Origin: Sphaerochaeta associata
GTDB taxonomy: Bacteria > Spirochaetota > Spirochaetia > Sphaerochaetales > Sphaerochaetaceae
Direction of reading: 5' to 3'
Assembly (NCBI RefSeq): GCF_022869165.1
Contig: NZ_CP094929.1
Location: forward strand, 1,922,001 to 1,986,000
DNA length: 64,000 nucleotides
The notes beneath the pieces were generated by a model that saw only the letters and a list, made by a program, of their open reading frames with translations, had not been told where the DNA came from and ran no database searches. Within the stretch, counting starts at the first letter, position 1; every line of letters begins with the position of its first letter. Shown in pieces: positions 1 to 64,000 of the stretch. The position numbers and the translations under genes were made by a program.

Positions 1-220
1 ATGTGATGAACGGCCGCACCCCCCACTTGTCCACCGGACGACTGAAGACCAAATCGGCGACAATCTGGGTGAAAAAGTTGAGCAGCGTCAATCTTCCGGC
101 CTGCTCGAAGGTGATGCCGAACTCATGCATGAACGTCACATATAAAAGCGGGGCCAGGTTGCACGTCAAAGCTCCGATGAAGTTTCCCAAATAGCAGGCA
201 CGGATGGTAGATCGATACAT
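1..220 (-). CDS. MFS transporter, N-terminal fragment (cut by window edge)
   Basis: Only the first 73 residues lie in the window; the rest runs off the left edge. Reading leftward from the start codon at 218-220 gives MYRSTIRACYLGNF, a first hydrophobic helix, the short outside loop MHEFGITFEQ, a second helix, and then DLVFSRPVDKWGVRPF. That last stretch resembles MFS motif A, the charged cytoplasmic loop between helices 2 and 3. The substrate cannot be told from this part. No strong ribosome binding site precedes the ATG. It follows yhaN on the same strand after a 38-base gap, so it may be the third gene of that transcript. The MFS call is fairly safe; the exact start is less so. Confidence 0.7.
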   Translation of the reverse strand, partial: MYRSTIRACYLGNFIGALTCNLAPLLYVTFMHEFGITFEQAGRLTLLNFFTQIVADLVFSRPVDKWGVRPFIT

Positions 221-258
221 GAGGCAGAGTATACGACAAGAAAAGGGAAAAAGGAACC

Positions 259-3200
259 TTAATTCTCCAGATCCAGACTCTTCAGATACCGTTGTACAAT
301 CCTATGGTTCTCGCTGTCGATATACAGATCCGGATGGTTGAGACAGAGCCTGCTCAAGACTTCTGCAACCGTGTAAGGCGCATCATCGGTGGCAAACCCC
401 TTCTCATAGAGGAATGAAGACAGGGCATCCCTGGCATTATCCCGAAAACCTTTCAGAACTTTTGCCTCAATGGCTTGAAGTACATCGTTGCCTGTCCTAC
501 GCTCCTCCTGCAGAAAGATCTGCAGGGCCTCGTAGTAGGCGGCGCTTCGGTTCAGCTTCAAATCATCGTCGGACAAATCATGGATAGTGAACACCTTCGG
601 CCTTCCGGTTTGAGCCAGCTGCTGGGCTTGTGCAACCAGGGCCAGGCGCTGCCGGTACTGTTCTCCTGCCCTTGCCACCTGCCCAGCATTGACAAACCCC
701 CGCTTCATATGGGCATACAGCTCTTCGCTTTCAGTGCACAGATACCAGCTGTGCAAACTCCCTATCGGCTCGTACAGAAGCGGTGACGGAATATTCAGTG
801 CCTTTGCATACGCATCATAGTCTTGCACAGGATCGATTACGGACAACGTATCCACCTTCACCGCAGAGTAAGGACTCTCTTGGATACGATAGCTTCGTTT
901 TACATCCTCCAACCTGATCACCTGCAACGCCCCCTTTGCCACATCCTGAAGCTTGGTCACCTCATCAAGTTGTGCAGTGCAATAGAAAACCTGCCGGTCC
1001 TTGGAAATCTCAACAATGGCCTCTGCAATCGCCAACGATCGCTGGTCGTCGCTGTTGGCCATCAATTCGTCAAAGAAGACGGGAAAGTGATACTCACCCC
1101 CGCTTTCCAGCATCTCCAGAAAAGCCATTCTCACTGCAAACAGCAGCTGCACCCTCGTACCACTGGAGAGCTCGGCAAGGGAGAAGCTTCGTCCCAGGGT
1201 GGTATCCACAGCATTGAAGGTGCCGTTGCCCATACCAAGGGAAAAGCGGTTTGCCGTAATACGCAGCAACCAATTACTCGCATGGCGGACCACCTGCGGT
1301 ACATGAATCGATTCCGACTCTTGCTTCACCTCCTCAAAGAGGGTGTACACCATGCGCTCGTGCACTTCCTCTCTTCGTTGGGCCTCCAAAGCCTCCTTGG
1401 CCGCCTCGTAGCTGAACAGGGCTTCCTCCAACTTGGTATCCGAGCACAACGAATCATACCGCTCCCGCTTTCTCCCGTACTCTTCACGCAGCTCCTCCAG
1501 CTGCCCGAGTTCGGCCTCTGCATCGGAGACCATATCCATGACTTCGTCCAGCGAGGTGCTTGCAGCAAACTCAATGATCTCCGGCGGATAGGTATTGAGT
1601 GATTGCTCATACCCACGCTTTTGATCTTCAAGCCCACGATACTGTTCATACTGACTCTGCAGGTTTTCCAGAGTCTGCAGGTCGCCTGAGGCAAGCTTAA
1701 GCCGTTCGAAGAGCTTTTGCAAATCCGATGCAACGGTACCCTGCCTCTGTTCTTCCTGTACAAGCAGCTCCTTTTGGCTTTGCAAGCGGTCTTGAAGCTT
1801 GGATGCATTTTGGATGGTGTGTATCAGATTCTGCGAGCCGGCTGTGATATCGACAACCTCGGTCTCCTGCAACCTGCACAGCCGTGCCAGATCAAGTGCC
1901 GCTGCTTGGAGCTGCTTTCGTGCATGCTGCACCTGTGCAGCACTCTGATCGTGGGCACTGACTGCGTGCACCCAATCCTTGAGGAGAGGAGACAGATGGA
2001 AGAATTGCGAGCCTTGCAGATCCGGCTCCTTGGTCAGGTTGAGAGCCCTGCTCGCTTGTTCCCATTCATCAAGCCAGGCATCATAAGCATCTTTTGCCTG
2101 CTCCAGGGTTTGTACGGCGTTTCTTCGCCTCACATTCTCCCCTTCCATGCGCTCCAGATCGGCCATCCTGGCGAGGACTTTCCTAAGCAGGTTCGAAACG
2201 CCTGCAACATCAAAAGATTCGAGGGCGAAGTGACCCAGCTGATTTTCCAGCCTGGCCTGATAGGAAGCCAGCAAAGTTTGAAGCGACTGGTACTTTTCAT
2301 TGGGTATGTTCCTGGAAAAAACCAGTCCGAAAATGGCGACTGCCAAGGTTCCGAGCAAACCGAGCATCGGGGAGAAGGTAATGGATAGCAGCGAGCCGAA
2401 CAAGGAGAGGGCGACTGTGCCAAGAAGCAGTACTTTACGGGAGTGACGCTTGGTTTTCGGCATGGAGTTCACACTGCCGAGGGTCTCGATGCAAAGAAGC
2501 AGTGTTGTCTTCAAAGATTCCAGTCTCTCTTTTTCCTGCAAATCGACCTCGACCAGCTCCCCCAGTTGCCGCAGGTGGGCTTGCGAGGCAGCGAGATTGC
2601 AACGAAGCGGTTCGCAACTAAGAGCAAGCTTGGCAAGCTTTTCCACCATGCTTACCAACTTTCCTTGGTCCGGTGCCTGGCTCACCAGCCAGGAAAGTTG
2701 TTCTTCACACACCTTCAAGGCACTCTTGGTACTCTGCAGTTCCTTTTCAGTCGAGCGTACCTGGTTTTCAAGCTCCTTGATTGCATCGATCCGAGCGGTA
2801 ATGACCTGGATAAAATTGGGGTCGGCGAGGAATTCAGGGTCGACTATAAGGTTGTCCAAAACCGCTTGGTCGACCTTGATGGAGGCCTGCCGCTCCCTTA
2901 CCGCTTCATCGGCTTGCTCCAAGGCTGCTTGCAATGCTCGGGCATCCTTGAACGTGTGCTCATTCAGCAGGGCAAGAGTACTGTCATACCCCTGCAGGTC
3001 GGCCAGCAGAGCCCGTCTTTTCTCAAGCGTCTGGAGATACGCTTGCACCGATTTCAACCGTTCAGAGGTTTGCTGCAAGTAAGCCTGACGAGACAACTCA
3101 CGTTCAAGTCGGGCTATTTCGGTCTTCAGAGAAACATTTGCTTGCAACTCGGTTCGGATCGCATCATAAGCCTTATAAGCTTCCGTAACGCTGCTTGCAA

Positions 3201-3681
3201 GCTTAATTCTCCCATTGGAGAACGCTGCAATACCTTTGGCTTGCCGAAGCGCGAGCTGAAGGTCGATCCCGCCCTGCATCTCTTTCTGGATGGCTTGGAG
3301 AAATACACCCTGAGAACCCACAGATTCCAAAAGCTCGTGCAACGGGAACCAGTAGGCATCCGCATACTCATCATTACGTCCGGGCAGGCGAATCTCTTCT
3401 CCTGTATCGAGACGCTTCTGTACGAGCCTGCCCTGTGAAAGGCTCAGATGCCACGTCTGCCCTCCCGACATCACAAGGGCCTCAGCTTCCAGGTTTTTCG
3501 GACAATCCGATGCGAACAACAGGCCGCGCATGGTCGAAACCATCGTGGTCTTGCCTACGCCGTTTGGTCCATGAACGACATTCAGACCACCGTGGAGAGA
3601 GCGTAAATCCGGAAAAGTATGGCTGGGAAAGCCTGGAGCGCGAAAGAGGGAGAACGAAGTGAATTGATGCTGTTTTGCCAT
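259..3681 (-). CDS. YhaN/SbcC-like ATPase with membrane hairpin and C-terminal extension
   Basis: This is a 1140-residue SMC/Rad50-like ATPase, the partner of the nuclease encoded just upstream. Walker A is GPNGVGKTT at about residues 38-46. Long coiled coils follow, and the signature LSSGTR and the Walker B FPVFFDE lie near residues 835-870. A pair of hydrophobic helices at about residues 418-460 sits in the middle of the coiled coil, where SbcC carries its zinc hook. That is the layout of Bacillus YhaN, so membrane attachment is likely. After the ATPase head about 215 further residues (roughly 925-1140) show no motif I know. The ATG overlaps the stop of the preceding gene (TAATG), which indicates translational coupling. 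In SbcCD-type pairs the ATPase controls access of DNA ends to the nuclease; that role is inferred here. Confidence 0.82.
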   Translation of the reverse strand: MAKQHQFTSFSLFRAPGFPSHTFPDLRSLHGGLNVVHGPNGVGKTTMVSTMRGLLFASDCPKNLEAEALVMSGGQTWHLSLSQGRLVQKRLDTGEEIRLPGRNDEYADAYWFPLHELLESVGSQGVFLQAIQKEMQGGIDLQLALRQAKGIAAFSNGRIKLASSVTEAYKAYDAIRTELQANVSLKTEIARLERELSRQAYLQQTSERLKSVQAYLQTLEKRRALLADLQGYDSTLALLNEHTFKDARALQAALEQADEAVRERQASIKVDQAVLDNLIVDPEFLADPNFIQVITARIDAIKELENQVRSTEKELQSTKSALKVCEEQLSWLVSQAPDQGKLVSMVEKLAKLALSCEPLRCNLAASQAHLRQLGELVEVDLQEKERLESLKTTLLLCIETLGSVNSMPKTKRHSRKVLLLGTVALSLFGSLLSITFSPMLGLLGTLAVAIFGLVFSRNIPNEKYQSLQTLLASYQARLENQLGHFALESFDVAGVSNLLRKVLARMADLERMEGENVRRRNAVQTLEQAKDAYDAWLDEWEQASRALNLTKEPDLQGSQFFHLSPLLKDWVHAVSAHDQSAAQVQHARKQLQAAALDLARLCRLQETEVVDITAGSQNLIHTIQNASKLQDRLQSQKELLVQEEQRQGTVASDLQKLFERLKLASGDLQTLENLQSQYEQYRGLEDQKRGYEQSLNTYPPEIIEFAASTSLDEVMDMVSDAEAELGQLEELREEYGRKRERYDSLCSDTKLEEALFSYEAAKEALEAQRREEVHERMVYTLFEEVKQESESIHVPQVVRHASNWLLRITANRFSLGMGNGTFNAVDTTLGRSFSLAELSSGTRVQLLFAVRMAFLEMLESGGEYHFPVFFDELMANSDDQRSLAIAEAIVEISKDRQVFYCTAQLDEVTKLQDVAKGALQVIRLEDVKRSYRIQESPYSAVKVDTLSVIDPVQDYDAYAKALNIPSPLLYEPIGSLHSWYLCTESEELYAHMKRGFVNAGQVARAGEQYRQRLALVAQAQQLAQTGRPKVFTIHDLSDDDLKLNRSAAYYEALQIFLQEERRTGNDVLQAIEAKVLKGFRDNARDALSSFLYEKGFATDDAPYTVAEVLSRLCLNHPDLYIDSENHRIVQRYLKSLDLEN

Positions 3682-4895
3682 TATCGTTCTCCTTGCTTTT
3701 GCACTATCATCGCTTGGAGCAGCCGCATGCCGGCTTGCCTGGCTAGATTAGCAGCTTCTTCCAAACTCAGGCTTGAACTGTCCAGCCTGCTGTACGCCGA
3801 GCTGTTGCAGCTCTCTTCGTTGAGGCTTTGATACTGCCTCGCCAATCGGTCCAACTGCACTGGATCGAGCAGTTTTTTGGCAAGCATGGCATCGGGCCCG
3901 CTTCCCTTCGACAGTTGATGCAAGTCGATTGCAAGCTCGGTTTGGTCCTCGTAGCGATCGAGCAAGTAGGCGACAACACCTTGTTCCTCTATGAAGAAGG
4001 CATCGTCGTCCCCGATCTTTTGCATGACCTGCCCAAGGTTGAGAGAAGGATTGAGCGTGCCGGTGAAGACAGCCTTCACATACAGCGTCCCTTCATACTT
4101 GAGTTCGTGTATACAATTGCGGATGCTCTTGGTAAGGTGTTTCTGTATCCCATCGGCATCCTCGATGCCGCTTACATCAACGATGAAGGTCTCATAGCGA
4201 TAGGGACAAAGGGGAATGAAGAGCGGCGGCTTGAAGTGCAGGTCCCCTTCCGTTTCCAAAAGATAGACGCCGTGCTCGCCCATCTCATTCACATCGAGTG
4301 CATAGGGAGAACCACAGTAATACGCTTGTGCTTGTCCGACTTTTCCCCTCTTGTGAATGTGGCCGAGCATCCACAGTTCCACCTTGCTTCGGATAAGATC
4401 CTGCTCTTGGACCGGTGCATAGGCAGAGAGCGCAGTGCCGTAGTCGGCATGCAGCAATCCCAGATGTATGAGAGAGGGATTGAGCAAATCGCTGGGAAAC
4501 TTTTTCAGAGGATTCTCTTTTTCATGGCTTGAGGGAAATGACCAGCCGAGAAATCGGACACACCCGATGTCCAGACTCTCCCATTTCCCGCCAAGGCCGA
4601 GGATCGTGATGGCATCGCTGTCCTGCACCAGGCTGGGAAAGATGTTCCAGTCATGATTGCCCCCCACCCCGACGACCCTGATGCCTGCTTCCTTGAGCGT
4701 CTGCAATCCTTTGAGCAAGGGGCCGTATACCGAAAGCCAGGCTTTTTCCTGCTCAACCACATCGCCTGCCAACACAACAACGTCGACAGCGAGGCTGAGG
4801 GCTTTCTCCACAATGGCATCCCAACTACTGTGCCCGGATTGAGCGAATTCAGGCTTTCTGCCCATATGGATATCTGCGCATGCCAGGATTTTCAT
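3681..4895 (-). CDS. YhaO/SbcD-like metallophosphoesterase (DNA exonuclease)
   Basis: A 404-residue calcineurin-like phosphoesterase with the usual metal motifs in order: DIHMGRKPEF near the N-terminus, GDVVEQ, GGNHDW, HADYG and GHIHKRG. It is the nuclease partner of the following ATPase, as in SbcCD, Mre11-Rad50 and Bacillus YhaO-YhaN. I start it at MKILACADIH (4895), because GGAGG lies at the right distance and the metal motif begins at once. An in-frame start at 4979 would add 28 residues unlike the family and would overlap the neighbouring reductase gene. About 200 residues follow the catalytic core, probably the capping and ATPase-contact region. The stop codon overlaps the next start by one base. 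Confidence 0.87.
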   Translation of the reverse strand: MKILACADIHMGRKPEFAQSGHSSWDAIVEKALSLAVDVVVLAGDVVEQEKAWLSVYGPLLKGLQTLKEAGIRVVGVGGNHDWNIFPSLVQDSDAITILGLGGKWESLDIGCVRFLGWSFPSSHEKENPLKKFPSDLLNPSLIHLGLLHADYGTALSAYAPVQEQDLIRSKVELWMLGHIHKRGKVGQAQAYYCGSPYALDVNEMGEHGVYLLETEGDLHFKPPLFIPLCPYRYETFIVDVSGIEDADGIQKHLTKSIRNCIHELKYEGTLYVKAVFTGTLNPSLNLGQVMQKIGDDDAFFIEEQGVVAYLLDRYEDQTELAIDLHQLSKGSGPDAMLAKKLLDPVQLDRLARQYQSLNEESCNSSAYSRLDSSSLSLEEAANLARQAGMRLLQAMIVQKQGER

Positions 4896-4965
4896 ACTGC
4901 CTCCAGTGCATCGAGTATACCACATTGACAGACGGGAGAACCATCGAATACCGACTATTGTGCGA

Positions 4966-5889
4966 TCATGAACGATCATCCATCAGCACTACGACGCTAC
5001 CCACCTTATGTTTGGTATCGACTCGTGCGTGAGCTGCTGTTATGTCCTGCAACCGATATGTGCTGTCAATAATCGGTTTCAACGTTCCCTCCTCGAACCA
5101 TTGGCGCAGTTGCTCCAATTGATCCCTGGTCTCCTTGGCAACGCTGCTGCCTCCTACCGTTAGGAAGATACCTTTGTCGGATAGAAGTCGTCTCCTCTCG
5201 GCTGCCGGCATTTTTCCAACAGCATCAAACACAACATCGAAGCGAGTGGAACAATCAGCGAGCTCTTTATTGGTGTAGGATAAAAATGCATCCGGCCCCA
5301 AGGAAAGCACGGCCTCGCGGTGCATATCGCTCGCACAAGCCGTCACACGAAAACCCATACGTTTGGCAATTTGTACTGCCATGCAGCCCACCGCCCCCGA
5401 GGCTCCATACACCAGTAATGTAGACCCAATCTTGGATGAGGCTTTGTTCAAAAAAAAGAGCGCTGTCGTTCCACCGAAGACCAATGACACCGACTCTGCA
5501 TCAGAAGCTTTGACGGGGCACTTGGCCATTGCCGCTTTGATGGGGACGGCGACATACTCGGCATGACAACCGAAGCCAAGACCCGGGGTGCAACCAAAGA
5601 GCCGGTCGCCTACCTGGAAATCTGTTGCCAACGATCCAACCGCTATCACTTTACCAGAGAAAACAGTACCCAGAATCGGCTGTTTGGGTCTTTTCCAACC
5701 CATGACCAGTCGCAGGATAACTTTCAAAGGACCTGCAACGTCCAATGCCCTCGTCCGCACATCGGCAGAGTTCACTGACGATGCCCCGATTTGCACCAAT
5801 ACGTGGTCATCCTTACAAACTGGGATTGGAACTTCACAGAGGTGTACCACTTCAGGAGGACCGTACGATTCATACACTGCTGCTTGCAT
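4966..5889 (-). CDS. NAD(P)H-dependent MDR-family oxidoreductase (quinone reductase/zinc-free alcohol dehydrogenase type)
   Basis: A 307-residue medium-chain dehydrogenase/reductase. The N-terminus MQAAVYESYGPPEVVHL is typical of the zinc-free quinone reductase branch. The nucleotide-binding turn is YGASGAVGCMAVQIAK at about residues 143-158. I do not see the Cys/His set of a catalytic zinc, so an NAD(P)H-dependent reduction of a quinone, enone or aldehyde is more likely than classical alcohol oxidation. The start at 5889 is preceded by AAGAAGG at about 10 bases; a longer reading frame to 5958 lacks such a site. It lies 70 bases upstream of yhaO on the same strand and may be co-transcribed, although no functional link is apparent. 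The substrate is unknown. Confidence 0.78.
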   Translation of the reverse strand: MQAAVYESYGPPEVVHLCEVPIPVCKDDHVLVQIGASSVNSADVRTRALDVAGPLKVILRLVMGWKRPKQPILGTVFSGKVIAVGSLATDFQVGDRLFGCTPGLGFGCHAEYVAVPIKAAMAKCPVKASDAESVSLVFGGTTALFFLNKASSKIGSTLLVYGASGAVGCMAVQIAKRMGFRVTACASDMHREAVLSLGPDAFLSYTNKELADCSTRFDVVFDAVGKMPAAERRRLLSDKGIFLTVGGSSVAKETRDQLEQLRQWFEEGTLKPIIDSTYRLQDITAAHARVDTKHKVGSVVVLMDDRS

Positions 5890-6261
5890 CTGTTTAAAAC
5901 CTTCTTTTATAGTCTGTTGGTTGGTGGTTGGCATACGTCCGCAATAGGTGAACGACAAGATGTCAATGAGTAATCGAAGGCACGAAAGGTTTACTTATTG
6001 TTCGGACAACCACAACGCCCGGTCGCATACCAGAACATAGTTACAGTGTACAAGTCCAACCATCGGAGTTCAAGTTCAGGGCGACAAGCCCAGGATTCCG
6101 AACTGGCCCGAAGATGAATCATCCCAATCATTCCTCAATAGTCACGCTTTTACTTGTTTGGAAATGAAAACTCTGGACATGGAAGGCTGTCTCCATCGAT
6201 CAACATGCAAATGGGAGGCTTTCGCCCCCCATATCATGTAACTATTCTCGTACCTATGGAC
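5890..6261. other. Intergenic stretch without a recognisable gene
   Basis: These 372 bases separate the reductase gene from the 3' end of the sugar-uptake operon. No frame carries a convincing product. Apart from the hairpin at 6211-6232 I see only a short GGGC-N5-GCCC stem near 6080. No good promoter for the reductase is visible; TTGACA occurs on the minus strand but has no matching -10 at normal spacing. Confidence 0.5.
6211..6232 (-). terminator. Putative terminator of the six-gene sugar operon
   Basis: ATGGGAGGC and GCCCCCCAT pair around a TTTC loop with a single A-C mismatch. It lies about 30 bases past the stop of the binding-protein gene, the last gene of the operon. The minus-strand bases that follow are only moderately T-rich, so termination strength is uncertain. 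Confidence 0.45.
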
Positions 6262-7518
6262 TTACTTGTCCAAAATCGCCTGCATCTGGCTGTGAATGGC
6301 GGCAGTCCCTTCGGCTGCGGAGACCTTGCCGCCGAAAATCTGGGCGACATGGTCGTTTACGATTCCAAACCATAGGCTGAAATCAGGGCCGGCCGGGAAC
6401 GGGACAGCATGTTCGGCAGCCTTGAAGAAGGTGTCCACATTGATGTTCTTGAAGTTTTCCAGGTACTTGGGCTGAGCCGCCTTGTAGGCGGGAATGTCAA
6501 TGCCTTCCTCGGCCTGGATGGTGTTGCCTACTTCACCGGTGATGAACTTCACGAAATCCCATGCAGCATTCTTGTCCTTGGTGAATGCGGAGATGACATA
6601 GCCCAATCCGCCAAGCACGGAGGTGTTTCCAGCCTCCTGGTTGGGCATGGTGATCAAACGGACTTTGCCGTTCTTTCCAAGGGTGGATTCTTCAAGAACT
6701 ACACTCTTCCACGAACCCACATAGAGGATGGCACCCTTTCCCGAGAGGAAAAGATCGGTACCGTTGGTATCGGAGAGCACTACGTAGGGAGCCAGGAGGC
6801 CGCCGTCCATCAAGTCGACCACACGCTGGTATGCCAAGGTTGTTTCCTTGAGATTGTACCCGGACTTTGAGAAGTCTTCACTGATCACATACCCGCCGCT
6901 CTGGTGGGCGAAGTTGAAGTGTGAGGGCTGGGCGTCGAGTTCCATAAGAATGGGATACTCATCACCGCCGCTTTTCTTGATCGCATCGCGAAGCTTGGTT
7001 GCAATGGAAACCATATCGGCCCAACTCCACCCTTCGGAGGGAAGAGCGACACCGTACTTCTCAAACAGCTCGACGTTCAAGGCGACTGCAACGGAGTCGA
7101 GACCCTTGGGCATGCCCCAGGTCTTGCCTTCGTATTGGTTCATCTTCACCATGGCCTCTACATAGTTGTTCATATCGACCTTATCGCGTGCGATGAACTC
7201 ATCAAGGGGCTGGAGAATCCCACCTGCGACATACTTGGGAAGGTAGGTGTTCATCCAGAACACATCCGGTGCACTCTTACTGCCCGCCGCTGCATCAAGT
7301 TTTGTCCAATAGCTGCCCCATGGGGTGAGCTCGATGGTAACGGCGACCTTGTCCTGTGATGCATTGTACTGATCGACGATCTTCTGGATCGCCGGTTTCT
7401 GGTACTCATCCCAGAGTGCAAGTGTCAACTGCGTTTTTGCCGGTTCTTTTGCACCAGCGGCAAAAACAAACGAGGCACCGATAAGAAGCACAAGCGCCAA
7501 TACGAAACCCTTTTTCAT
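6262..7518 (-). CDS. Sugar ABC transporter substrate-binding protein (family 1)
   Basis: A 418-residue secreted binding protein for a carbohydrate importer, working with the two permeases upstream in the same operon. A signal peptide of about 20 residues (MKKGFVLALVLLIGASFVFA) is followed by AGAKEPAK, a motif shared by other binding proteins in this window. The mature part reads like MalE/UgpB-type proteins, with LALWDEYQKPAIQKIVDQYN near the start and APDVFWMNTY in the first lobe. The start at 7518 has AGGAGG at ideal spacing. No ATPase gene is present in the operon, so the importer must borrow an MsmK/UgpC-like ATPase from elsewhere. The sugar is not determined by sequence; the neighbouring deacetylase and GH4 enzyme favour an N-acetylated or beta-linked disaccharide. 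Confidence 0.88.
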   Translation of the reverse strand: MKKGFVLALVLLIGASFVFAAGAKEPAKTQLTLALWDEYQKPAIQKIVDQYNASQDKVAVTIELTPWGSYWTKLDAAAGSKSAPDVFWMNTYLPKYVAGGILQPLDEFIARDKVDMNNYVEAMVKMNQYEGKTWGMPKGLDSVAVALNVELFEKYGVALPSEGWSWADMVSIATKLRDAIKKSGGDEYPILMELDAQPSHFNFAHQSGGYVISEDFSKSGYNLKETTLAYQRVVDLMDGGLLAPYVVLSDTNGTDLFLSGKGAILYVGSWKSVVLEESTLGKNGKVRLITMPNQEAGNTSVLGGLGYVISAFTKDKNAAWDFVKFITGEVGNTIQAEEGIDIPAYKAAQPKYLENFKNINVDTFFKAAEHAVPFPAGPDFSLWFGIVNDHVAQIFGGKVSAAEGTAAIHSQMQAILDK

Positions 7519-7565
7519 TTGAAATCCTCCTATTTGTCTGTGTTCCCACTGAAGGGGACACCGAT

Positions 7566-8243
7566 TCACCGTCCACTCTTGCTCGAATTGAGCAAGCTTC
7601 CTGCATCCTCCAACCTGAGGGGCTGCTGATGGTACAATCCCTCGGCGAGGGCAAAGCCACCCAACATTCCGTGGTACCTGGCCCAAGTTTCCAACATTGG
7701 CTCGATCGCTTGTGACGGATAGGAAGCGATAACCTGCCTCCATTGCTTCTCAACGTCACTGATATCCAGGACAATATCGGGTCTCTTTGCATTGCGTTTT
7801 GGATCGAGGGAGAAAAAGAGTACCTGGGAGGGATGCCATGTCCTGCCGTCAGTACTGTATTTTTTCAACCCCGATACAAAAACAGCGCGGTCGACCAGAG
7901 CTGAAACTGCGCGATGGTCCGGATGATAGTCATCCGGATGGATGGTAAGAATGGTTCTCGCCTCGCACTCTCGAAGAATCGGGATGAGGCTTTGTACACC
8001 CTCCTCCGTCACTTCGATTCCGGCATCAGGAAAGTCGAGGATACGCATGAAGTCCAGGCCAAGAGCCTTGCCTGCATCATTGAACTCCTTGACACGTTCC
8101 TCTTTGGTGGCGAAACCACCGCTCTCGCCCTTCGTCAAACAGACCAAGCCGGTTGTGTATCCCTCGTTCTTAGCCTTGAGCAGAAGACCTGCAACCGCCG
8201 TTTCATCATCGGGATGTGCCGTAATTACTAAAAAATCCACCAT
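7566..8243 (-). CDS. PIG-L family N-deacetylase
   Basis: A 225-residue LmbE/PIG-L domain protein. The zinc-binding motif AHPDDE occurs at residues 9-14, and the second motif HPDDYHPDHR near residue 109 supplies further metal and catalytic residues. Family members remove N-acetyl groups from sugars such as GlcNAc-inositol, GlcNAc-PI, bacillithiol precursors and diacetylchitobiose. It has no signal peptide, so it acts in the cytoplasm. It lies between the permease and binding-protein genes of one operon with a GH4 glycosidase and a PfkB kinase. That placement suggests it deacetylates the imported sugar or a breakdown product. AGGAGG precedes the ATG. Confidence 0.85.
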   Translation of the reverse strand: MVDFLVITAHPDDETAVAGLLLKAKNEGYTTGLVCLTKGESGGFATKEERVKEFNDAGKALGLDFMRILDFPDAGIEVTEEGVQSLIPILRECEARTILTIHPDDYHPDHRAVSALVDRAVFVSGLKKYSTDGRTWHPSQVLFFSLDPKRNAKRPDIVLDISDVEKQWRQVIASYPSQAIEPMLETWARYHGMLGGFALAEGLYHQQPLRLEDAGSLLNSSKSGR

Positions 8244-8251
8244 ATGTCCTC

Positions 8252-9079
8252 CTACCCTTTCACGCCGGTCGAGGCGATTCCTTCAATGATGTATCGTTGG
8301 AAGAAAATGAATATCACAATGATGGGCAACGAAGAGATCACTCCCCCGGCCATCACCTGTTCGTAATAAGTGGTGTGCTCCCCGATGAGGAAGGCAAGAC
8401 CTGCAGAGAGCGTCAACTTGTCCAAGGATCGATTGATGATCAGAGGCCACATCAGGTCGGTCCAGGTCCACAGTGCTATGAGAATTCCCAGACTCACCAT
8501 GGCCGAACGTACAAGCGGTACCAAAATCCTGGCAAAGATGATCTGGTACGAACACCCGTCCACCAGAGCCGCCTCATCCATCTCCTTGGGAATGGTGAGA
8601 AAGGCCTGTCTGAGGAAGAACACACCGAAGACGCGGAATATCCCGGGCAAGGCGAGAGCGAACAAGGTATTGGAAAGCCTCCAGGAAGTGATGATCTGAT
8701 AGTGGGGAACCAGGAAGATCTGTCCGGGAATCATCAACAGGCCGAGTACCAGCATAAACAGGACATCCCTGCCTGCAAAATGAAGCCTTGCAAACGCATA
8801 TGCAGCCATTGCACAGACTGCCAGATTTCCCCCAACCACCAGCGCCACCACAATGAACGTGTTGAGATACAATCGAGCAAAGGGAAACTTGGCGGCGATG
8901 ATTTGGTAATTCTTCCATTGCCAGACTTCAGGAACCAGCTGAGGAGGAATCCTGATTGCTTCCTCGTAGGTCTTCAAAGAAGTGAGCAGCATCCAGATGA
9001 AGGGGAAAACTGTCAGCAGGGCAGCGAAACTGAGTAGGAGAAGTACGGGTATATAGAAGGATTTTTGTTGTTTCATCAT
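8252..9079 (-). CDS. Sugar ABC transporter permease, MalG type
   Basis: A 275-residue inner-membrane protein with six predicted helices. The EAA loop (EMDEAALVDGCSYQIIFARI), which docks to the ATPase, lies near residue 165. It pairs with the permease encoded immediately upstream. I place the start at the ATG at 9079, which overlaps the upstream stop as ATGA. A GTG at 9094 would add five residues, and GGTGGG lies in front of both options. The sequence fits the carbohydrate uptake-1 (CUT1) family. Confidence 0.88.
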   Translation of the reverse strand: MMKQQKSFYIPVLLLLSFAALLTVFPFIWMLLTSLKTYEEAIRIPPQLVPEVWQWKNYQIIAAKFPFARLYLNTFIVVALVVGGNLAVCAMAAYAFARLHFAGRDVLFMLVLGLLMIPGQIFLVPHYQIITSWRLSNTLFALALPGIFRVFGVFFLRQAFLTIPKEMDEAALVDGCSYQIIFARILVPLVRSAMVSLGILIALWTWTDLMWPLIINRSLDKLTLSAGLAFLIGEHTTYYEQVMAGGVISSLPIIVIFIFFQRYIIEGIASTGVKG

Positions 9080-9972
9080 GAGTAGTGCACCCACCTTTTT
9101 TGCATGACAAACTGGAAAATCGTCACAATCAGGATGATTACAAAAAGCACCAAGCTCACAGCCACCCCATACCCTTTCTCAAAGGCTACGAAGCTGCGGT
9201 CGTAGAAGTAGTAGACCAAGGATGAGGAGTACTGGATCGCCAAGGAGGTCGAGCGGATCATTAAAAAGATGAAGTCAAAGATTTGAAAGACATTGATGAT
9301 GCTGATGGTGATGACAAAAAATAGTGTCGGGGAGAGCAAAGGCAAGGTGATGCGGAAAAAAGACTGCATCGTGCCTGCTCCATCGATGAGAGCAGCCTCA
9401 TAGTACATGGTCGGTATATTCTGCATCCCGGCAAGCAGAATGACCATCTGCGTTGCCAGCATGGACCAGATGAGAACGATGCTGACAGAATATAAGACGA
9501 CATCAGGTTCACTAAGCCATGCCACACTCTCAAGCTTGAGTGCATTAAGCAGGACGTTGATCAAGCCGAATTTATAGTTGAACAACCAACGCCACAAAAT
9601 GCCGATCGCCGCCGGCATGGTGATGGCGGGAAGGAAGAGCAAGGTCCTGAACATGGTGCTCATGCGTTGCAGCTTGGAGAGAAGAAATGCATTGAGGGTA
9701 GAGAGTATTACAATGGCAGGAACGCACAACACTACATACATCAAGGTGTTGGAGAGCGAGCGATGGAACTTGGGATCTGCGAACAGACGCCGGTAGTTCT
9801 CCAGACCTATGAACCGGGGCTTTCCGAAAGAACCGAGGTCGGTGAAGCTGAAATAGACATTTTGAAAGAATGCAAAAAAGTAGAAGACACCCAACCCCAC
9901 CAGCAGCGGCAGGAGGAAGAACAGGGCGGCCTTTCGTTCCTGTTTATACAGGTAATGAGGTGTTCTACTCAC
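9076..9972 (-). CDS. Sugar ABC transporter permease, MalF type
   Basis: A 298-residue membrane protein with a cytoplasmic N-terminus (SRTPHYLYKQERKAALFF), six helices, and an EAA loop around MYYEAALIDGAGTMQSFFRI. It forms the heterodimeric channel with the next gene product. The start is most likely the GTG at 9972, because TGGAGG sits six bases upstream; it overlaps the end of the PfkB gene by eight bases. A second GTG at 9993 is less well placed. Both overlaps indicate one tightly coupled operon. Confidence 0.85.
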   Translation of the reverse strand: MSRTPHYLYKQERKAALFFLLPLLVGLGVFYFFAFFQNVYFSFTDLGSFGKPRFIGLENYRRLFADPKFHRSLSNTLMYVVLCVPAIVILSTLNAFLLSKLQRMSTMFRTLLFLPAITMPAAIGILWRWLFNYKFGLINVLLNALKLESVAWLSEPDVVLYSVSIVLIWSMLATQMVILLAGMQNIPTMYYEAALIDGAGTMQSFFRITLPLLSPTLFFVITISIINVFQIFDFIFLMIRSTSLAIQYSSSLVYYFYDRSFVAFEKGYGVAVSLVLFVIILIVTIFQFVMQKRWVHYS

Positions 9973-10885
9973 AGAAAGCCTCCATACAATCACCCGTTAT
10001 CAAAGGGGACACAGACTCCTTTGCTGAAGCGGTAAGAGATCCAAGATAGGAGCCGTACTGCATACAACGCTGTAAACTTGCATTGTGCACCAAGGCATAT
10101 ATGAAGCCCGCAGCGAAGGAATCTCCGCTGCCTGTGGTGTTCACCACCGTCACCTCAAATGCCGGACTATGCAGCAAATCACCCTCTTTGGTAAGCGCAC
10201 AACAGCCATCAGCGCCAAGAGTGATGACTGGAATGGGTACAAAAGCCTGCAATGCCTGCATGATTGGGTACAAGTCCTTTTCGCCGGTAATGCTCTTGGC
10301 CTCGCCAAGGTTCATAAACACCCAATCGACAAGCCGGGCCTGGTGCTTGCTCTCTTCACTCCACTGTAGACTATCCTGATACCCCAGACCAGTGGAAAAG
10401 GAGGCACCCTTCCCTCTTTGAACGGCAATAAATCGTTGCACACAAGCAAGGCCAAGATACTCGAAGCAGATATGCACATGCCTGAACGACTGCTCGGTCA
10501 TCGCTTGGAGCTGACTAGCAAGTGATTTCTCAAGTAAACAACGGCTTTGCACCCAGGTAAGGAACGAGCGGTCGGTCTTTCCATGCATGATCAGGCTGAG
10601 ATTGGTCTTCTCCCCCTCCATGGTGACCACACTTGCTGTGTCTACATGCTCCATCCTGAGAAGTTGCACCAGCTGGCTTCCCAAGGCATCGTCACCCACA
10701 GAGGCTGCCAATGCACTGTTCAGGCCGAGTTTGGCAAGGGCGATTGCCACAATGGCATTCCCTCCCGCCGACAGCGTGTAGGAGTCAAGAAACATCTCCT
10801 CTCCCGGCTGGGGCAAGCCGGTAAACCCTTCGAGCAGGAGATCGCAGTAGATGGGTCCGACGGTGAGGACGGTTTGGTCTTTCAT
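9965..10885 (-). CDS. PfkB-family carbohydrate kinase
   Basis: A 306-residue sugar kinase of the ribokinase/PfkB fold. The N-terminal half has the GG-type substrate loop (SAGGNAIVAIALAKLG). The C-terminal signature NTTGSGDSFAAGF carries the catalytic Asp and anion hole, with N in place of the usual first D. It probably phosphorylates the imported sugar or the monosaccharide released by the GH4 enzyme; the position phosphorylated cannot be told. The ATG at 10885 overlaps the stop of the GH4 gene as ATGA and is preceded by AGGACAGGA. It is the second gene of the operon. Confidence 0.85.
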   Translation of the reverse strand: MKDQTVLTVGPIYCDLLLEGFTGLPQPGEEMFLDSYTLSAGGNAIVAIALAKLGLNSALAASVGDDALGSQLVQLLRMEHVDTASVVTMEGEKTNLSLIMHGKTDRSFLTWVQSRCLLEKSLASQLQAMTEQSFRHVHICFEYLGLACVQRFIAVQRGKGASFSTGLGYQDSLQWSEESKHQARLVDWVFMNLGEAKSITGEKDLYPIMQALQAFVPIPVITLGADGCCALTKEGDLLHSPAFEVTVVNTTGSGDSFAAGFIYALVHNASLQRCMQYGSYLGSLTASAKESVSPLITGDCMEAFCE

Positions 10886-12210
10886 CGTCCTGTCCTCATA
10901 CAATCGTAGAGAGAGGCTGCATCGGCGCCGACAAAGGGGTGCATTCCCAGTGCCTCGATGGCATTCCTCTCTGATTGCGAAGCGACGGCCTCGATGACCT
11001 TGCGCTCATAGCTCTTCATCTGCATCAGCAGTGCCCGAGAGGACGGATGCAAAGCTGAAGCGGTTCCGATGGGAGCAAACCATCCGTCCCGGGGAAGTGT
11101 TGAGACTTCAATGACATCGTCATCGGCCAAAGCCGGATCAAAGCCGTTGTTCGGTATATTGAGGATCAATGGCTTCTTGCTGATGCCCATGACCGAAGAG
11201 AGTACATCCAATGCAATAGCATCATAGCCGTTGGCATTGTGTTGTTCCAATAGCGAAAAGACAGGAAGGGAGCGGTCTCGACCCGACTCCAAAGCCATAT
11301 AGGACCCGTTTCTTGCATCCATATAGTGATTGAAAGCATCAAGTGCATCCACTGTTCCTGCACCGAGAGCCTTATACAGCTCCTCATCCAGAATCTTGAT
11401 GGTCTGGGCACGGCTCAGCGGAGACTTTTTCTGGTTTTCCACGATCGTTTTCGTGTGCTCATAGTAGTACAGGTATTCATTGGGAATCGTTCGTGTTTTT
11501 CTGATATGAGATTCCAAATCTTGATAGAAGGGCTCCTTCTCGAAGAATAGTGGCAACTTGGTATCGATCAGGTCTCCAAGCATCTCCTTACCTTTGAGCT
11601 GCATCCCGTACACCCAGCCAAGGTGGTTGATTCCGTAATAGTGAAGCAATACATCCTCTGCATCACAGCCGTAGATCTCTGAAGCATAAGTTGCAACCAT
11701 TTGGGGCGCATCGCAAATGCCGATGATCTTCCGGAACCCTGTAAGCGAGTGAACCGCCTGGGTTACCAGGCCCGAAGGGTTGGTGAAATTGATCAATGTT
11801 GCCTTGGGTGCAACCTTCTCGAGCAGACGTACCTGCTGCAGCACCACCGGAATGGTTCGCAATGCAAGAAAGAATCCACCGACTCCGACCGTCTCCTGCC
11901 CTATCTGCGAACACCTCATTGCGGTCAGCTCATCAGCGATTCTCTGTTCCTGCCCTCCCACCCTGATGGACGAGAACACATAATCGGCTCCTTCCAACGC
12001 TTCCTCAAGCGTTTTGCACAGCACGATGCGGATGGTATTCCGGTGAGATGCGAGTATGCGGGTTAAAAGCGTGCGGTCAAGCAAAGCAAGCTTTTGTGTG
12101 TCGATATCGTACAAGTGGATTGTATCAAACACAAGTTCCGTTCGGTTCAGCAAGGAGTGCAACAGTAAGGGAAATCGAGGACTTGCAGCTCCCAGAATGG
12201 TCAGTTTCAT
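10882..12210 (-). CDS. Glycoside hydrolase family 4 (6-phospho-beta-glucosidase-like)
   Basis: A 442-residue GH4 enzyme, a family that cleaves glycosides by an NAD+- and Mn2+-dependent oxidation/elimination route. The family-wide landmarks are present: an N-terminal dinucleotide fold (MKLTILGAASPR), RVGGQEQRIADE, QIGQETVGVGGFF, NFTNPSGLVTQA, GICDAP with the metal-ligand Cys, and YGINHLGW with the metal-ligand His. The spacing and IGQET...GG resemble LicH/CelF-type 6-phospho-beta-glucosidases more than alpha-galactosidases. As first gene of the operon it is read from the promoter at 12239-12267. The start at 12210 follows AAGGAA; an upstream ATG at 12228 is less likely. No PTS gene is seen, so the kinase next door may supply the phosphate. 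Confidence 0.85.
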   Translation of the reverse strand: MKLTILGAASPRFPLLLHSLLNRTELVFDTIHLYDIDTQKLALLDRTLLTRILASHRNTIRIVLCKTLEEALEGADYVFSSIRVGGQEQRIADELTAMRCSQIGQETVGVGGFFLALRTIPVVLQQVRLLEKVAPKATLINFTNPSGLVTQAVHSLTGFRKIIGICDAPQMVATYASEIYGCDAEDVLLHYYGINHLGWVYGMQLKGKEMLGDLIDTKLPLFFEKEPFYQDLESHIRKTRTIPNEYLYYYEHTKTIVENQKKSPLSRAQTIKILDEELYKALGAGTVDALDAFNHYMDARNGSYMALESGRDRSLPVFSLLEQHNANGYDAIALDVLSSVMGISKKPLILNIPNNGFDPALADDDVIEVSTLPRDGWFAPIGTASALHPSSRALLMQMKSYERKVIEAVASQSERNAIEALGMHPFVGADAASLYDCMRTGR

Positions 12211-12238
12211 AGTTCTTTCCTTCGACATGCGTACTCAT

Positions 12239-12267
12239 ATTGTATGAGGTAAACGTTTTCCCGTCAA
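12239..12267 (-). promoter_or_regulatory. Promoter of the GH4 sugar operon with LacI-type operator in the spacer
   Basis: On the minus strand TTGACG and TACAAT are separated by exactly 17 bases. The spacer contains GGAAAACGTTTACC (12248-12261), a near-perfect palindrome centred on AAACGTTT, the hallmark of LacI/GalR-family operators. A repressor bound there would block RNA polymerase directly. The lacI gene at 12349-13332 is the obvious candidate. Confidence 0.75.
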
Positions 12268-12348
12268 GAAAAGTTTTTCATTTTTTTCCTGCTATCACTG
12301 CATCTGGCTTTCTCATTGTCTTTTATGTCAAACAGATACTGCTGTACC

Positions 12349-13332
12349 CTACCCGACGCTGTCTCCTGTCTGGATTCTATGGGCAAGCAAGGTAACCGGC
12401 GCAACCTTCTCTCCCTGTAAGAGCGTAAGCAGATGAGTGGCCGATTGCACCCCTATCTGTATAATAGGCTGGCTGACTGTAGCAAGTGTTGGATTGAGAA
12501 ACCTTGATAAGGCAATACCGTCAAAGCCCAAGACGGACAAGTCTTGTGGTATACGAAGACCGGCATCCAATGCAGTTCTCATTACACCGATGGCCATCTC
12601 ATCGCTGAGGACGAACACCGAGTCAAACGTTTTTTTGCTTGCCAACAGCCGCTCCATGGCCTCACTACCAGACTCGACGGTGTAATTGCCGGGTACCACC
12701 AATGCTGGATCGAAAGACAGTCCCGCTTCCTCCAAGGCGGTCTTGTAGCCTTGCAGGCGCTTGTCACCAACCGAGTAACCCCAGCCGCCGATCAAGGCGA
12801 TGTGCTTTTTGCCAAGGGAGAGCAAATAGTTCGTTCCATCATAGGATGCTTGGAAGTCATCAATCCGAACCTGGGGAAACGGGAGGTCGGGGATGTCGAT
12901 GCCGGCAAGAACAATCGGAATCTGACTTTTTTTCAGTTGGTCGTACACCTTGGGGTTGCTTGTCTCATGCATCAACAGCATGCCGTCCACCCGGTTCTCA
13001 AGCAGGAGGTCCAAATAAACGCGGACGCTGGATACCGTGTCCTTGACCCGGCAAACCAATACCTTGTAGCCCGCCTCTTCCAGCACGTGTTCAGCTTGTG
13101 AGAAGACCATCTGATGATAGAGCTCCGAGACTTCAGGAATGATAAGGCCGATGGTGAAGGTTTTCTTGAGCACCATGCTTCTGGCAACATGGTTCGCTAC
13201 GTACCCTTCTTTTTCTATGCAAGCCAGTACCTGCTGCTTCAGATCCTCACTTACAAACTTTGTCCCATTCAACACACGAGACACCGTTGCAACTGAAACA
13301 CCGGCTTCCTTGGCTATCTCCTTGATTCCCAT
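12349..13332 (-). CDS. LacI-family transcriptional repressor
   Basis: A 327-residue regulator. The N-terminal helix-turn-helix is MGIKEIAKEAGVSVATVSRV, followed by the hinge-type segment LNGTKFVSEDLKQQV and a periplasmic-binding-like sugar domain (TFTIGLIIPEVSELYHQMV onward). The start at 13332 has AAAGGAAG upstream; a longer frame to 13383 adds residues foreign to the family. It lies upstream of the GH4 operon on the same strand, with its own promoter. The palindrome at 12248-12261 fits this protein class, so it is the likely local repressor, induced by the imported sugar or its phosphate. Confidence 0.9.
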   Translation of the reverse strand: MGIKEIAKEAGVSVATVSRVLNGTKFVSEDLKQQVLACIEKEGYVANHVARSMVLKKTFTIGLIIPEVSELYHQMVFSQAEHVLEEAGYKVLVCRVKDTVSSVRVYLDLLLENRVDGMLLMHETSNPKVYDQLKKSQIPIVLAGIDIPDLPFPQVRIDDFQASYDGTNYLLSLGKKHIALIGGWGYSVGDKRLQGYKTALEEAGLSFDPALVVPGNYTVESGSEAMERLLASKKTFDSVFVLSDEMAIGVMRTALDAGLRIPQDLSVLGFDGIALSRFLNPTLATVSQPIIQIGVQSATHLLTLLQGEKVAPVTLLAHRIQTGDSVG

Positions 13333-13383
13333 CGATACTTCCTTTCTCAACTCGAGCATGAACCGATTCAAGGGAAAATGCAA

Positions 13384-13412
13384 GTAATAGTGGATGATCC
13401 AACCTCTGGCAA
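13384..13412 (-). promoter_or_regulatory. Probable lacI promoter
   Basis: TTGCCA and TATTAC on the minus strand are spaced 17 bases apart and lie about 50 bases before the lacI start. No AAACGTTT-type operator is seen here, so autoregulation is not indicated. Confidence 0.5.
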
Positions 13413-13453
13413 ATCTGTGCAGGAGCTATTTTCATGATGATTCATTTTCTGTA

Positions 13454-13482
13454 TTGACCATCGATATCTGTTTCAATATGAT
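13454..13482 (+). promoter_or_regulatory. Promoter of the CPBP protease gene
   Basis: TTGACC, a 17-base spacer and TATGAT lie about 45 bases upstream of the ATG at 13528, in an AT-rich divergent region shared with lacI. Confidence 0.65.
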
Positions 13483-13527
13483 ATATTACATCGGTTATAT
13501 ATCTTACGCTATATATTGGGAGCATCT

Positions 13528-14226
13528 ATGTTTCGCAAGTTTGAAAGCAAACCCGTAACCCATGCAGTTTTCTGGATCGCCCTGTACATCGCCATAGTCA
13601 ATATCGGAGATTCACTTGGAGGCATTCCTAATCTCGCTACCAGTCTTCTGTTGACCGTTTTTTCGATGGTGCTCTTTTTCTACTCGAAAACCAGAATACC
13701 TGTAGGTTTTGACAGCTTTTCCAAAAGCAATGCAAAAAGGACCTTGTACTATCTGCCCCTTGCAGCCTTGGTTGGCCTTGGCTTCCTTGGAGGAATCGAT
13801 TCATCCCTCTCTTTTTCGGATATCCTGATTGCAGTGCTGCTGATGACCAACGTTGGCTTTGTGGAGGAGTTGTTGTTCCGCGGCTATTTGCTTGAGGCCA
13901 TTGAGAAGGGCAAAGGCAGGAAACGCGCGGTAATCATCAGCGGCATCACCTTCGGTATCGGACATATTGTCAATATCCTGCGCGGCTACGATGCAAGCGA
14001 GCTTGCCGTCCAGATTGCAGGGGCCGTAGCCATCGGCCTCGTCCTTGCTCTATTAGTGGTTCTGACCAGGAATCTCATCCCTGGCATCCTCTTTCACATA
14101 CTGTTCAATATCGGCGGAACCATCACTGTAGAAGAAAGCAGCAGTGAAGGGGTCCTGCTGCTTTTGATCATTGGAATTTGTGCGGCCTACCTGCTGTATC
14201 TGCTCAGGCAGCTGAACAAGCAGTAA
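13528..14226 (+). CDS. CPBP family intramembrane glutamic endopeptidase
   Basis: A 232-residue, almost entirely hydrophobic protein with about seven or eight predicted membrane helices. All three CPBP/Abi motifs are present: EELLFRG (the two catalytic Glu and the Arg), FGIGHIVN, and HILFN near the C-terminus. Relatives include eukaryotic Rce1, which trims prenylated proteins, and bacterial bacteriocin-immunity proteins; the role here is unknown. I prefer the ATG at 13528 with GGGAG upstream over a TTG at 13516. It is a single gene, divergent from lacI and ending seven bases from the convergent hydrogenase operon. Confidence 0.85.
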   Translation: MFRKFESKPVTHAVFWIALYIAIVNIGDSLGGIPNLATSLLLTVFSMVLFFYSKTRIPVGFDSFSKSNAKRTLYYLPLAALVGLGFLGGIDSSLSFSDILIAVLLMTNVGFVEELLFRGYLLEAIEKGKGRKRAVIISGITFGIGHIVNILRGYDASELAVQIAGAVAIGLVLALLVVLTRNLIPGILFHILFNIGGTITVEESSSEGVLLLLIIGICAAYLLYLLRQLNKQ

Positions 14227-14233
14227 CAGACAC

Positions 14234-16018
14234 TCAGTCAAACGGATATTCCAAGCGCTTGGTATACGTTGTATGCAGCAGGTGGTGACTCATCTGCGAC
14301 AACGGCTGGTCCAAGAACCGTGCGTACAGGTCCTTGATCGCAGGGTTCTCGTGGGACTTCCGTATTGGTTTGCTTCTATCCTCCTCGTAGATCGACTGAG
14401 CACGCTTTGCCCGGATGTCGTCATTTGTTGGAATGGGTTGTCCTCCACCCCCAAGGCAGCCGTCGGGACAGGTCATCACTTCGATGAAGGTATAGGGGCT
14501 TGTCCCTGCCTTGATCTGATCAAGCAGGACCCGGGCGTTGGCCAAGGTATTGGCTACCGCCACCTTGACCGTACTTTCGCCGATCTGCAGGGCGGCCTCT
14601 CGAATTCCCTTTCGCTCGCGAAGTGAGGCGAACTCAACCTCTTGCAGGACACTTCCGGTCAGCTTCTCAACTGCGGTTCTCAGCGCAGCTTCCATCACCC
14701 CGCCTGATGATGCAAAAATTACGGCGCCTCCGGTGGAGGCCCCCAAGGGATCGTCAAACTCCCCTTCTCCAAGCGAGGCGAAATCGATGCCCACCATCTT
14801 GAGCATTTTGGCAAGCTCACGGGTGGTGAGAGCCCAATCGACATCACAGAAGCGGTCCTCCTCTGAAAGATTCATTCGCTCCTTCCAATACGAGAACGAG
14901 CTGTCCATTTCGCTGCGACCAGCCTCGAACTTTTTTGCCGTACAGGGCATGATTGAAACAACCCGGATAGAACGGGGATCAAGTTGCGCCTGCTCGGCAT
15001 AGAATGTCTTGGCGATGGCGCCGAACATCTGCTGGGGTGATTTACAGGAGGAGAGATGCCCGACCTGCTCGGGATAGAAGGTCTCGATGAACTTGATCCA
15101 CCCCGGCGAACAACTGGTAATCATGGGAAGCTGTCCCTGATGGGTGAGTCGATGGATCAACTCATACGCTTCCTCCATGATGGTAAGGTCGGCGGTGAAC
15201 TGCGTGTCGAACACTTTGTCGAAGCCCAGGGATCTGAGCGCACCAACCATTTTGCCGGTGACCAAGCTTCCCTCTCCGAGCCCCATTGCTTCACCCAACC
15301 CCACCCTGATGGCAGGAGCCGTTTGGACCAGTACGGTCAGCGATGGATCGTGAAGCGCATCAAAGACCTGCTGGACCTGGCTTTTCTCGGTAATGGCCGC
15401 AGTCGGGCATACAAGTGAACACTGCCCGCAGTTGGTGCATACCGAGTTTCCCAATCCTTGGTCGTAGAAGGTGGCTACCTTCGTCTTCAGTCCGCGTCCT
15501 GTCAGCTGAATCGCCGAGACCGACTGCATTGAGGCACACACCTCTACACAGCGATTGCAGAGTATGCAGGCATTCGGGTCGCGGATAAGTGATGCAGAGG
15601 TGGCATCAACTTCCTCGAATTTCTTTTTTGTCCTGGGAAACCTGCTTGTTCTTACACCAAGCTGCTGGCTGAGTGCCTGCAGTTCGCAGTTGAGATTGCG
15701 TTCACAGGTGGTGCAGAGAAGCGGATGGTTGGCCAATACCAATTCCAGATTGAGTTTCCTGGCATGGAGGACCCGCTCGGTTTGCGTCTTGATCACCATG
15801 CCCGGCATTACAGAGTGCATGCACGATCGCACCAAGCGCTTTGCTCCCTCAACCTCCACCACGCACACACCGCAGGAACCATGGGAACTTACATCCTTAA
15901 GGTAACAGAGCGTAGGAACCTTGATGCCGGCAGCCAGGCAGGCATCGAGAATACGGGTACCTCGTTCAACGGTGACGGGTTTTCCATCGATGGTACAGCT
16001 GATCATCTGCTCATCCAT
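14234..16018 (-). CDS. hydA: [FeFe] hydrogenase catalytic subunit (HydA/HndD)
   Basis: A 594-residue multi-cluster hydrogenase that makes or consumes H2. The N-terminal [2Fe-2S] domain (residues about 6-75) is followed by a His/Cys [4Fe-4S] motif (HPLLCTTCERNLNC), two ferredoxin-type clusters (CILCNRCVEVC, CTNCGQCSLVCP), and the H-cluster domain with its three signatures TSCSPGW, MPCTAKKFE and MTCPDGCLGGGGQ. A small-subunit-like tail follows. This is the layout of HndD and of the HydA subunits of trimeric bifurcating enzymes. AGGAGG precedes the ATG, which overlaps the end of the upstream subunit gene by eight bases. The maturases HydE, HydF and HydG are not in the window. Confidence 0.92.
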   Translation of the reverse strand: MDEQMISCTIDGKPVTVERGTRILDACLAAGIKVPTLCYLKDVSSHGSCGVCVVEVEGAKRLVRSCMHSVMPGMVIKTQTERVLHARKLNLELVLANHPLLCTTCERNLNCELQALSQQLGVRTSRFPRTKKKFEEVDATSASLIRDPNACILCNRCVEVCASMQSVSAIQLTGRGLKTKVATFYDQGLGNSVCTNCGQCSLVCPTAAITEKSQVQQVFDALHDPSLTVLVQTAPAIRVGLGEAMGLGEGSLVTGKMVGALRSLGFDKVFDTQFTADLTIMEEAYELIHRLTHQGQLPMITSCSPGWIKFIETFYPEQVGHLSSCKSPQQMFGAIAKTFYAEQAQLDPRSIRVVSIMPCTAKKFEAGRSEMDSSFSYWKERMNLSEEDRFCDVDWALTTRELAKMLKMVGIDFASLGEGEFDDPLGASTGGAVIFASSGGVMEAALRTAVEKLTGSVLQEVEFASLRERKGIREAALQIGESTVKVAVANTLANARVLLDQIKAGTSPYTFIEVMTCPDGCLGGGGQPIPTNDDIRAKRAQSIYEEDRSKPIRKSHENPAIKDLYARFLDQPLSQMSHHLLHTTYTKRLEYPFD

Positions 16019-19000
16019 TGCTCACCTCCTGGATTTTGATATCGCAACGCAGACAGCGTGCGGCTTCCATGCGGGCTTGACGGCCGGTGTACCCACGATT
16101 CACCTCGGCAAAAGAGAGGTGACGATCTTTGGGTGCCAGCTTTACTGCATTGATGGCCTTCCCCTCATAGAGTGTTTTTCCCACCGTATTGTCGTAGGAA
16201 AAGGTGGTGAAAAGCGTATCAAAACGGTCGATGCCCATCAGCGTCCTGTCTATGATGCGTGCAACCTCCTTGCCCTGCCCCATTGCCTGGGCTGCCGTGG
16301 AAGGACCGGTGATCACATCCCCGATCGCCCAGACATTTTCCAAATTCGTTCTATACCCGTAGTGCGTCGCCTCGAGGTACCCATGCTTGGAGACGGAAAG
16401 TCCCAAACGAGTCAGCAGCGGCGTGTCAACGCGTTCTCCTATGGCTACGATGACGGTGTCGCAGTCAAGGACGCTCTTCTTCTCACTCTCCGTCCTCTGC
16501 CTTCTTCCACTGAGGTCGTAGCTGCCCAGCTGCAGCTGATGCACTTCAAGACCTCGTATCCGTCCATCTGCACCGCGCAACACCTGCGAGGGGGCTACAT
16601 CGAACACAAAGGTGATGCCCTCAGCGAACGCTTCCTCGATCTCGCTTCGGTTGGCGGGCATCTCATCCCTGCCGCGGCGATAGGCTACGGTCACATTACA
16701 GCCCGTTCTCCACAGGGAGCGGGCGACATCGATGGCAACGTTGCCGCCGCCGAGAATCACGACCTGCCTGCCCACATCGGCTTGCTGCCCTTCACTGAGA
16801 AGCCTGAGCACCTCGGTTCCCTGCAGGTAGCCCGGGCCTTCACTTCCAGCCAGGTCAAGATTTGCATGGTGATACGAACCCAAGGCGAGAATCACCGCAT
16901 CGCTGTCAGCCTGAAGAGATGGCAACTGAACATCACGGCCAAGTGCCTTACCCAAGGCAAAGCGAACGCCAAGCGTTGTGTAAAGCTCAAGTTCCTTCTC
17001 CAACACTTCCTTGGGAAGCCGGTAGTTGGGAATGCCGTAGCGAAGGACTCCTCCGGCCTTTTGGTGTTCGTCATAGATGGTCACCTCGTGCCCCAGCCTC
17101 CTGAGGTAGAAGGCTGCCGACAATCCTGCAGGGCCCGCCCCTATGATGGCAATACGCTTGTTGGTTTGTGCAGGCATCCTTCCCAAAAGCCCCTGATATA
17201 CATCCTGCTCCTGCCCCATCTTGTACAGGGTATCGGCAAGGTAGCGATGCAACTCTCCCTGATGCACCGGACCGTCCAGGTCGTCGCGCCTGCAGCGCAT
17301 CTGGCAGTGAAAGTGACAGATGCGGCCCAAGGTGCCCGGCAGAGGGTTGTCCTCCAACGTGGAGGTAAAGGCTTCAACAAGACGGTCTTCCTTCAGGAGG
17401 GCGATGTACGAAGGGATTCGCATGGTAAGCGGACAGGAGTTGGAGCAAAGCTCCCCCACCAAGGTTTCGCAGGTTCCAGCCTCACACTTGTGCCGTTTGA
17501 TGTGACTCTCATACTCCTCGGAAAAATAGTTGAGGGTGGTCAACACCGGGTTCATTGCAGACTGGCCCAAGCCGCACAGAGCGGTGTCGCTGATATGCAG
17601 GCCCAGCTCCTTGAGTGTCTGAAGGTCCTCCTCCTTACCCTCTCCTTCACAGATGCCTGAGACCAGAGCCAGAGCCTGGCTCAGACCTTCCCTGCAGGGC
17701 GTACAGGTGCCGCAGGACTCCTTGGTGGTGAACTCCAAAAAGTACCGGGCGGAGTCGACCATGCAGTTGTCGCTGTCCATGACGACCATTCCCCCCGATC
17801 CCATGATGGCTCCCAGAGCACCAAGGCTCTCGTAGTCGATGCTGCTGCCAAACAATCGTGCAGGAATGCATCCACCCGAGGGGCCTCCACTTTGCACGGC
17901 CTTGATTTTCTTGTTTACGTTGACCGACCCGCCTCCTGCTTCATAGATGAGGGTGGTAAGCTTTTCGCCAAGTGGCAGCTCGACCAGGCCGGTATTCTTC
18001 ACCTTCCCTACCAGTGAGAACACCTTGGTCCCCGGACTCGCAGGATTGCCGATCCTGGCAAACCATGCGCTTCCCTTGCCTATGATAAGGGGAATATTGC
18101 ACCAGGTTTCCAAATTGTTGATGGTGGTGGGACGACCTAGAAATCCCTTTTGGGATGGGAAGGGAGGTTTTACCCTCGCCCTTCCGGCTTTTCCTTCAAG
18201 GGAGGCGATCAAAGCTGTTTCCTCACCGCAGACAAACGCTCCCGCCCCCTCCACCACAGAGAGATTGAAGCTGAAGCGGCGTCCTAGAATATCGTCACCG
18301 AGCAAACCCATCTGGTAGGCTTGGTCGATGGCGACGCGCAGCCGGTCGACTGCAAGTGGATATTCTGCGCGTACGTAGACGATTCCCTCCTGTGCACCGG
18401 TGGCATAACCGGCGATGGCCATGCCTTCGATGAGCATGTGGGGATCGCTTTCCATCTCATTGCGGTTCATGTAGGCACCGGGATCGCCTTCATCCGCGTT
18501 GCAGAGGAGGAACTTGGAATCTCCGGGTTCCTTGGCCATCAACTCCCACTTCATGCCGGTGGAAAAGCCAGCACCTCCTCGTCCGCGAAGCTTTGAGTCT
18601 TTCACTTCAGCAAGCACTTCGCTTCGACTCATCCCCCCAATAACTTTCTCCAGCGAGCGATACCCGCCGACGGCCACATACTCTGCAATGTTTGCAGGAT
18701 CGATGAGGCCTGCATCACGCAGCACCAGTTTCTTCTGAGCGTGAAAGAAAGGAACTTCATGCCAATGCATGAGCTCTTCAAACCCCTCCCCGTAGGGGTG
18801 AAACGCCAGATGATGATCCCACTCGGTAATTTTACACAAGGCCTTGGGCTTGAAGTATTCACCTTCGGCCAGACTGTCGAGAATGAGAGGAACATCGGCA
18901 ACCTCCACCTTTGACAGCCATACCAAGGGTTTGGCGGGCAGGTAGAGCGAGACCAATGGTTCTTCGCTGCAGCAGCCGAAGCAGCCTACACTGCGCAGGC

Positions 19001-19163
19001 TTACATGCAGATTCCGACTTTCCATCTCTTTCTTGAATGCCGCATATACCTCGGCGGCTCCGCTTCCTATTCCGCACGTCCCCATCCCTACTGCGATGCT
19101 TGGATGGCTTGGGTACATGCTCTGCTGCCCTTCGTGTTGGAGTCTGTCCAATAGTCTGTTCAT
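16011..19163 (-). CDS. HydB-NfnB fusion: NuoF-like FMN/NADH subunit joined to a GltD-like FAD/NADPH module
   Basis: A 1050-residue fusion. Residues 1-115 form a thioredoxin-like [2Fe-2S] domain (GMGTCGIG, GCFGCC). About residues 150-500 are a NuoF/HydB core: the FMN/NADH glycine loop GRGGAGFSTG near 190, NADEGDPGAY, GEETALIASLEG, and the [4Fe-4S] motif CGTCTPCREG near 484. A linker with many Cys follows (ETLVGELCSNSCPL, ICHFHCQMRCRRDD), like the N-terminus of glutamate synthase small subunit. The last 400 residues are a GltD/NfnB flavoprotein: FAD site IIGAGPAGLSAAF near 671, and pyridine-nucleotide site LGGGNVAIDVA near 801 followed by AYRRGR, which favours NADPH. HydB proteins usually end in a 2[4Fe-4S] ferredoxin domain; here the NfnB-like module takes that place. 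The start at 19163 has AGGAGG and overlaps the previous stop as ATGA. Confidence 0.88.
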   Translation of the reverse strand: MNRLLDRLQHEGQQSMYPSHPSIAVGMGTCGIGSGAAEVYAAFKKEMESRNLHVSLRSVGCFGCCSEEPLVSLYLPAKPLVWLSKVEVADVPLILDSLAEGEYFKPKALCKITEWDHHLAFHPYGEGFEELMHWHEVPFFHAQKKLVLRDAGLIDPANIAEYVAVGGYRSLEKVIGGMSRSEVLAEVKDSKLRGRGGAGFSTGMKWELMAKEPGDSKFLLCNADEGDPGAYMNRNEMESDPHMLIEGMAIAGYATGAQEGIVYVRAEYPLAVDRLRVAIDQAYQMGLLGDDILGRRFSFNLSVVEGAGAFVCGEETALIASLEGKAGRARVKPPFPSQKGFLGRPTTINNLETWCNIPLIIGKGSAWFARIGNPASPGTKVFSLVGKVKNTGLVELPLGEKLTTLIYEAGGGSVNVNKKIKAVQSGGPSGGCIPARLFGSSIDYESLGALGAIMGSGGMVVMDSDNCMVDSARYFLEFTTKESCGTCTPCREGLSQALALVSGICEGEGKEEDLQTLKELGLHISDTALCGLGQSAMNPVLTTLNYFSEEYESHIKRHKCEAGTCETLVGELCSNSCPLTMRIPSYIALLKEDRLVEAFTSTLEDNPLPGTLGRICHFHCQMRCRRDDLDGPVHQGELHRYLADTLYKMGQEQDVYQGLLGRMPAQTNKRIAIIGAGPAGLSAAFYLRRLGHEVTIYDEHQKAGGVLRYGIPNYRLPKEVLEKELELYTTLGVRFALGKALGRDVQLPSLQADSDAVILALGSYHHANLDLAGSEGPGYLQGTEVLRLLSEGQQADVGRQVVILGGGNVAIDVARSLWRTGCNVTVAYRRGRDEMPANRSEIEEAFAEGITFVFDVAPSQVLRGADGRIRGLEVHQLQLGSYDLSGRRQRTESEKKSVLDCDTVIVAIGERVDTPLLTRLGLSVSKHGYLEATHYGYRTNLENVWAIGDVITGPSTAAQAMGQGKEVARIIDRTLMGIDRFDTLFTTFSYDNTVGKTLYEGKAINAVKLAPKDRHLSFAEVNRGYTGRQARMEAARCLRCDIKIQEVSNG

Positions 19164-19654
19164 GAGACCTCCTTGCCTTCGAGCAGCAACTGAAGCATTT
19201 GTGTAAGCTTCTGTTCCGTTACACGGGAATGGATGACTGAATCTATTGCAATAACCGGAGCCATGGCGCATTGACCGAAGCACGCCACGGTATGCACGGA
19301 GAACCGTACATCGTCAGTGGTAGCCGTCCCATCCTCATCCAGCTGCAGATCCAGTTGCTTGAGGACTTGAAGCAACAACGGTTTTGATCCGCGGGTGTGA
19401 CAGGCTGTCCCCCTGCATACAGTGATCACATGCTCACCTTGTGGTTTGAGATTGAAAAATGCATAGAAGGTGGCAACTGAATAGACTGTCGAGAGGGGTA
19501 CTTGAAGCGCCTTTGCAACCAGGACCAACTCTTCCTTGCTCAGATAGTTGTGATCGCTGGTACGCTGGACTGCTTCCAGAATGGACAATAGAGCTCCACG
19601 CTCGGTGCGGTGAGAGTCTACAATTGACTGGATCGCCGTGTGTCGATCGCTCAT
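19160..19654 (-). CDS. hydC: NuoE/HydC-like [2Fe-2S] subunit of the hydrogenase
   Basis: A 164-residue thioredoxin-fold protein, homologous to the 24-kDa subunit of complex I and to HndA/HydC. The four cluster cysteines lie in CRGTACH and ACFGQC. A helical N-terminal part precedes the fold (SKEELVLVAKALQVPLSTVYSVATF). It passes electrons between the FMN site of the next subunit and the rest of the complex. The start at 19654 follows AAGGAGG at ideal distance. It is the first gene of the three-gene operon, and both downstream junctions overlap, as expected for stoichiometric subunits. Confidence 0.9.
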   Translation of the reverse strand: MSDRHTAIQSIVDSHRTERGALLSILEAVQRTSDHNYLSKEELVLVAKALQVPLSTVYSVATFYAFFNLKPQGEHVITVCRGTACHTRGSKPLLLQVLKQLDLQLDEDGTATTDDVRFSVHTVACFGQCAMAPVIAIDSVIHSRVTEQKLTQMLQLLLEGKEVS

Positions 19655-19954
19655 GAGGACCTCCTTGGAAAAAAACAGGGACAGTGCACGAAAAACCTGC
19701 ATCTATACCTTTAAACATCCAATGAATGTTGTAATATATTCCTGAAGATCGTTGTTTCTATACTAAACCTGTAAAATGTATAAAGCAAGGTATCTATTTA
19801 GATTGCAATGGATAATTAATCGGTCTCCAATGTATTACTACAATTTTAATGTGATTACTTTCATATTATAGATACCCACGTTCTTCTTGGGCGCACTATT
19901 TGACCTAAGAGCGCTGCTTCCCTATCCTATAGTGCAACCAGAGGAGTTTTATCT
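19655..19954. other. AT-rich divergent region between hydC and yjbQ
   Basis: No gene fits here. For the hydrogenase operon I cannot point to a convincing -35/-10 pair. An inverted repeat AACAT-N7-ATGTT (19715-19731) lies 60-75 bases before hydC and could be a regulator site. The yjbQ promoter is given separately. Confidence 0.4.
19900..19928 (+). promoter_or_regulatory. Probable yjbQ promoter
   Basis: TTGACC and TATCCT are separated by 17 bases and end 26 bases before the ATG, leaving room for the AGAGGAG ribosome site. Confidence 0.5.
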
Positions 19955-20371
19955 ATGAAGAGTTTTCGTAAAGAGCTGTTTTTCAATCTGCCTTCACGCA
20001 GGGGTTTGGTGAACATAACCAACCTGGTGCAACAAGCCGTGACTGAAAGCGGTGTTCTAGAGGGATTGGTCTTGATAAACGCCATGAACATCACCGCAAG
20101 TGTCTTCATCAATGACGATGAGAGCGGTCTGCACCACGACTATGAAGTCTGGCTTGAGAAGTTGGCTCCGGAAAAACCGTACAGCCAATACAGGCACAAC
20201 GGATACGAGGACAATGCCGATGCACACCTCAAGCGCACCATCATGGGACGCGAAAGCGTAGTTGCCATAACCAAAGGATCACTTGATTTCGGTACCTGGG
20301 AGCAGATTTTCTATTATGAATTCGATGGAAAACGGACCAAGCATGTGCTGGTGAAGATCATCGGGGAGTGA
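19955..20371 (+). CDS. YjbQ/UPF0047 family protein
   Basis: A 138-residue member of the YjbQ family, small beta-barrel proteins that form trimers. The conserved segments are present: [32 protein letters not shown] with its acidic and His residues, [18 protein letters not shown], and [13 protein letters not shown]. Some members show weak thiamine-phosphate synthase activity; the physiological function is not settled. AGAGGAG stands before the ATG. It is probably a single gene, convergent with brnA. Confidence 0.88.
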
Positions 20372-20377
20372 GATGCA

Positions 20378-20668
20378 TCAAGGCTTGTCGTCTGTAGTGC
20401 CTGGCTTATGGGTTCCATAGTGCGGTTCTGCCTCTCTAAGCATGCTCTGCCGTAACACACGATTAAGGGTGGTTTGATATCCCTTGCCTTTTGATTTGAA
20501 ATGTTCCAGCACGTCAGCTTCGACATAGATGCTGATCTTCTTCTTTACAGGGCGATAATTTGCTGGATTTCGCAAGTGAGAAGGCTGCAGTTGGGCCAGT
20601 TGCTCATCGGTCATTTCTGCAATATCGGAGAAATCGATCTCACTCGCTTCTTCATCGTTGGTTTTCAT
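20378..20668 (-). CDS. brnA: BrnA-type antitoxin
   Basis: A 96-residue antitoxin. An acidic N-terminus (EEASEIDFSDIAEMTDEQ) is followed by the BrnA core KKKISIYVEADVLEHFKSKG and KGYQTTLNRVLRQSM, a ribbon-helix-helix DNA-binding fold in which GKGYQT is a family hallmark. In intact systems BrnA neutralises the BrnT RNase and represses the operon. Here the upstream toxin reading frame is broken, and it also runs into brnA without a stop codon. I start brnA at MKTNDEEA (20668); a start at 20800 would include the tail of the toxin. The ribosome site is weak (AAAAGG 13 bases upstream). The antitoxin itself looks intact. Confidence 0.8.
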   Translation of the reverse strand: MKTNDEEASEIDFSDIAEMTDEQLAQLQPSHLRNPANYRPVKKKISIYVEADVLEHFKSKGKGYQTTLNRVLRQSMLREAEPHYGTHKPGTTDDKP

Positions 20669-20926
20669 ACACACACTCAGCCTTTTTCTCCCTGGAGAGG
20701 CCTCCCTTGCTGAAATAATCCTGATATTACCATTTCTATCAGTATATACTATCAATATAAGCAAGTAATTGCCATGATGTCTGATGCACTGATAGCGCAT
20801 TTCTTCAAGTGAGGAGTGCTCCCAATCAGTCTATTCAAGTAATCGAGGATCTTCAAACACATCAAGTATTTTATCAAACGCAAAGCCATGTTTCTTTTTG
20901 AGGTCCCAACGTCGTATCTTTCGCAC
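20669..20926 (-). pseudogene. brnT: brnT toxin, inactivated (internal amber stop, shortened N-terminus, no own stop)
   Basis: From a GTG at 20926, behind GAAGGTG, one frame gives a recognisable BrnT: RRWDLKKKHGFAFDK, VFEDPRLLE, then TAG at 20831-20833, then TDWEHSSLEEMRYQ and LIVYTDRNGNIRIISARE. All main BrnT landmarks occur in order (W-D, KHG, VF-DP, EHS-EE-R, VYT, RIISAR). Three defects are visible: the TAG at codon 32, loss of about six residues between WD and KKHG, and absence of a stop before brnA, so the frame continues into the antitoxin. The toxin should therefore be dead unless the amber codon is read through. Confidence 0.78.
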
Positions 20927-21102
20927 TTGACAGCACCTTCAGAAAACCGGTTGTCGTGGACAATACTGTACAAATCAGGGAGATCATGCATATTTCTGTG
21001 AATTTCAACCACGATCTGGTCGACGGTGCCCCCGCAGCACGATTTCTCAACACGTTCAGAGACTATGTGGAAAAGTCTCCCGGGAGAATCATGAGCCGGT
21101 AG
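20902..21102 (+). pseudogene. 3' remnant of a 2-oxoacid dehydrogenase E2-type acyltransferase
   Basis: The frame is open from 20902 to the TAG at 21100-21102, with no good start. It reads FRKPVVVDNTVQIREIMH, then ISVNFNHDLVDGAPAARF and LNTFRDYVEKS. This is the C-terminal end of the E2/CAT-like catalytic fold; H-D-L-V-D-G-A-P-A-A-R-F matches the HxxxDG catalytic motif. Everything before it is missing. The left end of the remnant overlaps the start of the dead brnT gene on the other strand. The simplest reading is that insertion or deletion joined the toxin-antitoxin module to the end of this gene. Its own 3' end overlaps the GNAT gene by 14 bases. Confidence 0.65.
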
Positions 21103-21577
21103 CGTAAAACACCATGCTCACGATATCCTCAAAACTGCCGTCATCCATTGCAAACCCTCCCCTGATCGTCCCCAATCGCTCAAAACCAAGTCTTTCATAC
21201 AGGGCCAGAGCCCGGGTATTGGAGGCGACGACGGCGTTGAATTGAAGGATTCTGAAGCCGAGGCTGGAAAGCTGCTTCAGCGAGTCCTCAACCAAGGCCT
21301 TTCCGATGCCTTTGCCCTGCATGCTTTTCTTCACCGCATACGATGCATTGGCAATATGGCCGACTCTGCCGACGTTGTTCGGGTGCAGAATATACAATCC
21401 CGCAAGCTTGCCTTCTTCCAAGGCAACCGCTGTATAGCTTTGGCCGGCAAAGAATACAGACGAGTTCAGGTTGCTGAGCTTCTCATTCTGAGGAAAAGCG
21501 TTGCCCTCCTCGACCACTTCATTCCATATTTCGGTCATCGCCGGGATATCCAGCTCGGTATACGCTCTGATTGTCAT
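21089..21577 (-). CDS. GNAT family N-acetyltransferase
   Basis: A 162-residue Gcn5-related acetyltransferase. The acetyl-CoA loop (motif A) reads YAVKKSMQGKGIGKALVEDSL at about residues 80-100, and the C-terminal part ARALYERLGFERLG-type segment (NTRALALYERLGFERLG) is typical. The acceptor substrate is unknown. MTIRAYTELDIPAMTEIW is a normal family N-terminus, so I start at 21577, although no clear ribosome site is present. The frame extends to 21844 only as antisense to the divergent tsaC gene. It overlaps the acyltransferase remnant at its 3' end. Confidence 0.85.
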   Translation of the reverse strand: MTIRAYTELDIPAMTEIWNEVVEEGNAFPQNEKLSNLNSSVFFAGQSYTAVALEEGKLAGLYILHPNNVGRVGHIANASYAVKKSMQGKGIGKALVEDSLKQLSSLGFRILQFNAVVASNTRALALYERLGFERLGTIRGGFAMDDGSFEDIVSMVFYATGS

Positions 21578-21652
21578 ACCAGGAGTGTACCACAAACCGG
21601 CTTGCCTTGCCTTCGGTCTTTGCGGTACTCTTGCAAGGCGAGGAAAGTGAGA

Positions 21653-22969
21653 ATGCATAATCAGAATACCATCTTTGTAACACCCAAACTGCTGGCACAG
21701 CAAAGCAATGCCCTTGCATCGTTGACGAAGCTGGCACAGCAGTGCAATGTTGCTCTCGCCTACCCAAACGACGCCCGGGACGAGGCCCGGCTCTTGTGCA
21801 AAGCTCACCCGTTTCTCTCTTCCTGCCTGCAGGCGACCGAACAAGCCCTTTTTGAAAGCGTTGCAGACAAAACAGGGACATTTTTACTTGATGAAGGGAT
21901 TAATCTCTCCTTCTATTGTCCCCTTGAACTTGCCACGTCCTCGGTCATCACCCTGTTCTTTCATACACTGTCCGATGCCATCGCTTACATCCAAGCGTTC
22001 CCAAAGCCCGGCGAGCAGCTGCCCAAGCTTATCGATGCATATGCTGCGTTGCTTGCACAAGGCAAGTTGGTCGCCTTCCCCACCGAGACCGTCTACGGCC
22101 TTGGCGCCGATGCCTTGAATGAGGAAGCGGTGCAAAGTATTTTTGCAGCGAAGCAGCGCCCCTTCTTCGATCCCTTGATCGTACATATCGCCGGCTTGGA
22201 TCAACTTGAAGGCTTGGTGGTCGATCTCGATCCAAGAGCAAAGCTGCTCATGGATCGCTTCTGGCCCGGTCCCTTGACCCTGATTTTAAAAAAGCACCCC
22301 TCGGTGCCTGCAATCGTAACGGCCAACAGCCAAACGGTCGCCATCCGCATGCCTTCCAATCCATTGGCACTGAACCTGATCAAGGCCAGCGGAAAAGCCA
22401 TCGCAGCTCCCAGTGCAAACCGCTTCGGCTACACCAGTCCCACTACCGCTTTACATGTAAAGGAGCAACTGGGAGAGCGTATCGATGCAATACTGGATGG
22501 AGGTGCCTGTACGGTTGGGATTGAGTCTACCGTGCTGTCGCTGTGCACCGAAGTCCCCACCATTCTTCGACCGGGAAAAATTGGGCTGAAGGAGCTCGAG
22601 CCTCTGCTTGGCGAGGTGAAGGTATCCAAACAGGTCGGACCTACCGATACGAATCTGGAGAGCCCGGGCTTATTGGAAAGCCACTATGCCCCCGCCACCC
22701 CGCTCTACTTGGTTGACGATGTCACCCTCTATAAAGACCAAAGCGATGTCGGAGTACTGCTGTTTGAAAAACAGCGTGTCCCGTTCAAGGGACCGGTGGT
22801 GTATGTAAGTGAGAAAGAGGATGCGGAAGAGGCGGCAAGCCGTCTGTACTGGGCGATTCGCCACCTCGATTCCATGAACCTACGCTGCATGGTAGGAAGC
22901 CTTCTCCCTGAAGAAGGAATCGGGGTTGCAATCAACAACCGCCTCCGCAAAGCTTCGGCAAAACATTGA
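21653..22969 (+). CDS. L-threonylcarbamoyladenylate synthase (TsaC/Sua5) with extra N-terminal domain
   Basis: A 438-residue protein. The YrdC/Sua5 domain starts near residue 130 with LLAQGKLVAFPTETVYGLGA, followed by FWPGPLTLILKK, AIRMPSNPLAL, AAPSANRFGYTSPT and GIESTV. It makes threonylcarbamoyl-AMP for the t6A37 modification of ANN-decoding tRNAs. A C-terminal Sua5-type domain follows (GLLESHYAPATPLYLVDD to the end). Unusually, about 120 residues precede the YrdC domain (HNQNTIFVTPKLLAQQ to FPKPGEQLPK). They are in the same codon style but I do not recognise them. The ATG at 21653 has GAGG nine bases upstream. A longer open frame to 21242 is antisense to the GNAT gene and was not used. Confidence 0.85.
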   Translation: MHNQNTIFVTPKLLAQQSNALASLTKLAQQCNVALAYPNDARDEARLLCKAHPFLSSCLQATEQALFESVADKTGTFLLDEGINLSFYCPLELATSSVITLFFHTLSDAIAYIQAFPKPGEQLPKLIDAYAALLAQGKLVAFPTETVYGLGADALNEEAVQSIFAAKQRPFFDPLIVHIAGLDQLEGLVVDLDPRAKLLMDRFWPGPLTLILKKHPSVPAIVTANSQTVAIRMPSNPLALNLIKASGKAIAAPSANRFGYTSPTTALHVKEQLGERIDAILDGGACTVGIESTVLSLCTEVPTILRPGKIGLKELEPLLGEVKVSKQVGPTDTNLESPGLLESHYAPATPLYLVDDVTLYKDQSDVGVLLFEKQRVPFKGPVVYVSEKEDAEEAASRLYWAIRHLDSMNLRCMVGSLLPEEGIGVAINNRLRKASAKH

Positions 22970-22971
22970 GA

Positions 22972-23451
22972 TCAGCGGTTCAACACCTCTGCAAAGGCTT
23001 TGATGGCATCCTCTCTGATGTTATGCACATCCTCGTCGCCCTTGCTCATCATCTTGATGATTTTCCTGGCCAGCCAACCCATTTTGGAAAAGAGAAACTC
23101 TCCGCCGAAGTAATCCATCACCAAGGCCTTTTCACGCAGTGCCTGGCTGTAGTTCTGCTCAAGTTGCTTGACCGCCCCATCGCCCTCTTCCATCATGCAC
23201 AGAAACAAACCAAGTCTCTTGGAAAGCAGAGCCTGTTCATTGGCTGAACAGAACCTTCTGAGCCTCCCGTTGGCCCTTCCAGCATACACCGCACCACCAA
23301 GGACAACCGTATCATAGGCATCCAGGTCTGCTTTTGACTGCTGTGCAAGATTTTGAAGTACTGCGCCATCCTGCAGGTGCTTCTGCAACAATGTAGCACA
23401 GGTTTCTGTCGTTCCATACTTTGTTGCGTAGATAATGAGTGTTTTAGCCAT
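22972..23451 (-). CDS. Flavodoxin-domain protein (HemG/flavodoxin type)
   Basis: A 159-residue flavodoxin-like protein. The FMN phosphate loop is IIYATKYGTTETCA at residues 6-19, and VVLGGAVYAGRANGRLRRF lies near residue 50. These features resemble menaquinone-dependent protoporphyrinogen oxidase HemG and related flavodoxin-like proteins; no haem genes are nearby, so the role is open. GGAGGAAGTG precedes the ATG at 23451. It is convergent with tsaC, the two stops being two bases apart. Confidence 0.8.
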   Translation of the reverse strand: MAKTLIIYATKYGTTETCATLLQKHLQDGAVLQNLAQQSKADLDAYDTVVLGGAVYAGRANGRLRRFCSANEQALLSKRLGLFLCMMEEGDGAVKQLEQNYSQALREKALVMDYFGGEFLFSKMGWLARKIIKMMSKGDEDVHNIREDAIKAFAEVLNR

Positions 23452-23523
23452 CACTTCCTCCACAAGCAGCATCATAGCACGCAGATTCAGCCAACAAAAG
23501 GTCGGGCATGCAAATAAAAATGA

Positions 23524-23545
23524 GGAGAACGGCTGCCCGTTCTCC
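23524..23545 (-). terminator. Terminator after the two-component/small-protein operon
   Basis: A perfect 9-bp stem, GGAGAACGG with CCGTTCTCC, has a 4-base loop. On the minus strand TCATTTTTATTT follows. It lies 24 bases past the stop at 23569. Confidence 0.78.
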
Positions 23546-23568
23546 CCCATCGTGCAATACGGTAGTGA

Positions 23569-23910
23569 CTACCACCTGCCGCCCTTGCTTCTTCCACCCT
23601 GGCGCATCTGACCACCAAGCTGATCGGTACGGTTTGCAGTCTGCCTTGCAGCAGCTTCTGCTCTGCGCTCTTCTACAAGCGCCTTGAGCTCTTCAGGAAT
23701 CTCACCATCTTCGAGGATGCAATCCTGAAGCATCTGTCTCTGCTGTACCGCCTGTTGTGCCATCTGGGCGGGACGAGCCTGAAATGCCATCTGTGCGGGG
23801 CGGGTCTGTACGGCTGTACCCCTGCCACCTCTTTGCATCGGAGCTGCAAATGCGATTGCTGCGACTACCACAAGAAGGATTGATACCATAAGAATTCGTT
23901 TCTTGTTCAT
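23569..23910 (-). CDS. Small secreted Gln/Arg-rich protein (function unknown)
   Basis: A 113-residue protein with a clear signal peptide (MNKKRILMVSILLVVVAAIAFA), so it is exported. The mature part is rich in Q, R, G and A and contains a nine-residue tandem repeat with core RPAQMA. A charged helix follows (EIPEELKALVEERRAEAAAR), and the tail is G/R-rich. It has one Cys. Downstream of a sensor kinase and response regulator in one transcript, it could be a Spy/CpxP-like periplasmic feedback protein, but there is no sequence match I can claim. GGAGGTCAACA precedes the ATG, and the terminator at 23524 closes the operon. Confidence 0.7.
   Translation of the reverse strand: MNKKRILMVSILLVVVAAIAFAAPMQRGGRGTAVQTRPAQMAFQARPAQMAQQAVQQRQMLQDCILEDGEIPEELKALVEERRAEAAARQTANRTDQLGGQMRQGGRSKGGRW
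23759..23812. repeat. Two-copy 27-base tandem repeat inside the small secreted-protein gene
   Basis: Units start at 23759 and 23786; both open with GCCATCTG and encode nine residues with core RPAQMA. The copies differ at a few positions, so the duplication is not very recent. Confidence 0.7.
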
Positions 23911-23994
23911 TGTTGACCTCCAGTCAATTTGTTTGTTGTTCTTGACTCTATGGTCGCATCCCAATATTCAGTCTGTTTCAACGATGGGTAAAGA

Positions 23995-25329
23995 TTAGGT
24001 AAAGCGAAGAGTGAATGTGGTTGTTGTATTGCTTTCTACTTCGATCGTCCACCGATGTGCCTGGACGATGGCTTTCACAATCGAGAGTCCCAGACCCGAA
24101 CCCTGACTGCTACGGCCGGCCTCGCCTCTGCTGAGACGATCGAAAAGACGAGGTAGATAGGATTCTTCTATGGTTCCTTCATTCTCTATGGTCAAGCTTT
24201 CAGCACTTTTCTCTGCATTACTGGTGAAACGTACCTGTACGATACTATGCTCAAGACCGTACTTGATGGCATTGCTCATCAAATTCTCCATGGCACGGGT
24301 GAACAATTGCTGGTCCGCATCGAGCAGGGCGTCGTCCGAAGGAAGTTGTATATGCATATCACGCTTGGCTGCCTCTGCCTCAAACCGCTGTACGAACGTG
24401 TGCAAAAAAGGCTTCAAATGGATCATGCTCGTATGTACCACCAGATCAGGCGATTCCAGCTTGGTAAGCAAGGCCAGGCTGTCTATCAAGGACTCAAGGC
24501 GCACCGTCTCCTGCTGAAGAAGAACCAACCTCTCCTCATTGAAGGGCAGGACATTGTCCCCTACCGCCTCCAGCTGGCCCTTGAGTACAGAAACCGGGGT
24601 TCTGAGGTCGTGGGCAATATCCTCGGCCCACTGTCTACGCAGTTTTTCTTCACCCTTCAAGGTTTCCTGCAACGTCCTGGCTGCATTTGCAATTATGTCA
24701 AACTCCACGACGTGCTTGCTCTCTACAGCTACAGTTCGCTCGCCGCCTGCCATCCGGTCCAAAGCCTGGGCAAGATTCCGACTCTGCTTTTTCAACGGTT
24801 TGAGAAACAAGAAAGCCAGCAGCGTCGAAACTATCAGTGCAATCAACAACGCCCGGATGAGTATGCGCTTGGCCGCTGCCAGCAAGGAAGCGTTGCCTTC
24901 CATTTCAGAGAAAGTCGGCAGATTGACTGCGTAACGATAGAGAAGTTCGCCCGAACCGGATTTCACTTCCAGCCAAGTCAGATTCTCGACCAAGCCGAAT
25001 TGGAGTCCCCTGCCCCTGCCCGCTCCTCGTTCAGCCTTGCGGTAAGAGTAGAGCAGCTGACCGAGGCTGTCGGTAACATAGAGATAGGTGGGTGCATACG
25101 GCAAGGAACCGAAGAGCGTCGAGGCGGTGTCCGCGGTAACAGGCTGTTGTGCATCAAGCAGTTGGGCGACGATGTAGGCATTCAACGATGCCTCCTCCTT
25201 TGCATGCCAGGAGGCTTGGGCTGCATCGAGTCCAAAGGAGAGGAAAAACGATAGGACCAAGGCGAAAATCAAGAGGCTCAAGATGACCAGAGCCAGATTC
25301 AACGCCGCAAGGGAGAAAGGCTTTCGCAT
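23995..25329 (-). CDS. Sensor histidine kinase (EnvZ/BaeS class)
   Basis: A 444-residue membrane kinase. Helix 1 lies near residues 5-30, a periplasmic sensor of about 130 residues follows, and helix 2 (ILIRALLIALIVSTLLAFLFL) is near 157-177. Then come a HAMP linker, the H-box AEDIAHDLRTPVS with the phospho-accepting His, the N-box ENLMSNAIKYG and the G-box GSGLGLSIVKAIV. It autophosphorylates and passes the phosphate to the response regulator encoded just upstream. The start at 25329 has AAGGAG nine bases upstream, and the regulator stop ends one base before it. The signal is unknown. Confidence 0.88.
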   Translation of the reverse strand: MRKPFSLAALNLALVILSLLIFALVLSFFLSFGLDAAQASWHAKEEASLNAYIVAQLLDAQQPVTADTASTLFGSLPYAPTYLYVTDSLGQLLYSYRKAERGAGRGRGLQFGLVENLTWLEVKSGSGELLYRYAVNLPTFSEMEGNASLLAAAKRILIRALLIALIVSTLLAFLFLKPLKKQSRNLAQALDRMAGGERTVAVESKHVVEFDIIANAARTLQETLKGEEKLRRQWAEDIAHDLRTPVSVLKGQLEAVGDNVLPFNEERLVLLQQETVRLESLIDSLALLTKLESPDLVVHTSMIHLKPFLHTFVQRFEAEAAKRDMHIQLPSDDALLDADQQLFTRAMENLMSNAIKYGLEHSIVQVRFTSNAEKSAESLTIENEGTIEESYLPRLFDRLSRGEAGRSSQGSGLGLSIVKAIVQAHRWTIEVESNTTTTFTLRFT

Positions 25330-25330
25330 C

Positions 25331-26023
25331 CTAGCGCTCCTTCTTGGTTCCACTGAATGCATACCCGAAGCCGCGTACCGTCTGAATCCACTCGACGGAG
25401 CCCAGCTTTGCGCGAAGGTTCTTCATATGGGTGTTGATCGTTCTGTCACTTCCATCGTGCGTGTAGCCAAGGCACTGGCCGAGCAGCCGCTCTCGTTTGA
25501 TGAGAACCGGTGCATTGAGTGCAAGATAGGAGAGCAGTTTCCACTCGAGGGCGGTCAAGGAGACCGGCAGCCGGTCAACCAGCACCTCATGCTTTTGCTC
25601 ATCGAGAACCAAGGTATGGCCATCCTTTTCCCACATTGAAGATGACTGTTTTTCTCCATGAGGCTGCTCGACTCTTCTGAGAATGGCTTGGACTCGCAGC
25701 ACCAGCTCCTTTGCAGAGAATGGCTTTATCACGTAGTCCTCGCCACCGAGTTCCAGACCGGTGATTCTATCGCTCTCAGACTCCCTGGCGGTGAGAAAAA
25801 GAAAGGGAATGGACGGGTCGTGCTGGTGTATCTGCTTGGCAAGCTCAAATCCGTTGCCGTCGCCGAGCATGACATCGAGAATGCAAAGCCGGGGATGTTT
25901 GAATGCAAGACTTTCCACGACACCTTTCACCCCCTCGAATTCGACAACTTGGAAGTCGGCCAATTCAAGGTAGACTTTGATGATTTGCCTGATGGAACTG
26001 TTGTCCTCAACTACATAAATCAT
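25331..26023 (-). CDS. OmpR/PhoB-family response regulator
   Basis: A 230-residue two-domain regulator. The receiver starts MIYVVEDN with the acidic pocket; the phospho-accepting Asp is in CILDVMLGDGNG, and the conserved Lys is in IKPFSAKEL. The C-terminal winged helix reads VSLTALEWKLLSYLA through DRTINTHMKNLRAKLG to VRGFGYAF. It is the partner of the sensor kinase that follows. The ATG at 26023 gives a normal N-terminus, but the ribosome site is weak (GAAGC), so the start is slightly uncertain. Confidence 0.88.
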   Translation of the reverse strand: MIYVVEDNSSIRQIIKVYLELADFQVVEFEGVKGVVESLAFKHPRLCILDVMLGDGNGFELAKQIHQHDPSIPFLFLTARESESDRITGLELGGEDYVIKPFSAKELVLRVQAILRRVEQPHGEKQSSSMWEKDGHTLVLDEQKHEVLVDRLPVSLTALEWKLLSYLALNAPVLIKRERLLGQCLGYTHDGSDRTINTHMKNLRAKLGSVEWIQTVRGFGYAFSGTKKER

Positions 26024-26093
26024 GCTTCGATGGTACAGCTGTCTGTATGCCAACTCAAGAGAGACAAGCGAATCTTTACCTATTCTCCACCGA

Positions 26094-26864
26094 TCATAGG
26101 GCAGTCCAGCCACCGTCTACGAGCAGCAGGCTGCCGGTAACCATGTCTGCATGGTCGCTTGCAAGATAGAGAACGGCCGAAGCAACGTCTTCAATGGTGG
26201 CGACCCTGCCGCGGGGAATCTTGGAAAGAACCGAATTGAGAAAAGCCGGATCATCCAAGCGCTCGGCCGTTCCTGGTGTATAGACAAACGTCGGGCCTAC
26301 GGCGTTGACCGTAACTCCCCTGCCCGACCACTCCACCGCCAATGTCTTGGTCAGCATGTTCAGTCCGCCTTTGGAAGCGCAATAGACTGCTTCATGCGGG
26401 ATGGCCACGACCGAGGCCTGGCTGGAGATGTTGACGATCCTGCCTTTTCCCTGCTTGAGCATCCGCTTCCCGGCTTCCTGGCAGCAAAAGAAGGTTCCCT
26501 TGAGATTGAGATCCATCATCCAATCCCAATCCTCTTCTGTTATGTCCTCGGCTGCAATGGGATTGCCCATTCCGGCATTGTTCACAAGAACATCGATCGA
26601 TCCCAGCTGTGCTTCAATGCGCTCAAAGCACGCTCGAATCGATTCAACCCGCCTGAGATCCAAGGCAAAGGTGTACGCCATTCCCCCGTTGCTCTCAATT
26701 GTCTCTTTCACCTCGGCCAGGGCTTGCGTGTCACGGGCGGCAAGGGCGACGACAGCGCCTTCGGCGGCGATTATCTGGGCCAAGCCCCTGCCGATGCCCT
26801 TGCTTGCTCCTGTGACAACTACCAGTTTCCCCTCAAGGTGGGAGCCGAATTTCTGTGTATCCAT
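26094..26864 (-). CDS. Short-chain dehydrogenase/reductase
   Basis: A 256-residue classical SDR. The cofactor loop is TGASKGIGRG (residues about 18-27), NNAG lies near 91, the catalytic Ser is in NISSQASVV, and Y-x3-K is YCASKGG. The tail GSLLLVDGGWTAL is typical. It resembles gluconate/2-dehydro-3-deoxygluconate-type dehydrogenases (IdnO/KduD), but the substrate is not fixed by sequence. The start at 26864 follows GGAGG; an ATG at 26876 overlaps that site and is rejected. It lies after the lyase gene and is probably the last gene of the sugar-acid operon led by dctP. Confidence 0.82.
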   Translation of the reverse strand: MDTQKFGSHLEGKLVVVTGASKGIGRGLAQIIAAEGAVVALAARDTQALAEVKETIESNGGMAYTFALDLRRVESIRACFERIEAQLGSIDVLVNNAGMGNPIAAEDITEEDWDWMMDLNLKGTFFCCQEAGKRMLKQGKGRIVNISSQASVVAIPHEAVYCASKGGLNMLTKTLAVEWSGRGVTVNAVGPTFVYTPGTAERLDDPAFLNSVLSKIPRGRVATIEDVASAVLYLASDHADMVTGSLLLVDGGWTAL

Positions 26865-26911
26865 ACGAGCCTCCATACTTCTACGCTACGATGGATACAC
26901 CGAATTTTCAA

Positions 26912-27790
26912 CTAAAGATATGCTTCAATGCGCGCTAATGCTCCCTCTATTCTCAGTCTGGCTCCGTGGTCGAGTTCCTTGAACGGCTTTCTGCATGGTC
27001 CGGAGGGAATGCCCAGATAGGTCATGCAATACTTGACCGCAGGGAAAATTCCCTCTTTCACCACAGATTCAATGAAGTTGTTCAAGAGATGCTGTTTTTG
27101 CTGGGCACCGCTGATGTTGGAACCCAAAAAATCCTCTCGGATCGCACCAAAGAGCGATGGACACACATTTACCGTTGTTCCGATGGTACTCTGTGCTCCT
27201 GCAGCGAGGCTGTAGAGGAAAATCTCATCGAAGCCGTTGAAGAGGATTTTCTTGGGAAAAGCCTGTCCCAAACGCTCAAGGTCGTACAGATTCATCGAGG
27301 TGTGCTTTACGCCGATGATCTTCTCATGCTGCATGACCGCACTATCCTTGGAGAAGGAGATGCCGGTGAATTGGGGTATGTTGTACACGATCACCCCAAG
27401 GTCCACGGCATTCACGACATCAAGGTAGTAGTTCTCCACCTCTTGCTGCGAATAGTGGTAATAAATTGGAGGAATGAGGGAGACAGCCTTCGCCCCCGCT
27501 TCCTGAGCATGGATTGAGAGATCAATCGCCTCACGAGTCCCCAAGGAGCCGCTGTGTACATAAAAAGGCACCTTGTCCCTGCACACCTCGCTGACAAGCG
27601 TGGCAATCTGCTTTCGCTCTTCCACACTCAAAAGCAACCCCTCGCCGGATGACCCGCAGCAATAGAAGCCCTCACTGCCATGGTCCATTTCATACTGCAC
27701 GAGGTTCTGCAAAGCAACGGCATCGATGCTCCGATCCTCTCTCATCGGCGTGATGAGTGCCGAAACAACCGAGGGTGTCGAATCTACCAT
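26912..27790 (-). CDS. DHDPS/NanA-family lyase (sugar-acid aldolase candidate)
   Basis: A 292-residue class I aldolase of the dihydrodipicolinate synthase/N-acetylneuraminate lyase family. GSSGEG, which binds the keto-acid carboxylate, occurs near residue 45. The catalytic Tyr is in VIVYNIPQFTG, and the Schiff-base Lys is in GVKHTSMN. With SDR enzymes on both sides and a TRAP importer upstream, cleavage of a 2-keto-3-deoxy sugar acid, or a NanA-like reaction, is more likely than lysine synthesis. Two starts are possible: 27790, with GGGGGA eight bases upstream (chosen), and 27799. Both overlap the preceding SDR stop, so translation is coupled. Confidence 0.83.
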   Translation of the reverse strand: MVDSTPSVVSALITPMREDRSIDAVALQNLVQYEMDHGSEGFYCCGSSGEGLLLSVEERKQIATLVSEVCRDKVPFYVHSGSLGTREAIDLSIHAQEAGAKAVSLIPPIYYHYSQQEVENYYLDVVNAVDLGVIVYNIPQFTGISFSKDSAVMQHEKIIGVKHTSMNLYDLERLGQAFPKKILFNGFDEIFLYSLAAGAQSTIGTTVNVCPSLFGAIREDFLGSNISGAQQKQHLLNNFIESVVKEGIFPAVKYCMTYLGIPSGPCRKPFKELDHGARLRIEGALARIEAYL

Positions 27791-28614
27791 GCTGTCCATC
27801 CCCCGTCGACCACCACATTGGAGCCGGTCATATAGGTCGAGGCATCGCTTGCCAAAAAGACGACAGCACCGTTGAAATCATCAGCCTTGGCCATTCGTCC
27901 CATCGGCATGCGCGCATGATAGTTCTTGTGGAAGTGCTCGTCCTGGGTTTCACGCCACACCCCCGATGGAGTAAGCGTGTTTACCCGGATGCCCTGCTTG
28001 GCCCAGTAGGTTGCACAATAGCGGGTCAGGTTGTAGATGCCGCTCTTTGCTGCACTGTAGGCAACCGGCTTGATGAAGGGTACACCGGTCATCTCTTTCT
28101 TGTACGCATAAATATCCTGCACCGGGCTGAGCATGCCGTAGATGGAGCCCACGTTTATGATCGATCCGCCCTTGCCGGCCCTGATCAAGCGAGCACCGAA
28201 GGCCTGGGTCATTAAAAACGTCCCGACAAGGTTGGTCTCGACCACTTCGCGGAAGACCTCCTCGGGGAAGGTTTCGAAGGGACCGGAAACCTCGGGAGGG
28301 GCGCTTGGCTGGGTGTCGATGCCGGCATTGTTGATCAGCACATCGAGTGTACCCCAACTTTTCTCAACGGCATCGAGTGCGGCGTTGATGGAAGCCTTGA
28401 TGGTGATATCGGCTTGGATCAAAAGGAGATTGTGGTGGTTTGCAAACTCTTTGGACAGTGCCTTCTCGGCTTTCTGCACGTCTGCCGATCGGGAGAAGAC
28501 AGCAACTTTTGCATCGCGACGGAGAAATTCCTTCACAAACTCAGCACCGATCTGGCCGAGGCCGCCGGTTATTACGACAATTTTTCCTGAGACATCAAAC
28601 AATGGGTCTTTCAT
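27784..28614 (-). CDS. Short-chain dehydrogenase/reductase (sugar-acid type)
   Basis: A 276-residue SDR. The cofactor loop is TGGLGQIGAEF at residues 16-26, NNAG is present, the catalytic Ser is in NVGSIYGML, and Y-x3-K is YSAAKSG. The loop DPLFDVSGKIVVITGG and the long insertion around the active site resemble fructuronate/mannonate-type SDR enzymes. It probably interconverts a hydroxy and a keto sugar acid before the lyase step. GGAAATATC precedes the ATG. It lies 24 bases downstream of dctM and overlaps the lyase gene. Confidence 0.82.
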   Translation of the reverse strand: MKDPLFDVSGKIVVITGGLGQIGAEFVKEFLRRDAKVAVFSRSADVQKAEKALSKEFANHHNLLLIQADITIKASINAALDAVEKSWGTLDVLINNAGIDTQPSAPPEVSGPFETFPEEVFREVVETNLVGTFLMTQAFGARLIRAGKGGSIINVGSIYGMLSPVQDIYAYKKEMTGVPFIKPVAYSAAKSGIYNLTRYCATYWAKQGIRVNTLTPSGVWRETQDEHFHKNYHARMPMGRMAKADDFNGAVVFLASDASTYMTGSNVVVDGGWTAW

Positions 28615-28638
28615 GATATTTCCTTAACGTATTAATTT

Positions 28639-29910
28639 TTATGCGTGTAGCAGCGTATTGGGGAGCCACGTAATTACAGACGGTATATACGTACAGATGA
28701 ACAGAACAACCACCAAGGGGATGATGAACGGCAGAATTGCCTTGTACATCCGGTTCAACGACATTTTTGATACATCTGCGATGATGAAGAGGCAGACGCC
28801 GAAAGGAGGAGTCACCTGGCCGATCATCAGGTTGAGAATCATGACCACCCCGAAGTGGACCAAGTCGATCTGCAGAGCCTTTACGATGGGAAGCAGGACC
28901 GGCAACATCAAGGTAAGGATCGCACCGGGTTCCATGAACATGCCCAAAACCAGCAGGAGAATGTTGATCACCAGGAGAATCAGATAGGGGTTGTCGCTGA
29001 TGCCGAGAATGAAATCAGCCATCTGGGCGGAAACGCCTTCCTTGATCAACACATAGCTGAACAACATGGAAGTACCGATGATGAACAGGGTGTTGGCACT
29101 GGTAATGGCACTTTCAAGCAGGCACTTCTTGAAGGATTTCCAATCGAGGGTGCGATAAACGAACAGTGCTATCACCAACGCATAGGCAACTGCAACACTG
29201 GAAGCTTCGGTTGGGGTGAACAGGCCGAATACAAACCCGCTGAGAATGATTAAAGGCGTGATAATCGACAATACAGATGCGAAAAACTGCTTGATCAATA
29301 GCCGCATATTGAATGGTGTACGTTCATATTTACGCTTCGCAGCGAAAAAGTAGACGAGTACCATCAAGGCGACAGCCATCAACAAACCAGGAATGACCCC
29401 TCCCATGAAGAGCTGCGATACGCTGACCGACGCCACCGAGCCGTAGATGATGAGAGGAATGGAAGGAGGAAAAATAGGGCCAATAACTGAAGAGGCGGCT
29501 GTGATACCGGCTGAGAACTCTTCATCATAGCCATTGCTGGTCATTGCTTGCATCTCAATGGTGCCAAGGCCTCCGGCATCTGCGGCGGCACTGCCGCTCA
29601 TGCCAGCAAAAATGAGGCTGGCGACGACGTTTGCATGACCCAGGCCGCCGGGGATCCAGCCGACCAAGCGTTTTGCGAAGTCAAAGATTTTCTCCGTTAT
29701 CTTGCCGGCATTCATCAGATTGCCTGCAAGAATGAAAAGAGGAATTGCTATAAGCAGAAAGGAGTCGATGCCGCTGACCATTTTCTGACCGATGACCATC
29801 AGCGGGTAGCCGAGGTTCAGACAGCCAAGAATAGCGCTTGCACCGATGGAAATGCTGATGGGCACTCCGATCAACAACAATACAACGAAACTTCCAAAGA
29901 ACAGAATCAT
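28639..29910 (-). CDS. dctM: TRAP transporter large permease, DctM
   Basis: A 423-residue membrane protein with about 12 predicted helices, the sodium-coupled transport subunit of a tripartite ATP-independent periplasmic system. Typical pieces are GVPISISIGASAILG, the segment FAGMSGSAAADAGGLGTIE, PPSIPLIIYG, and GQVTPPFGVCLF near the C-terminus. GGGAGGGAAG lies before the ATG, which overlaps the dctQ stop as ATGA. It works with the small permease and binding protein just upstream. Confidence 0.92.
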   Translation of the reverse strand: MILFFGSFVVLLLIGVPISISIGASAILGCLNLGYPLMVIGQKMVSGIDSFLLIAIPLFILAGNLMNAGKITEKIFDFAKRLVGWIPGGLGHANVVASLIFAGMSGSAAADAGGLGTIEMQAMTSNGYDEEFSAGITAASSVIGPIFPPSIPLIIYGSVASVSVSQLFMGGVIPGLLMAVALMVLVYFFAAKRKYERTPFNMRLLIKQFFASVLSIITPLIILSGFVFGLFTPTEASSVAVAYALVIALFVYRTLDWKSFKKCLLESAITSANTLFIIGTSMLFSYVLIKEGVSAQMADFILGISDNPYLILLVINILLLVLGMFMEPGAILTLMLPVLLPIVKALQIDLVHFGVVMILNLMIGQVTPPFGVCLFIIADVSKMSLNRMYKAILPFIIPLVVVLFICTYIPSVITWLPNTLLHA

Positions 29911-30392
29911 CGGCTTCCCTCCCCTCTTGCCTTCTCAATAAGGTCGTAGATTGATTTGATGCAGAGAAAACTCCCGGTAATGGCCATCGGGACATACTGC
30001 CAGAGTTTGGCAAAGGTCGGCATGGAGGAGTAATACTCGGTACTTACATACGGATACAAGCCGAAGAACGCAATCACCATGATGGTTCCCAAACAGGCAG
30101 CCACCACTTTATGGGCGACCCACAATAGGGTATGCAACCTGTCATGCGTCCTGACAAAGAACATATCCAGGCTAATCATCCGGTCTTGGTCATAGAGGAC
30201 GATGACCCCCAAAAAGGCCATCCATAGAAACATGAAGCCCGCCATCTCGGTCATACCCCGAAAGGATTTTCCCAAGAGATTGCGCAGCACCAGCTCATTG
30301 AGCATCAAAAGTACGATGCCTGAGACCAGGCACATGAGCAGCACCGAGACCAGGCGGACAAAGAGATCAAGCAGTTTTTTCACCAATTGCAT
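29907..30392 (-). CDS. dctQ: TRAP transporter small permease, DctQ
   Basis: A 161-residue protein with four membrane helices; GMTEMAGFMFLWMAFLG and YDQDRMISLDMFF carry the usual family pattern. It forms the membrane complex with DctM. GGAAGG stands 6 bases before the ATG. It follows dctP after 66 bases that contain the hairpin at 30418-30445. Confidence 0.9.
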   Translation of the reverse strand: MQLVKKLLDLFVRLVSVLLMCLVSGIVLLMLNELVLRNLLGKSFRGMTEMAGFMFLWMAFLGVIVLYDQDRMISLDMFFVRTHDRLHTLLWVAHKVVAACLGTIMVIAFFGLYPYVSTEYYSSMPTFAKLWQYVPMAITGSFLCIKSIYDLIEKARGEGSR

Positions 30393-30417
30393 GCACTACC
30401 TTCCTGTCATGTACAGA

Positions 30418-30445
30418 CAGAAGGGCGGAAAAGACCGCCCTTCTG
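30418..30445 (-). promoter_or_regulatory. Strong hairpin between dctP and dctQ
   Basis: CAGAAGGGCGG and CCGCCCTTCTG form a perfect 11-bp stem with a six-base loop. No T-run follows on the minus strand, so full termination is unlikely. It could protect the dctP message or attenuate readthrough, giving more binding protein than permease. Confidence 0.65.
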
Positions 30446-30458
30446 CAAAGAAATACCA

Positions 30459-31466
30459 TTATTTTGCGAGAATTGCATCAACGATTGCCTGGTCGTACCA
30501 AGCCTCGGAAGCATACTGCTTGTAATAGGAAGCGCCGCCGAGCTTGTTCTTGAAGCTCTGGATGTCCGGATTCTCGATGAACTGGACACCGGCCTTCTTC
30601 AGGGTTTCAGTTGCTGTCATGTTGTCTTCCTCGATGGTGTCGAAGGAGTACTTGGCTGCGGCAATGGCCTGTTCCTTGAGGATTTTCTGCTGATCGGCGG
30701 TTAGCTTGTCCCATGTTTTCTGGTTCATGGCCATGGTGCAGCCCATCCACATGTAGTTGATGAAGCTGTAGTGCTTGATATCGTCATACGTCGCATTGGC
30801 TACCAAGTGGTAGGTTGCGTTGTCTTGTGCTTCTGCAGTTCCGTTGGCCAGGGCGATTGCAAGTTCGTTGAGGGCCAGGGCGACAGGGGTTGAACCGAGT
30901 GCACTCCAGACATCGAGATACATCTTGCTGGTCGGGACGCGGATCTTCAAGCCTTTTACATCATCGACGCTCTTGACCGGGCGGTTGGTGGTTGCAATGT
31001 GGCGCATGCCGTTGTCGCCTTCGGAGAGGTAGACAAGCCCCGACTTCGGGAGGTCGGCGAAAATCTGCTCGCCGATTTGGCTGTTGACGATCTCATAGGC
31101 GTCCTGGGCGGAGTCGAAGAGGAACGGCAGGTCGAGGATCTTTGCCTTGTCGTAGAAACTGGTAAAGCCGCTGGTTCCTGCAAAGATGATGTCGATGGTT
31201 CCCATGCGGGTCGACTGCAGGGCTTCAGCATCGTTTCCAAGTTCACCGCTGTGGTGGGCGATCAGTTTGATGGAACCATTCGAGGCTGCTTCAACAAGCT
31301 CCTTGTATTTAAGAATGGTTTTAGTAGGGACTGAGTTTACGTTACCAGGCGAGTAGACGGTAAGTGTTACACTCTCTGCCTGGGAGCTTGCTTCCTTACC
31401 GCCTTGGGCAAAGGCCAATGTGAGACCGAGCATAAGTACGGCCATGACGAGCAACATTCGTTTCAT
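30459..31466 (-). CDS. dctP: TRAP transporter substrate-binding protein, DctP type
   Basis: A 335-residue secreted binding protein. The signal peptide MKRMLLVMAVLMLGLTLAFA is followed by QGGKEASS. Family segments include YSPGNVNSVPT, the central VDDVKGLKIRVPTS with the Arg that binds the ligand carboxylate, and WMGCTMAMNQKTWDKL. Context (SDR enzymes, lyase, FadR-type regulator) points to a sugar acid or similar carboxylate. The start at 31466 has GGAGG. Its promoter and a regulator palindrome lie directly upstream. Confidence 0.9.
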   Translation of the reverse strand: MKRMLLVMAVLMLGLTLAFAQGGKEASSQAESVTLTVYSPGNVNSVPTKTILKYKELVEAASNGSIKLIAHHSGELGNDAEALQSTRMGTIDIIFAGTSGFTSFYDKAKILDLPFLFDSAQDAYEIVNSQIGEQIFADLPKSGLVYLSEGDNGMRHIATTNRPVKSVDDVKGLKIRVPTSKMYLDVWSALGSTPVALALNELAIALANGTAEAQDNATYHLVANATYDDIKHYSFINYMWMGCTMAMNQKTWDKLTADQQKILKEQAIAAAKYSFDTIEEDNMTATETLKKAGVQFIENPDIQSFKNKLGGASYYKQYASEAWYDQAIVDAILAK

Positions 31467-31497
31467 AAGTAGAACCTCCAAAGTTTTGTACGATGCC

Positions 31498-31514
31498 AGA
31501 TTGTCAGACAATCT
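31498..31514. promoter_or_regulatory. GntR-type operator in the dctP leader
   Basis: AGATTGTC-A-GACAATCT is a perfect 17-base palindrome with the form expected of FadR-family operators (core TTGTC-N-GACAA). It lies between the dctP promoter and its start codon. The same core recurs at 31611-31621. Confidence 0.75.
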
Positions 31515-31530
31515 AGACCTTCCACTACTG

Positions 31531-31558
31531 AGTCTACCATGAAATACTTGGTTGTCAA
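31531..31558 (-). promoter_or_regulatory. dctPQM operon promoter
   Basis: On the minus strand TTGACA and TAGACT are 16 bases apart. The predicted start of transcription falls about ten bases before the palindrome at 31498-31514, so a bound regulator would block elongation or clearance. Confidence 0.6.
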
Positions 31559-31580
31559 CCGTAAATTTTCCACTATTTCT

Positions 31581-31609
31581 TTGACTCTGTCCCTTTTCCA
31601 TGCTAGTCT
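31581..31609 (+). promoter_or_regulatory. gntR promoter
   Basis: TTGACT, a 17-base spacer and TAGTCT are followed within two bases by the operator core at 31611. This leaves only about ten bases of leader before the ATG at 31627. Confidence 0.55.
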
Positions 31610-31610
31610 G

Positions 31611-31621
31611 TTGTCAGACAA
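31611..31621. promoter_or_regulatory. Second GntR-type operator, at the gntR promoter
   Basis: TTGTC-A-GACAA repeats the core of the 31498-31514 palindrome. It sits at the expected transcription start of gntR and suggests autoregulation. Confidence 0.7.
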
Positions 31622-31626
31622 ACATC

Positions 31627-32328
31627 ATGAAAGAGATAAAACGCATATCAGTCACCACCCAAGTCATCGACTCGATCCGTGAGTCGATTCTTCAGGGCAG
31701 CTATCCGGTGGGAACCAAGCTGCCTCCTGAGGTCAAGCTCTGCGAGATGCTCTCCGTCAGCCGCTCGACCGTTCGTGAAGCGATGCGCTCGCTTCAGGCC
31801 GAGGGCTATGTGGAGTTGATTTCCGGCAAGGGTGCGTTCGTGAAGGACAACCAAGGACACGACTACGACGCCATCCGCTCGTGGTTCATCGAAGTCGCCC
31901 CCACCCTCAAGGATACCACCGAGGTGCGTGAGGCGCTTGAAACCCTGCAGGTCCGCATGGCGATCAAGCGTGGAAGCAATGAAGAACTTGAGGTCCTGCA
32001 GCAAATCCACGAGCAGTTCATCGAAGAGAACAAGGTCAGCAACGTAACAGCCCTCGCCGAGCTCGATGAGCAATTCCATACCCAGATCTGCCGCATGGCG
32101 CACAATCCCCTGCTTCTGAAAATCAACCAACTGATGGCGATGGAGCTCAAGCGTTACCGGCTTATGTCGATTTCAGTAAAAACAAGCTCGGACAACACGA
32201 TTCGGGAGCACGAGTTGGTCATCAAGGCCATTGAAGAGCGGGACAACCAGAAAGCTGCAGCGTACATGCTCGCCCATCTTGGAAGCTCTCTTGCCGATAT
32301 CAACAAGGTTCTCGAAGGACAGAAGTAA
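31627..32328 (+). CDS. GntR-family regulator, FadR subfamily (FCD domain)
   Basis: A 233-residue repressor. The winged helix covers residues 1-70: ISVTTQVIDSIRESILQG, YPVGTKLPPE and SRSTVREAMRSLQAEGYV. The all-helical FCD effector domain follows, with its metal or ligand His/Asp residues around AELDEQFHTQICRMAHN and the late His in REHELVIKAIE. Such proteins commonly sense sugar acids. It is divergent from dctP, and both promoters carry the same palindrome, so it most likely controls the TRAP/SDR/lyase operon and itself. The ATG at 31627 has no clear ribosome site; with the predicted promoter the leader is very short. Confidence 0.85.
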   Translation: MKEIKRISVTTQVIDSIRESILQGSYPVGTKLPPEVKLCEMLSVSRSTVREAMRSLQAEGYVELISGKGAFVKDNQGHDYDAIRSWFIEVAPTLKDTTEVREALETLQVRMAIKRGSNEELEVLQQIHEQFIEENKVSNVTALAELDEQFHTQICRMAHNPLLLKINQLMAMELKRYRLMSISVKTSSDNTIREHELVIKAIEERDNQKAAAYMLAHLGSSLADINKVLEGQK

Positions 32329-32336
32329 AAACCTTG

Positions 32337-32365
32337 TTGACATCCTTCCCGTTTCCAAGCATAGT
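32337..32365 (+). promoter_or_regulatory. Promoter of the MFS gene
   Basis: TTGACA and CATAGT are separated by 17 bases, starting nine bases after the gntR stop. This places transcription start near 32372 and supports the MFS start at 32394. Confidence 0.55.
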
Positions 32366-32393
32366 CGGCTGTATGGGAACGGGAGAACCTGCC

Positions 32394-33614
32394 ATGCACA
32401 CAAAAAAGCCATCCATCTATTCAGGGGACAAGGGGGTGAAAACCTTCTTGGCCACGATTCTGTTTTCCGGCCTCGCCTACGGGTTTTATCGGGGAATCCA
32501 GGACAACTATCTAGCTGAAATCGTCCGGATTTCCGAGTTCGAGCGCGGCATAGTCGAATTCTTCCGCGAACTTCCCGGCCTTATGCTGGTATTCATCCTT
32601 GCATGGATGTACCGCTTGTCCGAAACCAAGGTATTCAAGATCGGAACGGCCATCATGCTCGGTGGTGTCTTGGGTCTGTTGCTGCTCGGTTCAAGCAAGG
32701 TTATCGTCATTCTCTTCATGGTGGTGTTCAGCACCGGCGAACACATGGTGATGCCCATCAAGAGCTCCATGTCCCTCTCCTATGCGAAAAGCGACAAGGG
32801 TGGAGCCAGTTTGGGGGTTACATCATCCATCAGCCATGGGGGCAACATCATCGGCTACATGCTGGTATCGCTGCTGTTTGTCGTACTGGCAAGCCTTGGC
32901 TATCAGCGCGACTCCCTTCTGGGCTTTCGCATCGTCTTTCTCATCGCCGCCATCCTGCTGCTGCTTTCCACCATGATCGCCTTGAGCATGAAGGATAAGG
33001 GCAAGCAGGTGAAACGCTCACGGCTGTACTATCACAAGAAATACAACAAGTTCTACATGCTTGAAATCTTCTACGGAGCCCGCAAGCAAATATTCTTGAC
33101 GTTTGCTCCCTACGCCCTCATTCTCTTCTATGGTGCAGACACATCGGTCATCGCCATGCTTTTGGCCGTCTGCGCAGTCTTCGGCATGCTCCTCAGTCCC
33201 GCCATCGGCGCATTGGTGGACAAGCTCGGCTACAAGAAAATCATGGTTGCCGACACCCTGATCCTGGTTGTGGTCTGCATCCTGTACGGCTATGCCCACC
33301 GCTTGTTTCCCATGCACATCGCCTTCATCGTGGTCTGCGTCAACTTTGTACTGGATTCGATCATCAGCTTGGCGAGCATGGCTACCAACGTGTACGTACG
33401 CGACCTGTCCACTAGCCGCGAGGAGCTTACCGCAACGCTGACAACCGGCATCTCCGTCAACCACCTGATCAGCGTCATGATCGCCTTGCTTGGCGGATAC
33501 ATCTGGAAAACCCTGGGCATCGAGGTGCTGTTCACCCTTTCGGCCGTACTGGGGGTGATCAACTCGATCTTTGCTGCAACCATCAAGAAGCCAGAGCAGA
33601 GAACCCTATATTAA
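32394..33614 (+). CDS. MFS transporter
   Basis: A 406-residue permease with about 12 helices. The first loop carries ISEFERGIVEFFRELPG, and a loop after helix 8 contains ALVDKLGYKKIM, a motif A copy. The substrate is unknown; proximity to the GntR regulator suggests a sugar acid or related product, but the gene has its own promoter. I start at 32394 (GGGAG nine bases upstream); in-frame ATGs at 32334 and 32373 lie in or before the promoter. Its last 32 bases overlap the convergent UbiA-family gene. Confidence 0.82.
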   Translation: MHTKKPSIYSGDKGVKTFLATILFSGLAYGFYRGIQDNYLAEIVRISEFERGIVEFFRELPGLMLVFILAWMYRLSETKVFKIGTAIMLGGVLGLLLLGSSKVIVILFMVVFSTGEHMVMPIKSSMSLSYAKSDKGGASLGVTSSISHGGNIIGYMLVSLLFVVLASLGYQRDSLLGFRIVFLIAAILLLLSTMIALSMKDKGKQVKRSRLYYHKKYNKFYMLEIFYGARKQIFLTFAPYALILFYGADTSVIAMLLAVCAVFGMLLSPAIGALVDKLGYKKIMVADTLILVVVCILYGYAHRLFPMHIAFIVVCVNFVLDSIISLASMATNVYVRDLSTSREELTATLTTGISVNHLISVMIALLGGYIWKTLGIEVLFTLSAVLGVINSIFAATIKKPEQRTLY

Positions 33615-34533
33615 ATACATAAGCCAGGAAAAATGCCAGGCAAAAGTGCAGATAGCTTTTGGAAGCGAACTGCATATGTATGGACTTGTGCCCGGCATCG
33701 AGGCCTGCTTTCTTTACGCCTGCAAGGGCTTTGACAAAGAGAGCGAAAGAAGGAAGCAGGCAAAAGGCCAGGGTGATCGGATGGAAGCCGAGCAGCACCA
33801 ATAGGAACGAGAGCAAATAGGCTCCCAAACCTTCAAAAGCGATGAGAGCGAAAGCCTTGTCGCTTCCCAGCAGTATGGAGAGTGTCTTTCTACCGCTCGC
33901 AGTATCACCGACCAAATCGCAGCCGTTGTTCACAGAAAGAATCATGGCGATGAGCAGAAGAAACGGAAGGGTCGTCACCAGATTTCTTGCTGTGAGAGGG
34001 ACATCCTGGACATAAAGGGTGATGAGAAAAAGGACTGTTCCCAGGAAGAAGCCGGCAAACAACTCTCCCAACGGAGTTCTTGAAATGGGGAAAGGCCCTG
34101 CAGTGTAGAAAAAGCCTACCAGCATGCACGCCCCTCCGACGAGAATCAACTTCCAGCTTGTCATCCACGCAAGATAGAGTCCCAAAAGTGCGGCCAAACC
34201 GAAAAGCACAAGCGAGACCAGCAGAGCCATGAAGGGACTGACACCCTCATGAACCAAGACTTTTTCCTGTTCCTTGGTATGCACTATATTGTCAGTACCC
34301 CGCCAGTAATCGAAGAAGGTGTTGAATCCGGTCGTCCCCATATCGACCAAAAGTGTCGCAAGGCCCATGACCAGCGCGTTGGCCGCATTGAGGGAACCTT
34401 GCAAAGAGAGTGCATATATGCTTGCACAGAAGAAGGTTCCCATGCTGATGATTTTAGTACGCATCTCTACGATGTGCATGAATTGCTGTACAGTCATGCG
34501 ACAATAGTAGCGATTTGCGTCTTGTTTTACCAC
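33583..34533 (-). CDS. UbiA-family prenyltransferase (MenA-like)
   Basis: A 316-residue membrane protein with about nine helices. The two Asp-rich prenyl-diphosphate motifs are GFNTFFDYWRGTDN near residue 72 and NNGCDLVGDTASGRKT near residue 205. It probably attaches a polyprenyl chain to an aromatic acceptor, as MenA does for dihydroxynaphthoate. No other quinone genes lie nearby, so the acceptor is open. I use the GTG at 34533, which has AAGGAAGG close upstream; an ATG at 34497 has none. The 3' end overlaps the convergent MFS gene by 32 bases. Confidence 0.82.
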   Translation of the reverse strand: MVKQDANRYYCRMTVQQFMHIVEMRTKIISMGTFFCASIYALSLQGSLNAANALVMGLATLLVDMGTTGFNTFFDYWRGTDNIVHTKEQEKVLVHEGVSPFMALLVSLVLFGLAALLGLYLAWMTSWKLILVGGACMLVGFFYTAGPFPISRTPLGELFAGFFLGTVLFLITLYVQDVPLTARNLVTTLPFLLLIAMILSVNNGCDLVGDTASGRKTLSILLGSDKAFALIAFEGLGAYLLSFLLVLLGFHPITLAFCLLPSFALFVKALAGVKKAGLDAGHKSIHMQFASKSYLHFCLAFFLAYVFNIGFSALAS

Positions 34534-34585
34534 TGGCCTTCCTTTTTCGCTTGATTTCCCAATAATCTTACTAGTATTCTTACTA

Positions 34586-34601
34586 TTGCATATTGATGCA
34601 A
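34586..34601. promoter_or_regulatory. Inverted repeat overlapping the -35 of the TAXI-TRAP promoter
   Basis: TTGCAT-ATTG-ATGCAA is a perfect inverted repeat with a 4-base spacer. It covers the -35 hexamer at 34593, so a bound protein would act as a repressor. No regulator gene is adjacent. Confidence 0.55.
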
Positions 34602-34621
34602 ACTCTATGCATCTTTATAAT
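34593..34621 (+). promoter_or_regulatory. TAXI-TRAP operon promoter
   Basis: TTGATG, a 17-base spacer and a consensus TATAAT lie about 70 bases upstream of the first gene. Confidence 0.68.
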
Positions 34622-34691
34622 CATGTTTTCAAGATACGCAAGAAGGAGCAGGCCTTTCTTCCCTGCAATCATACCAACAGGAGAGAATGAT

Positions 34692-35678
34692 ATGAATACA
34701 AAGAACATGTTCCTTACCACCATTTTGGTACTGCTTCTGGCTGTCAACATCTTTGCAGCCGGCCAGGCTGAAACCGCCAAAACTGAGGGTTTGGACCGCA
34801 GCAAGCACTTCATTACCGTCGCTACCGGTCCTACCAGTGGATTGTACTACCCGATCGGTGGAGCCTTTTCATCGGTCTTCCAGAATAAGCTCGGTTACAA
34901 ATCGTCGGCCCAGGCTACCGGAGCCTCGGCTGAGAACATCACCCTGATCCTTGAAAAGCGTGCTGAGATGGCAATCGCCATGAGTGACGCCGTCGCGCAG
35001 GCCTATCAGGGTTTTGGTGCATACGAGGGAAAGAAGCCCGCCACCGAGCTCAGGGCGCTGCTCGGACTTTATCCCAACTACGTACAGCTGGTTACCACCA
35101 GCCGCACCGGCATCACCAAGTTCACCGACTTGAAGGGTAAGAGAGTCGGAGTCGGAGCCCCCAATAGCGGCGTCGAACTCAACGCTAGAATGATGTACGA
35201 AGCCCACGGTATGACCTATGCCGACAGCAAGGTCGACTACCTCAACTATGGTGAAGCCATTGCACAGCTGAAGAACAACCTCGTTGATGCAGTGTTCGTA
35301 ACCAGCGGAATTCCCAACGCCACCATCATGGAACTGGGAACCACCAGCCAGATCGTCCTCATCCCCATCGAAGGTGAAGGCCTTGCCAACCTGAAGGCAA
35401 AATATCCGTTCTTTGTCGAGGCAACCATCCCTGCCGATGTCTATGACACCAAGGGCGATGTAGTCACCGCTACGGTTCGCAACATCATGATCGTCAATGC
35501 AAGCCTCGATGAAGAGGTGGCCTACGACCTGACCAAGGGTGTATTCGAGAATATCGGCGACATCCAGGCAGCCCATGCAACGGCCAAGGAGCACATCACC
35601 CTTGCAAACAGTCACATCGGTGTTGACATTCCCTTCCATGAAGGGGCCAAGCGCTATTACAGCGAAGTAGGCATGTAA
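34692..35678 (+). CDS. TAXI-family TRAP substrate-binding protein
   Basis: A 328-residue secreted protein with signal peptide MNTKNMFLTTILVLLLAVNIFA followed by AGQAETAK. The TAXI family pattern is clear: ITVATGPTSGLYYPIGGAF at the start of the mature protein, SAQATGASAENITLI, and LKGKRVGVGAPNSGVELNAR. The ligands of TAXI proteins are often dicarboxylates or glutamate-like, but this is not predictable here. AGGAGAG precedes the ATG. It is the first gene of a three-gene operon with DUF1850 and a fused permease. Confidence 0.9.
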   Translation: MNTKNMFLTTILVLLLAVNIFAAGQAETAKTEGLDRSKHFITVATGPTSGLYYPIGGAFSSVFQNKLGYKSSAQATGASAENITLILEKRAEMAIAMSDAVAQAYQGFGAYEGKKPATELRALLGLYPNYVQLVTTSRTGITKFTDLKGKRVGVGAPNSGVELNARMMYEAHGMTYADSKVDYLNYGEAIAQLKNNLVDAVFVTSGIPNATIMELGTTSQIVLIPIEGEGLANLKAKYPFFVEATIPADVYDTKGDVVTATVRNIMIVNASLDEEVAYDLTKGVFENIGDIQAAHATAKEHITLANSHIGVDIPFHEGAKRYYSEVGM

Positions 35679-35686
35679 ATTTGACG

Positions 35687-36202
35687 ATGAAGAGCAGAGC
35701 GCTTGTACTGGTACTGGTACTTGTCCTTCTCATCCTGCTGATGGGAACCCTGCTCTTCTCATACTTCTTTCAGGGACCTGACCTGCACCTTGTCCTCAGT
35801 GACCAAGAGACAGGACAGGTCCTCTTTTCCCAACCGGTACAAGAGGGCGATGAGCTTTCTTTTCACTGGATCCACTCCTTCGAGCATATCCCCTGGGCCG
35901 AGGAGTACACCATCGAAGCGAATGAAACATTTCTTTTGCACACCATCTCGGTCGCTGGTTTCGGCGCGGGTATCCCGGAGAACAAGGGTGTTGTTACTGT
36001 TGAAGACGGCATGGTCGTCATGCGCTCGATCCAGCAGCAATTCGATACCATTCGATGGATACATTCCCAAACAGCCTTGGTTTCCATTACACTGGGGCAA
36101 ACCACTTTCATTACCGGAGAGGACGTTGAGCATCACCTTCCGGTAGAACTTTCTATCAAAGGAACGAGAACGCTATGGCCAAGATTACGCTTGACGAAAT
36201 GA
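35687..36202 (+). CDS. DUF1850 protein of the TAXI-TRAP operon
   Basis: A 171-residue protein with one N-terminal membrane helix (ALVLVLVLVLLILLMGTLLF) and an extracytoplasmic domain that has the DUF1850 landmarks SFHWIHSFEHIPWAEEY and SVAGFGAGIPE. DUF1850 is known mainly as a companion of TAXI-type TRAP systems; its role is undefined. I use the ATG at 35687; a TTG at 35681 is also possible. No strong ribosome site is seen, which suggests coupling to the upstream stop nine bases away. The 3' end overlaps the permease gene by 28 bases. Confidence 0.8.
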   Translation: MKSRALVLVLVLVLLILLMGTLLFSYFFQGPDLHLVLSDQETGQVLFSQPVQEGDELSFHWIHSFEHIPWAEEYTIEANETFLLHTISVAGFGAGIPENKGVVTVEDGMVVMRSIQQQFDTIRWIHSQTALVSITLGQTTFITGEDVEHHLPVELSIKGTRTLWPRLRLTK

Positions 36203-38145
36203 ATCCCAATATGAAAGCTAAGCAGGATGAACTGCTTGGAAAGTTTGAGAAAGAGTCAAAGACCAGAACCTTTGACCACGTTTTGCTGGTGAAGCTTGTC
36301 TACTATTTGACCATCGGCATCGCCTTGTATCACTTCATCACCTCCTTCATAGGCTACCCGGCAACGCACCTGCACCGCTCGCTGCATGTAGCGATGATGC
36401 TGTTCATGACGTTCTTTCTCTATCCGCTCAGCAAGAAGGCACCACGAAAGACCATCCCGTGGTACGATATTCTCTTCGCCCTCTTATCCGTATCGGTTGC
36501 CGTCTATGTCTGGGTCGATTACATCAACTTCATCAACCGCATGGGCAGTCCCAACACGATGGACGTCGTGATGGGAACGATTCTCATCGTATTGGTGCTG
36601 GAATCCAGCAGAAGAATCTCTGGCTGGCCGTTGGTAGTGCTGAGTTTGGTATTCTTGCTCTACGGGCTGGTTGGACGCAACCTTCCTGGTATCTTTATGC
36701 ATCGCGGGTATAATTGGCGGGCCTTGGTCAACCACATTTTCATCAATACCGAAGGCATCTACGGCACTTCCGTCGACGTTGCCGCCTCCTATATTTTCCT
36801 GTTCATCATGTTCGGCACCGTTATGAACAAGTGCGGGATGGGAAGGTTCTTCAACGACCTCGCCCTGGCATTCGCCGGCAGCACCAAGGGCGGACCTGCA
36901 AAGGTCGCCGTCATTGCAAGTGGTTTCCTCGGCTCGATCAACGGAAGCGCTGTGGCGAACGTCGTCACCACCGGCACATTTACCATACCCCTGATGAAAA
37001 AAACCGGCTACAGCAAGGAATTTGCCGGTGCAGTTGAATCGTCCGCTTCCGTAGGGGGGCAGCTGCTGCCTCCAATCATGGGGGCTGCAGCATTCATCAT
37101 GGCTGAAATGCTGGGGGTAAAGTACGGAACCATTGTAATCAGTGCAACCATTCCCGCCCTCCTCTACTACCTGGGCATCCTCGTACAGGTCCAGCTCAGG
37201 GCGTCCAAAAAGAACCTGCAAGGCATTCCCAAGGAAGATCTCCCCAAGGTAGGCGATGTCATGCGCGAACGCGGACACCTGCTCATCCCCATCGCATTTC
37301 TACTCTATATGCTGCTCTTCAGCGGTGCGACCGTCATCTTCAGCGCATTCTGGGCGATTGTCGCCACCATAGTCGTCAGCATGACCCGCAAGTCCACGCG
37401 GATGACCTTCAAGCAAATCCTGGATGCTTTCAGCGAGGGCACCCGATCGGTAGTCTCGGTGGCGGTTGCCTGTGCCGTGGTAGGCATCATCATCGGAGTG
37501 GTCAGCCTTACCGGCTTCGGCCTGAACATGGCCAATGCCATCATCCAGCTCGGTCAATCCAATTTGATGCTGACCCTGCTCCTTACCATGGTGACCTGCA
37601 TGATCCTGGGTATGGGGCTTCCTTCCATTCCCGCCTACCTGATCACGGCAACCATGGCGGCTCCCGCCTTGGTGAAGCTGGGAATCCCCCCGCTGGCTGC
37701 ACATATGTTCGTCTTCTACTTTGCAATGTTCGCCAACATCACCCCACCGGTGGCCCTTGCATCCTTTGCAGCGGCAGGCCTCAGTGGAGGCGACCCCATG
37801 AAGACGGGACTGCAATCGGTCAAGCTCTCGCTCGCCGGCTTCATCGTCCCCTACATGTTCATCTACAACACCGCCTTGCTGCTCATCGACACCACACCCT
37901 TCATTGCAATAAGGGTCTCGATCACTGCAGTCATCGGTGTGTGTATGATCGGAATGGCGACCGAAGGGTATCTATTCACCAATATGAACAATATTCTGCG
38001 CATTCTTGCATTTGCAGGTGCCTTGCTGTTGATTACCGCCAACGTGGTGCAGGATGCAATCGGCCTGACTCTTTTGGTAGTCATAGTGCTCTATCAGCGG
38101 CATGCAGGCAAAAAAGTCAAACAGAACGCTGTGCCGCAAGCCTAG
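36175..38145 (+). CDS. TRAP transporter fused permease, 4TM/12TM (DctQM)
   Basis: A 656-residue membrane protein that joins the small and large TRAP permeases, the normal form in TAXI systems. After a charged N-terminus (residues 1-38), the DctQ-like helices run to about 200. The DctM core follows with GFLGSINGSAVANVVTTG, GGQLLPPIMGAAAFIM, GMGLPSIPAYL and ANITPPVALASFAA. AAGGAACGAG lies before the ATG. The overlap with DUF1850 and the terminator at 38164 define the operon end. Confidence 0.92.
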   Translation: MAKITLDEMNPNMKAKQDELLGKFEKESKTRTFDHVLLVKLVYYLTIGIALYHFITSFIGYPATHLHRSLHVAMMLFMTFFLYPLSKKAPRKTIPWYDILFALLSVSVAVYVWVDYINFINRMGSPNTMDVVMGTILIVLVLESSRRISGWPLVVLSLVFLLYGLVGRNLPGIFMHRGYNWRALVNHIFINTEGIYGTSVDVAASYIFLFIMFGTVMNKCGMGRFFNDLALAFAGSTKGGPAKVAVIASGFLGSINGSAVANVVTTGTFTIPLMKKTGYSKEFAGAVESSASVGGQLLPPIMGAAAFIMAEMLGVKYGTIVISATIPALLYYLGILVQVQLRASKKNLQGIPKEDLPKVGDVMRERGHLLIPIAFLLYMLLFSGATVIFSAFWAIVATIVVSMTRKSTRMTFKQILDAFSEGTRSVVSVAVACAVVGIIIGVVSLTGFGLNMANAIIQLGQSNLMLTLLLTMVTCMILGMGLPSIPAYLITATMAAPALVKLGIPPLAAHMFVFYFAMFANITPPVALASFAAAGLSGGDPMKTGLQSVKLSLAGFIVPYMFIYNTALLLIDTTPFIAIRVSITAVIGVCMIGMATEGYLFTNMNNILRILAFAGALLLITANVVQDAIGLTLLVVIVLYQRHAGKKVKQNAVPQA

Positions 38146-38163
38146 TAGCTTCCTTGACGTACG

Positions 38164-38192
38164 TAAGCGCTCCTTTTCGGGAGCGCTGTTTT
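38164..38192 (+). terminator. Terminator of the TAXI-TRAP operon
   Basis: AGCGCTCC and GGAGCGCT pair around a TTTTCG loop, followed by G and TTTTTT. On the other strand no T-run follows, so it serves only the plus strand. Confidence 0.85.
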
Positions 38193-38215
38193 TTAAGATC
38201 CGTTTGGAGAAAAGC

Positions 38216-38623
38216 CTAAGCTTCCAGAATCCAGGTGGCTGAGTGGCCTCTGTTATCTCCTCTGCAGGGTGGGAATCGTTTGCCCTCTTCCATGGACACC
38301 TTGCGCTCTGGATGTTCGCTGCAGTGGTATTGTCCGCCGACTTCACACGGGGCACCGGTTTGGGTGGAGACACGCTCATCTTTCTGCTGCTCTACAATCT
38401 CGGCCGGCTTTACCGCTGCTTGGTCACTTTCAGGCCTTTTGCCCAACAACATCCATTGGATGATGATTGCTATGGCGCAGATTAAAACAACCAGGATGCT
38501 GGCTATTGCCTTGAATGTCGGATTGGGAATCGCAATGAGAATCAAGACGACAACGAGAGCCATGACTACCAGATATACCACGGTAGTCTTTCGTACGCGT
38601 TCTTTCTCGTGATGTGTATTCAT
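38216..38623 (-). CDS. Small membrane protein with Cys/His-rich tail (unknown)
   Basis: A 135-residue protein I do not recognise. A basic N-terminus is followed by two membrane helices (TVVYLVVMALVVVLILIAI and AIASILVVLICAIAIIIQWM). A soluble tail contains CEVGGQYHCSEHPE, RFPPC and GHSATWIL. The three Cys with two or three His could bind zinc. AGGAGAAGG stands before the ATG at 38623. It is a single gene between two plus-strand units. Confidence 0.65.
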   Translation of the reverse strand: MNTHHEKERVRKTTVVYLVVMALVVVLILIAIPNPTFKAIASILVVLICAIAIIIQWMLLGKRPESDQAAVKPAEIVEQQKDERVSTQTGAPCEVGGQYHCSEHPERKVSMEEGKRFPPCRGDNRGHSATWILEA

Positions 38624-38812
38624 ACCTTCTCCTACCAAAGTTGTACCCCAGGAGGGAAGAAATCATCGTTTCGATTACCTGTAGCATACAACATCGATTG
38701 ATGATTCTCAATCTTTTTTCATGCATCACCACTATATAGCTAAAAGAATGAGCAAAGATGAATACCAAGCAATGATTAACCAACACAATACAACATATTT
38801 ACCTCTATTATA

Positions 38813-38841
38813 TTGACAACAATATTATAATAATCTATATT
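38813..38841 (+). promoter_or_regulatory. Promoter of the outer-membrane protein gene
   Basis: TTGACA, a 17-base spacer and TATATT lie in a very AT-rich region and end 24 bases before the start codon. This is one of the strongest promoters in the window by consensus. Confidence 0.75.
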
Positions 38842-38865
38842 TATACCAATCAATCAGGAGGACCT

Positions 38866-39702
38866 ATGAAACGCACACTTATCACAACCGCCTTGCTTCT
38901 CGCCCTCATCTCTTTCTCGCTTCCCGCCTTCTCTTTCACACCCTTTGTAGAGACAGAACAGGGAACCATCGCCTTGGTGCACCATACCTACCAGAACGGT
39001 GCAAATAATTCGGAGTTCGACTTCATCAAGCAGGGAGGCCAAAACAACCTCTACCCCTTCAGCAGGTACACAGTGGGTGCGACCATCGAAAAGAACCACA
39101 GACTGTGGTTCACCTACCAGCCGTTGGAGCTGAAGACTACTGTACGATTCGATGATGCTGTAACAATTGGAGCCGTAACATTTGCTGATAAAACTCCCAT
39201 GGAACTGACCTACAGCTTCCCCTTCTACCGCATGACGTACACCTACGACCTGCTGGGCAAGTATGACAATGCATATCTGGGTGTCGGCTTGGCTCTGCAG
39301 ATTAGAAATGCCTCAATCCAGTTCAAGCAAATCGATGGAGCCAATGATCAACTCTATGTAAGCCAGAACGTCGGCTTGGTTCCCGCCCTCGCCATCTACA
39401 GTGAATATGTGTTCCCCTTCGGTCTTACCCTCAGTGCAGACATCGCAGGATCTTATGCTAGTTCGGCCATCATCAACGGCGCTGATTTCGAGTTCGAAGG
39501 CTCCATCCTCGATGCATCGCTGAGAATGAGCTATCTGGTTAAAGAAGGATATTCCTTGTTTGCAAACGCCCGTTTCTTCGGTGGAACAGCCAATGGAACA
39601 AGTGAGAATGTCGGGGATACCTGGACCGACAATGTCCTGCCCTACACCAAGAACAATATTGCATCACTGACCTTCTCTGCAGGTCTTCACTGGCAGATGT
39701 AA
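38866..39702 (+). CDS. Outer-membrane beta-barrel protein (unknown)
   Basis: A 278-residue exported protein with signal peptide MKRTLITTALLLALISFSLPAFS. The mature part is built of alternating aromatic/polar strands (NHRLWFTYQPLELKTT, AYLGVGLALQIRN, GLTLSADIAGSYAS) and ends FSAGLHWQM, with an aromatic residue close to the C-terminus, as in barrel proteins. I cannot name a family. AGGAGGACCT precedes the ATG. It has its own strong promoter and terminator, so it is a single, probably abundant product. Confidence 0.75.
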   Translation: MKRTLITTALLLALISFSLPAFSFTPFVETEQGTIALVHHTYQNGANNSEFDFIKQGGQNNLYPFSRYTVGATIEKNHRLWFTYQPLELKTTVRFDDAVTIGAVTFADKTPMELTYSFPFYRMTYTYDLLGKYDNAYLGVGLALQIRNASIQFKQIDGANDQLYVSQNVGLVPALAIYSEYVFPFGLTLSADIAGSYASSAIINGADFEFEGSILDASLRMSYLVKEGYSLFANARFFGGTANGTSENVGDTWTDNVLPYTKNNIASLTFSAGLHWQM

Positions 39703-39717
39703 TTCTACAATCCACTG

Positions 39718-39754
39718 AAAAGGCACGAGAGAGCGTTCTCTTGTGCCTTTTTTT
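39718..39754 (+). terminator. Terminator of the outer-membrane protein gene
   Basis: AAAGGCAC-AGAGA pairs with TCTCT-GTGCCTTT around GCGT with one G-T pair, and a run of T follows. Confidence 0.88.
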
Positions 39755-39825
39755 AATTCCTGCCTCACGTTTTTCATAGGCAAATACCATTGTTTTGTGT
39801 AGGATGAGAGCAGGTGGACTCCTGC

Positions 39826-40935
39826 ATGCAAACAGTGGTGATCGTAAACGTCTTCAGTATGTTCCCCCTGCTCTTCACCATTTATTTGGCGAAACGTCAT
39901 CTCTCGGGGTCCCGTCAGAATTGGTACTATATCTTTGCCTCAGTCATCACCATCATGCTTTTGTTCATGGAAATCATAGCCGGACTGATGAGTTCGAAGG
40001 CAGGCAACATTGCCTTGGCCGTACATTACCTGAGCTACGCCCTGGGCTATGCGCTCACTCCGCTTGTCCCCATGGTCATCCTCTTCTACCTAGGTTGCTC
40101 TGCGTGGTCGTTTACCAAGAAACTCTGGCTGTTTGTTCCCATGGTTGTGAATATCCTGATTTCCATCTTATCCATGCAAAGCGGTTGGTATTTCACCATA
40201 CTTACCAGCAACACCTACCAGAGGGGGCCGTATTTTTGGTTTGTCACCGCCTTCTCAGCCTATTATTATGGATGGATACTGATACGATTGTTGCAGATCA
40301 ACAAAACGCGGGTGGTTCCCTCGAAATTTCTCCTCGGCTTTGTGTACACACTGCCGATTGTATCCACGACTATTCAATTGGCTACACGGGACGAAATCTA
40401 TGTGTTCAGTACCGTTGGTGTTTCGTTGCTCTTATACTATCTCATCGTCCAGGAAGCACGGTTCGATTACGACATGCAGACACAAGTGCGTAACCGTGAG
40501 GCCTTCGAACAGGAGCTGCTTTCACGCCAATACCATGAAAGGGACAGTGCCATCTTTATGTTCGACGTGAACAACCTAAAAAGCACGAATGATGTTTGGG
40601 GTCATCAGGAAGGGGACAGCCTTCTTTTTTGCGTTGCGCAGATTCTCACCAAACTCTTTGAGCCCGAGGGAAAGGTGTTTCGCATCGGAGGTGATGAGTT
40701 CGCCGTCATTCTTCCACTTTCCAAGAAGCCGGACCCGGATCTCTTTCAGCAAAAATTCCTTGCATCTGTTGCCCTGGCCAATGAAAGCAGAGTCCATCCC
40801 ATCTCCATCGCCTACGGATATGCCATCAGCGACAAGGCTGAAGGCATTTCCCTGAGAAAAGCCTTCCACCTTGCCGATGAAGCGATGTACCGCAACAAGA
40901 ACGAACAACGCCATATATTACGAGATCATTGCTGA
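39826..40935 (+). CDS. Membrane GGDEF protein (diguanylate cyclase)
   Basis: A 369-residue protein. The N-terminal half has seven predicted helices (about residues 1-210), like the 7TM sensor modules of other signalling enzymes. The C-terminal GGDEF domain has MFDVNNLKSTNDVWGHQEGD and an intact RIGGDEF, so it should make cyclic di-GMP. The inhibitory RxxD site normally found five residues before GGDEF is absent (EPEG there), which argues against product inhibition. AGGTGG lies nine bases before the ATG at 39826; a GTG at 39814 is the alternative. The last 18 bases overlap the convergent tolC-like gene. Confidence 0.86.
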   Translation: MQTVVIVNVFSMFPLLFTIYLAKRHLSGSRQNWYYIFASVITIMLLFMEIIAGLMSSKAGNIALAVHYLSYALGYALTPLVPMVILFYLGCSAWSFTKKLWLFVPMVVNILISILSMQSGWYFTILTSNTYQRGPYFWFVTAFSAYYYGWILIRLLQINKTRVVPSKFLLGFVYTLPIVSTTIQLATRDEIYVFSTVGVSLLLYYLIVQEARFDYDMQTQVRNREAFEQELLSRQYHERDSAIFMFDVNNLKSTNDVWGHQEGDSLLFCVAQILTKLFEPEGKVFRIGGDEFAVILPLSKKPDPDLFQQKFLASVALANESRVHPISIAYGYAISDKAEGISLRKAFHLADEAMYRNKNEQRHILRDHC

Positions 40936-42474
40936 GAGAGACAGCCTTAGGAACAGGTACTCCAACTCACGCAGCGTTCCAAGTGCGGTGAATGCAGTTT
41001 GCATGACATCAAGTTCCTTCTGACGCACAGCCGATGGATCGGAAATTCCTGCAGAGAAACGTATCTGCTCGGTCTCCAATGCAACCTGCTTATGCTCATA
41101 CTCTTTCAACTGCAGAATCAGATTCATCCGATAGGTCAACATATCCTGTTGTATGGCTCTCACTTCGGCCTCGGCATTTTTATAAGCCTGCTCCACCTTT
41201 GCCTTGGCTGAGAGCAGTGCCTGCTCGGCACTATTCTGCTGCAGATCGGAGGAACGGCGGAAAAGGTCGGTTGCACTGAAGCCGATGGAAAAAGAGAGTA
41301 ATGGTTTGGAATCAGAGAACATCGAGCTGAAAGATTCGAAGAACGATGTATTGGCGGCAGGACTGTAGAACGGGGAGAGTTGGAAGGAAAGTTGGATTTG
41401 AGGTGCATCAGAGAGAGCGTAGAAACCGCTGTCCAACGTTGCACTACGCAGTTCCTTCACTGCTTTCTGGTAGTCGGCATCCTCAAGCAGATATCTGGTG
41501 AGCATCACATCTGTCTTGGTTGCCTGGTCGATCATGGATTCGAGATTGAATTGTGAGAGCGTCAGGTCCTTTGGCAGCGCATCCGCCCATGTCAGGGAGA
41601 GGGTCTTCTCCAGTTCTGCGATCTCATGGTTCAGGTTTTGATAGACAGAAACACTCTGGTAGTAGGACAACAACCTGCTCTCATAGGCTTGAGCGCTGAT
41701 CAGGCCCTGTTTGAGGTCCTCTTCAGCTCGCTGTACCTGTTCATAGGCAAGGTTTGCCCGCTCCGCGATAAGATAGCGATTCTCCATCAGATTTTGGCGC
41801 AAGGCAAGCAGTTTCAGATTCTGCAGGACCATGGCCGAAGAAAGAGCCTTATAGGAACCCTGCGTCGTCTGAAGAGCCAACTGTTGTTTCTCAAGCTGCT
41901 TGGCTTGGTAGCCTGTGTCCAACATCGTCTCCCCCACCCATAACGGTTGCGAGACGGAGAGTGAAACAGAGGGTGTGTGCGTCCAGGCGGAAGTAGAAAA
42001 TCCCTCATAGGCCGAGCTTTGCTTCACACTCAGATTCACCGAACCACCGGTGCTCAGGTTCTGGGTAAGGGAGGATCCTACAGAAAAGGTATGCTTCTGT
42101 GTTCTCTGTGTCAAACCGGGTCCTGTGGGTGTAGTAGAGTCGGTATAGGAATACGGGGTTGCCGAGATGCCGATCTTCGGCTTTCTATTTTCAAGGGCGA
42201 AGTCCAGCTGTGCCTGTTGGATGGCTACCACCGTAGCAAGCTGTTTGGCATCGAGGCTTGTCTCTTGTACCAAAGTCTGCAAGGTTGGTGCCAGGCTTTG
42301 GAGCGAAGGCCCTTGGTAGGGAGACCAAACCGAGAGAAAGTCCTCAAGGTTTTGTTCTTCGAGACCAGGCAAGGACAACAAGGGAGGTCCTTGTACCGAC
42401 AGGTCGGGATAGGCTGCAAGAAGAGGCAGACATACAAGACTGGTTATCAAGAGAATTAGAAATTTAGTTTTCAT
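40918..42474 (-). CDS. TolC-family outer-membrane efflux protein
   Basis: A 518-residue exported protein with signal peptide MKTKFLILLITSLVCLPLLA. The body consists of long helices and short strands repeated twice, as in TolC/OprM (ASVTLSVSQPLW-type strand at HTPSVSLSVSQPLWVGE, then helical LEKQQLALQTTQGSYKAL). It forms the outer-membrane duct for the RND pump encoded upstream. The ATG overlaps the RND stop as ATGA, with CAGGAG before it. Confidence 0.87.
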   Translation of the reverse strand: MKTKFLILLITSLVCLPLLAAYPDLSVQGPPLLSLPGLEEQNLEDFLSVWSPYQGPSLQSLAPTLQTLVQETSLDAKQLATVVAIQQAQLDFALENRKPKIGISATPYSYTDSTTPTGPGLTQRTQKHTFSVGSSLTQNLSTGGSVNLSVKQSSAYEGFSTSAWTHTPSVSLSVSQPLWVGETMLDTGYQAKQLEKQQLALQTTQGSYKALSSAMVLQNLKLLALRQNLMENRYLIAERANLAYEQVQRAEEDLKQGLISAQAYESRLLSYYQSVSVYQNLNHEIAELEKTLSLTWADALPKDLTLSQFNLESMIDQATKTDVMLTRYLLEDADYQKAVKELRSATLDSGFYALSDAPQIQLSFQLSPFYSPAANTSFFESFSSMFSDSKPLLSFSIGFSATDLFRRSSDLQQNSAEQALLSAKAKVEQAYKNAEAEVRAIQQDMLTYRMNLILQLKEYEHKQVALETEQIRFSAGISDPSAVRQKELDVMQTAFTALGTLRELEYLFLRLSLSAMIS

Positions 42475-45400
42475 GCTGCACTCCTGGGTTTTCGGTCATA
42501 GAGAACGCCGTAGAGCAAGGGGATGATCAAAAGGGCGCTGAGGGTGGAGAATACAAGGCCCACCATGATGGTGCTGGCCATCGGCGACCAGACCACCGAA
42601 TACCCTCCGATACCGATGGCGGTTGGAAGCAAACCTGCAATAGTGGTCAAGCTGGTAAGCAGAATCGGTCGAATTCTGGTGACTGCCGATTCGAAGACAG
42701 CTTCTCGTACCGACTTGCCTTCAGAGCGCAGATCATTGATGAAACTGATAAGAACAATTGCATCGTTGACCGCAACGCCTGCAAGGGCAACGGCACTATA
42801 GATGACTGTAGTTGAGAGCGGGGTTCCCGATACAAACAGATAGAGCACGACTCCAATGAAGGCGAAAGGGACGGAGAGGAGAATCAAGAACGGTTGGCTG
42901 TAGCTGTTGAACTGTGCCCCCAGTATGAGATACATCAAGAATATACCCAGGACAAAGACCCTCAGGATATCGATCAAGAGGTTGGAGAAGTCTGCAAACT
43001 CCCCTCCCACGACCAAGTCAACCCCTGCATACCGGGCTTCAAGCTGCGTATCCCAAAGCTGCCGAATCTGTGAGTTGACCGCCTTTTGATCAACATCACC
43101 CGATGCGTCGGCGGTGATGGTGATCTCACGCTTGCCTTCGACACGGCGGATGGAACCGATAGAGTTGTCGAGCTTGATGGTCGCCACACTTGAAAGCGGA
43201 ACCAATCTGAGATCGTCGGTGGGAATAAGAATCTGTTCGAGGTCCTCGAAGCGATCGGCTGACTTGGCGGCAAACTGTGCGATGATGTCTATCTCCTCAT
43301 TCTCCAGGAAGAATGTGCCTACGGTGACGCCGTCAAAGCGGGAACGCAGATACCCGGCGATGGTGGAGACACTAATGCCCAGGCGGCTTGCTTGATCCTG
43401 GTTGACTTCAACACGGAGAACCGGATTACCCGGCACGAAATCACTCTGCACGTTCGAGACATTCTCGATCGAGGCGAGCGCGTTGGAAAGCGCAGCAGCT
43501 GCATTGATGATCGGCTGGTAGGAGTCGCCTGAGAGCCTGAAGCTGAAATCAGCTGAGGTGGGAGGCCCGGTCTGAGCCTTGGTGAAAAGCACCTGCTCCG
43601 AGCCGCTGAGGTAGTAGGTCTCTCTCTTCAATTCATCGATGATGGCTTCGATGCTTCTCTGCCGACCTTGGTCCTTCTCGGCCAAATCGACAGTAATCTG
43701 GGCTTGCGTCGTTGTCTGTGAGTTGCCGGACCCACCGATATTGCTGCTGATGGAGAGTATCTCACCATTGCCCACCTTACCCAGCAGTACCTCCTCATAG
43801 CTCTGCACAATACGGTTTGTCTGGTCCAATGTCGAACCAAGCGGTGTAGTGATCTCAATGTTGAAATAGCTGTAATCCTCGGCACTGAACAAGTCCTGCT
43901 TGAGTGTTCCGACCAAAGAGAACACTCCAACAGTGATCAGGAGGAGGATGACCAAGTACAAACCCTTGCGATTATACAGGTTTTCCAAAAACATCCGATA
44001 TCGCCCTACAAAGATTCCAAACCTATCTTTCTTTGGTTTTCGTACAATATTTCTCTCTCTCGGTCCCCATTCAGCATAGTGGGAAGGGAGGAAGAACAAT
44101 GCTTCGAACGTACTTACGATCAAGGCGATGGTGACAGTCAGGGGGATGACACGAAGAAACTTGCCGATTGTACCGGGAATGATCATCAGCGGCAGGAAGG
44201 CTGCAACGGTGGTGCCGGTTGCTGCAATGACCGGCCAGATAACTTGATTGACTCCAAGAATCGCCGCTTCGTGGCGTTTCAAGCCCAAAGTCTGCAACCT
44301 ATAGGAGTTCTCAATAATGACGATGCCATGGTCGACAATAAGGCCGAGCACCAGGACCAAGCCGAAGAGTGTATTGGTATTTATCGTCTCCCCAAGCAGG
44401 TCGAGGACAAGGAACGTCAAGGCAAAGGTTACCGGAATGCCCAAGGCAGTAATCAAGGAGTTTCGTACTCCGATGAACAGCCCGAGGATGATCACCAAGA
44501 GGGCCAAGCCCATGAGGGCGTTGCTTGAAAGCACGGAAAGACTTGAGGCTATCTGGACGGTGGAGTCGTTGAAGAGCGTCATTTTGGCCCCGCTGATCTG
44601 TTGCTGTTCCTCCACAATGGAACGTACCCTGTCGACAATCGCCACTGAATTGCCCTTCACCACCTTGGTTACCCTCAGACTCACCGAGGGACTGCCGTTG
44701 AACCGGTTGAAGGGAGTATCCTTTTCAAATCCGTCGACAACCTGAGCGACATCGCTGACTCTGATGATTCCCTCGCCCTGGTTGGACCGCCGTACGATTA
44801 CACTGTTTATGTCATCGACTTCACGAATCGAACCGAGGGTCCTGATCAGATACTCACGGCTTTGGGTCGTCAGGTTTCCACTGGGCACTGAACGATTCTG
44901 CTCGCTAATGGAGCGGACTACTTCATTTACACTCAAACCCAAGGATGCAAGCATGGTCGGATCGAGCTGAACTTGGATCTGTCGCTCGGGCAATCCGATA
45001 ATCTGGACATCGGCGACATCGCCGACCTTGAGAATCTCGTTCTGCAAAGCCAGAGCCTGTTCCCTCAATTCCTGATAGGGCAGATTACCACTGATAATAA
45101 CCTCGACGACCGGCAGGAAGTCGGAAGATGAGAAGTCATCGAGAATTGCAGGCAGGGTGCCGTCGGGTAACGTGACTTGGCTGAATCGAGTCTGGGCATC
45201 CTGAAACAAGGCCTTGAAGAGTTGATCGTCGATGCCGTCATCGAATTCCACTCGCACCACAGAAAGTCCTTCACTGGTGGTTGAGCTTATCTGTTTGAGT
45301 CTATCCATGCCCTGAAACGCATTTTCCACAGGGATGGTTACCGAGGCCTCCATGTCCTCGGCAGCGACTCCCGGATACGGGACGATGACATTGACCCAAT

Positions 45401-45548
45401 AGAAGGGGACCTCGGCAAACTGCTCTTGGGGAAGGGAGATCAGAGAAAAGAGACCAAGAGCCAATACGGTGATCATCAAGATATTGATGAGCACTGGTTT
45501 GGTCACAGAAAATTTCCCAATGGTAAAGCGGGAGATATTGTCGTCCAT
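42471..45548 (-). CDS. RND-family efflux permease
   Basis: A 1025-residue inner-membrane proton-driven pump with the double 6-helix plan of AcrB/MdtB. The N-terminus has helix 1 (VLINILMITVLALGLFSLI) and the first porter domain (VPYPGVAAEDMEASVT). The helix 4 proton-relay segment reads GLVLVLGLIVDHGIVIIENS; only one acidic residue (VDHG) is seen where AcrB has DD. The second half repeats the plan (VFVLGIFLMYLILGAQFNS, AVNDAIVLISFINDLR). Substrate class is unknown. TAGGAGAAGG precedes the ATG. It lies between the adaptor and TolC genes. Confidence 0.92.
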   Translation of the reverse strand: MDDNISRFTIGKFSVTKPVLINILMITVLALGLFSLISLPQEQFAEVPFYWVNVIVPYPGVAAEDMEASVTIPVENAFQGMDRLKQISSTTSEGLSVVRVEFDDGIDDQLFKALFQDAQTRFSQVTLPDGTLPAILDDFSSSDFLPVVEVIISGNLPYQELREQALALQNEILKVGDVADVQIIGLPERQIQVQLDPTMLASLGLSVNEVVRSISEQNRSVPSGNLTTQSREYLIRTLGSIREVDDINSVIVRRSNQGEGIIRVSDVAQVVDGFEKDTPFNRFNGSPSVSLRVTKVVKGNSVAIVDRVRSIVEEQQQISGAKMTLFNDSTVQIASSLSVLSSNALMGLALLVIILGLFIGVRNSLITALGIPVTFALTFLVLDLLGETINTNTLFGLVLVLGLIVDHGIVIIENSYRLQTLGLKRHEAAILGVNQVIWPVIAATGTTVAAFLPLMIIPGTIGKFLRVIPLTVTIALIVSTFEALFFLPSHYAEWGPRERNIVRKPKKDRFGIFVGRYRMFLENLYNRKGLYLVILLLITVGVFSLVGTLKQDLFSAEDYSYFNIEITTPLGSTLDQTNRIVQSYEEVLLGKVGNGEILSISSNIGGSGNSQTTTQAQITVDLAEKDQGRQRSIEAIIDELKRETYYLSGSEQVLFTKAQTGPPTSADFSFRLSGDSYQPIINAAAALSNALASIENVSNVQSDFVPGNPVLRVEVNQDQASRLGISVSTIAGYLRSRFDGVTVGTFFLENEEIDIIAQFAAKSADRFEDLEQILIPTDDLRLVPLSSVATIKLDNSIGSIRRVEGKREITITADASGDVDQKAVNSQIRQLWDTQLEARYAGVDLVVGGEFADFSNLLIDILRVFVLGIFLMYLILGAQFNSYSQPFLILLSVPFAFIGVVLYLFVSGTPLSTTVIYSAVALAGVAVNDAIVLISFINDLRSEGKSVREAVFESAVTRIRPILLTSLTTIAGLLPTAIGIGGYSVVWSPMASTIMVGLVFSTLSALLIIPLLYGVLYDRKPRSAA

Positions 45549-45557
45549 ACCCTTCTC

Positions 45558-46649
45558 CTACAAGCTCTGGCTGCTGATCGAGCTGCCATCGACAAGACGT
45601 GAGAGTGCACTGACCAACACTTTTTTATCGGAAAGATCATAGGTGTCGTCCACACTCTGTACAGCAGTCTGGTCTCCGAACTGGTCGACGATCAGAACCT
45701 CCACCAATTGTGCCGTGGCATTCTCTGCAACAAAGACATAGGTCTTGGCATTCCTATTGACGATAGCCGCATTGGGAACCAGTGTGTAGACCGGAGCGTC
45801 GGGGTTGAAGATGGTTACCCGGGCAGTAATACCTGCCTTTATTCGATCTACTCTTGGATTATCAAAGTCAACATGCACCGTCCAGCTGCCGGTTCTGCTG
45901 TCACTGGAGGCACTGATGGCACTGACCGTACCCTCAGCGGTGATATCCTCGGTGGGAGTGGAAATGACCACTTCAGCCTTCGCCCCTTCCTTTATCAAGA
46001 AGAGCTGGGACTGCCCTACCGCCAAAACAACGCGTAGATGGGCAAGGTCGACAATCCGGGCGACCTGGGTACCGCTTTGCAGCAAATCCCCTACAACCAG
46101 CTTGGAAATTTCTGCAACACTCCCGTCTATCGGAGTTGTGATACTCATATTGGAGAGATTGTTGCGAGCATTCTGCAATTGGGCCGAGAGACCATCGGCG
46201 CCCGATCGTGAGAGATTGAGTGCAGAGAGCGAAATGGCGCCCTTCGCATAGAGTTGTTCGTTGACTCCCAACTCTTTTTGGGCGTTCTCGCTCTGCTTCT
46301 CAAGCTGACTCAGGGTAAGGTTTGCCACCTTGTCATCAAGCTCGATCAGGACATCACCTTTTTGGAGCGTACTGCCCAAGGCGACGTGGATCGATTTGAT
46401 CTCACCGCTGGTTCTGGCTTTGACGCTCACTTCCTGCTGCCCTTGAATCGCTGCGCTGCCAACCACCTTGTCACGCAAGGCCTTGGTCTGTACCGATACA
46501 GCTGAAGAGACAATCTGGGTGTAATCGGTTGCTGCAGCAACTTCCTCTACCACGAGCGGAGGTTGCTCTTCCTGTTTTGTGCAGGATGTGGTTATGAATA
46601 AAATTCCGATGAGCACAAAAAGCAAACGAATCGAACGAGTGTGGTGCAT
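45558..46649 (-). CDS. RND efflux periplasmic adaptor (MFP lipoprotein)
   Basis: A 363-residue adaptor. A lipoprotein signal ends in FITTSC, so Cys is the likely lipidated residue. The lipoyl/barrel-sandwich half-motifs are VKARTSGEIKSIHVALGSTLQKGDVLIELD and ITTPIDGSVAEISKLVVGDLL, flanking a short helical hairpin; the beta-barrel and membrane-proximal domains follow. It bridges the RND permease and the TolC-like duct. I start at 46649 with GAGG upstream rather than at 46688. It is the first gene of the efflux operon, nine bases before the permease gene. Confidence 0.9.
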   Translation of the reverse strand: MHHTRSIRLLFVLIGILFITTSCTKQEEQPPLVVEEVAAATDYTQIVSSAVSVQTKALRDKVVGSAAIQGQQEVSVKARTSGEIKSIHVALGSTLQKGDVLIELDDKVANLTLSQLEKQSENAQKELGVNEQLYAKGAISLSALNLSRSGADGLSAQLQNARNNLSNMSITTPIDGSVAEISKLVVGDLLQSGTQVARIVDLAHLRVVLAVGQSQLFLIKEGAKAEVVISTPTEDITAEGTVSAISASSDSRTGSWTVHVDFDNPRVDRIKAGITARVTIFNPDAPVYTLVPNAAIVNRNAKTYVFVAENATAQLVEVLIVDQFGDQTAVQSVDDTYDLSDKKVLVSALSRLVDGSSISSQSL

Positions 46650-46680
46650 ACTTACCTCGGAGAAAGAAGTTTTAGGAATT

Positions 46681-46692
46681 GTTATCAATAAC
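46681..46692. promoter_or_regulatory. Inverted repeat overlapping the -10 of the efflux promoter
   Basis: GTTAT-CA-ATAAC is a compact palindrome whose right end overlaps the -10 hexamer. It is well placed for a TetR- or MarR-type repressor, but no such gene is in the window. Confidence 0.5.
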
Positions 46693-46719
46693 TATACTGT
46701 TTCCTATTTAATTTTGCAA
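46691..46719 (-). promoter_or_regulatory. Promoter of the MFP-RND-TolC operon
   Basis: On the minus strand TTGCAA and TATAGT are exactly 17 bases apart and lie about 40 bases before the adaptor start. Confidence 0.68.
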
Positions 46720-46763
46720 GACATAAAGCCTCTTCAACTCATACTCATCGAGGTGCCGGGACC

Positions 46764-46792
46764 TTGCTGCATCGACAAGTTTCTCGTATAAT
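46764..46792 (+). promoter_or_regulatory. Promoter of the CDF-like gene
   Basis: TTGCTG, 17 bases and a consensus TATAAT are followed by a leader of about 110 bases before the start at 46912. Confidence 0.65.
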
Positions 46793-46911
46793 AGTTATAT
46801 AGCTTTCAGCACATCACCTCCTTATTCCCGCTTTCTGTCAGGAATACTGCGTGTCCAGACTTGGTATTCAGAGGAATATGCATGGTTGTGCCGGGCCTAT
46901 GAAAAACTCAT

Positions 46912-47844
46912 ATGCAAACCAAAACACGAGAAATTACAATCCTGCGTATCACAACCTTTGTGTGTCTTTTCTTCGGCATTCTAGGAGTGGTGGCTTCACA
47001 GCTGGCCCAATCACGCTCCCTGTTGCTCGACGGACTCTACTCACTCATTCAAAGCCTGTTCATTCTTGGTTCGGGGTATGTTGTATCACTGCTGTTTAAA
47101 AGTGACGATGCCAGATTCCCCTTCGGCTTTGCGGCCTTTGAACCCTTCTTTTTAGTGATGCGCTCGCTGACACTGTTGATCATGGTCCTGACCATCGGGT
47201 CTTCGGCCTTTCTCTCACTATTTTCCGGTGGATACGTTATATCGGTGGATATCGCTCTGCCGATCGCAGGCCTTTCTTTTGTGGTCTGCGCCGTGGTGTA
47301 TGCAATACTCAAACGTGAGGCGAAAATCCTGAAAAGTCCCGTATTGAGATCCGAAAGCAAAGCGTGGCTGCTCGATACCTTGCTCAGTCTTGCTTCCCTG
47401 CTGGCGATGTTGGTCGCCTACATTGCCTCCAAATATTCCCTCAGTGCCTTGATGCGTTACATCGATCCAGCCTTGACCCTGGCCTTCTTATTCTGCATGA
47501 TTCCGCTTCTGGCCAAGGATCTGATCCAATACAGCAAGGAGCTGTTGGGGGCGGCGCCTGCACGTTCGACTCAATCTGCTCTGGAGAAAATCGCCTACAA
47601 GTTTGTGCGTAGACACGATTTCTTGAAAGCAGAAGTCTATGCATCGAAACAGGGAAGAACGTTGAACGTACTGATGTATGTATACCTGAAGGAGGAGCGG
47701 CCGCTGCTGCAGCTTGATGCGATACGGTTGGAAATCCTTAAAGCCCTGTACACCTACAGCAGCTGGTGTGAAGCCGATATTATCTTCACCCTCGACGACC
47801 GCTGGGTCGATTACACAGCCATTCCCTCACTGCAACATGCTTGA
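46912..47844 (+). CDS. Cation diffusion facilitator-like transporter with altered metal sites
   Basis: A 310-residue protein with six predicted helices and a C-terminal cytoplasmic domain, the CDF plan. Helix 2 has LLLDGLYSLIQS, where the usual second Asp (DxxxD) is Ser. In helix 5 SKAWLLDTLLS keeps the Asp but lacks the His of HxxxD. The canonical zinc site is therefore incomplete, and the ion may differ, or the protein may have another role. No ribosome site precedes the ATG at 46912. A better-placed ATG at 46882, with AGAGGA upstream, is in the same frame but is cut off by TGA after six codons. The 3' end overlaps the esterase gene by 18 bases. Confidence 0.75.
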   Translation: MQTKTREITILRITTFVCLFFGILGVVASQLAQSRSLLLDGLYSLIQSLFILGSGYVVSLLFKSDDARFPFGFAAFEPFFLVMRSLTLLIMVLTIGSSAFLSLFSGGYVISVDIALPIAGLSFVVCAVVYAILKREAKILKSPVLRSESKAWLLDTLLSLASLLAMLVAYIASKYSLSALMRYIDPALTLAFLFCMIPLLAKDLIQYSKELLGAAPARSTQSALEKIAYKFVRRHDFLKAEVYASKQGRTLNVLMYVYLKEERPLLQLDAIRLEILKALYTYSSWCEADIIFTLDDRWVDYTAIPSLQHA

Positions 47845-48588
47845 GAGCACCCCAGGCAGCGCTGCATCCCAGAATGCCCAGGTATGGGAGCCGGCCGTCT
47901 CTTCATAGCGTATATCCAGGCGTTCACCGAATGTCTTCACAAAATGGATGTTGTCCTGATACAAGAAGTCTTCGGTCCCACAGGTGATATAGAGGCGGGG
48001 CCGCACCTTTCCAAGCTTTGCAGCAAGCGCAAACAAGTCGTCTTGGCCATCTGCAAGACACTCCAAGGGGCCGAAGGTGTTCTCGAACTCGGCTGGAAAC
48101 GGCAGTGTTTCATCCTTCATACGGTTTGCCAATGAGACAAGGTCGAGGGCCCCGCTCATACTGGCGGCATAGCCGTACTGCATCGGGTTGGTCAAGGCCG
48201 CTTTAAGCGCCCCGTACCCTCCCATCGAAAGGCCGGCTATGGCAGTATCATCACGCCGGGTACTGATGGGAAGCAGTGTTGAAAGCAGGCGGGGTAGTTC
48301 TTCAGTCAGGTAGGTGAAATACGGATAGCCTTTTTTCTGGTCGGTATAGAAACTGCGCCCCACCGACGGCAATACCACCACAAGATCCAAGTTCTGCACA
48401 TACCTCTCGATACGGGAGTTTCTCAGATAGCTGGTCTCATTCTGCTTCAGGCCGTGCAAGAGGTAGAGCACCTTGTAGGGCGGCTGCCCTATGGAGGGGC
48501 TGCGCTCGCATCTCTGTGGTACTATCACCTGCACAGCAGTGTCAACCTTCAGAACATCAGAGAAAAAATCAAGCCGAATCAGTGCCAT
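47827..48588 (-). CDS. Esterase D-family alpha/beta hydrolase
   Basis: A 253-residue serine hydrolase. The oxyanion segment is YLLHGLKQNETSYL, the nucleophile elbow is GLSMGGYGALKAAL, the acid is in YITCGTEDFLY, and the catalytic His is in GSHTWAFWDA near the C-terminus. It resembles cytosolic acetyl-xylan/feruloyl esterases and S-formylglutathione hydrolase relatives. No signal peptide is seen, so it acts inside the cell. GGAGGGGG precedes the ATG at 48588; a longer frame to 48645 is not needed. The substrate is probably an acyl sugar, by inference only. Confidence 0.83.
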   Translation of the reverse strand: MALIRLDFFSDVLKVDTAVQVIVPQRCERSPSIGQPPYKVLYLLHGLKQNETSYLRNSRIERYVQNLDLVVVLPSVGRSFYTDQKKGYPYFTYLTEELPRLLSTLLPISTRRDDTAIAGLSMGGYGALKAALTNPMQYGYAASMSGALDLVSLANRMKDETLPFPAEFENTFGPLECLADGQDDLFALAAKLGKVRPRLYITCGTEDFLYQDNIHFVKTFGERLDIRYEETAGSHTWAFWDAALPGVLSSMLQ

Positions 48589-48718
48589 ATCCCCCTCCGC
48601 ATAGTGCTCTACTGTAGCGCATTTTGTCGGCTCTGGCCACCTCAATTCTGTTTGTAATCTTTTGGAATCCTGATTGTTTTAGCAATGAGTGGAATGTTCT
48701 AAAGGTGGGAGGAAGCAG

Positions 48719-49048
48719 ATGAAGCGCAAAAAGCATGCAATACGGCACATGTTTGCACTGCTATGTATCTGTACCCTTCTCTTCTCTGGTTGCGGTGTCT
48801 ACAGCAAAGTACCTCCTGTCAACCCCGATCAGAGCGAATGGGAAGGACCCCTGCTCGACCAAGCCGATATGGAACATGTACAAATCATCGTGAAACCCAG
48901 GGACACCACCATTGTCCTCAATCTTGATGAACTGGATGCGGACATGGCGTTGTTGCTTGCCTATCTGGGTGAAAAAGAGAACCAGCACATCCAACCGGTT
49001 CAAGAGAGCGGTGAATTCGTGCTGGTCATTCAGAAGCAACAGGAGTAA
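48719..49048 (+). CDS. Small lipoprotein (unknown)
   Basis: A 109-residue protein with a lipoprotein signal peptide ending in LLFSGC, so it should be anchored by Cys 24. The short mature part is acidic (PVNPDQSEWEGPLLDQ, NLDELDADMALLLAYLGEKE) with two or three beta strands. I recognise no family. GGAGGAAGCAG precedes the ATG. It is convergent with the FbpC-type gene and ends three bases from it. Confidence 0.7.
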   Translation: MKRKKHAIRHMFALLCICTLLFSGCGVYSKVPPVNPDQSEWEGPLLDQADMEHVQIIVKPRDTTIVLNLDELDADMALLLAYLGEKENQHIQPVQESGEFVLVIQKQQE

Positions 49049-49051
49049 CGG

Positions 49052-50134
49052 CTAGCTGATCACATGTGCACTGATGGCATCAAAACTTACCCCGACCTGG
49101 TCCCCCACCCTATGCAGTCCCTCTTTGACAGGATTGTATGAGATGGCTACAATCGGTTCGGTTCTGCCCTTTACGGCTATCTCATACTCCACCGTAGATC
49201 CCAAATAGACTGCCTCCTGCACCACCCCGTTGAAAAAGGCTTGGTCATTGGGCTGCTCGATCTTCAAGCCTTCGGGTCGCAGGACCACCGTTGCACGCTT
49301 TCCCACCCTTACATCCTTGTTGAACGAGGGAAAACGATACTCCTTTTGGTTGACCTCCATAGTCAACTCGGCATCGATTTTCTTGACCATCCCCTTGAAG
49401 AAATTCGCCCTGCCGATGAAATCGGCGACAAAGTGGTTGGTGGGCCGGCTGTAAATTTCAAACGGAGTTCCCAACTGCTGGATTCTCCCCTTGTCCATTA
49501 CCATGATGCGGTCGCTGACCGTCATCGCCTCGTCCTGGTCGTGGGTGACATAGATGCTGGTAATCCCGAACTGCTGCTGAATCCTGCGGATTTCGGTACG
49601 CATCTGATCGCGAAGCTTCGCATCAAGATTGGAGAGAGGTTCATCGAACAAAAGAACCCTGGGTTTGGTTACAATAGCCCTTGCCAAGGCGACGCGCTGT
49701 TGCTGACCGCCTGAAAGCTGACTGGGCTGACGTGCACCCAAGGCGGACAAACCCATGGTTGCCATGATGGTATCGACTTCTTCCTTGATCTGGCTTTTTT
49801 TCATACCTTTCAACTCCAACCCGAAGCCGATATTCTGTTCCACCGTCAGGTGGGGAAATATTGCATACGACTGGAATACCATCGAGGAGTTGCGCTTGTT
49901 GGCAGGCAGGTCGTTGACCAATTGACCGTCAATGAAGACATCGCCTTTGGTCTGTTTCTCAAATCCGCTGATGATGCGCAGCGTTGTAGTCTTTCCACAG
50001 CCCGAGGGCCCGAGGAAGGTGACCATCTCACCCTCCTTGATCTCAATATTCACCGTGTCCACCGCAGTGAACTCTTTGTTCTTGTCATCCTGATCGGTAA
50101 AAATTTTCGTTACGTTTACTAAGGTTACACTCAT
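49052..50134 (-). CDS. ABC transporter ATPase, FbpC/PotA type
   Basis: A 360-residue ATPase. Walker A is GPSGCGKTT near residue 43, the Q-loop is MVFQSYAIFPHLT, the signature is LSGGQQQRVALARA, Walker B is RVLLFDEPLSNLD, and the switch His is in YVTHDQDEA. A C-terminal TOBE domain (from about 280) is typical of iron, spermidine and sugar importers. It drives the two-domain permease encoded just upstream. TAGGAGTCCTC precedes the ATG. Confidence 0.9.
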   Translation of the reverse strand: MSVTLVNVTKIFTDQDDKNKEFTAVDTVNIEIKEGEMVTFLGPSGCGKTTTLRIISGFEKQTKGDVFIDGQLVNDLPANKRNSSMVFQSYAIFPHLTVEQNIGFGLELKGMKKSQIKEEVDTIMATMGLSALGARQPSQLSGGQQQRVALARAIVTKPRVLLFDEPLSNLDAKLRDQMRTEIRRIQQQFGITSIYVTHDQDEAMTVSDRIMVMDKGRIQQLGTPFEIYSRPTNHFVADFIGRANFFKGMVKKIDAELTMEVNQKEYRFPSFNKDVRVGKRATVVLRPEGLKIEQPNDQAFFNGVVQEAVYLGSTVEYEIAVKGRTEPIVAISYNPVKEGLHRVGDQVGVSFDAISAHVIS

Positions 50135-50143
50135 TGAGGACTC

Positions 50144-51835
50144 CTAATGGCTGAGAATAGAGCTGGTGGTGTGATACTTCAAGCGCAGGATCAGCTTGAT
50201 GACGGCCATGGCCACCAAAATGATGGCAACCAGTATCAGGCTGAAGGCAGCCGCCGCCCCGATGCGCCCGCTCTCCACCTGGCTCATGATCTGCACCGTC
50301 ATCAGTTTCCACCTCGCCGAGACCAGAAAAATTGCGGCGCTGATGGCTGTCATGCTCCGTACGAAGCTGAAGATCAAGGAGCTGAAGAAGGCAGGGATCA
50401 TCAAAGGAAGCGTTACCTTGCGGAATGTCTTGTTGCTGTCCGCTCCAAGGTCGATTGCAGCCTCTTCGATCGAGGGGTCGATCTGCTTGAGAACGGCGAC
50501 TCCGCCCTGCACGCCTACCGGCAGATACCGGAAAATGAAGTTAAGCAGAAGAATGAGCAGCGTGCCGGTAAGGTAGAGTGGATGCTTGTTGAACGCCAGG
50601 ATGTACCCGATACCCACCACAGTACCCGGAAGGGCGAAGCTGAGCATGGAGGAGAACTCCATGAACTTGCGGCCCCAGAAACGCTTGCGGACAACCAGGA
50701 AGGCAATGACCATGCCCACCGTTCCTGCAAGCGGAGTCGAAAGCCCGGCAATTGCCAGCGTGTCGAGTACCGATTCAAAGCCAACCCGCCACACATAGAT
50801 GAAGTTCTGCAGGGTAAGCTTGTTGCTGTTTCCCCACGACTCGGCGAAGGCTCCCCATATGATGCTCGCATAGACGAGGATGATGAATGCCGCGATGAGA
50901 CAGCAGACGGCAAACAACATCCAACGGGCCCTGGGACTGACCACATCATTGCTTGACTGCGTCGGTTTTCCCGTCACCGTCACATACTGCTTCTTGCTTA
51001 CCCAATACTTTTGCAACAGGTAGGCTGAAACCGATGGAACGAGCAAAATGAAGGCAAGAGCCGCCCCTTTGGCAAAATTTCCCATGCCGGTGATTTCCAG
51101 ATAGGCCTGGACGCTGAGGATTGGAAACTGGGCGCCGGCCAACACGAGTGGGTTGCCGAAATCTGCAAGCGACTCGACAAAGAGCACCAGCATTGAACTG
51201 GCAATTCCAGGAATGGAGAGCGGGAGGGTGACCTTGCGGAAAATGGTAAAGCGATTGCCTCCCAGATCCATGGCCGCATCCTCAAGTGTCGGGCTGATCG
51301 ACTCCAAAACTCCACGCAGCGTTATGTAGGCAACCGGGAAGAAGGTCAGAACCTGGGCAAACAACAGGCCTTTGGGGCCGTACACATTGGCATCCTGCAT
51401 GCCAAGCAATGTCGAGCTTACAAAGCCATTGCGGCCGAAGAGCATGATCACCGCCAAAGCCCCGATGAACGGAGGGCTGATAATGGGGATGGTGGCGATC
51501 AGATTGAAGAATTTTCTGCCCCGGATGTTCGCCCGTGTCAACGAGTAGGCAAATATGTAGGCGATGAAGGTTCCAAGAATCGCCGTCGCTACTCCCATCC
51601 ACAGTGAGTTGAACAAGGCCTTGAGGTAGTAGCCGTTGGAGTAGGTCATCACATCGGTGAAGTTCTTGAAGGAGAAGGACCCATCGACTTGAAAACTCAC
51701 TACGACGACTTTATACAAGGGATAAATGATGAACAGGACCAAGGAGATCAAAAGCAGAAGAATCACCCCCAAGAGCAGGGGGTCCTTGCTTAACCGTATG
51801 AAATCATGCCACGAGGAGATGAGCCGTTGTTTCAT
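50144..51835 (-). CDS. ABC transporter permease, FbpB type (two fused domains)
   Basis: A 563-residue membrane protein made of two six-helix units. Each has an EAA-like loop: LEDAAMDLGGNRFTIFRKVT in the first half and IEEAAIDLGADSNKTFRKVT in the second. This fused form is usual for ferric iron and phosphonate-type importers. GAGGTTTTC precedes the ATG. It lies between the binding-protein and ATPase genes of one operon. Confidence 0.9.
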   Translation of the reverse strand: MKQRLISSWHDFIRLSKDPLLLGVILLLLISLVLFIIYPLYKVVVVSFQVDGSFSFKNFTDVMTYSNGYYLKALFNSLWMGVATAILGTFIAYIFAYSLTRANIRGRKFFNLIATIPIISPPFIGALAVIMLFGRNGFVSSTLLGMQDANVYGPKGLLFAQVLTFFPVAYITLRGVLESISPTLEDAAMDLGGNRFTIFRKVTLPLSIPGIASSMLVLFVESLADFGNPLVLAGAQFPILSVQAYLEITGMGNFAKGAALAFILLVPSVSAYLLQKYWVSKKQYVTVTGKPTQSSNDVVSPRARWMLFAVCCLIAAFIILVYASIIWGAFAESWGNSNKLTLQNFIYVWRVGFESVLDTLAIAGLSTPLAGTVGMVIAFLVVRKRFWGRKFMEFSSMLSFALPGTVVGIGYILAFNKHPLYLTGTLLILLLNFIFRYLPVGVQGGVAVLKQIDPSIEEAAIDLGADSNKTFRKVTLPLMIPAFFSSLIFSFVRSMTAISAAIFLVSARWKLMTVQIMSQVESGRIGAAAAFSLILVAIILVAMAVIKLILRLKYHTTSSILSH

Positions 51836-51852
51836 GAAAACCTCGAATCAGG

Positions 51853-51879
51853 GTTCTCCGGCGGAAACCACCGGAGAAC
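51853..51879 (-). promoter_or_regulatory. Hairpin between binding-protein and permease genes
   Basis: GTTCTCCGG and CCGGAGAAC form a perfect 9-bp stem around a nine-base loop. No T-run follows on the minus strand. Its position, directly after the binding-protein gene, mirrors the dctP-dctQ hairpin and suggests differential expression inside the operon. Confidence 0.62.
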
Positions 51880-51889
51880 GTGAAAAGAC

Positions 51890-52915
51890 TTACTTCTTGG
51901 CAGAAAGTACTTCACCGACCCAGCGTTCGACCAATTCAGCCTTGCGCGAGCTGTAGTAGGCCAAATCGACGCCAACCACATTGAGGGTGGAGAATGCAGG
52001 CATGACAGGATCGATCTCGGCATCATCGATGACCGGATAGAAGTAGGTGCCAGTGGACTTCAAGACATCCTGGCCTTTCTTGCTTACCAGCCAATCCATG
52101 AAGATTTTCGCTGCTTCATAGTTCTTTGCCCCCTTGAGAATCGAGGCTGCGGGGAATTCAAATCCGAAACCTTCCTTCGGGAAGACAATCTCAATCGGCT
52201 GCCCGTTGGCTTTCATCTGGAAGAATGCCGGAGAGAATTGAATACCGATGGCGGCATCACCGACGTTCACACCCTTTGAAGGACCGGTTCCGCTTGAAGT
52301 GTAGGTCTGGATGTTTGCGTTCAGCTTCGCCATGTAGGCAAACGCTTCGTTCTCTCCCATGATCTCAATCAGGCTGTAGACCATGGTGGTTGCCGTCCCG
52401 CTCGCCTGGGGGGTGGGAACCTGAATAAGATTCTTATACTCGGGCTTGAGCAGGTCCGCCCAGCTGGTGGGCATCGTTGCACCGGCTTTGGCAAGGGCAA
52501 CGGTATTCACACCGAAACAGAGCGGATTCATATAGAACCCTCTCCAATACCCTTCGGCATCCTTGAACTCTGCACCAAGTGCTTCGAAGGCCGCGCCTTT
52601 GTACGGAATCGTCAAACCTTGTGTTTTGGCGATCACATGGTTGTCACTCGGAGCACCAAGCCAGACATCAGCCTGCGGGCGGCCGCTCTCGGCCTGGATT
52701 CTTGTGAGGGCGGGTCCGCTTGAGAGCTGGACGAAGCTTGTCTTGATACCCGAATCCTTGGTGAAGGCATCCAGGATCTTCACTGCATTCGCTTCATCAA
52801 CGCTTGCATACACGACCAATTCCTTTGCTGCCTGCCCATCCTCCTTGGACCCCTGGGCTGCAAGAGGGCTGAGAAGACACAGGATCAATAAGGCACCTAC
52901 CAGAAACTGTTTCAT
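51890..52915 (-). CDS. ABC transporter substrate-binding protein, iron(III) type
   Basis: A 341-residue secreted protein with signal peptide MKQFLVGALLILCLLSPLAA followed by QGSKEDGQ. The mature protein opens ELVVYASVDEANAVKILDAF, with SGRPQADVWLGAPSD and the Tyr pair in DLAYYSSRKAELVERW. The fold is the FbpA/AfuA group, which carries ferric iron or, in relatives, phosphonates or thiamine-like ligands. The two adjacent Tyr suit iron, but this is not proof. TAGGAGG precedes the ATG. It is the first gene of the importer operon. Confidence 0.86.
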   Translation of the reverse strand: MKQFLVGALLILCLLSPLAAQGSKEDGQAAKELVVYASVDEANAVKILDAFTKDSGIKTSFVQLSSGPALTRIQAESGRPQADVWLGAPSDNHVIAKTQGLTIPYKGAAFEALGAEFKDAEGYWRGFYMNPLCFGVNTVALAKAGATMPTSWADLLKPEYKNLIQVPTPQASGTATTMVYSLIEIMGENEAFAYMAKLNANIQTYTSSGTGPSKGVNVGDAAIGIQFSPAFFQMKANGQPIEIVFPKEGFGFEFPAASILKGAKNYEAAKIFMDWLVSKKGQDVLKSTGTYFYPVIDDAEIDPVMPAFSTLNVVGVDLAYYSSRKAELVERWVGEVLSAKK

Positions 52916-52943
52916 AAAAACCTCCTAGAGAAAGCTATACTTC

Positions 52944-52971
52944 ATTCTACCATTGATTGAGAGGCAGGCAA
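52944..52971 (-). promoter_or_regulatory. Probable promoter of the fbp-type operon
   Basis: TTGCCT and TAGAAT on the minus strand are separated by 16 bases, about 30 bases before the start. No Fur-box-like repeat is seen around it. Confidence 0.45.
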
Positions 52972-53001
52972 GAAAAGGATTTTACGAAAGTGATTACAAT
53001 T

Positions 53002-53445
53002 TCATTCATGCACCGATAGAGAGAGAAGCACAAAATGCCCGTCCTCATTCAGCATCCACGTCATGCTGCCATAGCCATAGGTCGGTTCATGGTAGCAGAA
53101 GGGGATTTCAAAGAGATGGCCTCGCTGTATGGAGGCGGCAACCTGCAGCTGCTTAAGCGGAAGCAGCGAGGCCAGAAGACGGTCATACGTGAAGACAAAG
53201 CCTGTTCTCATAGAGGATGGGATGTAGGTTTCAATCCAGGAGAGGGAGTAGCTTTGGCTCAGTGCAGTCTTTGCCGTCTGTTCTATACTATTCGGTTCGG
53301 CTTCAATAACCTGTCCGATGTTCTGGTCGAGAGGAAGCAGGGGAATTGGACTTGAGAGAAGAGGAAAACACGAAAAGAATAGAGCTGCAAGCAGTATACA
53401 ATTTCTTTTCAATCTATTCATTTTCAACTCATGTAAACTTTCCAT
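53002..53445 (-). CDS. Small exported protein (unknown)
   Basis: A 147-residue protein with an N-terminal hydrophobic export signal (NCILLAALFFSCFPLLSS). The mature part contains SYSLSWIETYIPSSMRTGF and ends in a Tyr/Trp-rich stretch (YHEPTYGYGSMTWMLNEDG). I recognise no family. The ATG at 53445 has GGGAG five bases upstream; 53421 is an alternative. The same open frame continues to 54279 as antisense to the permease gene, and I reject that part. It is divergent from the kdgT-like gene. Confidence 0.6.
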   Translation of the reverse strand: MESLHELKMNRLKRNCILLAALFFSCFPLLSSPIPLLPLDQNIGQVIEAEPNSIEQTAKTALSQSYSLSWIETYIPSSMRTGFVFTYDRLLASLLPLKQLQVAASIQRGHLFEIPFCYHEPTYGYGSMTWMLNEDGHFVLLSLSVHE

Positions 53446-53495
53446 GCATACTCCCAAAACAAAATACAAACTTCTAGAATACTTTTTTGTAGACT

Positions 53496-53519
53496 TTATA
53501 CAATCACATGGTATTGTAT
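53496..53519. promoter_or_regulatory. Inverted repeat upstream of the KdgT-like gene
   Basis: TATACAAT and ATTGTATA are perfect reverse complements separated by 8 bases, about 50 bases before the start. The half-site TTGTATA also occurs in the palindrome at 54611-54620, so one regulator may bind both. Confidence 0.6.
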
Positions 53520-53566
53520 ACACAAAGATGTCAATGAGACAACAAAAACAAACAGGAGAGCAAAAC

Positions 53567-54595
53567 ATGAAGATGGGAAAAGTACCGATTTTTGACACGA
53601 TCAACAAGATTCCTGGCGGCATGATGGTGGTTCCTTTGGTTCTAGGCGTAATTTTCAACACATTCTTTCCAGGAGCATTGAATATAGGCAGTTTCACAAC
53701 AGCCTTCTTTAAAACCGGGGCGCTGACCTTGATCGCGCTTCTGTTTTTCTGCAGTGGAGCCCAGATCAACCTGAAAACAGCTGGGATCTCCCTGTACAAA
53801 GGTGTTGTATTGAACACCAGCAAGGTGTTCTTCGGTCTTATCATCGGTGTTCTTTTTGCAAAGGTTGCAGGACCCGGCGCAGCACTGCTTGGGGTTACCC
53901 CGCTCGCCATGATCTCGGCCATGTCCAACTCCAACGGCGGCCTTTTCACCGCTCTTGCTTCCAAATACGGCGATGAATCGGATGTCGGCGCCATCGCAGT
54001 CATCTCTTCAAACGACGGGCCCTTCTTCGAAATGATGTTCATGGGAATCGCCGGCGTTGCCACCATTCCCTTGATGAGCTTGGTCGCCGTCATCGTTCCC
54101 ATTATCGCAGGTATGATTCTGGGCAATCTTGATGACAAGTTCCGCGACTTCCTCAAGCCCGGTATGTTTATTGCGATCTTCACCTTCTCCTTCCCGCTCG
54201 GAGCAGGTTTGAGTTTCCAGACCATCATCAAGGCTGGTGTGCCCGGCATTTTACTTGGTCTTATGACCCTTATCGTCACTGGCGTTCCTTCCTATTTTGT
54301 GTACAAGTGGTTGGTACCCAAGAAGATGAGAAGAACTGCAGCCGTCGGAGCCGGTGTTGGAACCACTGCTGGCAATGCAATCGCCACTCCTGCAGCCATT
54401 GCAGCAGTAGATCCTTCCTGGCTGCCGTTTGCTGAGAAGGCCACCGTTCAGGTCGCAGCAGCGATCATCGTCACCGCAATCCTGGTTCCGTTCCTGGTGG
54501 ATTTCTTCTACCGTTGGGAGCTGAAACGCGGGCTTGTCAATGAGCACGCGATCACCGCTTCCGTTCAGGTTGACGCAACAGGCCAACAGCTTTAA
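53567..54595 (+). CDS. 2-keto-3-deoxygluconate permease family protein (KdgT-like)
   Basis: A 342-residue inner-membrane protein with about ten helices. It follows KdgT throughout: PIFDTINKIPGGMMVVPL, LLFFCSGAQINLKTAG, MISAMSNSNGGLFTALASKYG, SNDGPFFEMM and GTTAGNAIATPAAIAA. Family members import 2-keto-3-deoxygluconate with a cation. Here the neighbours are a LarA-like enzyme and C4 sugar-acid genes, so a related short aldonate is an alternative substrate. AGGAGAGC precedes the ATG. Regulator-type repeats lie before this gene and before the next. Confidence 0.87.
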   Translation: MKMGKVPIFDTINKIPGGMMVVPLVLGVIFNTFFPGALNIGSFTTAFFKTGALTLIALLFFCSGAQINLKTAGISLYKGVVLNTSKVFFGLIIGVLFAKVAGPGAALLGVTPLAMISAMSNSNGGLFTALASKYGDESDVGAIAVISSNDGPFFEMMFMGIAGVATIPLMSLVAVIVPIIAGMILGNLDDKFRDFLKPGMFIAIFTFSFPLGAGLSFQTIIKAGVPGILLGLMTLIVTGVPSYFVYKWLVPKKMRRTAAVGAGVGTTAGNAIATPAAIAAVDPSWLPFAEKATVQVAAAIIVTAILVPFLVDFFYRWELKRGLVNEHAITASVQVDATGQQL

Positions 54596-54610
54596 GCTAT
54601 AGGCACTCGT

Positions 54611-54620
54611 TTGTATACAA
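54611..54620. promoter_or_regulatory. Palindrome TTGTATACAA before the LarA-like gene
   Basis: A perfect 10-base palindrome 53 bases upstream of the start. It shares the TTGTATA half-site with the repeat at 53496-53519 and has the form of a GntR-type operator. Confidence 0.6.
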
Positions 54621-54628
54621 TTAATCAT

Positions 54629-54655
54629 AAAGACGAGCATCTGCTCGTCTTTATT
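54629..54655 (+). terminator. Hairpin between the KdgT-like and LarA-like genes
   Basis: AAAGACGAGCA and TGCTCGTCTTT form an 11-bp stem with a very short loop, followed by ATT. It could end the permease transcript. As it lies between the palindrome and the next ribosome site, it may also act as an attenuator. Confidence 0.6.
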
Positions 54656-54672
54656 AGTCTCAGGAGGACCTT

Positions 54673-56022
54673 ATGCATGTACACAATCCGATAGATCCCG
54701 CAAACAAGGATCTACTGCTTCCCGATACCACGGTATGTTACGGGATGTCGGCCCCCCCTGCCCTCTCCGATCCCGAGGCTGCCATTCAGAAAGCACTCAA
54801 TGCTCCCATTAAAAGCAAGCCCCTTTCGGTCATTGCCAAGGAGAAGCTTGATGCCAACAAGGATGCCACTGCCGTCATTGTCATCTCGGACAACACCAGA
54901 CCGGTACCCTACAAGGGAAAAGGAAACATTTTGGTTCCTATTCTCACCACATTGTTGGAAACGGGATACAAGAGCCGGCATATCACCGTATTGATCGCCA
55001 CGGGCACCCACCGTCCGATGACAGCCGAAGAAATCGAGCGCATCATCGATCCCTGGGTGTTTGAGAGCGGCATCGCCGTCGTCAACCATGACTGCAAGGA
55101 TGAGTCGATTCTCACCTACCTCGGCAAGACCGAACGTGGCAGCGAGGTGAAGATAAACAGCAGCTATGTGAACGCCGACTTGAAGATTCTTACCGGATTG
55201 GTGGAAAGTCACTTCATGGCAGGGGTGAGCGGAGGGCGAAAGTCTGTATGTCCCGGCTTGATCAGCGAACACGGCACGTTCCTCTTTCATGGGGCGGATT
55301 TGATGGGCCATCCGGATTCCCGCGACCTCAACCTGGAAGGAAACCCCGTCCATGAAGAGTCGTTGGCTTTTGCAAAGATGGCAGGGGTCGATTTCATCGT
55401 CAATGTGACACTCGACCACAAGTTTGCCATTACCGGAGTGTATGCCGGCGATCTTGAGGCCGCCCATCTCGCGGCCTTCGAAATGGTCAAGGGATATGCC
55501 AAGGTACCCATCGCCGAGGAGGCTGACATTGTCATCACCCACGGCGGTTTTGTCGGCATAAACCACTACCAGAGTGCCAAGGCTGCATTTGCCTCCATCG
55601 GAGCGCTGAAGAAGGATGGGTATCTGATCAGCATCGCAAACTTCACCGACAAGAAGGACATCATCGGCTCGATCACGTACAAGACCGTGTTGGCGATTCT
55701 TTCCCTTTGCGGGGCTGAGGCTTTGATTCAGGTATTGCACAGCAAGGATTGGCCGTTCTTTCCCGACCAGTGGCAGGTTCAGAAGTGGGCGCCTGTTTTT
55801 GAAAAGATTCCTCTGGATCACTACTATTATTTTGCCCCCCAGCTGACGAAAGCCGATGGTCCGGGACTGCCTGGTATCAATGCCGCAACCTTGACTGACA
55901 GCAAGGAGTACAGTGAAGTGGTGAAAACACTGCTCCAAATCATCAGAGAGCGTGAAAACGGAAGGGCGTTGAAGATCATCTGGCTCAGCGATGGTCCTTA
56001 CTCCATTCCATATGTGAAATAA
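54673..56022 (+). CDS. LarA-family nickel-pincer racemase/epimerase
   Basis: A 449-residue member of the lactate racemase (LarA) superfamily, which uses a covalently bound nickel-pincer nucleotide for hydride transfer at the C2 hydroxyl of 2-hydroxy acids. The four key positions are present: His 113 (ATGTHRP), His 180 (VESHFMAG), Lys 190 (SGGRKSVCPG, the cofactor attachment site) and His 206 (LFHGADL). Their spacings of 67, 10 and 16 match those of Lactobacillus LarA (His108, His174, Lys184, His200: 66, 10, 16). Homologues act on lactate, malate, phenyllactate or gluconate. Next to a KdgT-like permease and C4-acid kinase/PdxA genes, an aldonate C2 epimerase is likely. AGGAGGACCTT precedes the ATG. 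No larB, larC or larE is in the window. Confidence 0.87.
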   Translation: MHVHNPIDPANKDLLLPDTTVCYGMSAPPALSDPEAAIQKALNAPIKSKPLSVIAKEKLDANKDATAVIVISDNTRPVPYKGKGNILVPILTTLLETGYKSRHITVLIATGTHRPMTAEEIERIIDPWVFESGIAVVNHDCKDESILTYLGKTERGSEVKINSSYVNADLKILTGLVESHFMAGVSGGRKSVCPGLISEHGTFLFHGADLMGHPDSRDLNLEGNPVHEESLAFAKMAGVDFIVNVTLDHKFAITGVYAGDLEAAHLAAFEMVKGYAKVPIAEEADIVITHGGFVGINHYQSAKAAFASIGALKKDGYLISIANFTDKKDIIGSITYKTVLAILSLCGAEALIQVLHSKDWPFFPDQWQVQKWAPVFEKIPLDHYYYFAPQLTKADGPGLPGINAATLTDSKEYSEVVKTLLQIIRERENGRALKIIWLSDGPYSIPYVK

Positions 56023-56036
56023 GGCCGAATCATCCC

Positions 56037-56069
56037 AAACAGAGAGAGGAGCCCCTCTCTCTGTTTTTC
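56037..56069 (+). terminator. Terminator after the LarA-like gene
   Basis: AAACAGAGAGAGG pairs perfectly with CCTCTCTCTGTTT around AGCC, followed by T-rich sequence. It lies between convergent stops and may also slow transcripts from pdxA. Confidence 0.85.
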
Positions 56070-56082
56070 TATGCTTGCAGTA

Positions 56083-57051
56083 CTAAAGCTTCATTCCGAT
56101 GGAGATTGCTTCAAGCAGGCTCTTTTCGCTGGCGATGAGCTTGCCGGCGATATCGAAGGCCGTCCCATGGTCGACCGAGGTCCTGATTACATCCAGACCG
56201 ACGGTGATATTCACCCCGCTGTCGAATGCAAGCATTTTCAAGGGAATGTGTCCCTGGTCGTGGTACATCGCCACCACAACATCGTAGGAGCCTTTCATGG
56301 CCTTGAGAAACACGGTATCAGGAGGGATGGGCCCGTCCACGGCCAACCCTTGGGCCCTTGCTGTTTCAACGGCAGGGATGATGTGCTCAAGCTCCTCCGT
56401 GCCGAACAAGCCGTTCTCCCCTGCATGGGGATTCAGCCCTGCCACCGCAATGCGGGGCTTTTCATATCCAGCCTTCCTAAGCGTTTCGTCGGCCAGACGG
56501 ATGACGGTGAGCACCCGCTCCTTGGTACAGGCGTCACACGCCTGTCGAAGCGATACATGGGTGGAGACATGGATGGCTTTCAGCTTCTCACTCCACAGGA
56601 GCATGGCGTAGGATGGCCCATGGGTGTATGCGCCAAAAATTTCAGTATGGCCGGCAAACTTGTGTCCAGCCAGATGCAAGGCTTCCTTATTCAAGGGAGC
56701 GGTGACCACCGATGATATTTCCCCTCTGAGGGCGAATTCAATCGATGAGACTACACTCTGGAATGCCAGCTCCCCGCCAAGGACCGTTACCTTGCCGATT
56801 TCGATGTCCTCGGCCTTCACGTGCGGCATCGGGTCGAAGATGTTGACAACTCCTTCCTTCCACTCCGCGATGGTGGTTATGGCATTGAATGCGAATCCGT
56901 ATCCGAGGGCCTTGTTGTAGTGATCCAGGATGGAACGGCTTCCAAACAGCAGGGCATGCTGCTGGTATTGTGAAGAAGCATGCAATGCCTTCAACGTAAT
57001 CTCCGGACCGATCCCGCAGGGGTCCCCGATGGTTATTCCGAATCGTTTCAT
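56083..57051 (-). CDS. pdxA2: PdxA2-type 4-phospho-D-threonate/erythronate dehydrogenase
   Basis: A 322-residue PdxA-fold NAD+-dependent dehydrogenase. It begins MKRFGITIGDPCGIGPEI; the metal His residues lie in HKFAGHTE, LNPHAGENG and YHDQGHIPLKML. PdxA proper makes pyridoxine precursors, but PdxA2 proteins encoded beside a DUF1537 kinase oxidise 4-phospho-D-threonate or 4-phospho-D-erythronate, releasing CO2 and dihydroxyacetone phosphate. The gene directly follows such a kinase with a nine-base gap, so the catabolic role is favoured. I use the ATG at 57051, GGAG lying five bases upstream; a GTG at 57057 is also in frame. Confidence 0.85.
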   Translation of the reverse strand: MKRFGITIGDPCGIGPEITLKALHASSQYQQHALLFGSRSILDHYNKALGYGFAFNAITTIAEWKEGVVNIFDPMPHVKAEDIEIGKVTVLGGELAFQSVVSSIEFALRGEISSVVTAPLNKEALHLAGHKFAGHTEIFGAYTHGPSYAMLLWSEKLKAIHVSTHVSLRQACDACTKERVLTVIRLADETLRKAGYEKPRIAVAGLNPHAGENGLFGTEELEHIIPAVETARAQGLAVDGPIPPDTVFLKAMKGSYDVVVAMYHDQGHIPLKMLAFDSGVNITVGLDVIRTSVDHGTAFDIAGKLIASEKSLLEAISIGMKL

Positions 57052-57059
57052 AGTCACTC

Positions 57060-58271
57060 CTATAGCTCCCGCAATACCCGCAGGGCGTAGGCGATCGCAT
57101 CGTCGCCCCCAAATGCTCCGGCTTTGGTCACAAGCTTGAGCGAAGCATACTTCGACCCTACTACTTCAAGCAGGGGAAGACCCAACAGAACCTCACCCTT
57201 GATCTCCACTTCGCTGATCTTCAGCAACTCAAGTATGCCAAAGGCAGTATCCCCGCCGGTGAGGAAGAGTCCGCCCAATTCATGGGTTTCCATCACCTCC
57301 TTGGCGATGGTGCTCAGAGCCAGCCGGACTGCATTGCCCACCTGGCTTTCACTGAGCCCAAGTCCACGGCCTGTTTCAATCGAGGCCTTATACTCCGAGT
57401 GTTCCAATACGGAGGAGGCAATCAGAAGAACATCCTTGTTCTGGGAGAGCAAGAGTCTGACCCGTTCGGCATAGCTGTGGATGCCTTTCTGCACAAGCAG
57501 GTCGCAAACCGACACACTGACTGTAGAGATACCCCGGTTCTGGGCGTAAAGCACCTGCCTGCGGGTCACCTCGCTCAAGCTTGCAACCAAGCCAAGTATC
57601 GGTTTTGATGGGTAGTGTTGGTTGACCAGGGCTTCACCAAGGCCGGCGCTTCCGACGAAAAGCACCTTCTGGTTCAAGGAGAGCGCCCACCCGGCAATGA
57701 GGTTCAAATCCTCATTGGTGGTTGAATCACATACCACCACACCGTCGCGAAGCATCGGCCAGGAACGGGCTCGAATGGTATCCACACTCAGATGGACCAC
57801 TCTGTTGAACGGGCTGAAGAGATTTGACAGATTATCCTCTGTCACCGGTTTGAGGGGGTCCTTGCCGTGTTCGGTCTCTCGCAGCGGTTTATCATGGACG
57901 TAGACCACCGAGTCCCTGCAGATGCGCCCCATGTCGGGAAAGGCGGTTGCAACTACAATGATACTGGCCTGCATACGCTTTGCCACCTCGCGCACCTCCT
58001 CGACTATGTTGCCCCGGAGGGTGGAGTCGATTTTCTTCATCACCACTGAAAATGAGGCCATATCCATATCAAGAAGCGAGGCCTGTACAGCCTCCCTGGC
58101 CCGTTGCGGGGATAGGTTTCGCGATTCGGTGTCGAGGACCAAGGAGTAAGACGGGGGAAGCAGTCCGGGGCGACCGATCTGCACCCTTACCTTGACTGAA
58201 CGGCGAACAAGTTGCAGCCCCGTATCATTGGCTCCGGTAAAGTCATCGGCGATGATCAAGTAGGTTTGCAT
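57060..58271 (-). CDS. Four-carbon acid sugar kinase (DUF1537; DtnK/OtnK family)
   Basis: A 403-residue kinase. The N-terminal sugar-acid domain begins LIIADDFTGANDTGLQL, with VLDTESRN and KKIDSTLRGN. The C-terminal nucleotide domain has LFLTGGDTAFGIL and VTKAGAFGGDDA. Family members phosphorylate O-4 of D-threonate, D-erythronate or 3-oxo-tetronates. Paired with a PdxA2-type dehydrogenase rather than an OtnC-type decarboxylase, it points to D-threonate/D-erythronate. GAGGAG precedes the ATG. The operon is convergent with the LarA-like gene and divergent from the HD gene. Confidence 0.87.
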   Translation of the reverse strand: MQTYLIIADDFTGANDTGLQLVRRSVKVRVQIGRPGLLPPSYSLVLDTESRNLSPQRAREAVQASLLDMDMASFSVVMKKIDSTLRGNIVEEVREVAKRMQASIIVVATAFPDMGRICRDSVVYVHDKPLRETEHGKDPLKPVTEDNLSNLFSPFNRVVHLSVDTIRARSWPMLRDGVVVCDSTTNEDLNLIAGWALSLNQKVLFVGSAGLGEALVNQHYPSKPILGLVASLSEVTRRQVLYAQNRGISTVSVSVCDLLVQKGIHSYAERVRLLLSQNKDVLLIASSVLEHSEYKASIETGRGLGLSESQVGNAVRLALSTIAKEVMETHELGGLFLTGGDTAFGILELLKISEVEIKGEVLLGLPLLEVVGSKYASLKLVTKAGAFGGDDAIAYALRVLREL

Positions 58272-58381
58272 ACACAGCTCCTCGTACTATACATGCAATC
58301 ATTCTAATCCGAGCTGCACCTGCGATGCCACTCTTTTCTCTTTCGCTTTACACGGATGGAGCACTGTTCTACTATCTAGGC

Positions 58382-59629
58382 ATGCAGCGCACCTATACTT
58401 CCTTGCTCAGCAGCCTTTACGGCGAACAACAGTTCAGCATCCGCGACCCCTTGTGGAAGGACATCCGCCTTCCCGTCTCCTTCAAACCGATCATCGGCGA
58501 CCCTGTTTTTCAAAAGCTGGGAAGGATCAAGCAGCTCGGCCCGGCCTTTCACCTCTACCCCGGTGCAGTGCACACCAGGCTTGACCACAGCCTGGGAGTC
58601 TACCATGTCGGTTTTCTGATCCTCTCCAGCCTCCTTAAGCAGGCCATGTACGGGAAATCGGTTCTCCCTTGTACCGAAGAGGGCATGAAAACCTTCCTCT
58701 GTGCATGCCTCCTCCACGATATCGGTCACTTTCCCTTCGCACACTCCTTGAAGGAGCTGCCGCTGAAAAGCCATGAAGCCATCGCTGACAGCCTCATCCG
58801 CCAACAGGGCTCATTGTACAAGGCGATCAAGCAGGCAGGCATTCAGGGTGAACAGGTAGGACTCATCATCGATGAGCGGCTGCCGTGCGACGACAAGGAG
58901 ATCGAGCTGTACCGCAACATCCTCTCCGGCACCCTCGATCCGGACAAGCTGGACTATTTAAACCGTGATGCATTCTTCTGCGGCGTCCCCTATGGGACTC
59001 AGGATGTCTCCTACATCACCGACCAACTTACAGTGGTCGATACAAAGCTGGCCGTCAGCGAGCAAGCCATGGGTTCGGTGGAACACCTGCTGTTCAGCAA
59101 GTACCTGATGTATCGCAATGTGTACTGGCATAAAACCACCCGAAGTGCGACAGCCATGATCAAGAAAGCCATCCTGCTCTCCTTCGCAGATGGAAGTCTC
59201 GATGGAGAAGACCTTTACGGGCTGGATGACGAGCAGTTCTTTTTGCTGCCGTCGTCCAATGCTTCACTGTTCGCTGCAGTACGGGATAATCGCCTGTACC
59301 GCCTCAGCTACGAAAAAGCATTCGAAGCTGAGGGGGAGTTGGAAAAACAAACGAAAGACCTGACAAAACGGATGGAGTTTGAAGCAGAGCTTGCCGGAAG
59401 GCTTGGCGTGCCCGAGTCCCACATTATTGTAGACATCCCCGAACCCATCACCTTCGAATCCGATATTCCTATACTCTGTGAAGGGAGCGTACTTAAGCAC
59501 TTCCATGATTTGGACCAGATATTTTCCTATGATATCGGTAGGGTCTTTACAAAAAGCCTGAGAAAATTCAGAATCTTCACACCCTCATCCATTCCGCGGC
59601 AAGCGGTTTTGGAGGCATTGGAGCTCTGA
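58382..59629 (+). CDS. HD-domain phosphohydrolase (dNTPase-like, YwfO type)
   Basis: A 415-residue HD-superfamily hydrolase. The metal motifs are HTRLDHSLGVYH near residue 67, CLLHDIGHFPFAHS near residue 113, and the distal Asp in LDPDKLDYLNRDAF near residue 185. It resembles the YwfO/dGTPase-like branch; the nucleotide substrate is not certain. I choose the ATG at 58382, because homologues start close to the SLLSSLYGEQQFSIRDPLW segment. An ATG at 58325 would add 19 residues, and neither start has a strong ribosome site. It is followed four bases later by the TtcA-like gene, so the two are co-transcribed. Confidence 0.82.
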   Translation: MQRTYTSLLSSLYGEQQFSIRDPLWKDIRLPVSFKPIIGDPVFQKLGRIKQLGPAFHLYPGAVHTRLDHSLGVYHVGFLILSSLLKQAMYGKSVLPCTEEGMKTFLCACLLHDIGHFPFAHSLKELPLKSHEAIADSLIRQQGSLYKAIKQAGIQGEQVGLIIDERLPCDDKEIELYRNILSGTLDPDKLDYLNRDAFFCGVPYGTQDVSYITDQLTVVDTKLAVSEQAMGSVEHLLFSKYLMYRNVYWHKTTRSATAMIKKAILLSFADGSLDGEDLYGLDDEQFFLLPSSNASLFAAVRDNRLYRLSYEKAFEAEGELEKQTKDLTKRMEFEAELAGRLGVPESHIIVDIPEPITFESDIPILCEGSVLKHFHDLDQIFSYDIGRVFTKSLRKFRIFTPSSIPRQAVLEALEL

Positions 59630-59633
59630 CTGC

Positions 59634-60383
59634 ATGAATACACTTTCGTATCGCACGCTCATCGATGGCGACATCCCCCCCTGGGTGATGCGTTTCATCA
59701 AACACACCGGCAAGGCCATCAATACCTACTCGATGATTCGCGAACATGACACCGTACTGCTTTCCGCCTCGGGAGGGAAGGACAGTCTCGCCCTGGCCCT
59801 GGCCCTTTCGATTCGTCGAACGTGGCTGCCGATCAAGTACGAACTGAAGGCGTTGATGATCAACTGGATTGAACATCCGATCCCCGAGGCCTTCCGGGAG
59901 AAGCTTACAACTTTCTTTACCGACCTGGGCTACGATTTTTCCATAGTTGATGAACACCAATATCCTGCATCCTTCAACGGTGAGTTCAACTGTTACCTTT
60001 GTTCGAGAAATCGCAGGAGAGTCCTTTTCAACTACTGCGAGGAGCACAATATAGAGCTGGTGGCAATGGGACATCACCTCGACGATTTGGTGGAGACCAG
60101 CCTGATGAACCTCTGCTTCCGTGCAGACTTCTCCACCATGCAGCCGGTTCAGCCGTTTTTCGATGGGAAAATCCATATCATCCGGCCAATGATAGAGATA
60201 CATGAGGCTGTCACCCGACGCCTGGCCGATGCCTATGACCTGCCGGTGGTAAAGCCCGTTTGTCCCTACGACCAAACCAATATAAGAGCACGTCTCAAAC
60301 CCATCATCGGCGACCTCTGTCGTCTTGACAAACTAAGCCGTGAGCATATCTATCACGCCCACCAATTTACGGGCAGGCTGTAA
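59634..60383 (+). CDS. TtcA-family PP-loop ATPase (tRNA thiolation type)
   Basis: A 249-residue adenine-nucleotide alpha hydrolase. The PP-loop is SASGGKDSLALA near residue 45. A Cys pair (NCYLCSRNRRR) and GHHLDDLVETSLMNL follow, and a late Cys occurs in KPVCPYDQTN. These are features of TtcA, which 2-thiolates C32 of certain tRNAs with an Fe-S cluster. The first His-free N-terminus and the single late Cys leave room for another thiolation target. GGAG lies nine bases before the ATG. It is translationally close to the HD gene. Confidence 0.82.
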   Translation: MNTLSYRTLIDGDIPPWVMRFIKHTGKAINTYSMIREHDTVLLSASGGKDSLALALALSIRRTWLPIKYELKALMINWIEHPIPEAFREKLTTFFTDLGYDFSIVDEHQYPASFNGEFNCYLCSRNRRRVLFNYCEEHNIELVAMGHHLDDLVETSLMNLCFRADFSTMQPVQPFFDGKIHIIRPMIEIHEAVTRRLADAYDLPVVKPVCPYDQTNIRARLKPIIGDLCRLDKLSREHIYHAHQFTGRL

Positions 60384-60457
60384 CTTGTGACTCTCAGGCC
60401 TGTTTACATCCATACCAAGTATATGTGATGATAGAGCTAGGAAGGAGGGGTGATATT

Positions 60458-61882
60458 TTGCTGAAGCGCCTTGGTCTGCTTCTACTGATGATCCTGCTTG
60501 CAACCCTCCCGTTGAGTGCTGAAAGCGAGGGTGACAGTGTCACGCCTGTAGAGGAGTCAATGATTCCCGGCGGACCTGAAAACCAGGCTCCCTCGTATTC
60601 CACCACCGATGGTTCATGGCCGATCACAGGAACCGAAGGCTCGACCGGACTGCTTGAAGGTGTGGCAACCAGCGATGGCTTTTTCGCCCTTTCCTACATG
60701 CCCGACTTCAGCATCGGGAGATTCACCTTCCAGTTCGATGTGAAGATAAAAGGCGCCTATGAAACAGAACCTTTTGGGGTTTCCCTGGATTTCTCCGATT
60801 GGAAAGTTCCTTCAAGAAGCGAAGAACAGAGTCTTGACGAATATACAGTCGACGTCCTCAAGCATTACAGCCGTTTCATCCGTACTATCCAGTACGGGGA
60901 GCGCTACGATTCTCTCTATCTGAGGTTCGGCAAGCTGCTGGGCATCACACTCGGCGACGGGGCTCTGGTAAATGGGTATTTCGACCATAGTGTTGCGATT
61001 CGCAGCACCCGCCCGGGCTTGGAGCTCATGCTTGACGGAAGGCTGCTTGGCATCCCCAATGCAGGATTTCAGTTCATCACCAACGACGTATTCAAACCTA
61101 CCCTCACGGCTTGGAGATTGTTTTCCAGACCACTGAGTGAGTATCCCGAATACGAGGCGATCGCCGACCTGCAGATCGGTCTTTCGTTCGCCCAAAGCCC
61201 GAGATTGCTTGATGAGCAACAGCGGCAGTTGTTGGGTCGCAAACTCATCGCCTTGGATGTTTCGCTGCCGGTTGTCTCATGGGGCTGGTTCAATATGGAT
61301 TTCTTCACCGATCTCCTTGTCCAGACTCCCGACAGTGGAGAGAGCAAACCGTCATTCGGTTATCGGTATGGACTGTGGGGACATACAAAAAGCTTTTTTA
61401 TCTTCAACACCAGTGTAACGGTTCCTACCTTCGGCAAATACTACGCAGAGTACTTCTCCTCGAACTTTGAGAAGCGAACCGCCCAGGATCTGGAAAAACT
61501 GGTCATTGAGCTTGGAACGTCACGCCTGGATGCGATGCTGGGCCTGAACTTTGTCCGTGAGGGTGTCTATCTCAGGGCAAAAATGATAAGTAATTATACA
61601 TCAGGTGATTACCATGATTATCGATTTATTGCAAATGCACGCATAGACAAGCGGTTATTCAACATCGTTTCGCTGGACTTGAGCTATGAAAAGCTTTATC
61701 CTACAACTACAGGAGAACGGTTCTTCGAGGGCCTGCGGACACTCAACAATGTAACGCTTTCCGCCACTGCAGTAGTCAAAGTCAAACCGTACTCTTTTGA
61801 TCTTGGACTGAGCATTCTATACGATGAACAAGCCCAAGTTACGTATAAGCTAGATACTGCAGTAAGGATATCCATCCTGTAA
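60458..61882 (+). CDS. Exported outer-membrane-type protein (unknown)
   Basis: A 474-residue secreted protein with signal peptide LKRLGLLLLMILLATLPLSA. The mature part alternates in a way typical of beta strands (FTFQFDVKIKGAYETEPFGV, GLELMLDGRLLGIPNAGFQF, VYLRAKMISNYTSGDYHDYR) and ends with a long strand-like segment, so a beta-barrel is likely. I recognise no family. The start is probably the TTG at 60458: GGAGGGG stands seven bases before it and the signal peptide begins at once. ATGs at 60425 and 60428 would place that ribosome site inside the gene. The next gene follows after 20 bases and looks related in type. Confidence 0.65.
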   Translation: MLKRLGLLLLMILLATLPLSAESEGDSVTPVEESMIPGGPENQAPSYSTTDGSWPITGTEGSTGLLEGVATSDGFFALSYMPDFSIGRFTFQFDVKIKGAYETEPFGVSLDFSDWKVPSRSEEQSLDEYTVDVLKHYSRFIRTIQYGERYDSLYLRFGKLLGITLGDGALVNGYFDHSVAIRSTRPGLELMLDGRLLGIPNAGFQFITNDVFKPTLTAWRLFSRPLSEYPEYEAIADLQIGLSFAQSPRLLDEQQRQLLGRKLIALDVSLPVVSWGWFNMDFFTDLLVQTPDSGESKPSFGYRYGLWGHTKSFFIFNTSVTVPTFGKYYAEYFSSNFEKRTAQDLEKLVIELGTSRLDAMLGLNFVREGVYLRAKMISNYTSGDYHDYRFIANARIDKRLFNIVSLDLSYEKLYPTTTGERFFEGLRTLNNVTLSATAVVKVKPYSFDLGLSILYDEQAQVTYKLDTAVRISIL

Positions 61883-61902
61883 CTTCAGTGTAGGGAGTGT
61901 AT

Positions 61903-64000
61903 ATGAATCGGTTATGCAAGCATGTTGGTCTGCTTCTCTTGGCCGCCTGCCTCATCGGTAACCTGTATGCTGATGATTCAGTCTTCATCGGTGATGGTGA
62001 CATCAGCGCACTGAAGCTCTATGACAGCCAAGGCAACCGGCTTGACGCAACCAGTGAAAACGCCAGCAAAATCGGAGAAGGATGGATCATCCAGAATCCG
62101 GACACCCCCATTCTCATCATCACCCCCCGCGGAACCATCAATGTCTACGAAGGGTCCTTGCTGGTCACCGGCAATCTCACCAGCAAACAGTCCGACATCT
62201 ATCTCGTCTCAGGAAAGGCAACCTTCAATACGTATGATATGGATAGCGGTATTCTGACCGTTTCCACCCCTGTTTCTCGACACCGCCTGGAAGGTGACGG
62301 AGAGATGCTGGTCATCACATCGGAGAACGAGGAGAGTGTCACTGCATTTACCGGAACCGTCTCTTCTTACAACTCATTGACGGGTTTCACCCGCACTATT
62401 CGTCCGTTTGACAAATTGTTCATGCAGGAGCAGAGCGCCAGGCCCCAACAGATTGAAATCGGCTACTATCTGACCTACGCAACGTATCCTGATATGATGC
62501 TTGCCCGACAGATAGTTCAGGAACTCTCCAAGCCCATCATCGCCCCTACCCCGCTGGCAGCCAAGGCAAAATCCAGTCCATTGGTGATCGAGCAACCGCA
62601 AGTTGAGATGCCTGTGGTCGCCCCCTTGGCCGAACCTGTCAGCAGTTTGACTGTCGCCCTGCAAAAGCCGTTTATTCCAGAACAGGTGCAGGTGATATCT
62701 GTCGATGTACAGAAAATTCCCGTACCAGAGAAGGTACGAACCATCACTTCCAGCATACTCAAGGCCCCATCTTCAAGAATCGTCGTTACTGTACGACCTA
62801 TGGTCCCAGAGATCCCATCCACCGTACAGGCGAGTATCGCCGTCCAGGTCCCTTCCATACCGTCACAGCTTACGGTGGTGTCTGAAAAGGACCAGGTTGT
62901 AATTGTCCAGCAAACTTCCGAGACCCAGACACTTGAGGTAGCCATCCCCTTGGATGTACAGCCCGAGCTGACGATCGCCTCGGTAAGTCAGGTCGAGCAG
63001 ATACTGGACACAACGATACCCATCGAGGAAAAACAGAGCGAGGAGCTTGAGGAGGCGATCATTGGAGTCCAGGCATCCGATGAGCAGTATCTGCAGCTCA
63101 CCTATGATGTAAAACAGGAGAATGTCGAGCAAGAGAAACAAGAAGAGCCTGTCATAGAGACGCCGGTCACTACTACAGCTCCTGCTTCCATCACCTCCTC
63201 AAGCCTTATTTCCTCCTCCGATGCAAACCGACTGCAGGGTTCGTTCGGTGTGACAGCCGATTATCGGTTCCAGTTTGATGGAACAAACTCCAATACTCTG
63301 AGCCATCGACTGACCATCAAGCCCTTCTATACCAAAGGGCCCTTCAGCATTTCCCTGCAGTCGTATGTGCAGACAGAGGATTTCACCGCCTTGACCAGCA
63401 ATGCAACCCCGTTTCCTGTCTCAACTCTTGGTCGCATCGGCTATATGTTCTCCTACTTCGACCAACTGAGAATCGGCTACAGTACATCAGGTTTCTATCT
63501 GGCACTTGACCATAATCGAAGCATCGTCAGCGATATGACCAGTTTTACTGCACCCCAATTCGGAGAGAGCAGCAAGTTGGTCCTGCAAAGTCAGATCAAG
63601 ACAGGCCCTTTCACCTTGATCACCGCCTTCGATGATTTATATTTTACAAATCTTCTGGCAAACAGAGCACAATTCGGCTCCTCCATCCTGCAGTACACCT
63701 CCAACGGGTATCCACTTTCCATTGCCGTAGGAGCTCTTGCAAAGGTTGAGAACAATCCGTCCTGGACGGTGAATCTCTATCCCCTGTTGGGTTTCCGCTT
63801 TCCGGTCATCAACACAAGAACCACTCAGTTCAGTGCAATCATGCAGGCTCACGGGTACCTGCCCGTCTACCCTGCCATCGATACCGATCAGTTCATTGAC
63901 ACTTCGCTTGCGACCTTCTTCCCCAACTACTCCCTGGGTGTGGGTTTTGCTGTGAAACGCAACCAGTTCACAGCAAAGATTCTTGCTTCAGTGAACGACG
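61903..64000 (+). CDS. Large exported FecR-like/beta-barrel protein (cut by window edge)
   Basis: The gene is open from the ATG at 61903 to the right edge, giving 699 codons so far. A signal peptide (NRLCKHVGLLLLAACLIG, cut near NLYA) is followed by a FecR-like segment (ITPRGTINVYEGSLLVTG, DIYLVSGKATFNTYD, GTVSSYNSLTG), common in spirochaetal surface proteins. A long Val/Pro/Gln/Glu-rich linker lies at about residues 210-430, with repeated short units such as VQVPSIPSQ and IPVPEKV. From about residue 445 (RLQGSFGVTADYRFQFDG) the sequence looks like an outer-membrane barrel. GGGAG lies before the ATG. It is probably co-transcribed with the preceding gene. The function is unknown; linking periplasm to the outer membrane is a guess. 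Confidence 0.72.
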   Translation, partial: MNRLCKHVGLLLLAACLIGNLYADDSVFIGDGDISALKLYDSQGNRLDATSENASKIGEGWIIQNPDTPILIITPRGTINVYEGSLLVTGNLTSKQSDIYLVSGKATFNTYDMDSGILTVSTPVSRHRLEGDGEMLVITSENEESVTAFTGTVSSYNSLTGFTRTIRPFDKLFMQEQSARPQQIEIGYYLTYATYPDMMLARQIVQELSKPIIAPTPLAAKAKSSPLVIEQPQVEMPVVAPLAEPVSSLTVALQKPFIPEQVQVISVDVQKIPVPEKVRTITSSILKAPSSRIVVTVRPMVPEIPSTVQASIAVQVPSIPSQLTVVSEKDQVVIVQQTSETQTLEVAIPLDVQPELTIASVSQVEQILDTTIPIEEKQSEELEEAIIGVQASDEQYLQLTYDVKQENVEQEKQEEPVIETPVTTTAPASITSSSLISSSDANRLQGSFGVTADYRFQFDGTNSNTLSHRLTIKPFYTKGPFSISLQSYVQTEDFTALTSNATPFPVSTLGRIGYMFSYFDQLRIGYSTSGFYLALDHNRSIVSDMTSFTAPQFGESSKLVLQSQIKTGPFTLITAFDDLYFTNLLANRAQFGSSILQYTSNGYPLSIAVGALAKVENNPSWTVNLYPLLGFRFPVINTRTTQFSAIMQAHGYLPVYPAIDTDQFIDTSLATFFPNYSLGVGFAVKRNQFTAKILASVND

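Follow-up and report, generated by a model that had tools for sequence, protein, structure and literature searches.

The window is a 64,000-nucleotide stretch of DNA from Sphaerochaeta associata. It carries a LacI-linked sugar-uptake operon of six genes, all on the minus strand, in the order GH4, PfkB, permease A, permease B, PIG-L and binding protein, with lacI upstream. The GH4 gene (10882..12210) encodes a Cys-Asp-clade glycosidase that depends on NAD and a metal; it is 442 aa long from its likely start, ATG 12210, which is preceded by GAAGGAAAG and coincides with the MKLT at which relatives begin. It is followed by genes for a PfkB-family sugar kinase (9965..10885; PF00294, 159.6 bits), CUT1 ABC permease A (9076..9972, from GTG 9972 after GGAGG, or from GTG 9993; PF00528), CUT1 ABC permease B (8252..9079; PF00528), a PIG-L/LmbE-family de-N-acetylase (7566..8243; PF02585, 87.6 bits; HPDDE and HPDH motifs) and a CUT1 solute-binding protein whose start resembles a signal peptide (6262..7518; PF01547, 108.1 bits). 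The gene for the LacI-family regulator (12349..13332, minus strand; PF00356 and PF13377) lies 138 bp from the GH4 start.

Genes and order match a preliminary description of this DNA, as do the overlaps at most junctions. Three of the five junctions overlap: GH4/PfkB and permease A/B by 4 bp each, and PfkB/permease A by 8 bp if permease A starts at GTG 9972. Gaps of 8 and 47 bp separate the genes at the remaining two. Downstream of the operon, at 6034-6018, there is a weak terminator-like site of 6 pairs; the count of such sites was below that in shuffles. No inverted repeat was found 3' of the binding-protein gene (5940-6300) with the search settings used. The proposal that GH4, PfkB, importer and PIG-L work together is supported by a relative (L041), in which these genes stand in the same order as in the window.

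The expected sigma-70-type promoter, TTGACG-17-TACAAT, is present at 12267-12239 on the minus strand with 10 of 12 matches, and the palindrome lies inside its 17-base spacer. Taken alone, neither the promoter match nor the octamer AAACGTTT is significant, the octamer being at chance level. Promoter-like sites in the operon's 10 kb numbered 6, as against 9.0 in shuffles; the octamer occurred twice in the window (0.78 expected; 19 of 100 shuffles reached 2) and 47 times genome-wide, counts that rule it out as significant by itself. What sets the site beyond chance is its position and conservation. The proposed LacI operator, GGAAAACGTTTACC (12248..12261, minus strand), is conserved across three genomes, with five sites in all, and TTGANNGGAAANCGNTTWC was found at five places across these genomes, every one adjoining an orthologous lacI. 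Of this longer sequence, the 64 kb window has a single copy (12267-12249), and the contigs of the two close relatives (7.9 and 7.2 kb) have two each. The 14-mer GGAAANCGNTTWCC matched exactly at two places in the genome; the second was dropped as an operator because it falls within a frame that we took, by eye, to be rsmA. A catabolite-type site pattern, run alongside the operator pattern, gave no output. The regulator has a LacI-type HTH, the palindrome in the operon promoter is CG-centred, and lacI orthologues lie close to GH4 in relatives L040 and L041. Together with conservation in three genomes, these features support LacI control of the operon, as had been suggested, with LacI a putative local repressor acting at the predicted operator.

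The first enzyme belongs to glycoside hydrolase family 4 (PF02056, 128.1 bits against a cut-off of 23.2; PF11975, 90.1 against 24.1). Cys166 and His196, which we take to be the GH4 metal ligands, were present in all 47 aligned GH4 rows, and the window enzyme has the Cys-Asp-type motif ICDAP and the NH ligand. Arg83 and Arg90, presumably phosphate-binding, were found together in all 41 rows of the Cys-Asp and Cys-Asn types; of the six Cys-His rows, which group with MelA, none has Arg83 and one has Arg90. The arginines of the window GH4 are thus those common to ChbF and the 6-phospho enzymes and differ from the MelA group. The Novosphingobium row, trimmed to 146 aa, was excluded from the arginine counts and from the p-AU tests below.

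The preliminary description suggested as substrate an N-acetylated disaccharide such as diacetylchitobiose. The operon would then correspond to E. coli chb with an ABC importer and a kinase, acting on a beta-linked disaccharide, an alternative that we consider quite improbable. Such a substrate fits the nearest solved GH4 structures, which are 6-phospho-beta-glucosidases (155-159 bits; alpha enzymes follow at 86-97), and the use of a deacetylase with a GH4 in E. coli. However, the window GH4 has Cys-Asp instead of the Cys-Asn of ChbF-type 6-phospho-beta enzymes, and a tree uniting it with the ChbF-containing group was rejected (p-AU 0.0093). As a working rule for GH4, Cys-Asp goes with alpha and Cys-Asn with beta specificity. 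Since the ChbF grouping was rejected and the enzyme is of the Cys-Asp type, diacetylchitobiose is less likely than a substrate with an alpha linkage. The preliminary description had also named a phylogeny grouping the GH4 with alpha-specific enzymes as evidence against its proposal, and the outcome was intermediate: the window GH4 shares Cys-Asp with the annotated 6-phospho-alpha-glucosidase (GlvA type) but forms a separate clade, a joint clade being disfavoured (p-AU 0.0432) with that single long-branch reference. Support for the Cys-Asp side is no more than 77/61; the tree carries a long-branch warning, and the clades for the p-AU tests were defined after it was seen. No enzyme of measured activity turned up in the Cys-Asp/PfkB clade, so the substrate is a prediction. 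One report describes another GH4, near the 6-phospho-alpha-glucosidases, as inactive on the substrates its authors tried (PMC13096917).

We then compared the surroundings of related GH4 genes. The 80 relative loci are the best 80 of at least 483. Two peptide patterns served to select them, and the counts below do not amount to a census. They extend at most 9 kb per side, many contigs being shorter; genes in high-GC loci were called mechanically, with some neighbours possibly missed, and neighbour families were named by one representative per cluster. Within these best 80 of at least 483, the GH4 was of the Cys-Asp type in every locus, and a PfkB gene was found in 47: in 29 of 29 loci from Bacillota, each time less than 400 bp away, in 8 of 38 from Streptomyces (one record titled [Kitasatospora]) and in 10 of 13 from other Actinomycetota. 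The 33 loci in which no PfkB was seen include 30 from Streptomyces, and in four the contig stops just before GH4. The pairing also occurs in Sinorhizobium, Novosphingobium and Phyllobacterium. It is therefore not peculiar to the window operon, and the view that a GH4 without a PTS is unusual is not supported: judged by these neighbourhoods, the kinase-GH4 pair is widespread, and the addition of PIG-L is the unusual part. Around the four other GH4 genes of the genome, no PfkB match was found in the surrounding 9-10 kb. We left unused the Sinorhizobium glucosamine-kinase gene SM_b21217, described in two papers (PMC11378808, PMC4961836), because the 1021 record has no gene annotation at the pSymB GH4 locus; its identity with the PfkB gene there is unproven.

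The kinase itself stayed below the cut-off of each of the 25 listed NCBIfam models. In the PfkB tree (64 rows thinned to 55; 3 of 10 other PfkB places of the genome not recovered), GH4-adjacent kinases cluster, yet two changes are required and the joints are weak, so that they do not form one clean clade. Monosaccharides are the usual substrates of PfkB enzymes, and the 60 solved relatives shown include many ribokinases, fructokinases and similar enzymes. Both points would suit a pathway in which GH4 splits the glycoside before any phosphorylation and PfkB then phosphorylates the sugar set free. We regard that order of events as unlikely, since the GH4 has the phospho-type arginines and lacks the Cys-His signature seen in the MelA group. 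A Klebsiella locus also argues against it. Its GH4 is nested in the clade of the window GH4 (100/100 with L042 and L008) and adjoins a glucose/alpha-glucoside-type PTS IIBC gene, with no kinase annotated in that stretch; the PTS scored highest with the alpha-glucoside model, below cut-off, which, like the Cys-Asp motif of the 80 loci, favours an alpha linkage. At this pagL-PTS locus, a PTS permease thus occupies the position held elsewhere by the kinase and ABC importer. Given the phospho-type arginines, the PfkB neighbourhood and the Klebsiella PTS in its stead, PfkB most likely provides the 6-phosphate that otherwise comes from a PTS, in line with the earlier proposal of phosphorylation ahead of cleavage. 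A solved relative, 6wb7, is named acarbose 7-phosphotransferase, and by that name the PfkB fold can serve an oligosaccharide.

The presence of PIG-L suggests an N-acetylated substrate. The protein is kept in L041, the only relative with sequence at that point, in the same operon position and with 69% identity over 156 residues; GH4 and PfkB show 59% and 49%, making PIG-L the best conserved enzyme of the three. At E 1e-6, the 80 distant GH4 loci (best 80 of at least 483) yielded no PIG-L, one 18-bit match at 1e-3 being seen in L129, so the amino-sugar part may apply to this genus only. Among NCBIfam models, BshB1 scored best, at 142.9 bits against a cut-off of 182.5, which does not qualify PIG-L as a bacillithiol deacetylase. 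The nearest matches of its predicted fold (pLDDT 86 from twelve sequences, 50 from two) were BshB (Z 28-29), followed by GalB and, in favour of diacetylchitobiose, diacetylchitobiose deacetylase (Z 24); by sequence, the latter (Dac) matched at E 3e-10 at best.

The BshB1 score and the lack of a PIG-L match at E 1e-6 in the 80 distant loci would also accord with degradation of an ordinary alpha-glucoside, PIG-L having another role, such as in a GlcNAc-malate-type thiol precursor or on another acetyl group. Maltose and trehalose binders among the solved relatives of the binding protein point the same way. This is nevertheless rather unlikely, as the PIG-L gene sits within the operon, between permease and binding-protein genes, and its product is the best conserved of the enzymes. 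The closest solved relative of the binding protein is Lmo0181 (102 bits, E 3e-28); a chitin-oligosaccharide binder barely matched (E 2e-4), which again disfavours diacetylchitobiose. Permease A is UgpA/GlcT-like and permease B UgpE/GlcU-like, both below model cut-off. With an SBP_bac_1 protein and two BPD permeases, the importer is of the CUT1 type; the operon has no ATPase gene, and MalK-type genes lie elsewhere in the genome (four places above cut-off, one below). The genome also contains nagA and nagB.

Known systems share parts of this arrangement. The E. coli chb operon (ChbBCA PTS, ChbF GH4, ChbG deacetylase) likewise combines GH4 and a deacetylase for an N-acetylated disaccharide, and ChbF has the same phospho-type arginines; it uses PTS transport and a Cys-Asn GH4, whereas the window has an ABC importer and a Cys-Asp GH4. 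Its deacetylase is of the YdjC type and its regulator of the AraC type, in place of PIG-L and LacI. In E. coli, the deacetylase acts ahead of GH4, according to one paper (PMC12791066). PIG-L with GH4 suggests, by analogy, a chb-like logic of deacetylation followed by GH4, built of other parts. The Streptomyces csnREFGHK chitosan-oligosaccharide cluster resembles the window in its ABC importer, GH4 and putative kinase without a PTS, but has a ROK regulator in front instead of LacI (PMC6097792). Three Streptomyces stretches with a binding protein, two permeases and GH4 in csn-like order, presumed to be csn from gene order alone, have a Cys-Asn GH4, a further point against diacetylchitobiose; PfkB and PIG-L queries gave no match there at 1e-4. 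In Lachnospiraceae and Paenibacillaceae, GH4-PfkB loci occur together with GH38/GH125 mannosidases, and in Streptomyces with GH38. These loci share a Cys-Asp GH4 (33-38% identity to that of the window), PfkB and a CUT1-like importer. Unlike the window operon, they contain mannosidases, an M17 peptidase and phosphatase-like proteins, and no PIG-L was found in them.

Our tentative reading, somewhat short of probable, is that LacI represses a catabolic operon whose substrate is a glycoside taken up from outside, N-acetylated and probably alpha-linked, with the kinase in place of the PTS ahead of GH4. The binding protein and two permeases would import the intact glycoside, with an ATPase from elsewhere in the genome. 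PIG-L would then take off the N-acetyl group, PfkB would phosphorylate O6 of the non-reducing sugar, and GH4, using NAD+ and a metal, would split the 6-phosphoglycoside, passing glucosamine-6-phosphate to NagB. A kinase would thus stand in for the PTS, the 6-phosphate source for other GH4 enzymes. Gene order, families, phospho-type residues, the conserved partnership and the conserved operator can be read from the compared sequences; the order of deacetylation and phosphorylation, the O6 site, the alpha linkage and the amino sugar are what we infer. Literature searches (titles and abstract openings) on a GH4-PfkB pathway, Sphaerochaeta with chitobiose, and GPI-type glycans gave no description of such a system among the papers listed.

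A more speculative extension, which we consider very unlikely, is a PTS-free 6-phospho-alpha-glucosaminidase pathway in which this GH4 clade degrades alpha-linked amino-sugar headgroups, GlcN(Ac)-alpha-inositol or similar, of the kind that occurs in GPI-type glycans or in thiol precursors. Among distant relatives, GH38 and GH125 alpha-mannosidases and phosphatase- or phosphodiesterase-type proteins would remove the outer parts. In this genus, PIG-L would deacetylate the GlcNAc form, whereupon PfkB would phosphorylate the product and GH4 would break its alpha-glucosaminyl bond.

The usual explanation of GH4 enzymes runs via PTS sugars. If our tentative reading is true, a large GH4 clade would carry out the same chemistry PTS-free, on a phosphoglycoside made by PfkB, and '6-phospho-beta-glucosidase' annotations on GH4s of this clade would need correction. 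The version with PIG-L would be a separately assembled counterpart to the deacetylase-plus-GH4 logic of E. coli.

The operon on the minus strand (window 6262-12267) contains six genes in the order GH4, PfkB kinase, two CUT1 permeases, PIG-L deacetylase and binding protein, as the preliminary description had stated; its claim that most junctions overlap also held (three of five, with short gaps at the other two). A lacI gene lies upstream on the same strand, ending 138 bp before the GH4 start. The promoter and palindrome proposed earlier were both present at their places. Compared with shuffled sequence, neither the promoter alone (6 promoter-like sites versus 9.0) nor the octamer palindrome AAACGTTT alone (2 versus 0.78; 47 in the whole genome) exceeded chance.

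A search covered 139 genomes in the order (own included). Some GH4 match occurred in 74, a close GH4 in two others, G098 (60%) and G104 (59%), and two copies at 30-31% in a third, G079. Both close relatives kept a lacI orthologue (503 and 502 bits). The longer motif TTGANNGGAAANCGNTTWC (window 12267-12249) has a single copy in the window, located at the operon promoter, and two copies in the contig of each close relative, giving five aligned sites in three genomes. The exact 14-mer GGAAANCGNTTWCC (window 12248-12261) occurred at two places in the window's genome, the second within a frame read by eye as rsmA. Of the five sites, the two closest to GH4 in the relatives' loci (L040 and L041) count for less than the remaining three, because they lack a good -10 and are readable, by eye, as codons of a short frame. 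The operon is real and its regulatory site is conserved, and a local LacI repressor covering the promoter at a putative operator is well supported.

In both relatives, the codons of the short frame at the operator-like site adjoining GH4 (L041:2679-2697, L040:2979-2997) would give LDGKTLT by eye, which may represent a leader peptide, a relic or chance. In one relative, the interval separating lacI from GH4 is also occupied by an additional CUT1 set of binding protein and permease, which has a separate copy of the operator (L040:3034-6123).

Both Pfam domains identify the window enzyme as a GH4 member. Its closest solved relatives were 6-phospho-beta-glucosidases (155-159 bits), followed by a protein named cellulase IBT99 (127 bits) and 6-phospho-alpha-glucosidases (86-97 bits). 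A single public-genome scan yielded at least 483 GH4 relatives, and the 80 best loci were retained; all 80 had Cys-Asp at the GH4 motif position, and one carried an additional GH4 bearing Cys-Asn. In a tree of 48 rows, Cys-Asp, Cys-Asn and Cys-His (the MelA group) each formed one side of a branch (support 77/61, 91/90 and 100/100, respectively). Besides ChbF of the E. coli chb operon, the Cys-Asn group included two sequences annotated as 6-phospho-beta-glucosidases, along with the GH4 from Streptomyces clusters whose gene order resembles that of csn, the chitosan-oligosaccharide cluster. Uniting the window GH4 and its close relatives with this group was rejected (p-AU 0.0093), and uniting them with an annotated Enterobacter 6-phospho-alpha-glucosidase was borderline rejected (p-AU 0.0432), both tests having been devised after the first tree had been inspected. 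By these outcomes, the window GH4 would belong to a separate Cys-Asp clade, outside both reference sets. The diacetylchitobiose substrate proposed earlier is weakened, as the first rejected union holds ChbF.

Cys-Asp generally marks alpha-acting and Cys-Asn beta-acting phospho-enzymes, and the labelled GH4 sequences examined fit this rule. Arg83 and Arg90 were present in all 41 Cys-Asp plus Cys-Asn rows, while among six Cys-His rows Arg83 occurred in none and Arg90 in one; this distribution argues for a phosphorylated substrate. All but one of the 35 Cys-Asp rows had Arg12, as did 0 of the 12 others.

Among the best 80 of the at least 483 relatives, 47 loci had a PfkB gene: 29/29 in Bacillota, all within 400 bp of GH4, 8/38 in Streptomyces (2 within 400 bp) and 10/13 in other Actinomycetota. 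In four of the 33 loci lacking a match, the contig stops just before GH4. A carbohydrate kinase adjoined GH4 in Novosphingobium and in Sinorhizobium and Phyllobacterium (GntR, GH4, kinase, binding protein, ATPase, two permeases), and lay near it on one Streptomyces plasmid; another such plasmid showed none. The four other GH4 loci of the own genome had no PfkB match within 9-10 kb. One solved PfkB-family relative is named acarbose 7-phosphotransferase.

In Klebsiella, a GH4 relative named pagL falls within the clade; in both records examined, of three listed, it is immediately preceded by a PTS IIBC, and no kinase is annotated nearby. Most simply, PTS and PfkB would be alternative routes to the same 6-phosphoglycoside. 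This PTS scored below the cut-off of every sugar-specific model compared (top model alpha-glucoside, 348 and 358 bits versus 607). The Klebsiella pair (L144:6428-9380, L151:4429-7380) groups with the PfkB-linked clade, its GH4 is annotated maltose-6'-phosphate glucosidase in one record, and it may act on a sugar other than that annotated.

With neighbour families assigned from representatives, alpha-mannosidases were frequent neighbours, GH38 in 21 and GH125 in 10 of the best 80 loci; M17 peptidases occurred in 14, and phosphatase- or phosphodiesterase-like genes recurred. These neighbours hint that, in the relatives, the substrate could be the inner part of a larger glycan. They also motivate a further reading, a PTS-free 6-phospho-alpha-glucosaminidase pathway, which is considered unlikely. 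No mannosidase was found in the window operon, whose substrate this context does not fix. A large cluster recurs around GH4-PfkB in L051-L069 and L074 (mostly Lachnospiraceae, Paenibacillaceae). It combines, in varying selections, GH38, GH125, M17 peptidase, proteins of phosphatase-like type and a 526-aa protein for which no family scored above cut-off, and it resembles a locus for taking up a glycan that bears mannose. In two Streptomyces loci without a PfkB match, a type I phosphodiesterase-family protein adjoins an ABC importer (L087:3670-4635, L121:3648-4655).

The PIG-L protein carries HPDDE and HPDH motifs, and His10, Asp12, Asp13, Glu14, His107, Asp109 and His110 were invariant among twelve aligned sequences. 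It scored 142.9 bits against the BshB1 model (cut-off 182.5). Its structure model (pLDDT 86) was nearest to BshB-type proteins (Z 28 to 29), followed by GalB (26), diacetylchitobiose deacetylases (24) and MshB (19). L041 has PIG-L at the same operon place (69% identity over the 156 residues present); the L040 contig stops before it. None of the best 80 distant loci had a match at 1e-6, and at 1e-3 L129 gave a single weak one (18 bits). At 1e-20, a sample of 392 genomes from the phylum gave matches in 12, own included (others 28-38% identity); G104 carries PIG-L and is absent from the 12, presumably lying outside the sample. This distribution suggests that PIG-L was added within this genus, and its presence points to an N-acetylated substrate.

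The genome encodes NagB (393 bits, cut-off 236.9) and NagA (366 bits, cut-off 225.65), and a glucosamine-6-phosphate product could be used. MalK-type genes lie at four places above cut-off and one below; the importer appears complete but for an ATPase, which the genome can supply. At L184:560-4150, also in the own genome, a phosphosugar mutase-like gene, nagA above cut-off and a divergent NagB-like gene below cut-off are adjacent, a predicted second amino-sugar cluster. Elsewhere in the window, a DHDPS-family lyase adjoins TRAP transporter genes DctM and DctP (26912-31601, possibly an acid-sugar uptake locus), and 14234-16018 encodes a 594-aa protein with iron-sulfur motifs resembling the [FeFe]-hydrogenase type (translation judged by eye).

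Two known systems resemble parts of the window operon: csn (PMC6097792) likewise joins GH4 to an ABC importer and a gene for a putative kinase, and chb (PMC12791066) pairs GH4 with a deacetylase. Literature titles and abstract openings gave no description of this gene combination or GH4 clade. Phosphorylation followed by cleavage is, as a core, probable; the whole statement, a PTS-free phospho-glycosidase pathway, is our best reading and is held tentatively.
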